A stretch of DNA of 64,000 bases from Liolophura sinensis. Taxonomy: Eukaryota; Mollusca; Polyplacophora; Chitonida; Chitonidae. The stretch lies in NCBI RefSeq assembly GCF_032854445.1, contig NC_088301.1, forward strand, positions 59,968,512-60,032,511. The letters run 5' to 3'. The notes under the pieces are model-generated. The model ran no database searches and was not told where the DNA came from. It was given only the letters and a program-made list of their open reading frames with translations. Below, one piece after another: positions 1 to 64,000 of this stretch (position 1 is its first letter; the number at the start of each line of letters is the position of its first letter). Both the position numbers and the translations under genes were made by a program.

Positions 1-3000
1 AAACCAATCAGTGTGGATAATGTAACATCCAGTGCAATTCATATGCTACAGACCTACTCATCTTAAAATGTGTGCAATGAATTTTGTTCTTGGAAGATTA
101 CAGTCTTAATAGGTGATGTAATGGGATTAAAGTATCACATCAAGTGACTACTTTTCTGAAGCTCAGAGTACAGGATCAGTAGAGATAGGAGATACCAGGG
201 TAGACCTCCAAGACCCCAGACAAGTATGACCAAAGCCGACTCCTCCTTATAGCCCTTAATTGCCCGTTAATGATTCTGGTTGTCAGGCAGAATTACCGTT
301 ACTCAGCTCAGAGATTTACCTGCTGGCTGAGGACATTGGTCTTTGGCTACCCCCCTAGAGAACAATGCTGGTATTCAGCAGGCCTATTGTTCTCCTTAGC
401 CACACAATGGGGCAACTTTCCCCACAGGCTTATTGTGATCAGGCTGTTGATTGATGGAGACCTGGACAGTTGGGCTACACTGTCATCACTTGGACAGCTC
501 AGCTACCTTGTCATCACCTGGCTTCCATGTAGGTTTTCTTACACCTTTACAGCCCACAAAACTGAAAGCCATAAAATACTGCCTGTGATTCATGTACTTA
601 CAAAGTGTGTGCAAAGTTCTGGGATGTCCAAGGCCCTGGGGCTGTACTGTGAGTTTCATCCAAATGAAAATGAGTTACAGTGTGAGAAGACATCACATTT
701 GTTTTACTCTGTTTTTACATATTGTAAACCTGTAAAAGCTCCAGCCTGGATGATAAATGGACTACATAACTAATTCATCAGAAAACCCTTATTTATTATC
801 ATTTAATCTAACAAATGATATTACTGAGTTTGTAGGTTTTATTGGAAAATATAAGTTCATTGTTGGATTTGACTACATATGTAATTTTACCAGGTGTTTT
901 CATTTCTTCATTATTTTTAAACTTTAAAACTATGTGCACCTTTAACATTCCTGCGATTGTCATGGCAGTCATATACTGAGGCTTGTTGTACAAAATTTAA
1001 TGGGGTTATGAAGTTCAAACTCTTGACCTCACATGAGCAACAAAGATTTGACAAGAAATTGAGATGGATTGCAAGCTAGATACAAGGAGTCTGTAGAATC
1101 AAAACTGTGATGGAGAGAACAGCTTGAAGTGGGTTTTGTGGGTATTTGTCTGTGTGGCCAACCACTGTTAAAGTTATTGGTAAGTGTATAAGTACATGGA
1201 GTTTTATCAGAACCACTTGCTCAGATTGGAGTCCCATGGTTCACTCAGTGGGTGAGCCCATTGGGATCACCCAGTGTGAGATTGATGTTAAAACATTAAT
1301 CTTCATTTGAGCAGCCTTATTACCATACATTTAAAGCTGTTTACTGAGAAATTCATCATGCTTTTATAGTGAGTCTATTCTGTAAATTTCTGTAAAAGAG
1401 ATTTGTGAAGCAAGTCTGGTTGAAATGACTCTCTTCTCAGACATAGCTAATGTGGAAATTTTTCAAAAGTTGTTTTTTTTCTGCACCCATTCTTTAAGAA
1501 TGAAGTGATATAAAGCTGTATGAATTCTGTTGCATAGTGTAGAGGCCTACTTGTGTCCACCATTCCACACTGTAGTTTTGTTCTCTGGTGAGTGTACTCA
1601 ATCACGAATAACTGAAAGAATATGTGCTCACAGTTATAAGGTTTAAAAAATGCACATGGAAACAAGGGCCTTTTTATTTCTGTTGATTGTTGTTGTATTC
1701 AATCTCAGTAGAAAGTTGTTTTGATACGATTTTGAAGTAGGATTTTATAAACAGGAAGGCTGTTGCTCAAAGTTTCTATGTTCCTGGCAACAGATGTGGG
1801 ATGATTTGGCACTTATTGAATTGGATATGAAGAGTTGTTTTTAACATTAACTTTACAGTTGTGCTTAGTGAAAATGAAATGACATGTTGTTGTAAACGAG
1901 GGATTGGTTTCTCTGAGATGAACTGTGATTCATTAATACTGTCATATCTTAGTTAGTTAATCAGCTTTGTCAGGAAAACTCCAGGGTGGGGTGGAAAACT
2001 TGCCAGGCTTTGGCTGATTTTATTGCATTCTCAAGGATGTGATCAATTCAAAAGGTTCAAATCTGTCATGGTTCATTAGCAGAAAATGAACCTTTTATGT
2101 TTCTGATTATATCACTGGCTGGTTAACTCTGGCACCAGAGACCTTTTTATTGCTGCCACATGTTCTCCCTATGTAAAGTGGGTTGGAGGAAGCTGTCTCA
2201 ACCACCTTGTAATAAAGTACCCAAATGGACCCAGTCTATGTAGTGTTGAAATGTATCTTTTACCCCTTGGATTGCAACAGTGTTTGATGATGTCTATATG
2301 ATTTGGAGGCTTGAATCCAAGGTGACTGATGGAAGTTTGAGCCATTCTGTGAAATGGGTGGTAAATATTTGAAGCTGGGAGTTTTTCTGAGAATAGGTTG
2401 AATTGAAACAGTTTTGAATTAAGACAAAAGATTTTCATTAGTCATAAGCTAACTAAAATATGGTTACATTTTACATTCCCCAACACATAAATTATGTTCT
2501 GTTAATATTGTTGTTTGACTTATAGTATCAGAACACACATTGTCCCTTTCCTATCAGAACCTGTTACACCTTATGAATTGTTGAAAAGATATCTTTCTGG
2601 GATTCACAACTGTAACTTAAGGTACCTGTAAGTGTGCACCAATAATCTATTAATTTTCAGGAAGAGTAAAGCTCTCTTGTCCTGCTTAAATATAAAACAA
2701 TTGCTTTCTATAGGTGTCTGAGGAGATCAAAATAGACTTATTAACTGTAATATATTCCATTGTTGGAATTCCTTCATATGAAGTATAGTGGCAGGTCAAT
2801 GAAAAGCGCACATATTTGTGAAGCGTGCGCCATTATGTCTACATGGCAAAGGTGTAAAATCTTGATAGGTAGGCATGTATTCATTGTTAGAGGAGGTAAG
2901 CAGTTGAGGCTACTAGTTAAACAGATGTTCTGGCCTTGGTTATAGGAGTCTGCACATGTTACAGCATTGTCAAACAGAAGTCTGCAGATCTCATCAGGAA

Positions 3001-4363
3001 AGTCTGCAGTTATGATGGTTCAGAAGTTAGCCAAACAGTAATGAGTTTTGTTTTTCCATGACAGGTGAGACACCCTCAACTCCTCCCATCCTTACTTCTG
3101 TGTTCCTCCTAAACATACCTTGATGTCAATTTGCCAGACTCCCAAACTTTTTAATGTGAGCAGGACAGGTTTCTCTACACGGTTTTTATAAACACAAATT
3201 GCACACATACATGAGCTGTGTGTCTTGTTTTGGGGGGCTGTGCAATTAATTTGTACTGCAGCTGCATTGCAGTTGCACTGCTGTTGCATGTTTTATAGAT
3301 CATTTGTTTGTTGCCCTTTGCTTTGGGAAAATAGCTGTACTAACAACTGAAGGTCATAGTTGCTGTTGTGAGTGTATTGTCTGTATTGTATTTTACCTGG
3401 TCCTTAAAGAAAAGATGAATGTCAGGACAGAGGTTGGTCTGGAATGGCAGACACCACCAGGGAGCTGACTGCTCAAGTGGAGGTATTCTTGTGGGTGCTG
3501 TCAGTATTAATCAACTGCTGGGTGGGATGAAAAAAAAACACCTCTGTTCACTCAGGTCCTAGACTAGGTCTAAGAGCAAGGACTGGCCATCTTTTGACCA
3601 GCTAATGGGTGTTGGAATGCCTTTGCAGAAAGGTGTTCATCATCAGAAGATTTGGGTAACAAGACTTCTGAGTTCTCCCCCTGATTGAATCCCAAATGTT
3701 CCTTCTTGCATGTGGGCTTGATCGTGTGTGACCCTTAAGGATTTTACATAAAACTCACCCTTAAAAACTTAACCTTCAAGCCTTTGAGTGTTCATACCAT
3801 GTAGCACCAAGCTTTACTGAATTATGAAAAATCAATCTTCTCAGGTCAAAGTTTTGATTTTATTAACATTTTGGTAGTAATATCCCTAAAACTCTCTGTA
3901 ACTACAAAACAAAAGTAGTTAACACTGTACAATACTAATTAAGGGTAGTTTGGTGCGTGATGATGCATGTAAGCAGAAGGTCGGTTTGTAAAGTGTCTTG
4001 TGCTATAGATTTCTAGATGTAGTGTTCTGTGCTATGGCGTACATCTTGGGTAACACCCCACAGTTGTTAGCAGCTCTTGCTTCCAGGTGCCTGTTGAACT
4101 TTTATGCACTGTGTCACTTTTTTCTGGAGTAAACAAATAACACTGATAATGATAACAATGATAATATTTTTCATTTATCAGTAGACCTGTTAAGGAAGAA
4201 AACTGAGTATTCTATTACCCTTCGATTCCTTTTTATTACATACAATGCACTGCTTGACTCTGTGCCAAGTGCACATTATCTGAGTCGTTAGAAACCCCCC
4301 ATCACCAGACAGAAGCGTTTGACTTCTGGACGGGTCTATTGTAGTTCTATGGGTGGATAGAGG
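1..4363. other. AT-rich non-coding stretch
   Basis: I recognise no gene, RNA or repeat here. The longest open frame (270-773, + strand) has no recognisable domain and no splice-supported neighbours. The stretch could be intergenic, or part of a long 5' intron of the + strand Shisa gene whose first exon I did not find. Confidence 0.5.
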
Positions 4364-5130
4364 TTGTTGTTTACATTGAATAAAGCAGACAACAAATATA
4401 AACAAAGACACAAAATGGCTATTTTATCTGTTAGAGCGAACGTTTATTTTAAAGAAGAAAAGTATCATGTTACAGATAAATTAAAGCCCATAGGGATGTT
4501 TGAATGCTACAAAATAAGAGATAATAATGGTTTCACGAAAAGTTTTTTTTTTACATACGGACCTGATAATTCTTCCTGCGAGTCTTTCTTTCAGTGGCCT
4601 CTCCTAAACGTCCCAGTTGACCACAAACCATGGTATGGCAATCAACCAATGGGTCACAGAACGATCGGATCCATGATGTCTGATATTTCTCGCGATGCAA
4701 AACTTAGCCGCCGGTACACGAATCACTGCATCCAGGCTACGACAACCACAGTTCTTGCTGATGGCAGAGTTTCCGTGATGGACGTTATGTCTGTGACGGG
4801 CCACTGCAGTGAATCCAGTGTACGGAGTTATGTCACCAAACCATCCATTTCAAAACGCGGTGAAATCAGCAATATCCTGCATGCTTCAAGTGTTATCAGA
4901 AAATGCTGAAAGTGAAAATGCCGTTGAGTGAAAATACTCCCATGTCAGTCGCGCCACTCGCAGTGCAAATGCCCGACGTTGTCGACTATAATGTTACACG
5001 TAACAGTAGCAATACCATCCAAATGGCAAAATCCCAGTTTTCAGTCACACCTCAACGTTTTGGAGTGTTGTTCAACAAAGCAACAATAAATAACAGCACA
5101 GTTCACATCAACTTCACATCCTCTGGATAA
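4364..5130 (+). pseudogene. Crypton-type tyrosine recombinase (DUF3504-like) remnant, frameshifted
   Basis: The open frame 4364-4909 (181 codons; first well-placed ATG at 4415) carries, from about residue 78 to 165, the C-terminal catalytic half of a Crypton/DUF3504 tyrosine recombinase. It has a WYGNQPMG segment, then a YTNHCIQATT box (the HxxR box), VMSVTGHCSESSVRSY with the GH histidine at residue 147 and the putative nucleophile Tyr at residue 156. Such enzymes cut and rejoin DNA through a phosphotyrosine link; related domains occur in host ZMYM- and KCTD1-like proteins. The second catalytic Arg of HxxR is Gln here (CAG at 4733-4735), which should abolish activity. Past the TGA at 4907-4909 a tail-like stretch rich in Asn and Ser (ending NNSTVHINF) continues in another frame to 5130, so an indel probably split the gene. 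Most of the N-terminal DNA-binding part is missing. The family call is fairly secure; the precise boundaries are not. Confidence 0.7.
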
Positions 5131-8100
5131 CAGACTGGCTGCAGATCGTCCTTTTCAACTCCCAGTCCTTATTTGATGTTGATATGAGTTAAATTATTGT
5201 GTTTTTTCCCCCACAATGTTCAGTCCATTCACTCCTGTTTTCTCCCCGCAAGCGCTATTGTCTGACTGCCGCCAATATATTGCCGTTGACCCAGATCTTC
5301 AAATTTGGTACATCATGTCACTTTATGCATGAGTGTGACGTGTATATTTTACGTAAATGGTACGGCGCACTGAGTGAAACCTGCACAGGGCTGATTTAAT
5401 GTACATATAACTTTGTACAGATTGCCTCATAACAAATTTAAATTGTGATAGCCATCCATTGTATTCCACAATACAATAAACGCAAATCATATTTATCCTC
5501 ATGATACCTTGAACATATAAATTATAATATATTTATTTGCTTACTTATAATAAGCATAAACACATATCTATGATGCTGTTATTGTTTTGTTATTTATCAA
5601 CATTTGTTTATTAAATTGAAATTAATATTGAATTGAAAATGTGAACTGAAGTGATCCATTATTTCAACATTCGTTACCCAGCGTTTATGAATTTGATACA
5701 GAAGACAACACGACCGCAAAGCATTTACACAAGTAAACGAAATAAAATTCAGTATCAAACTATTGTTAACCTAATTTTGTGTGTTTCAGTTATTTTTTTT
5801 CGTACGTAATTCAAACTTTAATTATGTTTAAATGGTTGAGCTTCCCATTTTTGTTGTCGTTTTGCTGATGCCAGAGGTTTCCAGCTCCTTTAGCTCTGTC
5901 AGACAGAGTTTGGGAAAACTTTTGACCTGCCCGAACTCTTGCTGCCACCAACGAGCGACCTCCCCGGCTCACTGTAAGTGTGGTCGCTGTTTGACACCGT
6001 GCCTATCTCACCGAAGCCTACCCTGATAACAGCGTCTTAGCTGAAATATGAAAACAACCCTGCAGATGTTTTATTTTATAGTGGTATATTTTATAGTCGG
6101 AATTGTTTTCGAGAAATAAACGTATTCTTTTTATTATTCTATCCCAGTCGTGAAGCACATCCGTAATATTTAGCATCGCATTTTAACACCCTCTGTAAAA
6201 CACTTCATGGTTTCGTCCAGAATTAGGTCATGCCCCTTTAGAACGTTCGGTTGGACAAAAACAACGTGTCAAGGAAAGTGGGGGCGTTTTTTGCTGTTAA
6301 TCTATACCGCAATGGCGTTTTTGTTATAATTGCGAAAACATTTTGCTGCTACCAAGGCAATAGAATATGAAGGCGAAGCCTGAGACCTAAAATTTGTAAA
6401 CTCTTCCACATCGATTTGATGTAAAACTACCGTAAAACTACCCTCACGCAAACATTATTTCTTAAATAGAATGAGCAGTGTTTTCAATGTTTCTCATCTA
6501 TTTTAATGTTCATGTGTTGGAAATTGGTGAGCGACGTTTATACGTGTACTTGTATTTTTAATGTAGGTTTGTTTAAATAGCCTTGAAGTAGCTAGTGTTT
6601 TCTGGTGAGAAATGGGCGACTGTCTAGTTCTGGCAGTGATATCAGGAAAGAAATGTTTGTCATCTCGAGGTTTAAGTTTCCATGGTAATTGATTATCCAG
6701 CATCTTAACACAGTCTGACAACAACTATGGTGCAAGACAAGGATGACTGCTTGGCCCTGGTGTATTTTAACAACTTGGGTCGTTTAGTGTAAAATGTCAA
6801 GATAACTCTCTGTCTGCTTACTGGACAGGACTGTCTGGAATGGAAATCACTTGATGGAACTAAATATATATTGTTAGTGATTGTTTGGTGCCAGCACTGT
6901 TTTATTTGGATAGTTTGCAAACTTGACCACTGAGAGATACATTAACATCCTGATTGTATTTATTCTAAGATGGAATAACACTCCCTGTTTTTGTACATGC
7001 CATTTCTAAGGATGAAAGAGGACAGCCGGAGCATCACAGAGTATCTTCATCAAATACACTCTTTGTTGTTTGACAGTGTCAAACTCAGATTGTTACACCA
7101 TGTATATGTATGTAGAGTGTACAGTTTCAGGACAAGAGATCATCTCAAAGGAGTATTTTGTAAGAAAACAGTCCTGGCATTATATTTACAAACTTGTAAA
7201 AAGCATTTACATTCTGGAGTCAAATTTGGAGTCGCCAAAATTTTTCAGCATAATACATGTAAAAACTAAATATGTCAATGAAGTAAGAATAATGTTTTTA
7301 ATTTTCTGTTGTATAAACAAATTAAAACAAACCTTAGTCAATATTTTTTGTACATCTCTTATTTTGCTCTAATGTATGCTGCAGTATAGTTCATAGAATT
7401 ATCCATAGAATGTGTTTGTTGATGTGAGATAGGGGTATATCAATACTTATTTTTATTGTTTAATATCAGCCTTTGAAATCTTGTGGTCAGCATAGCATTA
7501 AATTTAGTTTTCCTAGAACATTATGAAAATATTTCATTGTGGTGCCTATATACAGACGGCACCTGGATTCTTAAAAAAAGGGAAGATACATAGACTGATT
7601 GCTTGGGGTTTAACTTTGTACTTAAAAAATACATAGAGATCAGAGAAAGGTTGTTTTGGCAGCAAAGGGTTGAGAGTTGAGCATTCACTGTACATCTTAA
7701 ATTTATCACCCATGTCAGTATGACTGTTCTGTTTACCATGCCACTTGTGCCAGTATATATACACTCTGCTGGAGTCACTTTGGACTTCCTGTTGGAATTG
7801 TTAAGCCATTCTCCAGAGATTACAAGATAAACCCTGCCCTTAATTGATTTATGTCTGGATTTATCTCTCAGTGACTTTGTATTTGACATGTCAGTTAGGT
7901 CTTGGTACAGGTCCAATTCTCTCTGGAGTTAATCTCTGCACATCAGCCATCTATTACAACCACCTCCAGCTTAACAAGTGTTCCCTCATTGTGCTGGCTG
8001 GCAGGAAAACAAGGCCACAGTTTGCATTCCAGATCTTCAAAAGTACCCTGGATGTCAGAGGGCAGACAGGCCATGTTTAGAGCCTTGCGCCATTCATGGA

Positions 8101-8263
8101 ACCTACATTTGCAGGCTAATCTTCCATTTGATTGTTTTGGTAATATACACTGACTAATGTTTTTTTCAAAACTATCAGTTATGGAATTAGATTAAATCAT
8201 TAAATATTAAATTTTCAAGTCCCTGACGCGAGGGTCTCTGCAAGGACAAAAGAGCCTTTCACT
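5131..8263. other. Non-coding; CpG-richer patch at about 5.2-6.4 kb
   Basis: No gene is recognised. Between about 5200 and 6400 CpG dinucleotides are visibly more frequent than in neighbouring DNA, which could mark an unmethylated promoter-like patch or simply a younger insertion. An ATG at 5832 opens a short frame with a hydrophobic start (PIFVVVLLM) that could resemble a signal peptide. Its best donor (gtaagt at 5973) would join to the first recognised Shisa exon with a stop codon, so I do not call it exon 1. Confidence 0.35.
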
Positions 8264-8452
8264 AGAATGGTCGCAGTAAGTCCAAGTCTAGCTCATGCTG
8301 ACTTCCTCTCTGGCCGTACAGGGGAAGGTCTGTCAGAAACCTTTGGATGGTTGTAGGTTTCATCCAGGCTCTACCAGGTTTCCTCCTACCTCAATGCTTT
8401 CCGCCATCGTGTATGTGACATATTCTTGAGTACGGCTGAAAAACAAATGAAA
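8264..8452 (+). repeat. Diverged tRNA-derived SINE copy
   Basis: The stretch shares, in order, the segments seen in the intact SINE at 49821-50076: agctcatgctg, the gaaggtc block, ggatggttgt, and the end motif attcttgagtacggc followed by an A/T-rich tail. The tRNA-like head is barely recognisable, so this is an old, mutated copy. Confidence 0.7.
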
Positions 8453-8865
8453 TAAAAAACATAAAAAACATTATTTTCATCGTGCCATGTGTTAATTGTG
8501 TGATGCAGAATAGTACCTTGATTGTGCATTTGTCTATTCAGTACCTTTATTTTGTTCTGCTAATTTGAATATCATTACATTCCCAGCACATACATCACTG
8601 CATGTTATTGTCTCAATTATGTCTTTATTAAACATAGCTATTAAACATAGAGCACCTGATACATTTGGTGTGTCATCATTGACAGGTAGTCATGATGATA
8701 CCTCATAAAAAAAAAACAAAGAACTTTAACATGTTTACCAATAATTTCCTTGATGTCACTTCTGCCTGTGTGCTCCACACATCAGTTTTAAAAATTGCTG
8801 TGGAGCGTTATATCTTTCAGATTGGCATGTCTACAACCTTTGCGGTGTTGGTGGTAGGATGTATT

Positions 8866-8886
8866 GGGGGGGGGGGGGGGGCGGGG
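8866..8886 (+). repeat. Poly-G run
   Basis: Sixteen consecutive G are followed by C and GGGG. A run like this can form G-quadruplexes and is prone to length errors in sequencing. Confidence 0.9.
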
Positions 8887-11800
8887 TTATGGCTGGTCTG
8901 ACCACAAAGGGTGAAAATATGTGGAAAAACTGCCCCTCCCTACTGCCAAACTAATGAGAGAAAATGCAAAGTGCAATGTGGGAGAGGGGAGTGGGGCATT
9001 ACTGCTTCCTCAGCCCATGCCTAGATGGATGGGAATCTTATCTAGTGTAGAAGGAGATACTGGAATACCTCTATTTACCCTGATCATTTGGCAGAAAACA
9101 AAGAAAAGGGGGTGTGGTTCTAATCAGTGTGAGTGACCCCAAGGGACTGGACTAGTAACCCAGAAGGAGGCCCTGGCGAATGTCTTCATGGCCAAGTTTC
9201 TGGCCAAGTCTCTGGCTGGCGAATCCACTGACCAGTTTTGGGGGACTCTAGTCACAATATCTGCCAACTGTACAGCAGCAGAACAACTTTAAAGAGCTAT
9301 TTCCTCAAAATAGCTGTCAACAGGGTTATAATAAATGGAGGATTTGATGGGGGCTTATCTGATCTGATAGGAGACATATGGCTGTAATGGGGTGCAGCAT
9401 TATTGTCATTCTCTGTCACCATATCTCCTCATGCTTCTCCAAGTTATGGGAGGACTCAGGAGGGTCATAGGACGGGTAGTACATGAAACCATGACCAAGT
9501 GATCATAGGTGTACCTAAAGGCAGTAAGCAGGGGCTGATTCAGGGACTGAGTGATGCAGAGCACAATTCCTGGTCAAAAGGGTTTCTTGAGAGATAGATG
9601 GCCCGCTAAAGACTGTGTCAATGAATATAGCCTTGATCAGAGACCGAAGAAAGTTCACACTGCTTTAGCCACAGGTATGCAGTCATCTGGAGCATGGCTG
9701 TTTAAGAATGAGATATGTATGTAATCCATCTACACTAATGATATAACACCAGAATAAACTTGTCAGGGTCTGAAGAATCCTTGTTTGCTCATTGACTCTT
9801 GTGTAGCTTTTACAGGACTGCTGCAGAAGGGCCCTTTAAGGGAGTACCAACCCAGGCTGGCTGTCAGGATTGTAAGTGGATGAGGGAGGCAGACATGATA
9901 CATGCTGTAGTTTAACATTCACCTCCTTACAAACATGATGTTGAAGTATCAGTCGTGTGTAACAATGACACTTGGTAATTAATTGTGACACAAAAAGTGT
10001 TTGTCTAAATTTCCTGTCCGTGACACCTGTCGTTGTTTAAATAGATATCTTATTTTTTATGCTTTAGTTCTTTTACTTCATAACTTTTACTCAGGTGCTT
10101 GTATTTTATTAAAAGAAAGGGTTGACCTGATGTCAACTACCCAAGATTGTTTGAGCTGGTTAAAAGATCAAAATTTTAAATAATATCCCATCATATTTTC
10201 AGTGCATATTTCAATGGCTTTATGTTGGAATCTGTTGAGAAAGAAATTCTGTTAACCATATATTATTGGATATTAATTTGTTTGTTAAAGTCATAATTAC
10301 TTTATTAGTTTACAAACTAATGTTATGGTGATGGTAAAGGTGTAAGCATTCAAATACATGCATATTAGTGTTATCTTAGAACAGGGTGAATACTTCAGAA
10401 GCCCCGATGGATGGCATACCTTCGGTCTGTCCATCCATGCATGGGCTAGGTAGATGTTGGGGAGTCAATAAATAGATCAGTATTTGAGGTTCATGGAGCT
10501 AAAGCCAGGAATCTCACACCCTTTTCTCCACAGGGCCCACAGGCTGTCCTCCACTCCCCTCCCCTCCCCAAGTCTGCAGTGTAAGCCTGGAAGTGTAAGG
10601 TAACTCGTCAGCCATGTCCTAGCTGACCCTTCCACACAGGGGAGGTTTGATAACATGTCCAGTATTTCCTCACTAGACAGTTGCCACACTGACATTTTTA
10701 TCTGCACTCGTCTCACATTGTTTTTCCTGTTATGGTGGTACACTGTTGTTCTCTTGAGCGATATCTCGGACAGGTGAGAAAGCCAGATGGTGTTACCTGA
10801 GTCTGAGGTACAAGGCCATATTCAAACACAAGCACCTTCCTTTGGTTTACACTATTGTATTGTATGCTACGAAATAATTATTCTCACAAAAAATTGTTTT
10901 TTCTGCAGCATGTTTCACATTTGTATTTATACATTTGTTCTAGTGTCCTCTTGTATTTTAACTTAAATTTTCTACGTGGAATGATATTGAATCTAATCAT
11001 TGGTTGTTCACATAGAGGAATGTGGATGTCTGTAACATTCTCCATTGGGAATCAGAAAGGGTCAAACTCGATTTGATTTTGGGGATTGACCCAAAGCTGG
11101 ATTGCTGGGGAATACTTCCATTATCCAGATTGAATTGAAACATTAATGTGTACAGTGTCTCAAGTAGGTTAGCCATAGTCTATGTGACCTTAGCTGCTGT
11201 TTCCAGCAACCTATATACGCCCAATGTGTTCAGAATGTGACTTGTGAGGGCACAGAGTGTGCATACATGAAAACCAAGCCTCTGTGACATAACCAAAGTT
11301 GTCTTTTATTACCACCATGATAATGCCCCTGACTGTGTTTTGGCCCTCAATCTAGGAAATCTGATGTCACAAGTATAAATATTTCTGGTTCAGCCTCAAT
11401 AGCTGGATGTTGAGGCTGGTTTCTTGTGTAGGTAGAGCAGATCATCTGTCTGTAGATTGCATGGATGCATAGTGAAGGTGTGATTGAATCTCATACTTCG
11501 GCTGTACCCGAAACAAAATTCATGGCAAATAGTCTCAAGCAAGTTTTAACATTTCTCATTTTTCAGTTTTTTGTGAAAACGCTAAGAATTTAAAATAAGC
11601 TTAGTGGTCCATTAGCCAATTAGAAGACAGACTTGTGTACAATATTTGCATCTCTGGTTTGGATGTGCACACAGCTTATACACGAGCACCTTCTGCCGTA
11701 TGTAGCTGACATGGCAGAATACAATGGGATCTGTGGAAGGTTAAACAATGTTACCTCCAGACAATCTTACATGTTATTTACATAAATTTGGTACATGGTT

Positions 11801-14800
11801 TCACTTATCAAGTTCGAGTCTTCCTTCTTTGTTTTCAGCAAAACTATGGCCATTTTGTCTTATACTCTGCATTATTGTCTATTGAAATGTGAGACAATGC
11901 TTCTATCAGATCAGTTACAGATCAAGGTAGGATTTTGGGATGTAATTTTTCTAGAATGCCCATACATATCTGAAAACAGAAACATGAAATCATTTTGCTA
12001 GTATGGCCAACCTTGAAATTGAGTGTTTGATTCAATTTGAAGACGTGTGGATGTGTAAACTGCTAGTGTTCAGTTCTGGCGTATGTTCATGGTTGTAAGT
12101 AGGCCTCTTCATCTTTATCACAAAGCCAGTCAAGTTTGTCCTTAGTAGAAAACAGTCCATCTAGAATGGTTCACAGTTGATGGTAAGCAAATCCTGCTGG
12201 GGTTTGGATAAGACTTCTGTTTATTTGTGTGTGTTAAGCCCAGAGTATGAGTAGCACCATATTGTACCAGGCAGGCAGCCTCTAGAGTAGGGCCACACTC
12301 TCTTTGCCCCACAATACGCCCTACCCCTCCCACCTCTTCTCCTCCATGGTTCTGGGTACTTAATTATAATCCACACACTCCCATCTACACCGGGAAATGG
12401 GCACGTGAATATTAGGTCTGAGAGATGTTGGGTGATTTTGTGATAAACTGTTATATTTCTTTACAGCATCTGTATAATTGGGTCTTGTTTATGTAAGGTC
12501 TGACTGCCCAAGGGGCATGCTGTATGCTAAGTTTATCCTGTGTATGATTAACTGTCCTGATTTTAAGATAAACATGATCTTATACAGAAGTAGATTACAT
12601 TTACTTACGTTTTCAATACAATTTCATAAAATTGCTGCTCTGACCAGGCACCTAAGGCTAATTTGCTTACAGGACATGAGTCTTAGGTAGGTTTGAAGGT
12701 ATAAAGACTTGATAAAGACAGAGTTGTGTTATTAAGGACATCAGTGGAATGTATGACAGGAAAAATCTTCTTTTGGTGTGTTACAATGTATATTATTAGT
12801 CTAAACACTATACATTGAATTAATTCAGAGATATTTGTTGGTTTTTACACCTGTTGAAATACGGATCAGATTGAAAAACTGCATTCCATGAATTATTTGG
12901 CAAATTTTATTGGTCCAGTTTGATGGAACTACATACATGTAGCCCAGTAATCAGCCTGAAGTATTTCCCTGGCTTGTTTTATGCCTTTCCTATTTGCTTT
13001 GCTGGTGAGGTAGCAAAAAGTGGGAAACAATGGCCGTCTGTGTTTTGATTACAATCCAGAGTTTAATTGAGTTCTTTGATGAAGCCAGTATGTATACTTG
13101 CAGCATATAGCTGTTTGTATTGGAGCAGTGTTGTCACATGACACACAAATACCCATGACAATTTGATAAACAGGTTGTTTGAATTTTCACCGAAGTCGAT
13201 TCAGTTGTCACCTAAAAGGATAAGTGTAATTATAGATGATTGATCTTTTCTTAGCCACACGCTTACGTTGATCACTTTATAAAAAAAAATTAATCAACGA
13301 CCGGACAGCTTGTGAGCTCTCAATCAAAAGAGGGTATTGTTGTCAAAGTGAAATGCTGGACGGCTGGTATTGATATCAACTGAACAGTTTGATTGTTTGA
13401 TGAGAACACTGGATACTCGCTGTGACATCTGGCTGACATGATTTCCTCTTAGTTCTCTCACACATTGATATATATGCATGAAACTGATATAGGAGGTGCC
13501 TTTAATTAATACCACCAGGACTAAGTGCAAGATTTCTGTGAGCCTAAATCTTTCATAAAATGGCCTTCACCAAAACTCATGCCAAACCCATGCACTTAAA
13601 TCATATATCCGTAGATATTTCTGCTTTAACTAAACACCCCTATACACTAATAATTGTCTAAGTTAATGCTACTCATGAAACAGATATTTCTAGCTGAACA
13701 TTGTCACAATAATGATTGTCTAGTAATGCCTCTCACAAAACAGGTATTTCAGCTTTAATTAGCTCAACACTGTCACAGTAATGATTCTCATGAAATAGGA
13801 TATTATTTCAGTAACAATTCTGTAATAATACTTATCATAAGATAGGAAAAAATGGTAGGTAAGATGAATACATTCTAATTCAGAGCTAAATCACATCATG
13901 TCTTCTTTATGTATTATATATACTTAATATTGACACGCTTTAAAATGAAGCATAATGAAAAGGCATTTTCTGCTAAAACAGTCTTCTTTTAATGGTTTGT
14001 TATTGTTTTTTTTAAACATGCACCTGCTGTCTTGGCATTGGGGAAGATTTTAGATTCAGTCTGGGCAACTTGCATGGTTAAACTCCTTGCAGACATGCAT
14101 GACTGTACTTGTAGAACATAAAGATACTGAGATCACATGCATGTGGGTTGTTGTGGATGCTGTTATATCCCTGAAAGGGGTAGTATAAATCTACTTTTGG
14201 CCGAGACATTCCATGTCCCCGTTGACCTCGTGCCGGCTGATATACTTGTACTGTTCTGCAGTAACACAAAACAATGTTTTGGCCTTGATTCCAGGTTGTA
14301 TTTGGCTTTTTACATCAAATTGTAGTAGTATTTTTCCGGAATTCCGAGTGTCATTGATATAAGGAAATGATTGCAGATTCATTTAGGTAGATGGAAAAAA
14401 CTATTATTCATTTTTTATATGAATGTGGATGAATCCTGGGCCGAGATCTTTTGAATTATTAATTTCCTTTTGGTAAAATGAAGTATAGATAAAGTACATA
14501 CATTATGTCTAGGTGAGATAATCGTGAATGAAGAGTCACTTTTCATTATAGCACTTGGAGAATCAGTCTGGATTTCAGATTTGACATACTACATATTGAT
14601 TTAAAATTTTATTAGTTAATATCTTGAGACTGTTGGCATGACTGGGCAGACGTGTACCCCTAGTTATCAGATGTCAGACTGGTTTACTCATCTGAGGGAT
14701 GTACCCAAAGGTTTGTGATAGGGCTTGTGAATTCAATTAGCCAAGGTCAGGAGTTTTTATGAGATTTGGATGAGAGTTTGGAGATGGGCTCTAGTACACA

Positions 14801-16930
14801 TGGGAAAATTTCATAGGCCTGGAATTGCTTTTTGAACGAGTTGGTCAAGTGACTTGAAATCTTCTCAGGAGAAAGATAGGGGGGCTGAGAATTCCACTCA
14901 CTGAAACTGCTTTTATTTAATAAATGATTCTCAATATGTGCCCTGCTGCTTTAGGACCTTATGGCCATGCAGTCCTGGAGTACTCTGAGGCTTAGCATGC
15001 CGGGCTTTGGGCCATCATAAAGATATGTATTAGAGTTATTGGCACATCTCTGGGTCTCGCTTGCTTGAGTTCTCCCTGTGAATCTTGTATCTAATGACTG
15101 GCAGATGGTTTGTGGCTGTCAGGGTCTACCTCTGGAGACAGTCCATTTAGTCTGGGGAATGGGAGGCCAGGGCAAACCCACTGCCACATACAGCCCTGCC
15201 ATTGCTACCTTAGGATAAGATTTATCTGTTCCTGTAGTAGATCTACATACGTTGGTAGAAAATCTATCATCAACCTTTTTTGTAAAGGGCTGTCAATGTG
15301 CGACTCTAGTTGACTTCATTCAAATTTGACACAGTATTAAATACTTTCTTAATGGAGCCATGAATTATGATTATTAAGAGCCAATAGTCTGAAGACACGA
15401 TTGCCAGAACAATACTTGTTGACTGTTTGAAGTCCTAAGGCTTTTCTGGAGGAAGGTGTGGGATCATACATGTATTTTGGCTCAGCTTTTCTGTCATAGG
15501 GCTAAAGAGTGCAAATTTAGTATCTAACCAGGAAAATAAAGAGTTTTTGTAATTGGTTGTTCCTGTAGCAATTACCTAAATGCCAGATAAGTTTTGAGGA
15601 CACACTTGACTGAACAAGACTATCACAGGGCCAGATCTAAATACCACAGCAGAGTCACCAAATTATTGCATGTTAGCAATTTTTTGTGCTCCCATTCAAA
15701 AAGGCATTATTGGTGTAGATGATAGTTTTGTGTGATAATGGTAGGTTTGAGGGAGATATCTGGGACATGTGGAAGCAATAGATAGCAGGGAGCATGCACA
15801 GAATGAAGAGCCCCTCACACAAGTCCTAACCCCAGGATGTTGGCTAAGGGTGTTGTAAGCATGGTGTCATGTCAGTAGAAATTATATCAAATTTTATGTC
15901 TGGCATTTGGCAAGGGCGACTTCTTCCAGCTGGACTCTTTTTTTCTGTTGTTATGAAAACAAAGCATTAATAATATTTTCTCCTGATTAAGTCACACTTC
16001 CACTACTACATGTATATTTGAATTAATGTCCTGTTTTTTGTTCTGTATTAGAATGTAGCGGAAGTCCAGAATTTGAGGACATCAATCACTCATATTTTCC
16101 CTATGAATAAATTCGATATCCTTAGAGGGTTCTTTATATTTTTTCATTCTCATCACTTCATATAATGTTACTTATACTTTTTATACTTGGGACCTTGTTT
16201 CTTGGGTTGGTCAGAAAAAAGTTTTGCTTTTTGATTTATTCAGTCCCAGTTTTGAAATGTCTCTGCAACATGTTTTGCTGCATACCGACCATATAAATAA
16301 GCTTCGATTGGCAGTATGTAGATAATTGGTGTGTATGGCAGCGGGAGACTGGTCTCTCTGGCTCTGACAGGATAGGCTCTGTTTGAAATGGCCTGATATA
16401 TGTAGCCTTAAAGGCTGAGGGTAAATCATTACCAGATTGTTGATGGATACTTGATGAACCAGTTATTAGAGGCAAAGCATAGCTGATTCTGTACTTAGCA
16501 AAAACATTTGAGTGTGTGGCATCAAGGCAAAATGAAGTTAATGTGTGTGTCATGTGTAAAAAGTAAAATATGTTTTGACATGGCTACATGTAATTGGGCG
16601 TCTGAACATTTCCGCTCACAACATTTCCACATGTGACATTGCAGGTAATCCCAAGATCATTCATTATTAAAATCCTATTTCTAATTATTCTTACTACTGA
16701 TCGTTAGGTTATATTTACATAAATAGGCAAGTACATGTAATGCATATGTGATTGGGATAAGTTCCTGCGTTTTTATTTTCATCTTCATTTTCAAATATCC
16801 AGATGCTGAAATGTAATATTCCGAAATATTTCATTTTCGAAATATCTTCTTTCTTCTTCTTGCTCTGAAATATTCCATGCTGAAATGTCATGAGCTTAAA
16901 TGCAGTCATAGGAAGATCTGTCAGCAAGCT
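8887..16930. other. Non-coding stretch, no gene recognised
   Basis: All open frames are short and lack recognisable domains or convincing splice-linked partners. The only structure I noted is a weak, diverged duplication near 13663-13830. Confidence 0.45.
13663..13830. repeat. Diverged two-copy direct repeat (about 80 bp)
   Basis: Two neighbouring segments share the order catgaaacagatattt / cacaaaacaggtattt, then a block like aacattgtcacaataatgatt. The similarity is partial and could reflect an old local duplication. Confidence 0.4.
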
Positions 16931-17020
16931 GTGGATGAGTTTTCCCAGGTTCTGCTCGGTTTCCTCCCGTCATATAAATGAAATATTCTTGTGTATGCTG
17001 TAAAACGCCAATCAAGCACT
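16931..17020 (+). repeat. SINE 3' fragment
   Basis: It matches the 3' half of the SINE at 49821-50076: a ggtttcctcc block, then gaaatattcttg, then a diverged form of the 'gtaaaac-ccaatca' tail. The tRNA-related head is absent, so this is a 5'-truncated copy. Confidence 0.7.
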
Positions 17021-17853
17021 GGTTTCAGGTGACTAGATGAATGTAAGGCCAGATAAAGAGATTTCCATAATTCAGCATCCTACATTTACATTTAAATACA
17101 TGGAAGCTATCAAAGCCAAAACAAATCTATATTGCATTGTATTTTCTTAAAAGTATAATCTACCATCATAAGTGTAAGGTACATCAACTTGTGCCAGTTT
17201 CAGGCCACTACATTAAGGAGGCATCAGTGTTTGATATGGCATCCCCTCAGATGGTGCCCTCAGATTAGCCTACAGTGACCAGTGCAGATGTGGGATACAA
17301 ACATTGACCATTGTCCCCCTGGGAAATGTGATAAGGGCTGTTATAATCAGGTGTTTACCTAGGTCAGCAGATTTCCGATTGAGTGACCAGGTTTCATCCA
17401 AGTTAGGAGACCAGACTTTTGCTTCACAAGGTCAGCTTTTGCCTGAGGAGAAACTCTATTGGCCTAGTAGCTTTCATGGTAGTCTACAGATGTTGATCAT
17501 TGTAACAATAAGGACATCACCACCTATAGGCCTTTCAGCAAATGTTTACCAGCTATTTAGACAGGCTGGTGTGTAGGTAGTTCAGACTCTCATTATTTAA
17601 CATCTATAGATATTTTTTCCACATTATTTAACATCTATTTCACAGATATTCAACTACCATCTGAACTTTTTAACATTTCAAGAAATGATAAGTAAAATAC
17701 AAAAGATCTTTAATGTTTATTGGTTTTTAGCTTTCAAATTAAATTATCATAGTTTGCATTATGCTCTGAATAAAAACGTTGATCTCATCTATGCTATGCT
17801 TACTGTTTTATGTCAGACTTAGTTCAAGGATCACATGGATTTGTCCTGGTTAA

Positions 17854-18092
17854 TACACTTGACTAACAGTACAACACAGTGCACTTGAGTAACAGTACAA
17901 CATAGTGCACTTGACTAACAGTACAACATAGTGCACTTGACTAACAGTACAACACAGTGCACTTGAGTAACAGTACAACATAGTGCACTTGACTAACAGT
18001 ACAACATAGTGCACTTGAGTAACAATACAACATAGTGCACTTGAGTAACAATACAACATAGTGCACTTGACTAACAATACAACATAGTGCGC
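17854..18092. repeat. 26-bp minisatellite, about 9 copies
   Basis: The unit starts gtgcacttgactaacagtac and recurs every 26 bp. Units differ mainly at gac/gag and at cagtac/caatac. The short - strand open frames across it are by-products of the repeat. Confidence 0.95.
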
Positions 18093-19350
18093 TTGCTGTA
18101 CATGAGCAAGTGCATGATCCAGTCCTAGGGAGGGAATGGAAGCAGCTACACCTGTTCAAAGAGATCAGTCACTTTTTGTGGCTCTAAATGGAACACTGGT
18201 AAACAGTAGGTGAAGGTGAAAATTGACTTAATTCTGGTCAAATATACAAAGACTGCGTTAAGCACTGTGAGATAATAAAGGTGTAAGCGACTGTGGTCTT
18301 ACGTTGCAGACCACACAAGTGTACATGGGGTAGTGTGGCAAATTGTGTGGGTTAGACAAGAGGCTCAGGGTTCGTTGACAAGGCAATGGACTTAGCAGGA
18401 AAATGTATATACAACATGGCCGTACTCTGATTGTAACCAGCGTAGCAGGATCAGTTAAGTACTGAAGGATGGACATTATTATATAGACTTTATGACACAT
18501 AATGTCTACCATACAGAATATTTGGTGTCAGCAAACATGGAATAGGCCTACTAGCTGTATCATGACATTGGACAAGGAGTATCTGTGTACAATACCTTCC
18601 ATTTAAGAAGCAAATGGACTTACGGTTTTCTAGGAAATATGGAAAATTTTATCTTACTGCATCTTCTTGAAATGCAAGGTGATACACACTGAGTTAATGT
18701 AACTTACACACTTAATTTATTTATATGTATATAAGAAACAATGTTTATGTGTGTACATGTTTTGTATAGTGCTTTGTTTAATTGTGCTTCTATGAACTAA
18801 ATGGATTAGATTTTAAGAATCACCTCAATTAGATTGCCTAAAGCCATACTAAAACATTTTAGAATACCAGGAAGGGTAAAAATGATGCGTAGGGAGGGAT
18901 ATCTTGGAAGCAGGCTCAAGCAGTCCGTACTGGTGTGAAGTCATCATGGTCAAGCAGGTGTACAGGTGTTTGCCGTTCAGCCTATGGGAACTGATGACTT
19001 TGGCAGCAGCCATTAAACATCCATTCAGACTGATAAATGGGGGACAGGTTGTTTGACAGACCTCTAGCATACATGTACTCTTGTACAGATGGTATTGGTC
19101 AGAGATATTGTAGCTTCTGCACCATGCAATCAGCTTACACCAGGCCTTTTGCTCTCTGGTGTGTATGTTATCTAGTTTGATTTGGCAACCATTCTAAATC
19201 CACAGACCTACAATCACACTGATCATCTTCCCACTTTTCCATGGAGAAAGTTGGGTTTCAAGTGAACAAGTGTAATATATGCCCATTAAAGGCATACATG
19301 TGCTTTTAAAAAAGTTTATCCCTGAAAACGATGTTTTTCTTTAAGTCAAT
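18093..19350. other. Non-coding stretch
   Basis: No gene or defined repeat is recognised. Short open frames occur on both strands without domain signatures. Confidence 0.45.
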
Positions 19351-19716
19351 CTACAAACTGCAAACAAGAGCAAGGGCTATTTTTTCACTCAATGGGGAGA
19401 AATCCCTGCAATTCTCATTAAAACCCATGATCCCTTCATACTGACCATAGTGCACTTGTACTTCATTAATCCACAGCCATTGACTATCATATCTGTTTTT
19501 TGTTTTTGTCCTAATAAAGGGAGTTCCAGCTGGCAATGATGAAGATATTTTAACAAAAGCTCTTCCATCTTGACAGATGCAATGATAATCTGTCCACCTC
19601 TTCCCTCGTCCTGCCCCTAGTCCTCTTGTCACCATGGGAACCTCTGGGTGGGCCAGAACCAGAGTGCCATTGGAGAAACCCCAAAGGGATCCATCATGCA
19701 GGATAACCAGCTTGTT
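19351..19716 (-). CDS. Possible coding fragment of unknown identity
   Basis: On the - strand the frame is open for about 121 codons between stops at 19717-19719 and 19351-19353, with an internal ATG at 19635. The translation has a balanced, protein-like composition (for example LVILHDGSLWGFSNGTLVL, then a Trp/Tyr-containing stretch RWTDYHCICQDGR), unlike the low-complexity frames elsewhere. I do not recognise a family. It could be an isolated exon, a transposon fragment or a chance frame. There is no clear acceptor or donor and no partner exon, so the call is weak. Confidence 0.2.
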   Translation of the reverse strand, partial: NKLVILHDGSLWGFSNGTLVLAHPEVPMVTRGLGAGRGKRWTDYHCICQDGRAFVKISSSLPAGTPFIRTKTKNRYDSQWLWINEVQVHYGQYEGIMGFNENCRDFSPLSEKIALALVCSL

Positions 19717-20163
19717 TCAAGCAATATTGCCAGTAATTGCTTGGCTAAATCTATCAACACTGTTCCCTAAACACTTGGGTTTCAAAGGCAAACTGTTGAC
19801 AAGGTCCAATAGTGGTTTCTTGTTAAAGCAACAATTGATGAGAAATGCATAACTTTAGCCTAGTTAGAAAACTCATCTTTTCCATCTTTCATTGTAAGAC
19901 TGTGAGAAGATTTTGTGGATGGAAAAGAAGTGTTCCTTTAGGAGATTGATGAAGATGGTATCCAAAGACATTGCCTTCATGACCACAATGATGTGTCTAA
20001 CTACTGTGTTCAGGAAAAGTCACACAACCATATGGCACAAGAAGAAATACAAAAATACTTCTGAATGGAACAATACATGTCCACAAGTATATGATCAGGC
20101 TTCAAGTTTATTACTGGAAACACCCATTCTTCTACAATAAAACAATGATTTAATTTCTGGAAA

Positions 20164-20166
<3 letters not shown>

Positions 20167-20227
<61 letters not shown>

Positions 20228-20233
20228 TAGATA
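20167..20233. repeat. (AT)n microsatellite with GATA tail
   Basis: About 58 bp of uninterrupted AT dinucleotides is followed by three agat/atag units. The tract is likely length-variable between individuals. Confidence 0.95.
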
Positions 20234-23200
20234 GCTATCATACTGATTCCAGCTCAGCAGATAACGGTCACTGAATGGTGGGCTCAGACCTCCCTCAGAA
20301 ATTGGTAAGTGTGTGAAAGGAAATCAAGCCCACAGTCCAGACAAGAATGTCGGCAATTCAATACAGATCTCCTCCTCTCCTCTATCAGGAGGTATTTTTC
20401 TCTGTTTGTTTCTTGCCCTATCTTGATGATGCCTTGCCAGTGCACTGCCATGAGCTGATATACAAATTTGTTTTCTCTAGAACTGTCAACAGGCCCATTA
20501 AGGGGCTCTCAATCACTCCCAATGCGAGCAAAGACTACAGCCCAAGGCTCACCAGCCATAGATACGAGCATGTTGTAGTAGATATGATAACAAATATCCC
20601 AGAAAAGATTTGCAAAAGCGTTCATGTTTTGAGTGAGGACAGGCTCAAAGCAAACTTATATCACATACCTGTTTGTGGAAGGTAGGCCTGACCTTCAAAG
20701 CGGCTCCGTTAACAAAGTGGGAACAGTTTATCATGCGTACATGCAGTTGACTGCACTGGTATAGTTTCATTTTTGCGCTTATACCAATCTTCAGAGTTTT
20801 GTTGACTGTGTGCAGTAAATACATTAACTTGCATTTGGACAGTCTAATTTTCTTGTGGCTGTTTCAGCAGGTGAGAATTTTGCACGTGTATTTAGCGAAC
20901 AACATGATGTAAGGTAGTGGTATCATATGAGGGCACCCTGAAATTCTTGCAGCTTCAACCAATGATATATGAAAAGGGCAGTTTTGCAGCACAAGAGAAA
21001 TTTGATTCTGCATGTTCCTAATGCATCTATTTTTGATCTGTTCTGTTCTCTCTGTTGTGGAGAGTGTCCTCTTCCTCTCTGAGCTCTTCTCTAGCCCATC
21101 ATCCTACAGATAAGGCAAGGCTATGAGGAGGAGTTGATGGTGAAATAGTTACACTTAGATGGTCTACAGGAAGACATGGTGTTTACACAACTGTAAACTG
21201 AGCAGATGGAAGCTCTTCCTGACCTCAGAAGAAGTTAAGTCTCCAAGTGGGCAAGGATGTGCCAAAGATTAGTTTAATGTAACTGACCTGAGGTCAGGTG
21301 TTGTCTCCTTTTGTGGTTTTGCATTCCTTTGCCACCAGGAGACTTTCATTGACTCTTGTGAGTTTTTATCTCTTCTTGCTGTCAGATAGCACATTTTGAC
21401 CAGCAGAGATAAGGCAAAGCTGAAGGGGTTGCACAATCTCATCTGTTTTCTACCCCATCCCCTACAGTTTCTGTTCCATTACATAAGATTGTCAGTGTCT
21501 CTGCAGGGGCTATTAATGCCAACAATTTGTGACAGTGGGAAGGGCTGTAATCAGCATCATCGCCCTGTGGCAAGTATTATACCTTATCATAATAACGTGA
21601 GTTTTACGTTTGTCACATGACATTATGATTGAGGACATTACAGGCATTTACTCTTGGACACACAACTCATGAGGGTTTGGTGCATGTGGGCTAGTTTCAG
21701 ACAGCCATGCCACCCAGAGAGCAAGCAGCTGTCTACATGTAACTTTATGGATAAAAATTATTTTCAGGTCTCTTTAAAATGTGATATTCTATTGCACTAT
21801 AGTCAGTAGAAGACTTCAAATAGTGCAATACACGAGTATGTATGGGGACTGAATAGATTAAGCAAATGCACCATTATGTATCAGAAGGATGCGAAGCATC
21901 TCAACAATATTTTTGTAATATTGTTGATGTTTACTTTTGATCTTTGATTGTGGGTGCACATAAGGACTAAGGATTTTATCAGGCATATTCATTTAATGGT
22001 GCCCTTTGAAATTAACACACTTTGCTAACCTGCCCTTGAACATACATGTACTTTTATCAAGGGTTTGGAGATGTCTCCTTCAGTGTGTTATCTCTTATCT
22101 GGGATGTACAGTGTCATTAGAGGAAGCCCAGGCACAACCTGTGAGGGCTTGGTCTAACTCTTCAGCAGGAATCCGGGAGTTGTATCTCTGCATCTCATCA
22201 CCCCGATGTTACCCAGAGACCATGTCTCTTTGTAGTCAGGCTTTAGGTACATGTATAGTCTTAATTCATATGAAATTAGCATGGATTCAAGAGGGAAGGC
22301 TCTGTTGGTTCTCAGAAGGAAACAGGCGAGACAGATACCCCGGCTGTCGGCAGCTCTTAAAGACACTAGCCAGAATGTGACTTGTCCAAATGGATCCTAG
22401 CCATATTCGGTTTCCCCTCTCCCAGCGTTGGCAGCAACTCATCCCACCACCACTCAGAGCTCAGTCCTATGAATTAGTTCTCTCCTGCATAGCTATACCC
22501 CTTTCCAGATTGCTCTCAGTGGCATTTGTTGGTCTGTACAGTTAATTCCTGGTAATGGAGGTACAAACAGCGTGTGCTCAGTCACACCACAACACTGTCC
22601 ACGGATCTTGTGACTTTATAGAGAACCACCACTATGCTTGATACCTTTGTCAAATAAGCTGGACCTTTTTTTGCTTGGGAGAAATTTATTTCTTTGATTG
22701 CCAGGATGGTGGCTAGAAATCAGCAGTCTAAAGGTGAGATTTTCACCAAGTTTTTTTTTCTCATTTCTAAATATATATTTCTTGTGGTTTATTTTTGATA
22801 ACTTTGTGTGTGTTGAATATGTTATGGTTCCATATTACTATTGCTTTTTTATATACTTCTTATAACTCTGTTTACTAGTATAACAAATTCGGGAGAGAAT
22901 GTTTTATTACAGCATTCAATGTAAAATTTGAATCGTTTAACTGCAGCATTAATTTACTTGTGTTTTACCTCTGATTTTACTTTCTGCAAGCTGTGTTATT
23001 TTACACCATCATAAATCTACTACTTGTGTTTTTGCCCCTCTTGTTTGTGTTTCCTTTTGCTGAAGTGAGTTAGCAACATTGTTGTTTTGTCTATCAGAGA
23101 TGCTCTTTTTGACAGACTGCTGCATTATCAGCATTCAATGTGTGGGTATACAAGATGGCAAAGTTCAGTTTATGCTCAGTTGATGATGCCTTATCTCAGT

Positions 23201-26200
23201 ATCTTGGGCTTTTATTTGTTCAACACATGTTAACATTTGCTTAATAGGCCAGCTTTGTTGTTCAAAGTGCTAGTGATGCGCCCTCCATATTATTTACTAG
23301 TAGAAGTGATGTGAGTTGTGTGTCAGCTAGTCTGCAGCTGATGGAACCTCTGCATGCGCTGCATGTAGGTAGGTTTGGCAGGCAGATGGGCATGGGCAAG
23401 TGTGTGTACCACTTAAAGGGGTTATGAATAAAAATGCATTTGTACAAGTGTGTGCTGTTAACAGTTGGTGTGTAAATGCAGCAACTATAAGACGACAAAA
23501 CTTGGTGCAAAATAGAAAATGATATTGTTATGTATTAATTTTTCATCAGCATATTCGAGTTGGAAAGACTGGAGTAGACTGATGGTAATACTAGCAGCTT
23601 AATCATTGGCATGGTTAAATGTTATAGGTAGGATTCAGGTAGTTGAAACATCTACAATTGTCAGACATCAAGTGAAACAAGTCTGCAACCAGACTGTAAT
23701 TTTTAGGAAGTTAGGAAACAAATGCAATGTTTTGTAACACTCTAGTGTAGTATTTCATTGGGTACCTTTTCATGGTTTCCTTGTGAGGCTAAAGGTTGAA
23801 ACAATGTAATATTTGAGGGCTTTACTATGTCATAATTCTGTATTTATTTGTAACAGAGTAGAGAGAAGCATTAATCATAGTTTAACAATTATCTGTAGAA
23901 AAACCCTGATGGTGTAATGGACTTAAAACAAGTAGAAAGATGTTGAGGAATGTTGATTGCTTTGACTGTGCTTACCTGTTCTTGGCCTGTAACTGCTTAG
24001 GTGCCAGCAGGTGGCAGGTAGATTGTGCCAGGAATGGTGGGAGATAATGTGTAAGCTATGTTCAACCACAGACAGTAATTATGTAACTCCGCCAGATGTC
24101 AGAGCATACACCCAGAGGTGAAACGTAATTTATGAAAAGTTAAGGGCAGGGATTATAGGAGGATCTAATTGTCCACCTGAGTAACAAAGTAGCAGGAATC
24201 GGTAGCAAGGTTTAGTCTGATAATGAACTCATCTGGCACATATCAACACCTTTACTTTTCTTTACACAAGCCTGATTCCCTCCCTCTGTAAAATCTGATG
24301 TTTCCCAGATGGCCATATAATTGCCTGCAAAATGGTGGGAAAAAAGCCTCACACAAAATGCTGATAGATCAGTTAAATAAAATACAAATGATTTGCATGT
24401 TACTGGGACAACAGGACAGGTCTGTAGGTTTAGTGTTATATATATTACTGTGGGAACAAACTTTGATTGACCAAATTCATCATGCTGGTTATTTGCATGA
24501 AAGCCAGATGTAGACATTTTCATATAAATTGTGTACGCTTAATATCCACATTGACTATTCAGTCAGCCTGCCACTGTTAGTGTGTCAGGAAACAAAAGCG
24601 ATAAATATTCAAGTATTGTGGCCACCCCTGTCTTTCCTGCTCTCAAACAGGTTATATGTTAATCAGTGCTGAAACGAAGGAGCCCTGTTAAACACTGCCC
24701 ACCTAAATGGTGAAACGAACCTATAGCATTGACCAGAAAAAAAAGCTTACAGCCCAATCTGAATGTTGTATTTTTACCCAGAAAACCTAAAAGGAATCTC
24801 ACTAATGTTGCTATTTTCATGGCCCACATTCCTGTTCTGTTAATACTGATTTGTGGGAAGCTCTGTTATTCCAACTCCTTGTCAGGGCCCTACCATTTTA
24901 CATGAGTGAAAGAAAAGCTACTGGAAAGCCCCTGTGCTGTTCCAATGGTTTTGTAAAACAAAGGTAATATTTTATGCCAAAATATCTGCATTAAAATGAC
25001 TTGTCATTGTGATCCTGAGTTTAAAACCAACTTTTATTTCTGCTGACGTTTCTGGATCAGTTTCATTAGCACTGAAAAGAAATTATGAAAAAGTGCTTAG
25101 AAAAGAAACTTTTCAGCATTTTGTGGGTTTGTGTATAAATGAGTTATCTGAAATACAATTATCATAATGTTGATATCTACGTAGTTCAGCATTTAAGTCA
25201 AACATTTTACTCTTATAACTTAGTTGAAGTATTTCGATGGGAAAAGAAATTGTTGTTTTGAGAATAACCATATGTTTGAAATCTCCTGTATATAACAAAA
25301 CCCAGTTCAAATATTTAGCACAAAATTTAATCTACTCTTAGACTTGCACAGAACTTTGGAGCTCAGTGAAACAAACTGTGAAGGAGACTCTCTCAGCTGA
25401 ATCTTTCAGATCTGGACATTTTGGAAATGGTACTGTTAAGCAGTATTATGCGTTGTTTTCTTATGACATCACATACTAGTATTGTACTCAAAACATCATG
25501 TGATAGGAAATCATATGATACAAAGAATTTAATTGTTTCCCTCAGAGCTGCATGAGTAAACTGAAATCTTCAACCATTGCCAGATTATAAAGTGCAGTGT
25601 ATTGTTAGAGATTTATTATATATTGCTCAGGTGTTCTGTGCAGTTTGCTATTCTGCTCAATGTATGTAAAACATAGCAGGACACCAAGAGCCTTTTCAAA
25701 ACCAGAAACAGCTCAGAGTTTTGTGCGTTTCACTTGATGCTGAGTAAACACAGTTAGATTTGATTGGGTGCTTGTACAGAGCCACTGGTGGCTGCATGTC
25801 TCGTTTATTGACTGATGGGGTAGAGAAGATAAGTGTGACATGGCTTTATGTGTAACACAGGAGTGACATCCAACTTCTATGAGTGAATTTCCATCTTTTA
25901 GGTCAGGCTAATGTACAGTTGCAAATACTTAGTCCTTTCAGCAGCACTCTCTCTCATTTTGAGCAAGAAAGAGGCTTTTTATTGGAATTTTAATGGAAAT
26001 CCAGGAGAGTTTCTCTGTATGTGTACTTCATTCTGATATAGTAAACTATCCCAGCACTGTTAGATGTCTGCAGGATGACTGACCTTTTCAGAGTGTTGTT
26101 GGCTGAAATGTTATCATTCGTCGTGTGCTTATACATGTGCATGTAGTCTTACTGACTTAACATGGATATTTGCGCACTGCATGGCTGTAATTTGTCATGA

Positions 26201-27904
26201 GGATCAGAATGATACTAGCTTGAAGCTGATTGATCTGATGACAAATTGCCTTACCAGTGAAAGTCAAAAAGAGATTTTATTGAAGGACAATGTTGAGAAG
26301 TGAACTCCTAAATAGTGTGTTGATTTGATTCTTGGTGTTCTTCATTCTGTGCAGTTCTTATAATAGTGACCTGTGCCTATGTCATAAGAGCTGCCAGCGT
26401 ATAATGGGCACATGGGAAGGCGGTTTGTCTGTGTAATGGGCACATGTGAAGGCACTTTGTCTGTATAATGGGCACATGTGAAGGTACTTGGTCTGTATTT
26501 ATCGTCTGTGGGGGTATATATTCCATGTTGCTAGCAAATGCCTGGGGGCAACTATTGTTCTGCAGATGTGGCCCTTAAGTCTGACTAAACTCTAATAGTG
26601 TAAGCAGGAAAATGTAAAAACACCTAAAACAGACATCTGTCATCTTCTATAAAATAAATAGCATAAAATCCCTGTGTTTGTTTTGTAGCAGCACTGTGAT
26701 ATTTTGAGGGGCTGAAGTTATGCCTGAACTGTGCCATGTCAGCCTCTGTCACTTTCTCGATTCCACTGGTATCTGTTCTTCCAATACAAGTATAGTGTAT
26801 ACTTTTTGGTACTGCACACCCAGTTGAACAGCTAATATGTGTGCTGTTAATACGAATCCAGCACATTTAGAATGGCAGTTGCTCGTAAGTATCATTGAAT
26901 GGGAATGAACTACTTTTACTGAATGCATCTCTTAAAGTGTTTGTAAATGTACATCCAGTAAAAAGGTTGGAATTTAAAGCAGTAAGTAGAAAAAAATTTG
27001 ATGTGAACACTTTTGTCAGCTCTTAATCATTGGGACAGCAGAATGAAAGTTACGGTAAACATATCTTACTGAGATTAATCACCTTACAGTAACCACTGGG
27101 TGTTGACCCACTCATATCTGAACAGCAATGACAGGAACTCTCTTTCACCCTAAGTTCTCTTATGCTGATGTGTGATTTTATTTATTGCTTGTATATTTAA
27201 TATTATTCACTGCAAAGAATTACAGTTATGAGGGGCTTGACTTTTCATATTTTATAATGGTATGAAGAAGTTACTGATTTTCTACAGTATTTTATATGAG
27301 AGCTATTGTATGCTAAGTAGCATTTTAACATTTTTAAAGTGATACTTAAATTTTCGAAGACAAACACCATCATTGTTTATGAAATATTCTTCAGAAATAA
27401 ATCCCAAGGAAATAAAAAAAAATGTTAGGGGCACACAGATAATTTTAACAGTGGAAAGGAACATGGCAAAAAAGGAAGATTAAAAAGTTGTAGAATGCCT
27501 AGCGACCTTCATGTGATACCCGTGTCAGGGAATCCGTCTTGATGAGCATGACACAACCCAGTTTGTAATGGTATTTTGACGTCCTGAGCATCATGGGAGT
27601 TAGCAGCCGGTAGTGGTTGTGCCAGTCTGGTGAGGGTTGGAGTGGGTAAATGTCACAGGAATTGTACATATGCCTACCAGTGTAAAGGGCAGATTCTTGG
27701 GCACCTTTCTTTATCACAGAGATTGCTGGGCAGTAAATAATGGCACTGAGTTGAATGAAAGCTGACGTTTAGTGGAATTGTTTTGGAGAACACCCAATAC
27801 CATATTCATGTCATAATAATGGGCGTAGTCTGCCGGGCACACCCACTGACAACTAGAAGTGACTTGTGAAGAGTTTTTAAGCTGTAATAAAAACAAAAAT
27901 ATAA
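20234..27904. other. Non-coding stretch, no gene recognised
   Basis: No gene is recognised. An ATG with a good context at 22706 opens ten codons that end at a gtgaga donor (22734) in the right phase to join the Shisa exon at 32836, but it encodes no signal peptide and I do not call it. A three-copy 32-bp repeat lies at 26401-26497. Confidence 0.4.
26401..26497. repeat. 32-bp direct repeat, three copies
   Basis: The block taatgggcacatg recurs at 26402, 26434 and 26466, each followed by a related gaaggc...tgtctgt sequence. Confidence 0.9.
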
Positions 27905-29671
27905 TTAGTTGGAGGTGGTAGATTGAGTGTGGGACATGGCTGTGAGAATTACAAGTAGTTAGTTGGAGACGGTAGATTGAGTGTGGGACATGGCTGTGAA
28001 AATTACAAGTAGTTAGTTGGAGCCGGTAGATTGAGTGTGGGACATGGCTGTGAAAATTACAAGTAGTTAGCTGGAGGTTGTAGATTGAGTGTGGAACATG
28101 GCTGTGAAAATTACAAGTAGTTAGTTGGAGGCGGAAGATTGAGTGTGGGACATGGCTGTGAAAATTACAAGTAGTTAGTTGGAGACGGTAGATTGAGTGT
28201 GGGACATGGCTGTGAAAATTACAAGTAGTTAGTTGGAGACGGTAGATTGAGTGTTGGACATGGCTGTGAAAATTACAAGTAGTTAGTTGGAGACGGTAGA
28301 TTGAGTGGTGGACATGGCTGTGAAAATTACAAGTAGTTAGTTGGAGCCAGTAGATTGAGTGTGGGACATGGCTGTGAAAATTACAAGTAGTTAGTTGGAG
28401 GCGGTAGATTGAGTGTGGGACATGGCTGTGAAAATTACAAGTAGTTAGTTGGAGCCGGTAGATTGAGTGTTGGACATGGCTGTGAAAATTACAAGTAGTT
28501 AGTTGGAGACGGTAGATTGAGTGTTGGACATGGCTGTGAAAATTACAAGTGGTTAGTTGGAGACGGTAGATTGAGTGTTGGACATGGCTGTGAAAATTAC
28601 AAGTAGTTAGTTGGAGACGGTAGATTGAGTATGGAACATGGCTGTGAAAATTACAAGTAGTTAGTTGGAGACGGTAGATTGAGTGTGGGACATGGCTGTG
28701 AAAATTACAAGTAGTTAGTTGGAGGCGGTAGATTGAGTGTGGAACATGGCTGTGAAAATTACAAATAGTTAGTTGGAGATGGTAGATTGAGTATGGAACA
28801 TGGCTGTGAAAATTACAAGTAGTTAGTTGGAGACAGTAGATTGAGTGTGGAACATGGCTGTGAAAATTACAAGTAGTTAGTTGGAGACGGTAGATTGAGT
28901 GTGGGACATGGCTGTGAAAATTACAAGTAGTTAGTTGGAGACGGTAGATTGAGTGGTGGACATGGCTGTGAAAATTACAAGTAGTTAGTTGGAGACGGTA
29001 GATTGAGTATGGAACATGGCTGTGAAAATTACAAGTAGTTAGTTGGAGGCGGTAGATAAGTAGTTAGTTGGAGATGGTAGAATGAGTATGGAACATGGCT
29101 GTGAAAATTACAAGTAGTTAGTTGGAGGCGGTAGATAAGTAGTTAGTTGGAGATGGTAGATTGAGTATGGAACATGGCTGTGAAAATTACAAGTAGTTAG
29201 TTGGAGACAGTAGATTGAGTGTGGAGCAAGGCTGTGAAAATTACAAGTAGTTAGTTGGAGCCAGTAGATTGAGTGTGGGACATGGCTGTGAAAATTACAA
29301 GTAGTTAGTTGGAGGCGGAAGATTGAGTGTGGGACATGGCTGTGAAAATTACAAGTAGTTAGTTGGAGCCGGTAGATTGAGTGGTGGACATGGCTGTGAA
29401 ATTTACAAGTAGTTAGTTGGAGACAGTAGATTGAGTATGGAACATGGCTGTGAAAATTACAAGTAGTTAGTTGGAGGCGGTAGATTGAGTGTGGAGCATG
29501 GCTGTGAAAATTACAAGTAGTTAGTTGGAGACGGTAGATTGAGTGTGGGACATGGCTGTGAAAATTACAAGTAGTTAGTTGGAGACGGTAGATTGAGTAT
29601 GGAGCATGGCTGTGAAAATTACAAGTAGTTAGTTGGAGGCAGTAGATTGAGTGTGGGACATGGCTGTGAAA
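27905..29671. repeat. 54-bp minisatellite, about 33 copies
   Basis: The unit begins gtagattgagtgtgggacat and recurs every 54 bp with few differences: agacgg/aggcgg/agccgg, gtggga/atggaa/gtggtgga. Two units (near 29050 and 29131) are deleted to about 27 bp and both read gtagataagtagttag. Repeated variant types suggest turnover by copying of small blocks. It lies upstream of the first recognised exon of the + strand Shisa gene. Confidence 0.97.
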
Positions 29672-32600
29672 TCTTTGAAAATTGGGAAATTTTGTTAGGC
29701 CTGCCTCTTGTTCAGGACAGTTGACACTGATGTCAGATTACTGTGATTGAATGTGGAAGCTTGTCCAATCTCACTGAGTGTGGTGCCATGTCTTATGTCT
29801 ACACCATTGCGTTCCATTTGGAGTGCTGTGAATGAGTGGGATGTCTGGTGTCTGCAGTTTAGACTTCCAGTGAGGCAGCATGACAAATATACCGGCGGAG
29901 ATGCGACTATCACATTAGGGATACAACATTGTGATATCCTGACCAACATTTTTGAATGTAACAGCAGCGAAAGAGAACATCCTCTGTACAATAAAGCATA
30001 AAAAGTATGTAACCTTAGTGTGTTCCATGATAGAAGTTTACAGGAAATTTAGGGATTGGTTATATAGATAAGGTAGAAGAGGAATGGATATATTTTATGA
30101 TAATGGAAATTTGAGCTCTTGCTATAATATTAGGATTGCCATTTGTGGAAAATAAAAGATCTCTTAACATGGGTTCAGTTACTCATTTGTCTGAAGCCAG
30201 CATAAAAAATATGGGTATAACCTGTCTCGTAGAGTTTTCCTCTCCCGCATTAGAAAAAGCTGGCAAAACAAAAACATGGCAACTCTTTATCATAAGGTTA
30301 ATGTTTGATAGAGAAAAAATAATAATAATTGAATTATAACCACTTTTATGGCATCTGTTTGAAGCTGGTTGGATGTCCTAGTCGACTGTGTTTGGTGTGC
30401 GACAATGTGTATATGTAGAGATCTTGGGCTATCTACACCTCCATCCCAGCAGTAGCCTTATTCTTGTGCTCTCCTGTCAGCCTAAGGAGAGTCTTGGCCT
30501 CATTTTGGCTGACCCAGTGTAACTTGCGGTACTCAGTGACTTCCTGTTCCGACTCTGGTAAGGGTTACACCATCGTGCTTGTAAGATCCACTGATGCCGG
30601 CCACATCTGCCCATCTTACAGCATACCTTACGGCATGAAACCTTACCCTGAACCACAAACTGATATATTGTTGCTGTGATAAACAGAAAAGAAATCCAAA
30701 ATCATCAGTTTCTTAATGTCATCAATATTTCCTGTCTGGTGTATTGTTTACAGGGAAAATGGTGCTTGTGGCAGTAAAGGATTCTACACCACTTGCATCT
30801 AGAAATAGGGAAGTGTAACTGACAGGTTAGTGTGGGTATGAAAGCCACTTAATGTGAACCACTCAATTGCTGGAAAAGGGTTAAGACAGGGAAAGGTAAA
30901 CCATTTGCCAGTAACAGTAACACTGAGTATAGCAGTGAATGGGAAACAGTTTGCCATCTGCCAACTGTGTTGGCCATAAAACTGTTAGCTGTCACAAAAG
31001 GGATTCCCACAAAGCACTGAGGATCTAGCTAGTCAGTGTGCCTGCATATTTACTGAAGCACAGTCTTGGTAATGGTGCCGTATATTTCAGCAGCACTAGA
31101 GAATCAGCTGTTAAGTTCAGCCACTAAGCTCCAGGAAGAAACAGCTACATATAGATCAATCATTTAAACTGCAGTCACACTTGCGTTGCTCTTATGTTGC
31201 TCCTTTGAATTTCTGAAAAACAACAGCTGGATTTCAGCACATCAGTAGTGAAAATTACCAAGTTACATTGTGATTGGACAGAGATTTCAATATCTCAGAA
31301 TATTCTGAAAAGGGGCAGAACATGACTAGGCATGGCTCGTCTGCAGTTATTTTGTTATTAGTTAATGCTGAAATGTATATTAAGTATGACGTGTATCTGT
31401 AATTAGGTGATGCATATCACGTTAGGGCTTCAGGTTCATTATGAGGACCTTTATGTGGAAGCTAGGTTTATTAATTTAATCATTAATTTACTTCTGTCTG
31501 ACATTATGCCAGCAGTAGTCCATGTGTATATGGCCTCTGTGGTGGCAAGTACCACCAGTGTTGTCAAGGATATCAGCAGTTGGGTTTAGAAGAGCATAAA
31601 TCTCAGATTCCCAGCCAAGCTGCAGCTATCTAAATGACCCCTGACACTGCTCTAACCCAGCCCTAGCCACAGCTATGGAGACCTGTCACTTGTAGTTATA
31701 CAGGGGCCAAGACCTACTGCACGTTTTTTTGCTGCAATATGTCAAAAAAATGTCCCCACTGAAAAGTTGAAATCACTTTCCCATCAGTTGGGGGGCATGT
31801 TATTCTGCTATGGGGTCACTGTTATGGACATCAAAGTTTCATCACCAGGGAAGAGAGTGAGGGAAATAAAATAGCTGTGTCCCCAAGAAAGGTGCCAGAA
31901 AATGATGTTGGCCAGAAAATTGTGTAGCAGAACTGCAGAGAATCTGTTGGATGTCAGATATGAAATGGGATTTGGTTATTTGTGAAGATACATGACAGAG
32001 GAATGTGAAAAACTTGTGCCTATTCAGTGGAGATGGCCCATTAATGGCACACAGCAACGTTTGTCTTCTCCATGACTGATGATAAGGGACACACAGTTTG
32101 CTCTCAAATTAACCCAAACTTAAGAAGCTGCCAAGATGATTTCTCATGTTGTGAAAACTCTTACCCGTGACTCTTCACTTAAAGGGGACCTTTGCCACCA
32201 TCTGGCTGGCAAAAGTTAATGTGTTATGCAGAATTGTCACATCTGTCGCTAACACAGAAGTCCATGGTGACATACAGTGACATCTGCTTTAGTGCATACT
32301 TCATTGCTTCTGGCAATTTTCTTGGTGGGATTGTTTGGGATGGATGAAGAATAACGACACCATGTAAACATATCAGGAGCCAAAGTTGTTGTCAGAACAA
32401 AAGAAAATGGTATTTGGAAAATTCAGCATCCTCAGAATGGGCTCTCAAACTGTCAGCAGCATTTACTTCCCAAATCGTCCAAAAGGGGTGTGAAATTTTT
32501 GTGGATTAGGGGTCTGTTAAGGCAGAAGGCCTAGCCAATCACAGCACTCTAACACATCTGGATAACTATCCAAGGCTATGTGTGGCAAATTGTTCAATGC

Positions 32601-32835
32601 TATGTCATTCTGTTGAGGTTAGAGGTTACTACTCACCTGTGAGTTGTTGCCATGAAGGACAAAATCAGTGGTAACCATTAAATATCTGAATGGGTTTCCC
32701 TTGACGAATTATTTGTACAAATAAGTTATTACATGTATTTACAGTTGAATATTTGAGTTGAATGTATACCTTTTTGTAATGTGTTAGACTGGCATCCCAT
32801 TTTACAGTGATTTGTTTTGTTCATTTATTTTTCAG
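29672..32835. other. Non-coding, possibly 5' intron of Shisa gene 1
   Basis: No gene is recognised. The stretch ends in a good 3' splice site (ttatttttcag at 32825-32835) in front of the ectodomain exon. An upstream exon ending in phase 1 must therefore exist somewhere 5' of here. Confidence 0.45.
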
Positions 32836-33127
32836 GACAACATGAGATTGAATATTGTCCAGGATATGTGGATGAACATGGTCAGTGGAACAATGGGTTT
32901 TATTGCCCTAAGTGGTCATCAAAGCCAAACCAGCAGTATTGCTGTGGCTCCCAGTATAAGCGTCACTGCTGCCCTCCTGGTGAGTCCCCACAAAGGGTCA
33001 CACAGCAGGCCCTAACTACCTCAGCATCCTCAAAAACTACCACAGGAGTTGCAACAAAAGCCTTGACCACACCACTTACCACAGTTAGTGTTACTTCTGT
33101 GGCATTATCTTCACCAATCCTTGAAAA
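32836..33127 (+). CDS. Shisa gene 1, ectodomain exon
   Basis: It enters in phase 1 after ttatttttcag and leaves in phase 2 at gtaagt. It encodes the conserved block from YCPGYVDEHGQWNNGF to QYCCGS and HCCPPGE with all six cysteines, then about 45 residues rich in Thr and Ser, a likely O-glycosylated stalk. The corresponding exon of gene 2 is almost identical through the cysteine block but has a shorter stalk. Confidence 0.9.
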
Positions 33128-36100
33128 GTAAGTACTAATAACAGAATGGTGGAAAATGTTTTTTTTTTAGTGTAACTGGTCTCCATATCTTAACGCCTCT
33201 GAGGTGTAACAAAGTAAGAAGACAATATTGAAATGTTATCAGTACCACAGTGGAAGAAGCAAAAAATTAAAGAAGCATTCTTTATTAAGAAATACAACCC
33301 TATACTTAACAGAAACTTCACATCAACAATATACGGGATAAGTTTATTACAACGATGTTACTCCAGTTTAGATGTAATAGTTATTGCATGATCTCATGAT
33401 CACTGCAGATTATAGTCTTTAAAGGGTGTGTAATGTGGTTAAATATTATTTCATATGATATTTACGCTGGTAAACAAACATTCTGTTTACTGGTTATGTG
33501 GTTCTTGTTTTCAATATATGTAAGTTCAGAAGTCCATTACCTAGAAGTATGCAACTTCCGTATTGCTAGTTTCCATGGCACGGTACACATGGTATGTTAT
33601 CTGGAGAAGTTCATGCCTCCTGGTGGAGAAATATGGCAACCTCTTGGGTGGAAATTGCGGACTGAATCATGGGAAATCTAATTGTAAACGGCTGCTACAA
33701 GAACTGGCCACACCTTGAAAGCGAAACTCTGTATTTAAAAACTATGATTTCGATAATCATGGTTGGTATGCAGTTATAAACCCATTGACTATTTTTATAT
33801 TTGCAAGCAACTCCAAAACAATTACTATCAAAGTCCATTTATAAAACTCTCCATTGTCGTAATTCTTTTAAGTCTATTTCAACACAACCGCGTTTGGAAC
33901 CTGCCATGCATCAGCCATTTCTCAAATGTTAGCAATAGAGAGAAAAAAAGTACATGGCTGAGCAGATACATCATATAAAGTGTTAGAGAGCGAAGAAAAG
34001 TGTAAAGTGCTGTGGAGACTACCTTTATGGAAGTTGCATACTTTTAGGTAGTGGACTTCTGTTAAGACGCATTGTAAACTGCGTGACGTTGTTCCACAAT
34101 ACAGTGTATGGTGACATTATTCTAGACTTCATGCATATGTAGTTTTTTTCCATTAGCGTTTATGACATTCTAATTATATTGTGACATAATGCTGTGGTTG
34201 TAGGTAAACACTGCCAATGATTGGCTCTTGTATGTACACGATATACCGTTTATATTTTTTGAAATAAAGTGGTTAGTCATTTGATAATGATCCCATTGTG
34301 TGGATCGAAAGCTTGTGAAATCTTTTACATAGTGATGCCTTGACTTCATTATTGTTATTGAACCCGTGTAACTTCACGTAAAATCCTTTGTGCATTTTTA
34401 GTAATTTTATACATTTTGAGAAGTTTATTGAACATGAAAGGTAAGTTGCATTATAAGAATAGGTCAGTGAGTTTGCCCGACGCTTGAGCTAGTTTATTGC
34501 ATGAAGATTAGTTCAGCAGTTTTGAATGCTAATTATTAGAGTGTTAGTGAAGTGTCAAAATAACTTGTAATTCCATGAGTAATTAGTACTAAAAATTTGC
34601 AACTGCTATAATTGTTCACCTGACACTTAACACCTTTTTTTTTGTACAAAAAAGGGCAAATATGTTCTAGGATTATAGGTTTATGCATAACAGTTGGTCT
34701 TGTTCCTGACATTCTGGGAGATTGGCACCCACTGATTTAGGGCATTTCTCTAAATCCTTCATGGTCTCACATCTAGCAATTGGCCCAACATGCCAAGCCT
34801 GACAGAAAAATTGCACAGCTAATTTGTTTGATATCTGGTCCCTTTGCAAAGTTTATGACTCCCAAGCCTCCATACTAACCCTGAGACCAGGCTGATGCTT
34901 GTAGAACTGAAGTGGTACGATGATCAGGGTATGATTTCCCTTTATCTCCCAGACTCTTGAAAGTCTCTGTCAGGTTACACCAGGACTCTGTCCCAGAGAT
35001 GGGTCTACAGGAGTGATGCTGGCCGGCTGCTCTCAAGTGCCCAACTGTAAAAAGCACTTGATGCTCACGTGGCAGTGATCACTGGGAGTGCTTCGCAACC
35101 CAGACAACACTACTGCCCCTGTTACTTGCTAGTTCAGTTCCATCTGGACCTCAGATCTCTGGAGTAACCCAATCTATGGCCCATGGGCTGTCTACTCACC
35201 TTAGGTGTGAACAATCAGAGATCAAAGCTAAACAAGAAGTACCTGTGATTTAAGTGCAGCCTTGAGTCAGATTCATATCTCTACTGGCTCACCTCTAGGG
35301 ACAGATTACATGGCTACCTTAGTAACTAGGATGTGATGTGCTGATGAGGTTGTGTGAAAATGGTCAGCTGACACAGGTTAGTGATTACACTGAAGTCAGT
35401 CTCAGATACAGGGGCACATTTGATGACTTCTGGGGACAGATGGATTAATAGGATACTGGTAACTTCAGGAACAAACAAAATAACAGGATTATTAATATCT
35501 TTAATAATGCACCCAGATTTGATGAGAAACAACTGAAATTCTGGCTTTGACCAGATTTTTAGCATTATTTTTTGTCAGATGGCTTAATCTGCACATTGCC
35601 ATGTACAGTATTTGTCTTCCCCGATGTAATTGCCTTTGTGTTACCCTCTGTTGTCAGCATTCCGTTGATCGTGGGGGTGGCTGCAGGAGGAGTTGTTCTA
35701 TTGGTCCTCCTGATTATCATCTGCTGCTGCGTATGTCCATGTTGCCCAATGAGAAAACATGGTCGCGACAAAGGCGTCCCACCTGATGGTAACTATGCAC
35801 CATACTTTGCTGCCAGCTCCTGTTGTGAGACCTGTTCTTGTCAGACCTGCCTCCCTGTGCACTCTGTACAGTGCATTGCAAGTGCTGAGTGGACAGCAAG
35901 GTGCATTGTGCAACAACATGTCACCCTACAAGAGCTGACAACGAACTATGGCGATTGCATCAATTCAGAACTTGGGGAATAAAACCACCATTGTTTTTTG
36001 TTTTTTTTTGATTACCTTTTAAAATAGCTTCCTTAATGTACTTGTCTATTTAATATGTTTGCATTTTATGCAGAAAAAGATTAGTATCTCATTGTGAAGA

Positions 36101-39100
36101 TTTATAAGTTATGTAATAGCCTAGTTGGTGGACATATTACTCATTATGCTTCTGATGAAAAGTATTGTTAGCAAATTAATCAAAACACATAAATATTATC
36201 CATTGGAGACATACATGAAGAAGAGAGTGAAAACAGAATTGACAAGAAGGAGAAATATAGTAAACAGTTTGAACTATTTTGCTTAAAACTGAGTTGAACA
36301 CATCAGCAGATGTTTTCAAAATGATCATCATTTTAAGACTTGATTCAGATTGTCTATGAAATGACATATAAAGAATGTGGTTGTGGTAAAGCATTTATCA
36401 TGGTTGGAACAAATGTATAATAATTGCTATAACTAGACAGAAGAAATGTCTACTGACAAGTTATTTCATGCATGTTTTCATTGCAGACGAGAAATCAGTG
36501 GAAAGAGAAAGAGAGCGGCGGATAAGTGATGTATCAGACATTTCCCTTCAGCGACCTTTGACCCCCAGCTACCGTAGTGAGTCCCCAACAAACCAGGAGA
36601 TGACAGTGATCCCCACCTGTTATACTGATTCGGACACCATGTCTGGCAGCATCCCCCTGTCCAGAACCAAACACTCTCCATATAAAAGTGAGGATTTAAG
36701 CATTGCAGATTTCTCTTACCTACATGTAGTTGTACTACGTATACCATACTGCATTATGCTATTGCTCTTCTCCATTGAATATGTGAAGTATGCAGTGTAT
36801 TGAAAAGGTTTTCTGTACATCGTGTACAAAAAACAAGATTTTAAGGTGGTATTTTTCTGTAAAGAAATGTATTGGATAGATTTTGTGATTTTGGTCAGAC
36901 TGGAGTGATCCTGTCAGTCAGTCCATTTGTCTGTGGACATGATTTTATCAGTGCATCTACTCTCAACCTCCTGCGCCAATTTTGATGAAACTGACCATAC
37001 ATCTTCGCTATCATCTGAACTTCAGGTACTTGCAGTAATGGATTTCCATTTATACAGATTATGGCCATGCAACTCCTGCTAACGTATTGCACTATTTTCC
37101 TTGAAACTTGTGTATCTTGTATATCTGTGCGTATATCTTTTCTAAACATCTACATGCTGGATAATAATGATTTCTATTTTCATTTTCTTTCTTTGGTTTT
37201 GTTGGTGGAAAAGGGGTATTTCAGTTATTAGTGTATACATTTGTTAATGATGATTTACAAAAGGGGTATTTCAGACCTCACATCTTTAGTTATTACTGTG
37301 TACATTTGTTAATGATGATTTACAAAAGGGGTATTTCAGACATCACATCTTTAGTTATTAGTGTGTACATTTGTTAATGATGATTTACAAAAGGGGTATT
37401 TCAGACATCACATCTTTAGTTATTAGTGTGTACATTTGTTAATGATGATTTACAAAAGGGGTATTTCAGACATCACATCTTTAGTTATTACTGTATACAT
37501 TTGTTAATGATGATTTACAAAAGGGGTATTTCAGACATCACATCTTTAGTAATTAGTGTGTACATTTGTTAATGATGATTTACAAAAGGGGTATTTCAGA
37601 CATCACATCTTTAGTTATTAGTGTGTACATTTGTTAATGATGATTTACAAAACGGGTATTTCAGACATCACATCTTTAGTTATTAGTGTGTACATTTGTT
37701 AATGATGATTTACAAAAGGGGTATTTCAGACCTCACATCTTTAGTTATTACTGTGTACATTTGTTAATGATGATTTACAAAAGGGGTATTTCAGACATCA
37801 CATCTTTAGTTATTACTGTGTACATCTGTTAATGATGATTTACAAAAGGGGTATTTCAGACATCACATCTTTAGTTATTACTGTGTACATCTGTTAATGA
37901 TGATTTACAAAAGGGGTATTTCAGACATCACATCTTTAGTTATTAGTGTATACATCTGTTAATGATGATTTACAAAAGGGGTATTTCAGACATCACATCT
38001 TTAGTTATTAGTGTGTACATTTGTTAATGATGATTTACAAAAGGGGTATTTCAGACATCACATCTTTAGTTATTAGTGTGTACATTTGTTAATGATGATT
38101 TACAAAAGGGGTATTTCAGACATCACATCTTTAGTTATTAGTGTGTACATTTGTTAATGATGATTTACAAAAGGGTATTTCAGACATCACATCTTTAGTT
38201 ATTACTGTGTACATTTGTTAATGATGATTTACAAAAGGGGTATTTCAGACCTCACATCTTTAGTTATTAGTGTATACATCTGTTAATGATGATTTACAAA
38301 AGGGGGTATTTCAGACATCACATCTTTAGTTATTACTGTGTACATTTGTTAATGATGATTTACAAAAGGGGTATTTCAGACATCATATCTTTAGTTATTA
38401 GTGTATACATCTGTTAATGATAATTTACAAAAGGGGTATTTCAGACCTCACATCTTTAGTTATTACTGTGTACATTTGTTAACGATGATTTACTAAAGCA
38501 AATGAAATTCCTCTGATGACCACGATAAAAAATATGGCTCTGTGGATTTGAATTAGATCAGGAGGTTCTAGGACAGTTCTAGGAAGTAGCCATGAGTTAA
38601 AAGGCAGTATGCATGTAGCTAACAATGCTTGCCTACCTTTGTAGCAGGTGTGGTGGTGGGAACAGTACCTCCGTATGTCCGTGAGGAACCTCCGGCTTAC
38701 CCCGAGGAAGTAATGGAGACTCTGAAACCCCTGATGTATGGACAGTTGTAAGTACATCAATATCAGTGAGACCACAGGTTCTGTGAAGTGTATAGTGTCC
38801 GTGTGGCTATGAAATTGTTGTGACCATTGACTTAAGTGCTATTTTGATTGATTTTGTTTTCACAATGCCTGTCTTCTTTGAACAAAGAGACAAGGTGTCA
38901 TCAGTATTCATATCTAAATGGATCTTTGAAACTGGGGTAGTTCGTTGTATGTGATTGAATGCCTGTCAAGTGTTATCTGACTATTTGTAATGGTTAACTT
39001 TGGTTTTGCTGTTACAGTTGCTGTGGCCAAAGGAACTGTCCGAAATGCCAGAATATGAGGTGAGTAAACACAGAGTTGTCTCCCATCTGTGTTGGAGCAT

Positions 39101-39593
39101 CCAGGTTTCGATTTCATGCAAGCCCCAGATTCTTTTTTAGTGTTCTCAGAGAATGCATAGTTTGGGGAAAATGTTATCTTACACATTATAAGTCACAATC
39201 TGTATAAAATCAAAGGCTGCATGGATCAGTCATTAGGATAAATTCTTTGTCTCCATGATCTGAAGTTAATTAGTTTTTATGGGAAATGTTCTGTAATTAC
39301 GAAAGAATTTGTCCATTGTGATAGTTCTGTGTTGGTGTTCCTTGTAATTAATGATTATGACTAACAGATATTTATTTCTCACCTCAAGACTACAAGAGGT
39401 GTGTCCTATGGAAGTGGAGATGGACCCACACCAGCACTGTATGACCAGTCCTCTGTCCAACTCTGTGTCCAGTTTGCACAAGCAGAACTATGGCCACCTA
39501 AAGCAGGGTCGTTATGTCCGGCCGCTCACACCTGTGCTCACCCCTCAGGGATATCGTCACTTCCAGATACAGAACCGCAGCAACATAATGTGA
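32836..39593 (+). CDS. Shisa-family transmembrane protein, gene 1 (5' exon missing)
   Basis: Six exons are joined in phase: 32836-33127, 35658-35788, 36487-36687, 38648-38747, 39018-39059 and 39389-39593, giving about 323 residues without the signal-peptide exon. Seen in the product: a six-Cys ectodomain (C-x15-C-x11-CC-x7-CC, about residues 7-48), a Thr/Ser-rich stalk, one membrane helix (about residues 98-122) followed by CCCVCPCC, a charged Arg/Ser-rich cytoplasmic segment, a proline-rich segment with PPAY, a Cys-rich microexon (CCGQRNCPKC) and a tail ending FQIQNRSNIM. Known for the family: Shisa/STMC6 proteins are type I membrane adaptors; their cytoplasmic PY motifs can bind WW domains such as those of Nedd4-type ligases, and different members affect receptor traffic. 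Inferred: a similar adaptor role at the cell surface or in endomembranes. The closest vertebrate subgroup cannot be told from sequence alone. Gene 2 lies downstream in opposite orientation. Confidence 0.85.
33128..35657 (+). other. Shisa gene 1 intron with inserted element
   Basis: The intron runs from a gtaagt donor to a tgttgtcag acceptor. It holds the TIR-flanked element at 33527-34061 and a short hairpin motif near 34290. No further coding is recognised. Confidence 0.7.
33527..34061. mobile_element. Non-autonomous DNA element with about 50-bp inverted ends
   Basis: The left end starts cagaagtccattacctagaa and the right end, reversed, starts cagaagtccactacctaaaa. The two ends pair over about 50 bp with few mismatches, the innermost 30 bp block matching at 28 positions. 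The 535-bp interior has no transposase-like frame, so it looks like a MITE. I cannot see a clear target-site duplication. Confidence 0.7.
35658..35788 (+). CDS. Shisa gene 1, transmembrane exon
   Basis: The 131-nt exon has the same length as its gene 2 counterpart. Its first base completes an Asn codon. It encodes IPLIVGVAAGGVVLLVLLII, then CCCVCPCC and basic residues. The helix has small residues (GVAAGG) near its start, and the cysteine cluster just inside the membrane is a likely palmitoylation site (inferred). It ends in phase 1 at gtaact. Confidence 0.9.
36487..36687 (+). CDS. Shisa gene 1, charged Ser-rich cytoplasmic exon
   Basis: The 201-nt exon follows ttcattgcag and ends before gtgagg. 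The product starts DEKSVERERERRISDVSD and is rich in Ser, Thr, Pro and Arg, with RRISD a plausible basophilic kinase site (inferred). The gene 2 exon (204 nt) shares the DE start and an RRxSDxS motif but is otherwise diverged. Confidence 0.85.
36688..38647 (+). other. Shisa gene 1 intron filled with a 65-bp array
   Basis: About two thirds of this intron is the tandem array at 37205-38495. It ends in TAGCAG, a tandem NAGNAG acceptor. Confidence 0.8.
37205..38495. repeat. 65-bp minisatellite, about 20 copies
   Basis: The unit begins tttacaaaaggggtatttca and recurs every 65 bp with very few differences (cct/cat, gtg/gta, tttg/tctg). The first copy is shortened. Each unit carries an acceptor-like gtatttcag on the coding strand of Shisa gene 1. 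Confidence 0.97.
38648..38747 (+). CDS. Shisa gene 1, PY-motif exon
   Basis: The 100-nt exon enters in phase 1 and leaves in phase 2, as in gene 2. It encodes VVVGTVPPYVREEPPAYPEE and on to MYGQL. It contains VPPY and PPAY; PPxY is the classical ligand of WW domains. The upstream TAGCAG acceptor would allow one extra codon. Confidence 0.9.
39018..39059 (+). CDS. Shisa gene 1, Cys-rich microexon
   Basis: The 42-nt exon lies between gctgttacag and gtgagt. Joined in phase it reads FCCGQRNCPKCQNMR across both junctions, with four cysteines. The phases at both ends match the neighbouring exons exactly, and the related 39-nt exons of gene 2 start with the same FxCC pattern. The cysteines could bind metal or be lipidated (inferred). 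Confidence 0.8.
39389..39593 (+). CDS. Shisa gene 1, C-terminal exon
   Basis: It starts after acctcaag and completes an Arg codon, then reads LQEVCPMEVEMDP, later QGRYVRPLTP and the end HFQIQNRSNIM before TGA. Gene 2 ends in the aligned HVQIQNRYAM with the same EVCP start and QGRY core. The conserved terminal QIQNR suggests a functional tail of unknown role. Confidence 0.88.
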
Positions 39594-40092
39594 CTGAGGA
39601 GAAGGATCAAGGTAGAACACACCTGGGGGACCTCTGCCGGTAACCATTCAAGCATTACTGACTCATGGATCCTTGGATTCTCTAGGATCATTAGGATCAG
39701 GTGCTAGCTAACACCTGTTCCCTTTGATTCAAGATTACAGTGTGGTCATGTTGTCAGCAAATTGGGCAGCTAGGAGATAAACCAGCACTGGATCATCTCT
39801 TGTATGAACATTTTGACCTGAATGAATTATGTTGGCAAGTCATCTGAGAAATAGAGATATATCATTCACAGGCGTGTGAGACATTCATAAACTTTTTTGC
39901 AAGTGGATGAACTCTTCTGAAAACATGGGTTGCAAAAAGTACAGAATGGTTTTCTGTGCCTTGAACTTTGCCAAAGACTTTTGCTTCTCTCAAAGGACTA
40001 TTTGAAAGAAGTCATTTCAGTGTCAATCCAGAAATTCGGCCTGGACATCAATGGAGTTTCATATGCTGCTCCCTGCATGGAAGCCATATTGT
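39594..40092 (+). other. Probable 3' UTR of Shisa gene 1
   Basis: No coding is recognised after the stop and no AATAAA occurs before the inserted element at 40093. The transcript therefore probably runs into that element. Confidence 0.5.
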
Positions 40093-41122
40093 CTTAAAGT
40101 GGACATAAAACATAAAAGCCTGCCATTATATATACATGACAAAAATTATATAGGACACAGTTAGCACAGCAAATAAGTTTTGAAAGCCGAGAAGATGAAG
40201 TTCAGCATTAGGGATATGGCATTGACAGACAGTTGACTCCAAGTAGCCATGTTGTAGAAGTCTTTATAAACTTGGCCACTCACTAGCACTGAAAGCATGA
40301 TGTGATACTTGGCTGTCATGTCAAAAAAACCTATTAGCTCTCCATTGTCAGTGTGGTTTTGTATAGTGAATAGACAGATGTCGATGCAGTAAATTAGATT
40401 TTGTTATTAGTTCAAGTGTTTAACCGATGCGTTTTGAACCACACATTATGAGGAGGGACCTGAGAATGGCTGCTCATGTCACAATGCATACACGTTGTGC
40501 AGGATACTGCAGTAACTTGTCAGGGTGAGCTGGCAAGAAACTGCCTTGGGAGAGCCATTGCTTGAACGAAAATATTGTGACTTTTCATTATTTTTCCTTA
40601 GCAAAGTCAGATTTGTCACGAAAATATCTTCCCAAAATCTGAATGAAAGGGTCTGTTATCAGTCAAAAGGTCATACAGTGTTCGATAAATTCCCAGAAGT
40701 CGGTACAGCCAGCTAGACCAAATGCTTACACCCATGCAGGATGAGCATGAGCAGGGTTGTTAAAACACTACGCTTGTGTTCACGAACATTGCCCTGACTG
40801 AGCACCAATCTAAAATAAACATTTGCCCTTTGAACACGGAACAGAGCTGATACTCTTTTGGTTGGGTGTCAGGCATTTTTGTTTGCATTTTCTCATTTCA
40901 CACTGTTTAACACAGATGGTGCGGGAGAGCTTCTAGGTTTGTGACATCACTCTCAATAGCTATAACATGGCGTCATCAAATGAGTGGCTTGGTACTGACG
41001 ATTGTTTGCTATTTACTTTGTTGACAAGTGGTGTAGAATTTTTAAAATATTTTTAGAACATTTCTGGAATACTACTTTATCAATTTATTCAGCTTTATTG
41101 GCTGACTTATGTTCACCTTAAG
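40093..41122 (+). mobile_element. 1-kb dispersed element with inverted ends, copy A
   Basis: This segment aligns along nearly its whole length, on the opposite strand, with 53965-54895 (roughly four of five bases identical by eye). The left end is cttaaagtggacataaaa and the right end, reversed, is cttaaggtgaacataa, so the element has inverted termini. It has no transposase frame. One copy lies downstream of the stop of gene 1 and the other in an intron of gene 2, which argues for a transposed element and not a relic of the gene duplication. Confidence 0.7.
40814..40819 (+). promoter_or_regulatory. Candidate polyadenylation signal AATAAA inside the element
   Basis: It is the first AATAAA downstream of the Shisa gene 1 stop codon and sits inside copy A of the 1-kb element. 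Other candidates occur further on, for example gaataaag near 41994. Confidence 0.35.
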
Positions 41123-41138
41123 TACGAATATTCGTACT
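41121..41138. repeat. Perfect 18-bp palindrome
   Basis: agtacgaatattcgtact equals its own reverse complement. It overlaps the last bases of the right end of element copy A. Confidence 0.9.
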
Positions 41139-42824
41139 ATTTGTCATAGTGGATGGTATGTGTTACTTGCATTTTTGAATGTAGGAGAAAAGTGTTTTCC
41201 AGGACTAGAGAGCTACACGATAGTCCCTAGGAAAGAGCACTTATTACCTGTAACCATAATTATACATTGCACAGTTGATGAGGCATTATGCAACACAAGG
41301 ATTTTTACCCCTTCTGTTCATCTTTATATGGCTCATTTTGTATACTGGAAACTGCTTCCTTACTATTGATTGTATTATGTAGTCAGTGGTGTGTTGTCTG
41401 GTAAAGGGTTTGTTCGTGGTTCAGTTTTGAATGATGTGCTATAGAAACTACATTTACTATTTTTATCGCAAGTACATGTGTGTATAATCTTTGTTCAAAT
41501 ATCTTACAGTTTTTGAACAGTTAAGTTTTCTTTTGAAGACTAAAATTTTTCTTGGATTGGTCAGATCTTGCATTTTGGTTGGTGCTCATATAAAACTGTC
41601 TTTTATTATACATCTCAGGAATAAATCTGCCATAATTGACCACAAAATACATAAGGAAATTAAAGGTGCTAATATGTAACAGATGCAGATCTCAAACTTT
41701 TCATCAAACTAATAAATAAATTTGTTCATAGTTCTTTGGCTGAACCAAAGCATGCAGGCAATTTGGTAACAGTGCTTCTTCAGATTTATTTACTGACATA
41801 CCATTAAAGGGCCGAACTTTCATCATAAGGTAGTGACTAAAAATACACAGTAATTTGCAGATTTAACTGCTTAGCAGCGGCACTGTGCAGAAATGATGCA
41901 GATGACTGCTTTCAGACATGTGTGATGAATAAAAGATTAATTTAAATAAAAACCATTTATCATGGCTCCACAGAAAATGTTCTGCGACATGTGAATAAAG
42001 ATTTATGGAACAAAATTCTTCTTGGTTTTGTTTGTATTTATTGCCAATGAATGTTTCTAATCTCGGATATTATATCAGGGTATGAGTACTAGCTCTCCTT
42101 GTTGATACAATGTGATAATTTTCCAACACGAGTCTGATTTCTTTAGATTGCACTACATAAAGCGTGTTTTCCAGATTATCAAACGACAGTCTTATCTTAG
42201 TTCTTAGTCTCCCCTTTATTCACCCAGTACTTGACCATTATTCAGTCTGAGGTTTTGACTCCTATTTCTATGGCAACAAATGTTATCCTACATTCAAAAA
42301 TATGTATACTCCTTGAACATCAACATCAAATTCAGTATATATACCATACGTAGCATTACAGCAGACAGCAACACAGGTTATTCTTAGCCTGAGAAGAGTA
42401 ATATATTAAGATCTGAGAAACATTTCACCTCCAAGAAGGTTATAAAAGTGTATCAGGTCTTTAACAGTATAAGTTATGTGAACTTCAAGTTGATCAAGCA
42501 CACGTTTCAGATTTATCCCCCCTGGTGCTCCTGAAATGTAATGACACAAAGAGCAGAACCCTAGCGTAGGTTACAGGAATGCAATAATTGCCTTTATAAC
42601 AATATAATGTCACAAAGTATTGGCTTGACCCTATGCCATACCACCACTGGTAGCTTCCTCTTTCTCTAAACCATTCAACCACTATATATAGCCTGCCTAA
42701 TGTCATACCCTGAGCATCAGCTTCCAATAACAGTGAAACTAATGTTACTGTAGGGTGCAGGTAAATGTTAAAGGTGATACCTAAGATAGTACTGCATGTA
42801 TCTGCCCAAGTATTGTATATGTAT
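41139..42824. other. Convergent intergenic or 3' UTR sequence
   Basis: No gene is recognised. Several AATAAA motifs on the + strand (about 41711 and 41994) could end a long Shisa gene 1 transcript. Confidence 0.4.
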
Positions 42825-43018
42825 ATTTATTTATTTTATTTATTTGATTAGTGTTTCATGCCGTACTCAAGAATATTTCACTTAAATGAAGATGACCAGC
42901 ATTATGGTGCAAGGACATAAAACCTGTTACAATTTACAGGTTACTAGATCTTCCCATGTACATCCCAACAGGAAGCCAACATGAGCTGGACTTGAACTCA
43001 CAGCGACAACATTGGTAG
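42825..43018 (-). repeat. SINE copy on the - strand
   Basis: Read on the - strand it matches the SINE at 49821-50076: the B-box region gagttcaagtccagctcatg, then the unit body, the gaatattcttgagtacggc motif and an AAATAAATA-type tail. The tRNA-like head is mostly lost. Confidence 0.8.
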
Positions 43019-45037
43019 TTTTGTATGTATGTATGCTTGAGGATTACTTAATAATTTGTCAGTCATTTTAAAAACTGTAGATTGCTATTTGTGTCAGGAT
43101 TGCTGACTAAGAAATATTGAAAGGTACTTATTGTAAAATTGAAACATAAATAAAGTAATTCGCAGTGCATACATTATTGTTTTTGTGTCATTCATAACAT
43201 TGCAACAGGGAGATACATGCCAGGTGTTTATTCACAGGATAAAGGAAACACCTGTCTAGTCACCTGACAACATCTGACAGTTTAGTTCATGTGCACACCA
43301 ATTGCTAAGATTCAAAGGTATCTCATTTTGGTCATGTACATAGACTAGTCATGAAACACTGTATACATTAGCATAAATTTTTAATAAGGCCTTAGACTTA
43401 GATGTTTAGCATGAATTTATCTAATAATAGACAAATGAAAAGCCTCACCAGTGTCCTCAATGGTGCACATAGACATTAATAAGGCTGTTCGCTGGTATAA
43501 AGTGACTGCTTTCTGTCTGATGAGCATTTAAAAGTTGGATCATTAACTTGATCAGTTTAAGGATTACAACCAATTTTGTTTTACAGTAAACCATCACTTC
43601 CCGCTATCCATCTTGGAAGTGTTGTATTTTACAGTAAAATTAAATGGGTAGTACAACAAAAACTGTCCAAGTCTATTCTGAATTGTTTGTCCTTGTTTGT
43701 TATTTGACGAGTGCAATCTACAGCAAATAGTTCATGACAAAAATTATTTCTTTCCACTAGGAAAGACCCCTTTGTCAAAAACCACTGAGAGAAGATTGCT
43801 CTTTTCAAATAGTTTTAAAATAGTGCAATGTAGGCATCTTTAATAATAAGTTGAGCTCATGTTAAAAACACTGTAGATATGGAAATCATCATCACTGGAT
43901 ATAATGATAAATAAAGAAGACATTATTTTGATAGAAATCATTCTTTCCATTAACTGAACTAAAAACCAAAACTAAATACAGCCACTGAAAAATGCTTTTA
44001 ATTAATATCCATGTACTAAATAAACAGCCAAATCTGTCTCAGCACTAACCCTGAAATACACAGACCTCTACGCATGCAGACACTCTAGATAGCTCATTTA
44101 CATCTGTTTACAATTAACCTGTGTACACAAAAACACAACAGGGTTACTCGAGTATATATGGTGATAAATTAAACAAGTTTTTGCCTGGTGAAATAAAGTC
44201 TATGAGACACTCTCTTGTCTCTTGCACACCATGTTCAGCCGTTAGTGCGCCTATCCATCTCTGACTTGTCTCCCCTTTTTGGCACAGCCCATGGAAACAG
44301 TTTAAGGAAATCCAAATAACCTCTGTAACCTTTTCAAATAGAAGAAAAAGCATCTTCTGCACCAGTTATACAACTTCCATGTGTATGTTATGAGTCCCTT
44401 GAGCGATTAATCCATGACAGCGTGGAGAAGGACATGGTGACAACTTGAGGCACTGGTTCAATGAAAATTGTGACTTCCTGAATTCAAAGGAGCATATGTG
44501 AGAAGATGAAGTCATCATGTCACAAAGTGAGCAATACAAGCAGTACACAACTAAAGAATTTTGACATCTGAAGAGGCTTTAGCTCATCAGTCAAACCACC
44601 ATGGACTCACTCTCACTTTAGCAGGTCAGCATGGCATAGTTTTATAAGTACCGAAGACAATGATCCAACTTTTAAACACTACATGAAGGTTGCACAAAAA
44701 TATCTGTTTTCACACACCCTGTTTTGAATCTAATGAATGATCATTCTGGAACAGGTCTCTTGAGTGCCTAGGATGTTGTACTCTAGACCTACGCATGTGA
44801 AAACATTTTAATACATCTCTATAAAGTGAATAGAAATCTTGCAAAAAATACAGCAAAAAGAGACCTGAAATTTCTTTTCATGGCCATTTGAAAAAAACTG
44901 CATGTACCAAGTGGGTTTGCTGAATATTATCATATTTATATAAACATTAAAAAAGAATAAAAAACAACACTGAAAATTGTATACATCACATACAAGTATT
45001 AAATTACAGGTATAAAGGACAAGAGCTCACATCATGT
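43019..45037. other. Intergenic stretch
   Basis: No gene or defined repeat is recognised. It lies between the two convergent Shisa genes. Confidence 0.45.
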
Positions 45038-45193
45038 AAAGCACTAGAATCCTACAATCGGTCACTAGAATCCTACAATCTATCACTAGGGTCCTACAAT
45101 CTGTCACTAGGGTCCCACAATCTGTCACTAGAGTCACACATGCTGTCACTAGAGTCACACATGCTGTCACTAGAGTCACACAAGCTGTCACGA
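45038..45193. repeat. 21-bp minisatellite, about 7-8 copies
   Basis: The unit tcactagagtcacacatgct and its variants recur every 21 bp. It produces a repeated - strand open frame with no coding support. Confidence 0.9.
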
Positions 45194-45296
45194 CATGCCT
45201 ACAAGATGTCAAGAAAGGCTCACAAGCTAACTCCTTAGTGCCACAAGACATCCCACAAACAGGCAAAGAGTTTGTATAATAGTCTTCTCTTAATGT

Positions 45297-45775
45297 GAAC
45301 AAAGCCAAGCTGCTTGTGTGATCACAGGCTTTTTGTGGGAACAAAACCAAACTGTTTGTGGGAACAGAGCCAGGCTGCTTGCGTGAACAAAGCCAGGCTG
45401 CTTGTGTGAACAAGGCTGGACTGCTTGTATGAACAAGGCCAGACTGCTTGTGGGAACAAAGCCAGGCTGCTTGTGTGAACAAAGCCAGGCTGCTTGTGTG
45501 AACAAAGCCAGGCTGCTTGTGTGAACAAAGCCAGGCTGCTTGTGTGAACAAAGCCAGGCTGCTTGTGTGAACAAAGCCAGGCTGCTTGTATGAACAAGGC
45601 CGGACTGCTTGTGTGAACAAAGCCAGGCTGCTTGTGTGAACAAGGCCAGACTGCTTGTGGGAACAAGGCCAGACTGCTTGTGGGAACAAAGCCAGGATGC
45701 ATGTGTGAACAAGGCCAGACTGCTTGTGTGAACAAGGGCAGGCTGTTTGTGTGAACAAAGCCAAGCTACTGTTGA
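45297..45775. repeat. 23-bp minisatellite, about 20 copies
   Basis: The unit starts tgcttgtgtgaacaaagcca and recurs every 23 bp. Because 23 is not a multiple of three, the three - strand frames read the same 23-residue pattern in turn, and all are open. The long frames here are therefore repeat artefacts. Confidence 0.95.
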
Positions 45776-45976
45776 CTACAACTGATCAGAAAACCATCTG
45801 CAATGTTAATCCTTTATACATTTACCTATGTATAATACACATCACACAGGAAGACACTCCTTCTGTTTTTTGCACCATTATCTTAGAGCAGCAATGTCCC
45901 TCTCTGCAAATTCCCTAGGTATACTCAATAGGATTAGCAATCTCAATATGCATCAAAAGTTAAAGCTTAAATGACT

Positions 45977-46066
45977 GAAACTTGTCATAAAAATTATCCA
46001 AACTTGTCATAAAAATTATCCAAACTTGTCATAAAAATTATCCAAACTTGTCATAAAAATTATGTA
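45977..46066. repeat. 22-bp direct repeat, four copies
   Basis: The unit aaacttgtcataaaaattat plus two C recurs four times in a row almost unchanged. Confidence 0.95.
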
Positions 46067-46118
46067 ATGGCTTCCCAAGAACCAAAAATTGATTCTCTGG
46101 GGAAATTCATCCATTTTG

Positions 46119-46124
46119 TTTATT
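46119..46124 (-). promoter_or_regulatory. Candidate polyadenylation signal of Shisa gene 2
   Basis: AATAAA on the - strand, about 630 nt beyond the stop codon at 46753, is the nearest such signal. It would give a 3' UTR of ordinary length. Confidence 0.45.
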
Positions 46125-46752
46125 TGCTCTCAGGAATTCTGAAATTGGGCAAATCTGACTGAGTGATACGTTGTATAGACCTACAATGATGTATGAAGTG
46201 ATATATATAGCTTTGCACATAGGTTCCTATACAACTCCATGTTGCCTCCGCAGTAATCTGTAGTCATAACCACACGGTTGGCAAGATCTTTCCCACAGGT
46301 GTTTAAAACAATGCAAAACGCCACCATTTCCACAGGTAAAACTAGTATCCATATGTGGTTTGGATATACGTGTCCAGTGAGCCATTTCCATTCCCAGCCT
46401 TCTCTAGCTTGGACAATATCTGAAATGACAAGCTGGAACAAAAATCTCCATGCCGCTTTCTCTGGATCCTCATGATACAAATCATTTCCTCTTCCACATA
46501 TCACACTATTCAGCATGTTGATGGAGCTAAAACTATGTCCACTTCCCCACCTGTGGAGAAGACTAGCATTATAATTCACAACAGGAATGGACACTGGTTC
46601 ACACTTAAAGTCAGTCACCAGAATCCCAACTTAGTCTCTGAAGAGCTCTCGCATTTCCACACCATGTGCAGTTTTCATTCTGTATTTGTAAATGGCTAAC
46701 CACTGACAAATGTATGTCCTTGTCAATCTCTCTGAAGTTGTTTGAAATGTGA

Positions 46753-46972
46753 TCACATTGCATATCTGTTCTGGATTTGCACATGCCGGCACGGGGTTGC
46801 ATTGTGCCCGGGAGAAGGAGAGACTGGCCGTGGGGAGTGGGCACGAGCATAGCGCCCCTGGGTGTGGTGCTGGTAATTCTGGGGGAGTAAGTTTGTGACA
46901 GTGCTGGTTTGATGGTTCCCCACGTGGTGGACAAGGGGATCAACCTCCTCATGGGGACACACCTCTGGAGTC
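46753..46972 (-). CDS. Shisa gene 2, C-terminal exon
   Basis: It starts after ctctgtttgttccag and its first G completes an Arg codon. It reads TPEVCPHEEVDPLVHHVG, later QGRYARAHSP, and ends HVQIQNRYAM before TGA. The alignment with the last exon of gene 1 (EVCP, QGRY, QIQNR) confirms frame and strand. The upstream intron is open in the same frame only because of the 24-bp repeats. Confidence 0.88.
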
Positions 46973-49900
46973 CTGGAACAAACAGAGAAACAAATTAACA
47001 TAAGTGTGACACGAGACATAACCATCGTGTGACATGAGACATAACCATCAGTGTGACATGAGACATAACCATCAGTGTGACATGAGACATAATCATCAGT
47101 TTGACACAAGACATAACCATCAGTGTGACATGAGACATAATCGTCAGTGTGACATGAGACATAATCATCAGTGTGACAAGAGACATAATCATCAGTTTTA
47201 CACAAGACATAACCATCAGTGTGACATGAGACATAATCATCAGTGTGACATGAGACATAACCATCAGTGTGACAAGAGACATAATCATCAGTTTGACACA
47301 AGACATAATCATCAGTATGACATGAGACATAATCATCAGTGTGACATGAGACATAACCATCGGTGTGACATGAGACATAACCATCAGTGTAACAATACAT
47401 AACCATCAATGTGACATGAGACATAACCATCAATGTGACATGAGACACAACCATCAATGTGACATGAGATAATGTGACATGCACTCTGTGGCCACTGACA
47501 AATCAGAGCTGTCAACTGAGTCTCTCTCACCAGACCACTACCCATTAACCTTAACAAGGTGCAAAGATAAGTTCCCCAGGTTACACCACGTAAAGACAAA
47601 ATCAGTTAAATGATTTGTGTGGGTGAATGATTTAAGCCTGGGTGATTTTATACCAAAAAACTTTGGATACAGTACAACTGTTTTTCTTTATTGCAAGGCT
47701 CAAGAATTAGGGTTTAAAAATTCTTTACTTTTAGTATTGAATAATTTACAACTGCTACAGGTATATGGAACATACACGTGCTAATGTGTCCTTAATGTGC
47801 AATGATGAGAAATGCCTAGATGTGTCTGAATATACAGAAGCATCAAATAAAGACAAATGAAATGACATTGATTTCATTGAAATGTAATATGTAGGAATAA
47901 AGCTGAAGATACATGCGACAGAAACAGATGTACATGTAATAGCAAAATATGAAACTATAATTAACTATCTGCTTACAAACTACATATACAGCTATACAAG
48001 AACCGTAACTAAAGACTATGAAATGACAAGGTGGAGATCATCAAGTAAAATAAAGTTTAACCCATATATAAAAGAATAGTTCTAATTTACTTAATTGCAC
48101 TTTTATAAAAATAACATGGAAATGACAGGTTCACAGGTACACACCTGTAACTATGGTGACCACACCTGTAAAATAAAGTTTAACGCATATATAAAAAATA
48201 GTTCTAATTTACTTAATTACACTTTTATAACAATAACATTGAAATGACAGGCACACAGGTACACACCTGTAACTATGGTGACCACACCTGTTCTGACAGC
48301 ATTGACTGAGGAAATAAAGACAGGTGACACAATTAAGGAGAAGACAGAATGAATGAATGAATGAATGAATAAATGGGGTAAGGACAAAATGGCATTACCT
48401 CCACTATATCGCGGTGGGGAGAGAAGGTAGCATGCTGTTCCAAAATTGTCCTACACAATATGATGTTTATCTCGCATAGATTCTCTACTGAGATGCATAG
48501 CCTATTTTGACATTTAAGGCTTCAGTTACCTTGAAAATGGATGATGAAAATACAAAATTAAATACTACCCTCTTCAAAATTGTACAAATTATGTGATTTG
48601 GAACTACATGTAGCCATGTAATTTATCCATTGAAGCAGTTACAGTGTGTGAGTACGCACAAGGGGAGATAATCATGGCTCAATGCAATTTACTTTCATTT
48701 GATTGGTATTTTATGACATACTCTCATGCTTAATGCTAACATTAAAGTTTATGAAAAAAATTACAGTGAAAATTTAAGACAAATACTGAAAGAAAGGAAA
48801 TTGGTTTGGCAAGCCAAAAATCTTTCTGATTAGTACTAAAATGTTCAACCTTGTCGACCTCTAAAGCACTTTTTCAGTGGAATTTATGAATACAATTATA
48901 ATCAAAATAATGCTAAAATGTTTTGTTTGTGTGACTAAAGATGCAAGTTTTAAAAAATGGGGTAAATTAGTTCTCCACATGCCATAGTTCTCTCAGAATG
49001 TTTCAAAATACTGGTTGCAGAAGGTTGACGAATTAGGGTAAACCTTCACTCAGCATAGAAGGCTTGCAATAATTGAAGTTAAAGGTAAACCAAAGTTTTA
49101 GACAACATAATGAACAACAGAAATGACGGATGAGAGAGTGACAGATAATTACTTAAGTAAGAATTTTACAGAATCTTCACATTTCAGTATGAAGCAGCAG
49201 AGAAGACTGAACAGACACATATGGGCACATGAGGGATAGGCTACCATGGAACACAATTTTATCAGGGAATAACAGTCGTAATAGATAAGGACTTTGTAGA
49301 AATCCAGATACATTTTCCATTTTTTCTCTTGTCATGCACACAGAAAATGAAAGCATAATTGCCAAGAATGAATGATGAATTATGTTAAACAACTTTTAAC
49401 TGAATTCCCTCAGCCTTGAAAACATCCAAATATAGGCAAGAGTCTAGAGATTTAATCACTAGTTTGAGAATGGAAGTGATGTGATACAGACCTGTAACTG
49501 TGATGAACACAGTTTTTCTGGCAGCACTGACTGAGGAATAAAAGCAAACGAAAGAGAGATATAACCTGTGCATTAGCATTAGCATTAGCCAGAGATTGAT
49601 TACAGAATATGTGAACAGCTGATTATTGCTAATAACCAGCATCAGGGCAGTTATGGAAAAATATGAACAAAATGCTCTAAACATCTAATGCTACAGGCAG
49701 AAAAACGAATCATGAACAATGAGGTTAACCCATAGAGCTATCTATGACACAAATTTAATACAGCGGTAAAACTGTCACACTCTGTTTGCCACAGTTGTAT
49801 GGGAAAGCTTCAAAGGCATTATGTGGGGCCTCCGTGGCTCAGTCGGTTAGTCCACTAGCGCAGCATAATCACCAATGCGGTCGCTGTGAGTTCAAGTCCA

Positions 49901-52900
49901 GCTCATGCTGGTTTCCTCTCCAGCCGTAAGTGGGAAGGTCCGCTAGCAACCTGCGGATGGTTGTGGGTTTCCCCCGGGCTCTGCCCAGTTTCCTCCAACC
50001 ATAATGCTGGCCGATGTCGTATAAGTGAAATATTCTTGAGTACGGCGTAAAACACCAATCAAATAAATAAATAAATCAAAGGCATTGTGGGTGCAGCTTT
50101 CAAAATCACAAAACTTTAGTTAAACAATACCAAGTTTTTACACATAGCTGTTCTAAATAGCTACAACAGCCATGTTCAGCTAGACTGTAATGAAACAAAA
50201 TATATCTCAACACTTCTCCCACAAACATAATTTTATAATCAAACTTGGAACCAACAAGCAAATTATATTGTCATAATATTATTGACATATAAAATAATAT
50301 TGACATGTGAAGCCATAATGTATTCCCAGACAAAATCAAACTTTAGCTATAAAGGGAACTAGCCACTGTCACAGGTGAACACTTTGTTAATTGTGTCACC
50401 TGTTCGTATATTACATGTACTATGTACCTAATCATCAGAATGCCTGAAGGTGAGTACTTACAACTGGCTACAGGTGAGCGGTTTAAGTCCCTCGAGGACC
50501 TCAGCAGGATATGGAGGAGGTTCTTCTCTCATATAGGGAGGCACTGTTCCTATAACTATACCTGAAACACAGTAGATCCTGTACAGTTTGACGCACACTA
50601 AAGAGGGGTAACTGTACAGTCTGATGCACACTAAAGGGGGATAACTGTACACTTTGATGCACACTAAAGAGGGGTAACTGTAGAGCATGATGCACACTAA
50701 AGGGGGATAACTCTGTAAGTGCTTCAGCTGAACGCATATGAGATAGTTTGGATTGGTCCAAACGCGTGCAGCTTCTGTTTCAGGCAAAACTCCAGTACAC
50801 CTTGGCAACTATTGAGCTATTTGTCTCTTCTTTCATTTCCCACTGATGACGCTATTTCATGTTGGTAAATTTATTGAATATACAAGTAGGCCTACTGCAT
50901 TATTACTACCGTATACCTTTGGTATTTACTATAATGCAGATTATGTACTTTCTTCCACATGAAGAAGTAGTCTGGTGAATCAAGATGAATGTGATAAATA
51001 TTTACTGTTTACTGTTAACTGTTTGTTATCAAGTGATAAATATTAGAAGTAAAACTTGATATGATGATAAACTTACAAGGATAGGTGATGTTTTGAAACA
51101 CAACTGTGCAGGTGAGTGTCCCCTGCCAAACAATGTGTTCATGTACTCGGCTTTTACAGGTACATGAAGTCATCAGTTAACAACATGATGGAGAAAGGAA
51201 GTTTTCATTTGTGGAGTCATTGTAAGGTAAAATGATTCACAATTCCCAAAGCTATCATGTGAAAGATATGTAATCATTGCGATTGTCAAAATCATTGCCT
51301 ACTAGCCATTTTGTTTTGTGCACATAGCTGAAATCCACCTGAGCCAAACATATCAATGGTTGGAAATAGAAATTGGTAGTACCAGCCATTTAGTTTACAA
51401 TATAATCAGCTTAATATTAATCCATGACACCCTCTCTATAATGTCATCCCACTGTCAAGGTATGAATTCACTCCATTATTTTTAGTTACACACATTTTTG
51501 TCCCGTTTAACAATAGCAAATATCACTATTTGGACATCATTTGTATGACATGTTCATGGATGGAATGCGAGACAGCGCAAATCTCTAAGTTTCCCTACCA
51601 ATTCCCAGCGGGGGACAAAATGGCAGGGATCATACAAATTTTGTTTTTGTTAAAAATACGTGAACTGATGAGATAAGTGTAGTGCTAACCCCTGTAGTTG
51701 TTTTGGCAGGTGTGTGGTCTGCCATCCATCCCCTGCCTGTCGATGACCAGTGGTAGCTGGGTGGTGCCAGGGGGTGGGGGAGACTCTGCCCTGGAGGGTG
51801 TCGATGTGAACTGGGTGTTGACAGAGGTGCGTAATGTGTGCGAGGAAATGTCACTTCGCCGTCGCATGTCCCGACCATCAATGCTGGCTTCATCTATGAG
51901 GGGATAACACAGGTAAAGGTGAGACAGATTTAGCAACATCTACCTGTATTCATATTCACAAATCTTTGATTACTATACTTCTGGCATCATCTCAAAGTAT
52001 TAGAGTGTACACTGTAAGACCTTGGTAGAGTGTAAATCATCTTACATTACTTTGTAACTACTTTTTAACTCTTCTTGACTTTTTTAGTGGGAGTTAATTT
52101 TCTCATGACATTTGCCCTTTATATATGAAGAAACTTTTACAAGTGTTTCATAAGTGTAAAAAAAAATTGTAACTATTTTTATTACTTATTTTTTACCCTA
52201 GCTTTGAGATACATTTCAATACTTCTAGTATCTGAGAGTCACAGATGAGAATTGCTAGAAATAATCTATGCAGATAACTGACAATGTATTTTACCATCAG
52301 AAGGTGGTCGTTTTCGCCCTCGGTTTCTGTTCAGTAAGCAGCATGGACAGAGAAAACAGCACAGCAACATGAATATTATAAACAGCACAACTCCACCAAC
52401 GGCTATTCCCACAACCAACGGAATGCTGCAAATTAGGAAAAATGCATGACATGAGTGTATACATGACATAATAACCTATGTTGCAGGCATCTCAACATAA
52501 AATTCTTTACTGCTAATGTGGTGTTAAGCCATAATCATTCATTCATTCTTTACTGCTACCAGACACACACTACTCTCCCTCTAAAGTGAACATAATGTCA
52601 GCCACTAAAGCTGTATTAATTAAAGTGAAGGGCAGCACCTGACTAATGTTTATGTCCACTGAAAAACTACCATTCAAGGTATCTTAAAGCAGCAGTAAGT
52701 ATTTTTAAACATTTTTTTCAGCCCAGTGAAACTTCATCTTGATACAGCTTCAGCGCATCCCCATTATCGACAGCAAGGTGACATCATGCTTACCCTAGCT
52801 TTCTAAAGCTAAAGTCTAGCTTTCTAAAGCTAGAGTCAAGTTATTTTCTGTACTGTAGTCAAAGCAGTAGCTTATGGCAAATAAAAGTTGTGGACTTCAG

Positions 52901-55900
52901 CGATGAAGGTCAAAATGATATATAGCTTTCTCAGAAATTGGACACACTGGAAGGATATTTCTTCCACTGCTTGAACTGTTGATACGTAAGCGTGTTATAT
53001 CATTCACAGTTTAAGTAGCTCGCATAGGCATGGCCAGGGTATTCCTGGTTCAGGTTGTGGCCTCTGAAGAGGTTGTGCTTGTGATTTTGATCCCTTTTAA
53101 ATGTTTACAAAATTACAATAGGATTTTTGTACAACTATATTCAAGCTCAATTCCGAAAGAAATGGAAATAAATCTAAGCACCACACTGAGGTTGATCTAG
53201 GCGTTCGACTGTCGCCAAATTTTATTTTTCAGTTTTGTGGTGTTGGCTTCTAAGATGACAGCAGAGCTGACCTAATTATCACGGACACGGCATATCTATA
53301 ATTTTACAGTATTTTATAAAACAAAACAGAAAAAATATTCCCTTGTATGCAAGACAAAAGAGCAAAATTTAAATTCTTCAGTTCTCATAAACTTAGAGAA
53401 AAAGTCATATCATAAAATTAAATCACTCAGCATTCTTCTCATTCCCTTCAACCTTAGGCATCCCTAATGATATTTTCACAGAGTCTGAGATTTGTTATTT
53501 AGAAACTGCTGAGAAAACAGTTAAATGAACAACAGAAATGTCTGAGTTGGCCTAAGGTCTACTGGGGAGATGAATGCAGTTTGGGCTGAGATGGTATGCC
53601 TGACATAATTGTCTGACATAATTTGTGATACCGTCGCTCAATATTACACGGCTTGTAAATCAACTAATTTTACATCACTAAATCATTGTAAATGATCTCA
53701 AAATGATGTCTTATGCATTAGTTCTGTGTTATCATACATCACTTCATGGATTAAATGGGTAAGGCTGCGTCACAGCTTAGGCCACGCAATCTGATGTGTT
53801 TGATTGAATAAAATTCTCAAGATGTCTGCCTCGATTCACCTCAGCCATGTTATTTGGTGAAATCTCACTAAAGTAATAAAGCACGATACTTTTTAGAAAG
53901 TTCAAGAATCCTGCTTTTGATTGAAATATGCTTTAACTAAGTGTTGCCTAGACCTTTAATACAGTAGTATTCCAGGAATGTTCTCAAAATATTTAAAAAA
54001 CTCTACACTGCTTATCAGCCAAATAAATAGCAATCATCAGTACCTAGCCACTCATTTGGTGATGCCAATTTGCTATGTTACAGCTATCTAGAGTGACGTC
54101 ACAAGTCCTAGGAGCTATCCTGTAAACAATGTGACTCAGAAAATACAAACAAAAACTCCTGATACCCAATCAAAGAGTATCAGATCTAGTTTGGAGCTCG
54201 GTCAGGGAGATGTTCGTGGACGTAAGCACTGTGGTCCTGCTCGTCCTGTATGGGTGTAAGCATTTGGCCTTGCTGACTGTACCGACTTCAGGAAATTTAC
54301 CGAACATAGCAGGGCCTTCTAAGTGATAACAGACTCTTTCATTCAGATATTAAGAAGACATTTTCGTAATAAATCTGACTTTGCTAAGGAAAAATAATGC
54401 AAAGTTACTATGTTCCTTACCATCTTACCCCCAAAAGTTACAGCAGTATTCTGCTCAACATGTAAGCATTCTGACATGGGCAGCTGTTCTGAGTTCACTG
54501 CTCAGAAATGTGTGGTTCAAAATACAACAGTTTAACACTTAAGCTAATTGCAAAGTCCAATTTTTTTCACTGATATCTGTTTATCACTCTAAGAAACCAC
54601 ACAGACAATCGAGAGCTAACAGGTTTTTTCAAGTGACAGCCAATTATCATGTGACGCTTTCAGTGCTTGTGATTGGTCAAGTTCATCAGGGCTTCTACAA
54701 CATGGCTACTCGGAGTGAATTGTCCCTCAGTGCCATATCCCCAATGCTGAACTTCATCTTCTCAGCTTTCAAAACTTTATAGCATTTTTTTTACATATTT
54801 TTCTGCGATAACTGTGTCCTATATCCTTTTTTCAGTGGCAGGCTTTAAGTTCACCTTAAGTTACATCACCATGACGGGAAGATACAATTTCCCCCACTTT
54901 CATTGTTTACATATACTGTAAGGAAGATTTTGGGCCAAAAACATCAATCAGTGCAAATCCAATGAGGGAGTTTGGAGTTAAACGTAAGGAATGTTCTACT
55001 GTATCACGTGACCTGTCAAAAATGTATCAAGTGACCTGTCTCATTTACTATAACTTGGATATCCGCAAAAAAAGTTTCTCAAAAGTTTTTTAGAATAGAC
55101 AAATGATGGAGAAAACTGAGGTGTCATTTCTGCATCTGGAACATGATGAGATAAGTTTATATTTGTAAATTAATGTCAACAAATTTTACCTAAGTGTTTC
55201 ACAAGTCACATGGTACAGAAGGACTGTTTTTACCTTCAATGACAAAAACATCTGAACTCAAATCTCCCATATTACTCATTGCTTTAGAATAGCCCAAATA
55301 ATTACCTCATATTTCATAAAATAATAGCCACGTCTGTGCACATGATATGGTTAAAAACTGGTAATTAAATTCATGAAATTTATGATTACTTCTAAGTTCA
55401 GAACTTTTTAAGTTCAAAATCATTTTACCATTATAACTAATACAGGTAGGAGTCACTCAGGTTGAGCTATTCTTGGCAAATAGAATCTTTGATTTGATTT
55501 GCGATTATAGACATCTCACACATACCCATCTTACTTTCTTTCATTTATTACATTCTCCTTTCACATCAAACATCTCATATTGTGCATGACAACTAGTGTT
55601 TGTTTCAACCAACATGGTGAGTACATCTGTACATGACATATGTGACAGTTTCTCAGTAACTTACCACAATCAACAGAAAGCCATGTTTCAACAGAAAATT
55701 TTTTTAGCATGGACAAAATGATCATAAATTTAAAAAGCATAACATAATCTGGAATCGAACAATACAGGAAATATTACTAGTACATGCACTTACTTTTCTA
55801 GCTCTGAAGATACAACTGCCACTGTTGTGACGCGGGGTGTAGTTGCCAAGGTGAGCACTGTTGATGGGCTTTCTCCAGGTGTGCAGCAGTAACGCTTGTA

Positions 55901-56013
55901 TTGTGATCCACAGCAGTACTGCTGAGTCGGCGATGATGACCACTTGGGACAAGTAAACCCATTGTTCCATTGACCATGTTCATCCACATATCCAGGGCAG
56001 TAATGGAAGTTCT
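46753..56013 (-). CDS. Shisa-family transmembrane protein, gene 2 (5' exon missing)
   Basis: On the - strand the exons are 56013-55794, 52425-52295, 51893-51690, 50561-50462, a microexon (49530-49492 and/or 48305-48267) and 46972-46753. With one microexon the product is about 305 residues without the signal peptide. Seen: the same six-Cys ectodomain (C-x15-C-x11-CC-x7-CC), a short Thr/Val-rich stalk, a membrane helix (IPLVVGIAVGGVVLFIIFML) followed by a Cys cluster, a Ser/Arg-rich segment, a proline-rich PY region (VPPYMREEPPPYPAEV), a Cys-containing microexon and the end HVQIQNRYAM. Every intron phase equals that of gene 1, so the two are paralogues in tail-to-tail orientation. Family knowledge suggests a membrane adaptor that recruits WW-domain proteins. 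Unlike gene 1 it offers alternative microexons for the tail. Its minimal introns carry several tandem arrays. The first exon was not found and may lie beyond 64 kb. Confidence 0.85.
46995..47470. repeat. 24-bp minisatellite, about 20 copies, upstream of the last exon
   Basis: The unit begins gtgtgacatgagacataacc and recurs every 24 bp. On the - strand it reads as an open eight-residue repeat in the frame of the following exon, and on the + strand as MRHNHQCD repeats. On the - strand it has no AG and most units carry CTGAT, a branch-point-like sequence. Confidence 0.95.
47471..48144 (-). other. Shisa gene 2 intron sequence
   Basis: It lies between the microexon cluster and the 24-bp array. 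I see no coding exon and no further repeat. Confidence 0.6.
48046..48290. repeat. 123-bp tandem duplication covering part of a microexon
   Basis: Two nearly identical 123-bp units start at 48046 and 48169 (aaaataaagtttaac, a catatataaaa block, and end accacacctg). The unit contains the 3' part of microexon B with its donor, so one extra partial copy of that exon now lies at 48145-48165. Confidence 0.95.
48145..48165 (-). CDS. Possible third microexon (6c, 21 nt) of Shisa gene 2
   Basis: The tandem duplication placed ttattttacag directly before the 3' part of microexon B. The result is 21 nt between an acceptor-like and a gtgtgt donor-like site, and its inclusion keeps the frame (about L-CGHHSY-R). 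It lacks the CC pair of the full copies. It may never be spliced. Confidence 0.3.
48267..48305 (-). CDS. Shisa gene 2, microexon B (6b, 39 nt)
   Basis: It lies between tttatttcctcag and gtgtgt. Joined in phase it reads FQCCQNRCGHHSYR. It is a diverged tandem copy of microexon A, with about three quarters of bases identical and similar flanking intron sequence, and aligns with the FCCGQRNC microexon of gene 1. Both ends are phase 2 and the length is a multiple of three, so it can replace A, be added to it or be skipped without shifting the frame. Confidence 0.7.
48306..49491 (-). other. Shisa gene 2 intron between the microexon copies
   Basis: No other exon is recognised. A short GAAT repeat lies at about 48346-48371. 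Confidence 0.6.
49492..49530 (-). CDS. Shisa gene 2, microexon A (6a, 39 nt)
   Basis: It lies between tttattcctcag and gtctgt. Joined in phase it reads FQCCQKNCVHHSYR. Three cysteines and a HH pair are shared with copy B. The donor (gtctgt) is weaker than a gtaagt site, as is common for regulated exons. Confidence 0.7.
49811..50086 (+). repeat. Intact tRNA-derived SINE with 10-bp target-site duplication
   Basis: The body is 49821-50076. It has a perfect RNA polymerase III A box (TGGCTCAGTCGG, 49835-49846), a B box (AGTTCAAGTCC, 49889-49899), a unique body with the ggatggttgtggg segment, the end motif attcttgagtacggcgtaaa and an AAATAAATAAAT tail. The flanks caaaggcatt at 49811-49820 and 50077-50086 are identical. 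From memory it resembles molluscan V-type SINEs such as RUDI; a database search would settle this. It sits in an intron of Shisa gene 2, on the opposite strand. Confidence 0.92.
50462..50561 (-). CDS. Shisa gene 2, PY-motif exon
   Basis: The 100-nt exon follows ctgtgtttcag and ends before gtaagt, with the length and phases of the gene 1 exon. It encodes IVIGTVPPYMREEPPPYPAE and on to LKPLTCSQL. It contains VPPY and PPPY, WW-domain ligand motifs. Confidence 0.9.
50583..50715. repeat. 33-bp repeat, four copies, next to the PY exon
   Basis: The block gcacactaaag recurs at 50593, 50626, 50659 and 50692. Thirty-three is eleven codons, and on the - strand the repeats are open in the frame of the PY exon just downstream. 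Confidence 0.93.
50716..51689 (-). other. Shisa gene 2 intron
   Basis: No further coding is recognised. It begins at gttagc, a weak donor, and ends at ctgtgtttcag. Confidence 0.6.
51690..51893 (-). CDS. Shisa gene 2, Ser-rich cytoplasmic exon
   Basis: The 204-nt exon follows atcccctcatag. The first two bases complete Asp, then EASIDGRDMRRRSDISSHTL, followed by a Pro- and Ser-rich part. RRRSDIS aligns with RRISDVS of gene 1. The donor gttagc is weak but is the only one giving the phase (1) required by the next exon. Confidence 0.82.
51894..52294 (-). other. Shisa gene 2 intron
   Basis: A short intron with a gtaaaa donor and a catag acceptor. I see no other feature in it. Confidence 0.7.
52295..52425 (-). 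CDS. Shisa gene 2, transmembrane exon
   Basis: The 131-nt exon follows cctaatttgcag. It encodes IPLVVGIAVGGVVLFIIFML, then CCFLCPCC and a basic stretch NRNRGRKRPPSD. Length and both phases equal those of gene 1. Confidence 0.9.
52426..55793 (-). other. Shisa gene 2 intron with element copy B
   Basis: The intron holds the second copy of the 1-kb element (53965-54895), a small near-palindromic pair of agctttctaaagct blocks at about 52797-52832, and a short cattcattcattc tail near 52540. No other exon is recognised. Confidence 0.6.
53965..54895 (-). mobile_element. 1-kb dispersed element, copy B
   Basis: The reverse complement follows 40093-41087 nearly base for base through many blocks, for example ttttgaaagc(t/c)gagaagatg, accctt-less tails apart, and ttatttttccttagcaaag. 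One end here, reversed, reads acttaaggtgaacttaa, matching the inverted end of copy A. The other end does not match copy A past 53965 and is probably truncated. Confidence 0.7.
55794..56013 (-). CDS. Shisa gene 2, ectodomain exon
   Basis: The 220-nt exon follows ctttattacag in phase 1. It encodes FHYCPGYVDEHGQWNNGF, the WSSSPTQQYCCGSQYKRYCC segment with the CC pairs, then a short stalk ending SSELE at a gtaagt donor. All six cysteines sit at the same spacing as in gene 1. The stalk is about 24 residues shorter. Confidence 0.9.
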
Positions 56014-59000
56014 CTGTAATAAAGGGAAGAAGATTTGAGTATACTTAATGCTCAGCATCCATATAAAATTGTCCCAATGTAGTTTGTCAACTCTGAGATT
56101 TACAGATGATACACCATGACCCTTCTGGTGAGACTGTTACCTAAATACTAGTCAGATACTCTTTAGTGCGACCCTGTAAATCAATACATATATATTCTGG
56201 AAGTGAAAAGGTGTGCAGTAGTAATTTGGCCAATCAAACAGCCAAACTAATCAGTTTAACAGATCCCTTTACATCTTACACCATTACAACTATTGCTACA
56301 TAAAACAAAATTTACACATTCTATATATATCTGGTTAGGTTTTCTGCACTTGCTTTCATTAAATTCAGTAAAAGCAATCTTACTGAGTTGATTGGTTTGT
56401 CTCGCTTCAGAGGAACAAAAATTTCTCCTTTTTAACGGCAATTTCTTCGCAGTACGCTGCCACATTTAAAATTCCCCCTATCAGTGACTCTCTCATGACA
56501 TTGAAAATGTTTTCTAGATACAATGCATAGTCGGTGTTAAAAAAGTACCAAAATAAAATCTCAACTACAAGTGCATGTGCATGGAAATGATAATTAGGCC
56601 AATTTGGATAACATATATTCAACTATATGGTTGAAATTGAAGTAATAAAATGCAAACCATAGGATTAAATGTATATAGGATGTTGAGGCAGATGACGCTG
56701 ACCAATTTCTGATAGCCAGAGAGATTTCTGGTGGGTAAAGTTACCAAAAAGGTAAAACCCAAGTTCTGCTCAGTCTATATAGCCTGCAAGAAGTCTGACA
56801 TTTCTGTACTTATTTCAGTTTGATTGGCAGGCAAGGGTCTATAAGTCAGTGCCATATTGTCAAATCAAGGGCCATGGTTTGTAGTGAACTGCCCTGTTTG
56901 ATAGACATGAACGGCCAACCCATCATGGGCCCCCCCTGCACATCTCTGTATCCATCATCAGACCGGCCTACAGGCAGCTACCAATGATGACAACTCAAGG
57001 AGCCAAGCCAGATTTATTTCTGATAAATGGTCTTCACAATACAAGCAGGTCCTGGCCAATAACCTGCAGCATTAACGCAAGGTTCACACAGCCTGAAAAA
57101 CAGTTTGGGAATCTCCACCAAGTGGCTGTTTTTTTTTTTGAGCAGCCCTTAAAAAGGATGTGGCATATGGGTGAATTTGTATGGGTGGTTAACAAAGCCA
57201 TTTGTCTTGGCCTATACTAATGGCCCATGCTGACTTTTGGTGACCTCTGGTGATCTTTGTTGGGCATGCAATAGATTTCTGCGCCACTTCCTCAGGTGCT
57301 CATCCACCATACCTGTATGTGTTACATAAGCCACACCCTAAAGGTGTTTTATAAGTTTTTTTAGTGTTCATAGATATAGTCTAGTACAATTTACACACTT
57401 AATTCACATCATATCATTTACATACCGGTTGAATTTGAAGTCATTCAGTAACACTTTGGTGCAATAAGATATTTAATATAATTTTATTATCTTTAGTATT
57501 TTAATGTAATTTCCCTGGAAGCTGATAATGCACACTAGGGACAATGGTTTATCCTGTAAACCTGTCTGACCCCTGGATAGATAAGGTCACACAACTACCA
57601 CACATTTATGACAATTAGTGTATCTTTGTGCCTACAAATACCTTGTATTGTCATCAGCTTACAGGTACTGTAGAATTTATGCTCCAGTGTGTTTTTGTTT
57701 ATTGAAATTCACCAGTAAATTCTTTGATGTTCTGTTTGCTGTATACATGTATATATTCATTTAGCAATATCATATCTATAAAATTTCAATTTTTTTCCCA
57801 ACTTCAACTGCAATATGCAGAAATCTGAAGTAATATATGTTTGAAATGTTATCATCTGTAAATATAAGTATAGAACATGTATCTACTGCAATTTAACTTT
57901 ATTTCATGTGTATGAATTACATCAGGAGATACATTAAAAGTATGAAAGTGGTAAGCAAGGAGATGCATACCCAAGTTTAGCTTTAAGACCTTAGCTACAA
58001 TAATAATCAGGCCCTGTTGTCCTGAGCATAAAACACCGACATTATTATCCATTATAATGTCCTAATTTTATAAAACAGAAAACAGAAAATATAGTCATAT
58101 TCTAAAATATACGGAAATACCTGTTATATCAAAACATAGATAAAGGCACATGTTATTAAGCTTAAAACCAAATCTGATTATTAAGACTTGGTCCCTCAGT
58201 TACTATTAATCTTTAGGACAACTTTGGTATTAAAAGATATCAATGTTAATTTTGGAGGTATCACATGAAGAAGTTTGTACATATATGTACTAAGCAGACA
58301 GAAACCATGAGGTAAAAAGGAGTTGTCATAAGTAACAAAGGCTGTCCATCTGCGGACAGTCTGCATGCTGATACAATAACACCAGTGAGTACAGAGCACC
58401 AGTGGTACAAATTCACCCAATGATCTTTAGTTGTCATGTTCAGGTGAACGCTCTCATGGTTTTTTCTTACTGACCAAAGCTGTATGAAAAATACTGATGT
58501 AAGATGCATGAATTTCAGGTGTTCAGAAGTAAGTATTTGTCAGACTATAGTTAGACCATGTAATCTGGTGTGCACCTTCCCCCTGAGCCCTTTAGCAGGG
58601 GCGACTGCAGCAGCGTCTGCAGATGTAAGAACTCCGGAAAGCAGCAAGGAAGCTCCCAAAAGAAAATAATCTCAGTTCCCGAACAAATCCCCCAAGATAT
58701 TCCCATAGATTCCTCTGGCGATGGGCTGATGAGAAAAACCAAAGTCTTACACACAAAATTGTGATGTGAAAATTACACTAACAACTGTTGTTATGCCATC
58801 GCCGAGCCACCTGGTGCCAATATATTGCACCATGTTGTGTTGATGGCCAATGGGAGAGCACTTGGTGTATACAGTCCTGTCTAATCACAGGCAATCGGCG
58901 TAATCTGTAGCCCATAAGGAAAGCAGCGTGCAAATGTGCCAAACACAAATTACTCCCTGCAGCTTCTCTACCATTCCACGTAGTAAAGGCTCATCAGCTC

Positions 59001-60199
59001 TTGTTCACTGACTGATATATTACGTGCCAATGTCTTTCTGTTTGCATTCAGATGAATATAATTGCTTGCTGCAGTTCTACTTGAAAAAAAATAGCTGTCT
59101 GTATGATAATCCCCTAGTCAGCTTCAATATGGATGAATTTTGAAGATGAAAACATTTTTTTTTACTGAAATAAAATCATTTTTCATTATCAAAGGATGTG
59201 CACCTAAGTAGCACTAAAAGTGAAATGAGGTATAGAGATGGAGTAAACCAAACCCATACATGTACATACTACGTACATGTAAGTCACAAGACGCCCTAAC
59301 GTTCAGATGAAGTCACTTATTTTCACACTAAATGTTCCCTAAACGCAATATTTATGCTATATTAGTCTGTAGACTGCATTTAAAAATCTATTATGTTAAG
59401 TAGCACCGTTTACAAAAAACATTAAAACTGGACCTTCTGCCTATCCTGTCGACTGTGGAGCCTTCTGAGTGACGTCACGCCGTGAATATCTGCCAGGAAC
59501 ATGTATTGAAAAGCCCTGCAAGCATAGCTGAATCCATGCATTAGGCCTACTTTTGTTGGCGAGGTGTGAACAGAGGTGGGGAACCGCCCTGCAGCCTTGT
59601 GGCTGGTCTAGTGCAAAGACTATGGTGACTCTCTACAGTTCGTGTCACAAGCTGCTGTTTCTAACAAGCAAGTCACTAAACAGCTTCTGCATACAGGGAG
59701 TGAAAATGCGGATGTCTTTTCTGTTTGGCTTTTTGGGGGGATGTTATAAGGCTCAACCTTCGGCCTTTTCCTTTAGAAGGTGCGATTGTTTCCTGCTGTT
59801 TGTTTTGTACACATAAAGAAACCTCAGATGCCTGAAGTGAATGTACTGCTGTAACGCCACAAGGTCAAAGGTGGCTGGATTGTAGCGGAGTATATTTTCT
59901 AATCTTTGATGACCTAATTCTGCAATTTTTCTTGTTTTCGACGTTTTCATCAATCAGAATTGATCCAGGAGGCATGAAACTAGCCATCTGCAGTTTGGAA
60001 GGCCCAGCGCTAGGGATCTACTTTAATGATCAGACTGAAATATTTTGAACAGAATATAATTTTGATGATGAATTTGATTTGCTTAGGAAATTGGAAATTT
60101 TTGGTCGGTTTCCTTTGTTCCTCGCTGGCCACTGGAGGAGGTAGTGGCCACTGAGGTGTCGTTCCATTGGCCACTGGAGGAGATCAGCGCCAAGTTGTT
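56014..60199. other. Non-coding, possibly 5' intron of Shisa gene 2
   Basis: No gene is recognised on either strand. A CpG-richer patch near 59.45-59.6 kb contains TGACGTCA (59470-59477), a CRE-type sequence that could belong to a promoter, but no first exon could be linked to it. A short Ala/Ser frame at about 58.56-58.67 kb is unidentified. Confidence 0.35.
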
Positions 60200-60318
60200 C
60201 AAAAGTGTATTAAGACAAGCCCAGTATTAACTATAGTCCAGACTAAAGTGCCATTTACTTTGTACTAGGATAAGACTTTATTAAGATTTAAGCCTGTCTT
60301 AACTTTAATACACTTTTG
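60200..60318. repeat. Short inverted repeat, MITE-like (about 120 bp)
   Basis: caaaagtgtattaagacaag at the left pairs with the right arm cttgtcttaa...atacacttttg (one mismatch and a 5-base insertion). The whole segment could fold into one hairpin. Confidence 0.65.
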
Positions 60319-60494
60319 GGTGCCACTGCCTCCACAGAGTCTGACTTCAGTGTGTGTATTGTAACGTCGTAACTCGTGCGACTTGATGTGACTTCCAAAA
60401 CACTGGGACCTCACACTGTACATCCTCCGATTGCAACTGAATCTGATTGCAATTACAGAGGCTCTGGAGATGTACAGCATGTAGCAATTGTATG

Positions 60495-60575
60495 GGTTTA
60501 TTTATTTATTTGTTTGATTGGTGTATTATGCTGTACTCAAGAATACCACATTGGGCTAGCACTATAGTGGCAATA
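60495..60575 (-). repeat. SINE 3' tail fragment
   Basis: On the - strand it shows attcttgagtacagc, then the taatacaccaatcaaa form and an AAATAAATAAAT tail. Only the 3' end of the SINE family is present. Confidence 0.7.
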
Positions 60576-62507
60576 AACCGGACTGTGGAATGTAAAACTG
60601 AAGAATTCAGCGAGTAATGCTATTGCAATAGACATCCCCTACTGGTTTGAGCTGTCAGAATATCAGCCATGTTAAAGTCCAAAGTACCATAGGACCATAA
60701 TTTTGTCAAAAAATTGACGAAATGTATCTGTGAACTTCAGAGAATATTATGGCACTATTTAATTGCTTGACATATTTTGAGTGGGTTTTGGAAACAATGA
60801 CTTCATAACATTTACAAATGTGTACAGATCAAAAGGTATGCACCCTATGTAGTATAAACTGACCTTTATCTGAGGCGCATGCAGGTTAAAGAGATAAACA
60901 AGCAACAGTTGTGAAGGTCAGGTGTGCGCCCCAGGTGTGCCTGCTGCCATGTGATTGTACCGCTAACAATAAGAGCATTACTTGCAAGACTCTTTTTTTC
61001 AAAAAGAAAAACTGTCCCATCATTTCTATTAAGTTACACATTTAAGTCTTTTCATGACCTTCTTTAGATTTCATATGTTTTGATGTCTTTAATTGAAACA
61101 GCAGAGTTTTACATCACTATCTATGATCATACAAGTACTTTTGACAATTTATGTATCTCATGCAGTCAAGAATTACAACCATTTCTTGAAAATGTGTAAA
61201 TATAAGCGTCATGTCTGACATTCATATACCATTCGTAGTCCGTAAAAGGCATTCCAAGTTGATAATCGATTAAATGTAGATCCATTAACACTGACACATT
61301 AAAAACCCCTGTATAATCAACCTTTTTTCAGCCCTCGATTATTTTGGGAGCACTGGGCTTCCATAGCTATCATGTTTAGCATGTTTGCATCTCTGGGTAA
61401 AATGCAGCTGTTCCTCTTCTCTGGGCACATCAATCCTGACTGACCCACCCGCGCGCGCCAGTAACAGTATAGCTGTGGAGAGCCCACTGCATCATAAAGT
61501 GGGTAGACAGACAAATTAGACCCCATAACCCCAAACTAAAGGGCAGTCCAAGAAGCACCTGCCAGAAATTGGTTCTGACAACCTTTGGCACTCAGGAAAA
61601 TGTTTTCAGGATAAGCTTCTTGAAATCCATTTTGAGCAGATTGCATGCACACAAACTGAGGCTGACACACTTCAAACAGCACTCATGGTTAAACACTAAC
61701 AGTTTTTTTGACTGGCTGTAGAAGAGCATCTGATTTAGTCGGCTAGGTGTTGATGGCCACACCTGATCAATCTCAAAACAAACAGCATCAACACCATAAC
61801 ATCACTCATTCAGGCACTACACCCAAAAGCCTTCCCCAAATGAAAGATTCATAAACTTGCCATGTCCACCTTTATACCAACTCTTCCTGGCCAGCTGGCC
61901 AGCCATGGCTCAAAAACCATGTTAATAAGTCAGCTGATACATACATCTTACTGTTGTGCAACAGCAAGGCATGTGCAGATGATCATTCCCGAGATGTTTG
62001 ACACTCAGCTTTATTTGAATGAGAGACTACTCTGTCAGGAGAGGAAAGGTGGAACCCTCTCATTTTGATCACCGAGTGATAATCACAAAGACTTTGACAC
62101 TGTGTGCTTTCACAAGCAGCCCTAGCTCAGGTGTGGAGTTCACAGGTAAATGCAGTGTATATTCATATCCAATAAGGGAGTCCCTCATTCTTATGGTAAC
62201 CCACTTTATCTCCATTGTCCATGTGACATGAAAGTACTGACAAATACCTCTCTCTTAATGCCTACAGTGTAGGCCAACATACACTCACAGACTTCACAAG
62301 TTACACTTGCCTAGTGGTGGCAGTGATATAAAGCAAGCATAGAGTATGAGATACATGTAGTTCCATCAGAAATGATTTGGGTGAAAATAACTGTTTCAAA
62401 AATGTTTTGTAGACAAATAAGGGAAATTTTTATGAAAACATTGATCTGATATCACAATAACACTTGAATATGGTCTGAAACAGACACTATATATTTCAAT
62501 CTTACTT
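60576..62507. other. Non-coding stretch
   Basis: No gene or defined repeat is recognised. Confidence 0.45.
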
Positions 62508-63822
62508 CATTTGGTACTGACTCTGTCACGTCGTTTGGTACTGACAATGTCACGTCATTTGGTACTGACTATGTCACATCATTTGGTACTGACTATGTCA
62601 CGTCATTTGGTACTGACTATGTCACATCATCTGGTACTAATTCACATCATTTGGTACTGACTATGTCACACCATTTGGTACTGACTATGTCACATCATCT
62701 GGTACTAATTCACATCATTTGGTACTGACTATGTCACGTCATTTGGTACTGACTATGTCACATCATTTGGTACTGACTATCTCACATCATTTGGTACTGA
62801 CTATGTCACATCATCTGGTACTAATTCACACCATTTGGTACTGACTATGTCACACCATTTGGTACTGACTATGTCACATCATTTGGTACTGACTATGTCA
62901 CACCATTTGGTATTGACTATGTCACGTCATTTGGTACTGACTATGTCACATCATTTGGTACTGACTATGTCACATCATTTGGTACTGACTGTATCACGTC
63001 ATTTGGTACTGACTATGTCACATCATTTGGTGCTGACTATGTTACGTCATTTGGTAGTGACTATGTCACATCATTTGGTAGTGACTATGTCACATCATTT
63101 GGTACTGACTTTGTCACGTCATTTGGTACTGACTATGTCACATCATTTGGTAGTGACTATGTCACATCATTTGGTACTGACTATGTCACGTCATTTGGTA
63201 CTGACAATGTCACGTCATTTGGTACTGACTGTATCACGTCATTTGGTACTGACTATGTCACATCATTTGGTACTGACAATCTCACATCATTTGGTACTGA
63301 CTATGTCACATCATTTGGTACTGACTATATCAGGTCATTTGGTACTGACTATGTCACACCATTTGGTACTGACTATGTCACGTCATTTGGTACTGACTAT
63401 GTCACATCATTTGGTACTGACTATGTCACACCATTTGGTACTGACTATGTCACGTCATTTGATACTGACTATGTCACATCATTTGGTACTAAATAGGTCA
63501 CGTCATTTGGTACTGACTGTATCACGTCATTTGGTACTGACTATGTCAGGTCATTTGGTACTGACTATGTCAAATCATTTGGTACTGACTTTGTCACGTC
63601 ATTTGGTACTGACTTTGTCATGTCATTTGGTACTGACTATGTCACATCATTTGGTACTGACCATGTCACGTCATTTGGTACTGACTCTGTCACGTCGTTT
63701 GGTACTGACTATGTCACATCATTTGGTACTGACTTTGTCACGTCATTTGGTACTGACCATGTCACGTCATTTGGTACTGGCCATTTCACGTCATTTGGCA
63801 CTGACTTTGTCATATCATTTAG
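62508..63822. repeat. 24-bp minisatellite, about 54 copies
   Basis: The unit catttggtactgactatgtc plus four bases recurs every 24 bp, with variants such as tcacgt/tcacat/ccacac and scattered ctggtactaattcacat units near the left end. As 24 is eight codons, the array gives a 332-codon + strand frame of eight-residue repeats. Such frames are expected from the array and carry no sign of selection. Confidence 0.97.
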
Positions 63823-64000
63823 GTTCACTTTAGGGCTAAATTATTACCAACGTGTTTTCAGATATGGAGAGAATTACTACGCTCCAACGACACTCTCTCT
63901 GCCTGAAGTAAGGACAAGATGATGATGTGCATGCTCAGGACAGAGGTTATATACATTACATCCCTTTGGGGGTTTAAATGCAGGGTGGGACTTTGACGTA
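63823..64000. other. Right end of window, non-coding
   Basis: Unique sequence after the array. No feature is recognised. Confidence 0.5.

Follow-up and report, generated by a model that had tools for sequence, protein, structure and literature searches.

The window analysed here, a stretch of 64,000 nt that forms part of a 609-Mb animal genome, contains two convergent Shisa genes. The exons of gene 1 lie on the plus strand at 32836-33127, 35658-35788, 36487-36687, 38648-38747, 39018-39059 and 39389-39593. Gene 2, on the minus strand, has a Shisa_N exon (56013-55794), which is the first exon found, a transmembrane exon (52425-52295), a middle exon of the tail (51893-51690), a PY exon with VPPY and PPPY (50561-50462), two microexons named A (49530-49492) and B (48305-48267), and the last coding exon (46972-46753), whose product ends in QIQNRYAM before the stop. 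The exon lists cover the exons that follow those for the start codon and signal peptide. The assignment to Shisa was supported by matches to Pfam PF13908 (Shisa_N; E = 7.9e-11 for gene 2 and 3e-11 for gene 1), by a match to the Shisa-3 structure 5m0w (E = 2.2e-6) and by the expected architecture, in which the cysteine-rich Shisa_N is followed by one hydrophobic segment in the translation and then by a proline-rich tail with a PY motif. PY motifs are present in some Shisa proteins, as reported in PMC10531659. An earlier reading of this DNA, made from the letters alone and referred to below as the sequence-only reading, had spoken of PY motifs in the plural; one standard PPxY was confirmed (PPPY in gene 2, PPAY in gene 1), and the other motif of the preceding exon is VPPY. 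When the genome was searched with Shisa_N and with the PY exon and the best candidates were scored, two matches were obtained in each case, both inside the window, and no further Shisa gene with a microexon was found in these searches. Invertebrate Shisas are grouped with Shisa5 and number one or two per protostome species according to PMC7653359, and the two genes found here fit that number.

Tandem repeats were also seen around these genes. A 65-bp array (37223-38498; 19.6 copies at 96%) lies in the gene 1 intron before the PY exon, and its unit contains the acceptor-like GGGGTATTTCAG. A 24-bp array of about 20 copies (46999-47469) stops about 26 nt before the acceptor of the last exon of gene 2. 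Two long minisatellites (27905-29671 with a 54-bp unit and 62507-63820 with a 24-bp unit) give rise to extended open frames that show no evidence of being genes.

The microexons A and B of gene 2 encode (F)QCCQKNCVHHSY(R) and (F)QCCQNRCGHHSY(R), respectively. Their coordinates, strand, 39-nt length, own splice sites and equal phase were all as the sequence-only reading had claimed; the strictest definition of a microexon is 27-30 nt, which 39 nt exceeds. The donor of the PY exon (after 50462) is common to the predicted junctions of both. Joining the PY exon, A and the last exon (from 46972) gives FQCCQKNCVHHSYR, the same arrangement with B gives FQCCQNRCGHHSYR, and the reading frame is kept up to the stop with neither microexon, with A, with B or with A and B together. 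The introns measure 931 nt (PY exon to A), 1,186 nt (A to B) and 1,294 nt (B to the last exon), and the A-B intron also contains a dispersed repeat (~48839-49041), for which a first look gave 2844 candidates and at least 40 matches were scored elsewhere in the genome. On splice-site matrices made of vertebrate-like frequencies, the acceptor of A scored 9.8 bits (99.4th percentile among all AG of the window) and its donor gtctgt 6.3 bits (96.7th percentile among all GT), and B scored 9.7 bits for its acceptor and 10.1 bits for its donor gtgtgt. These values fell inside the range of the other exons of both genes (acceptors 5.4-14.2 bits, donors 4.1-12.1 bits). A second AG is found 4 nt inside A (49530-49524; TCAG is repeated at the acceptor), the use of which would shift the frame, and B is without it owing to a silent change. 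The two peptides contain the conserved motif CC-x3-C-x-HH with every C, H and Y retained, and differ by three residue changes, K to N, N to R and V to G. The term Cys/His module describes these residues; metal binding or palmitoylation by them is putative.

The possibility that the likeness of A and B is fortuitous was weighed against true duplication. The two microexons showed the features of tandem-duplicated exons: they are adjacent, equal in length (39/39 nt) and phase, and homologous, with 31 of 39 positions identical. The next best ungapped match in the window, on both strands, was 24/39 for A and 29/39 for B, the latter being B's own partial tandem repeat. A pattern of 35 places that fits both A and B, with 3 mismatches allowed, was found at only two places in the genome, which were A and B themselves, and the reversed control at none. 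Five microexon-like stretches, taken as those with the same phase, a length of 12-60 nt and an acceptor and donor of a strength comparable to those of A and B, were obtained on both strands of the window, and three of these were A, B and an 18-nt form of B. The similarity of intron flanks claimed earlier was borne out in ungapped comparison for the nearest 39 nt (18/39 upstream and 19/39 downstream) and was lost in blocks farther out (8-16/39), the likeness dropping to background past about 40 nt. The gapped alignment of longer flanks was slightly better than that of shuffles (at 150 nt, 19/500 and 15/500 shuffles were as good), and local alignment found no homologous stretches above shuffles among the three introns.

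The identity of the exons was higher than that of the nearest flanks (37/78; binomial P = 4e-5) and the outer flanks (70/234; P = 2e-10), and six of the eight differences fell at third codon positions (P = 0.02), four of them being silent. In gene 1, the neighbouring convergent paralogue, a single microexon M of 42 nt (39018-39059, plus strand) encodes (F)CCGQRNCPKCQNM(R). The alignment of A and B to M proposed earlier stood at the level of position, phase and the CC...NC residues and was weak at the DNA level, where 41/2000 shuffles were as good for A-M and 165/2000 for B-M; the residues of M (QRNC) are nearer to those of A (QKNC) than to those of B (QNRC). No second microexon was found in gene 1, and the best other match to M in the window (25/42, at 42265) lies outside this gene. 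These results together make it practically certain that A and B are a true duplication, and the pattern of differences supports their being two working coding exons from an old tandem duplication. Both are probably used in mRNA. The contrary reading, that one copy is dead or seldom used and the likeness is residual, could lean on the shortness of the selection argument, which has only 39 nt and eight differences to work with, and on the rare C at +3 in the donor of A. It would have to account for an identity of 31/39 in the exons against 18-19/39 next to them and 8-16/39 beyond, for the third-position bias, and for the fact that A and B alike have kept every C, H and Y, an open frame and intact splice sites at all four ends, and we consider it very improbable.

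The sequence-only reading had further described A and B as alternative, possibly mutually exclusive exons. The first part is well supported by sequence in that A and B look like selected, frame-compatible alternatives, and their alternative use is likely. Exclusivity is not enforced: because 39 is divisible by 3 and A and B together stay in frame, and because the 1,186-nt intron between them leaves room for A-to-B splicing, an exclusive choice is not forced, and we put even odds on mostly one or the other being used. The same kept frame, adequate splice sites in both microexons and ample intron would also allow A and B to be constitutive and included together, producing a doubled CC-x3-C-x-HH ... 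CC-x3-C-x-HH module. Against such joint inclusion, gene 1 has a single copy at the equivalent position, and tandem duplicated exons alike in length, phase and sequence are mostly alternatives as reported in PMC3228551, where a survey of the Drosophila X chromosome is given with shared length, phase and sequence features in 90 of 16,180 non-exclusive exons. Joint constitutive inclusion appears improbable.

Exon B is itself partly duplicated. The region 48290-48047 (minus strand) contains a tandem duplication of 122 bp (94% matches, with 115 identical, 6 mismatched and 2 gap columns), in which the second part of B, with its AG|GT, was copied along with the intron following it. The third, partial copy, named C (48145-48165, minus strand), repeats the final 21 nt of B, has an AG acceptor of its own and shows the same donor as B. 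Together, the 18 nt preceding the duplicated AG|GT and the 21 nt of C make up B exactly, at 39 nt, and the 122 nt between them (48166-48287, minus strand) start with GT and end with AG, so that splicing them out would give an unchanged mRNA. Introns can arise by tandem duplication of AGGT segments, and the 122-bp duplication may have given B an mRNA-silent intron, for which 48166-48287 is the newborn candidate.

An exact 17-nt inverted repeat was found between the start of the intron after the PY exon (50403-50387) and the acceptor region of B (48336-48320). The upstream, “docking-like” arm ACAGGTGACACAATTAA (minus strand) lies 59-75 nt past the PY-exon donor and the downstream, “selector-like” arm TTAATTGTGTCACCTGT (minus strand) lies 15-31 nt ahead of B; with one arm after the PY donor and the other before B, their pairing would loop out A. 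For B, the arrangement is that of docking and selector elements, an intron element being complementary (17/17, exact) to an element beside the variant exon. No selector was found for A, since 159/300 shuffles were as good when the 100 nt upstream of A were paired with the start of the PY intron, as against 3/300 for the 100 nt upstream of B. A competing selector for each variant exon is thus not present in the docking and selector sense, and the competitor is the arm of a local hairpin.

The 17-nt helix was found post hoc, in one genome, and not predicted beforehand. In the 2,156-nt stretch from the PY exon to B, an inverted repeat of at least 17 nt appeared in 2/5000 dinucleotide shuffles and, in a separate run, in 0/500. 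Among 320 control windows of 2,156 nt drawn from 200 kb of the same chromosome, 8 contained an exact inverted repeat of at least 17 nt and none had both arms inside the outer 75 nt of the two ends. These 200 kb contained 14 exact inverted repeats of at least 15 nt, 9 of them of at least 17 nt, at 4 of 20 loci; most carried, by eye, words of a dispersed element that is also present in the gene 2 intron at ~50070-49820, and one locus (L011) was a fold-back. The 17-mer occurs in the 609-Mb genome at two exact places, which are the two arms, and at five places with one mismatch, compared with 11 for the reversed control. These counts indicate that it is no dispersed repeat, and by them a dispersed repeat or transposon ends were rejected as its origin.

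Another exact inverted repeat, of 18 nt (43527-43544 / 44659-44676), lies between the genes; both of its exact copies in the genome are its arms, no exon was found tied to either arm, and no function was apparent. This repeat is equally unique, and unique repeats this long therefore arise without a splicing role too. It is one of the points for taking the 17-nt repeat as transposon ends or as chance, the other being that terminal inverted repeats have this appearance. The transposon form of this reading meets the lack of any family (in 609 Mb, two exact places and five with one mismatch) and of a target-site duplication adjoining the arms (by eye), and chance is unlikely but not negligible from the shuffles and control windows. 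Taken as a whole, we place an origin of this kind a little short of even odds.

The behaviour of the arms was predicted by folding, all figures being equilibrium predictions without proteins or kinetics. A local competitor arm GTGTTCACCTGT (50371-50382, minus strand) forms a hairpin with 50403-50393. With its neighbours this hairpin has -15.5 kcal/mol and is modestly stable for its composition (z -1.98; 6/200 shuffles as good), and a hairpin at the B acceptor gave z -1.67 (11/200 shuffles as good, and 54/200 in a longer stretch). In five truncated transcripts ending before the arm of B, the predicted values for the pairs of the local hairpin were 0.5-1.0 each. When the arm of B was included, they fell to 0.01 and the long helix took 0.54-0.99 per pair, with 15/17 pairs at 0.94 or more; the minimum-energy fold of 3.9 kb contained all 17 helix pairs. 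Furthermore, the two arms were mutually best partners among the 36-nt windows of the gene (-26.4 kcal/mol, the next being -19.7 and -20.4) in a scan that excluded the local hairpin partner of the upstream arm. The helix overlies the nearest branch-point-like site of B, TTAAT at -28, the others being at -45 to -74; it might therefore block B instead, so that its effect could have either sign.

The predicted folds suggest how the choice could be timed. As long as only A has been transcribed, the upstream arm would be held in the local hairpin and the PY exon would be free to join A, and with fast splicing A would be joined before the region of B exists. Once the arm of B is transcribed, the 17-bp helix would displace the hairpin, loop out A and bring the PY-exon donor beside the acceptor of B. 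The exchange would swap one 13-residue Cys/His stretch about 20 residues past PPxY, with K-N/V replaced by N-R/G between the conserved C, H and Y. When formed, the 17-bp helix would tip the choice from A towards B, in keeping with the general idea of mutually exclusive use proposed in the sequence-only reading, and looped-out exons are on average less included in human genes as reported in PMC8052449. Judged from the predicted pairing, the helix may form in cells and act in this way; its participation in the choice between A and B is a tentative proposal, with the odds somewhat against it. The fuller version, in which a timed RNA switch picks A or B while B is also being split by the newborn mRNA-silent 122-nt intron, which has an AG|GT word in common with the pairing region, is doubtful. 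The best explanation of the locus is that A and B are old duplicated microexons, kept by selection and used as alternatives, with the choice most likely helped by RNA structure; to this explanation as a whole we assign a probability of roughly 0.45.

Protein regulators could make the choice instead. A and B would then be independent cassette exons under tissue-specific proteins, A being a neural exon of the eMIC/Srrm type and B under other factors, and the long-range helix would have no role. In fly, eMIC exons are described as having UGC near the 3' splice site, a UCUC tract, a strong branch point, an AG exclusion zone and a weak 5' splice site (PMC8797185). In the acceptor region of A, the branch-point-like word CTAAT occurs three times, TCTCTC is present, a TGC lies 16 nt upstream and a stretch of 33 nt is free of AG; the donor of A is the weaker one. 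The four upstream features were found together at 2 of 481 acceptor-like AG sites of the window, A included, under limits chosen after A had been seen: for the AG-free stretch, 35 nt was required at first, which A with 33 fails, and then 30 nt. B and M each showed 2/4. Upstream of B there is neither TGC nor CTAAY, and the (TTCA)n array found there contains YCAY motifs but is a microsatellite. The match to the eMIC domain itself (Pfam SRRM_C) in the genome was weak (E = 0.61 and 20 bits, or 27.5 bits when neighbours are counted, the cut-off being 27), and a control for this search also gave a match, below the cut-off, in 1/14 genomes. Regulation as cassettes has a parallel in mouse, where Shisa6 and Shisa7 each have one alternatively spliced exon in the tail (32 aa and 17 aa, respectively; PMC4733035). 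On balance, this protein-based explanation seems unlikely, though it deserves consideration beside the preferred one of duplicated alternatives aided by RNA structure.

The tail microexons of gene 2 can be compared with several known systems. In mouse, exon 3 of Shisa6/CKAMP52 (32 aa) and exon 4 of Shisa7/CKAMP59 (17 aa) are likewise short, frame-keeping alternative exons of the tail (PMC4733035); as described there, one cassette is in or out, whereas in gene 2 two homologous copies could replace each other, and the likeness to the mouse exons is one of description. As summarised in PMC6071210, in Dscam1 exon 6 the intron that follows the preceding constitutive exon contains an element that pairs with another directly ahead of a variant exon, looping out what lies between, which is the layout predicted for gene 2. 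Unlike Dscam1 exon 6, gene 2 has a selector-like element at B only, its competitor is a local hairpin arm, and the exons are two of 39 nt. The a/a'/a'' model of Ivanov and Pervouchine (PMC6071210) is matched with a at 50403-50387, a' at 50382-50371 and a'' at 48336-48320; applied to gene 2, pairing of a with a' would expose A and pairing of a with a'' would loop A out. In that model, as set out there, a' and a'' are duplicates carried along with the exon, whereas in gene 2 their distances to the exons are 840 and 15 nt, and their likeness is limited to the pairing part. Human U2AF1 exons Ab/3 are also a duplicated pair, one member of which was predicted to be looped out by a long inverted repeat (PMC5224494); the pair is conserved in vertebrates, and mutation of that repeat was without effect according to the same report, and the helix of gene 2 is a prediction. 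The neural eMIC-dependent microexons are short, as A is, and A has the acceptor features described for them in PMC8797185; eMIC dependence of A is putative.

Tandem duplicated alternative exons are a known class that is enriched in transmembrane proteins (PMC9741552). At 13 codons, the A/B pair is under the search default of 15 codons in WebScipio, which is a default and not a biological limit (PMC3228551); this default would skip the pair, and similar pairs may have been missed. No description of duplicated Shisa tail exons was found in the literature on Shisa splicing, exon duplication and molluscs, as judged from titles and the starts of abstracts among the matches listed. The A/B pair is an addition to this known class, and the RNA switch, if real, would be a simple variant. 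The hairpin-versus-helix layout would provide a small system, with two exons and three arms, for relating transcription timing to exon choice, which is usually studied in the large Dscam clusters. If A and B are exchanged, an invertebrate Shisa adaptor would alter its tail beside the WW-binding (PPxY) motif by a swap of 13 residues, and would differ in this from the known Shisa tail variants, which are single cassettes.
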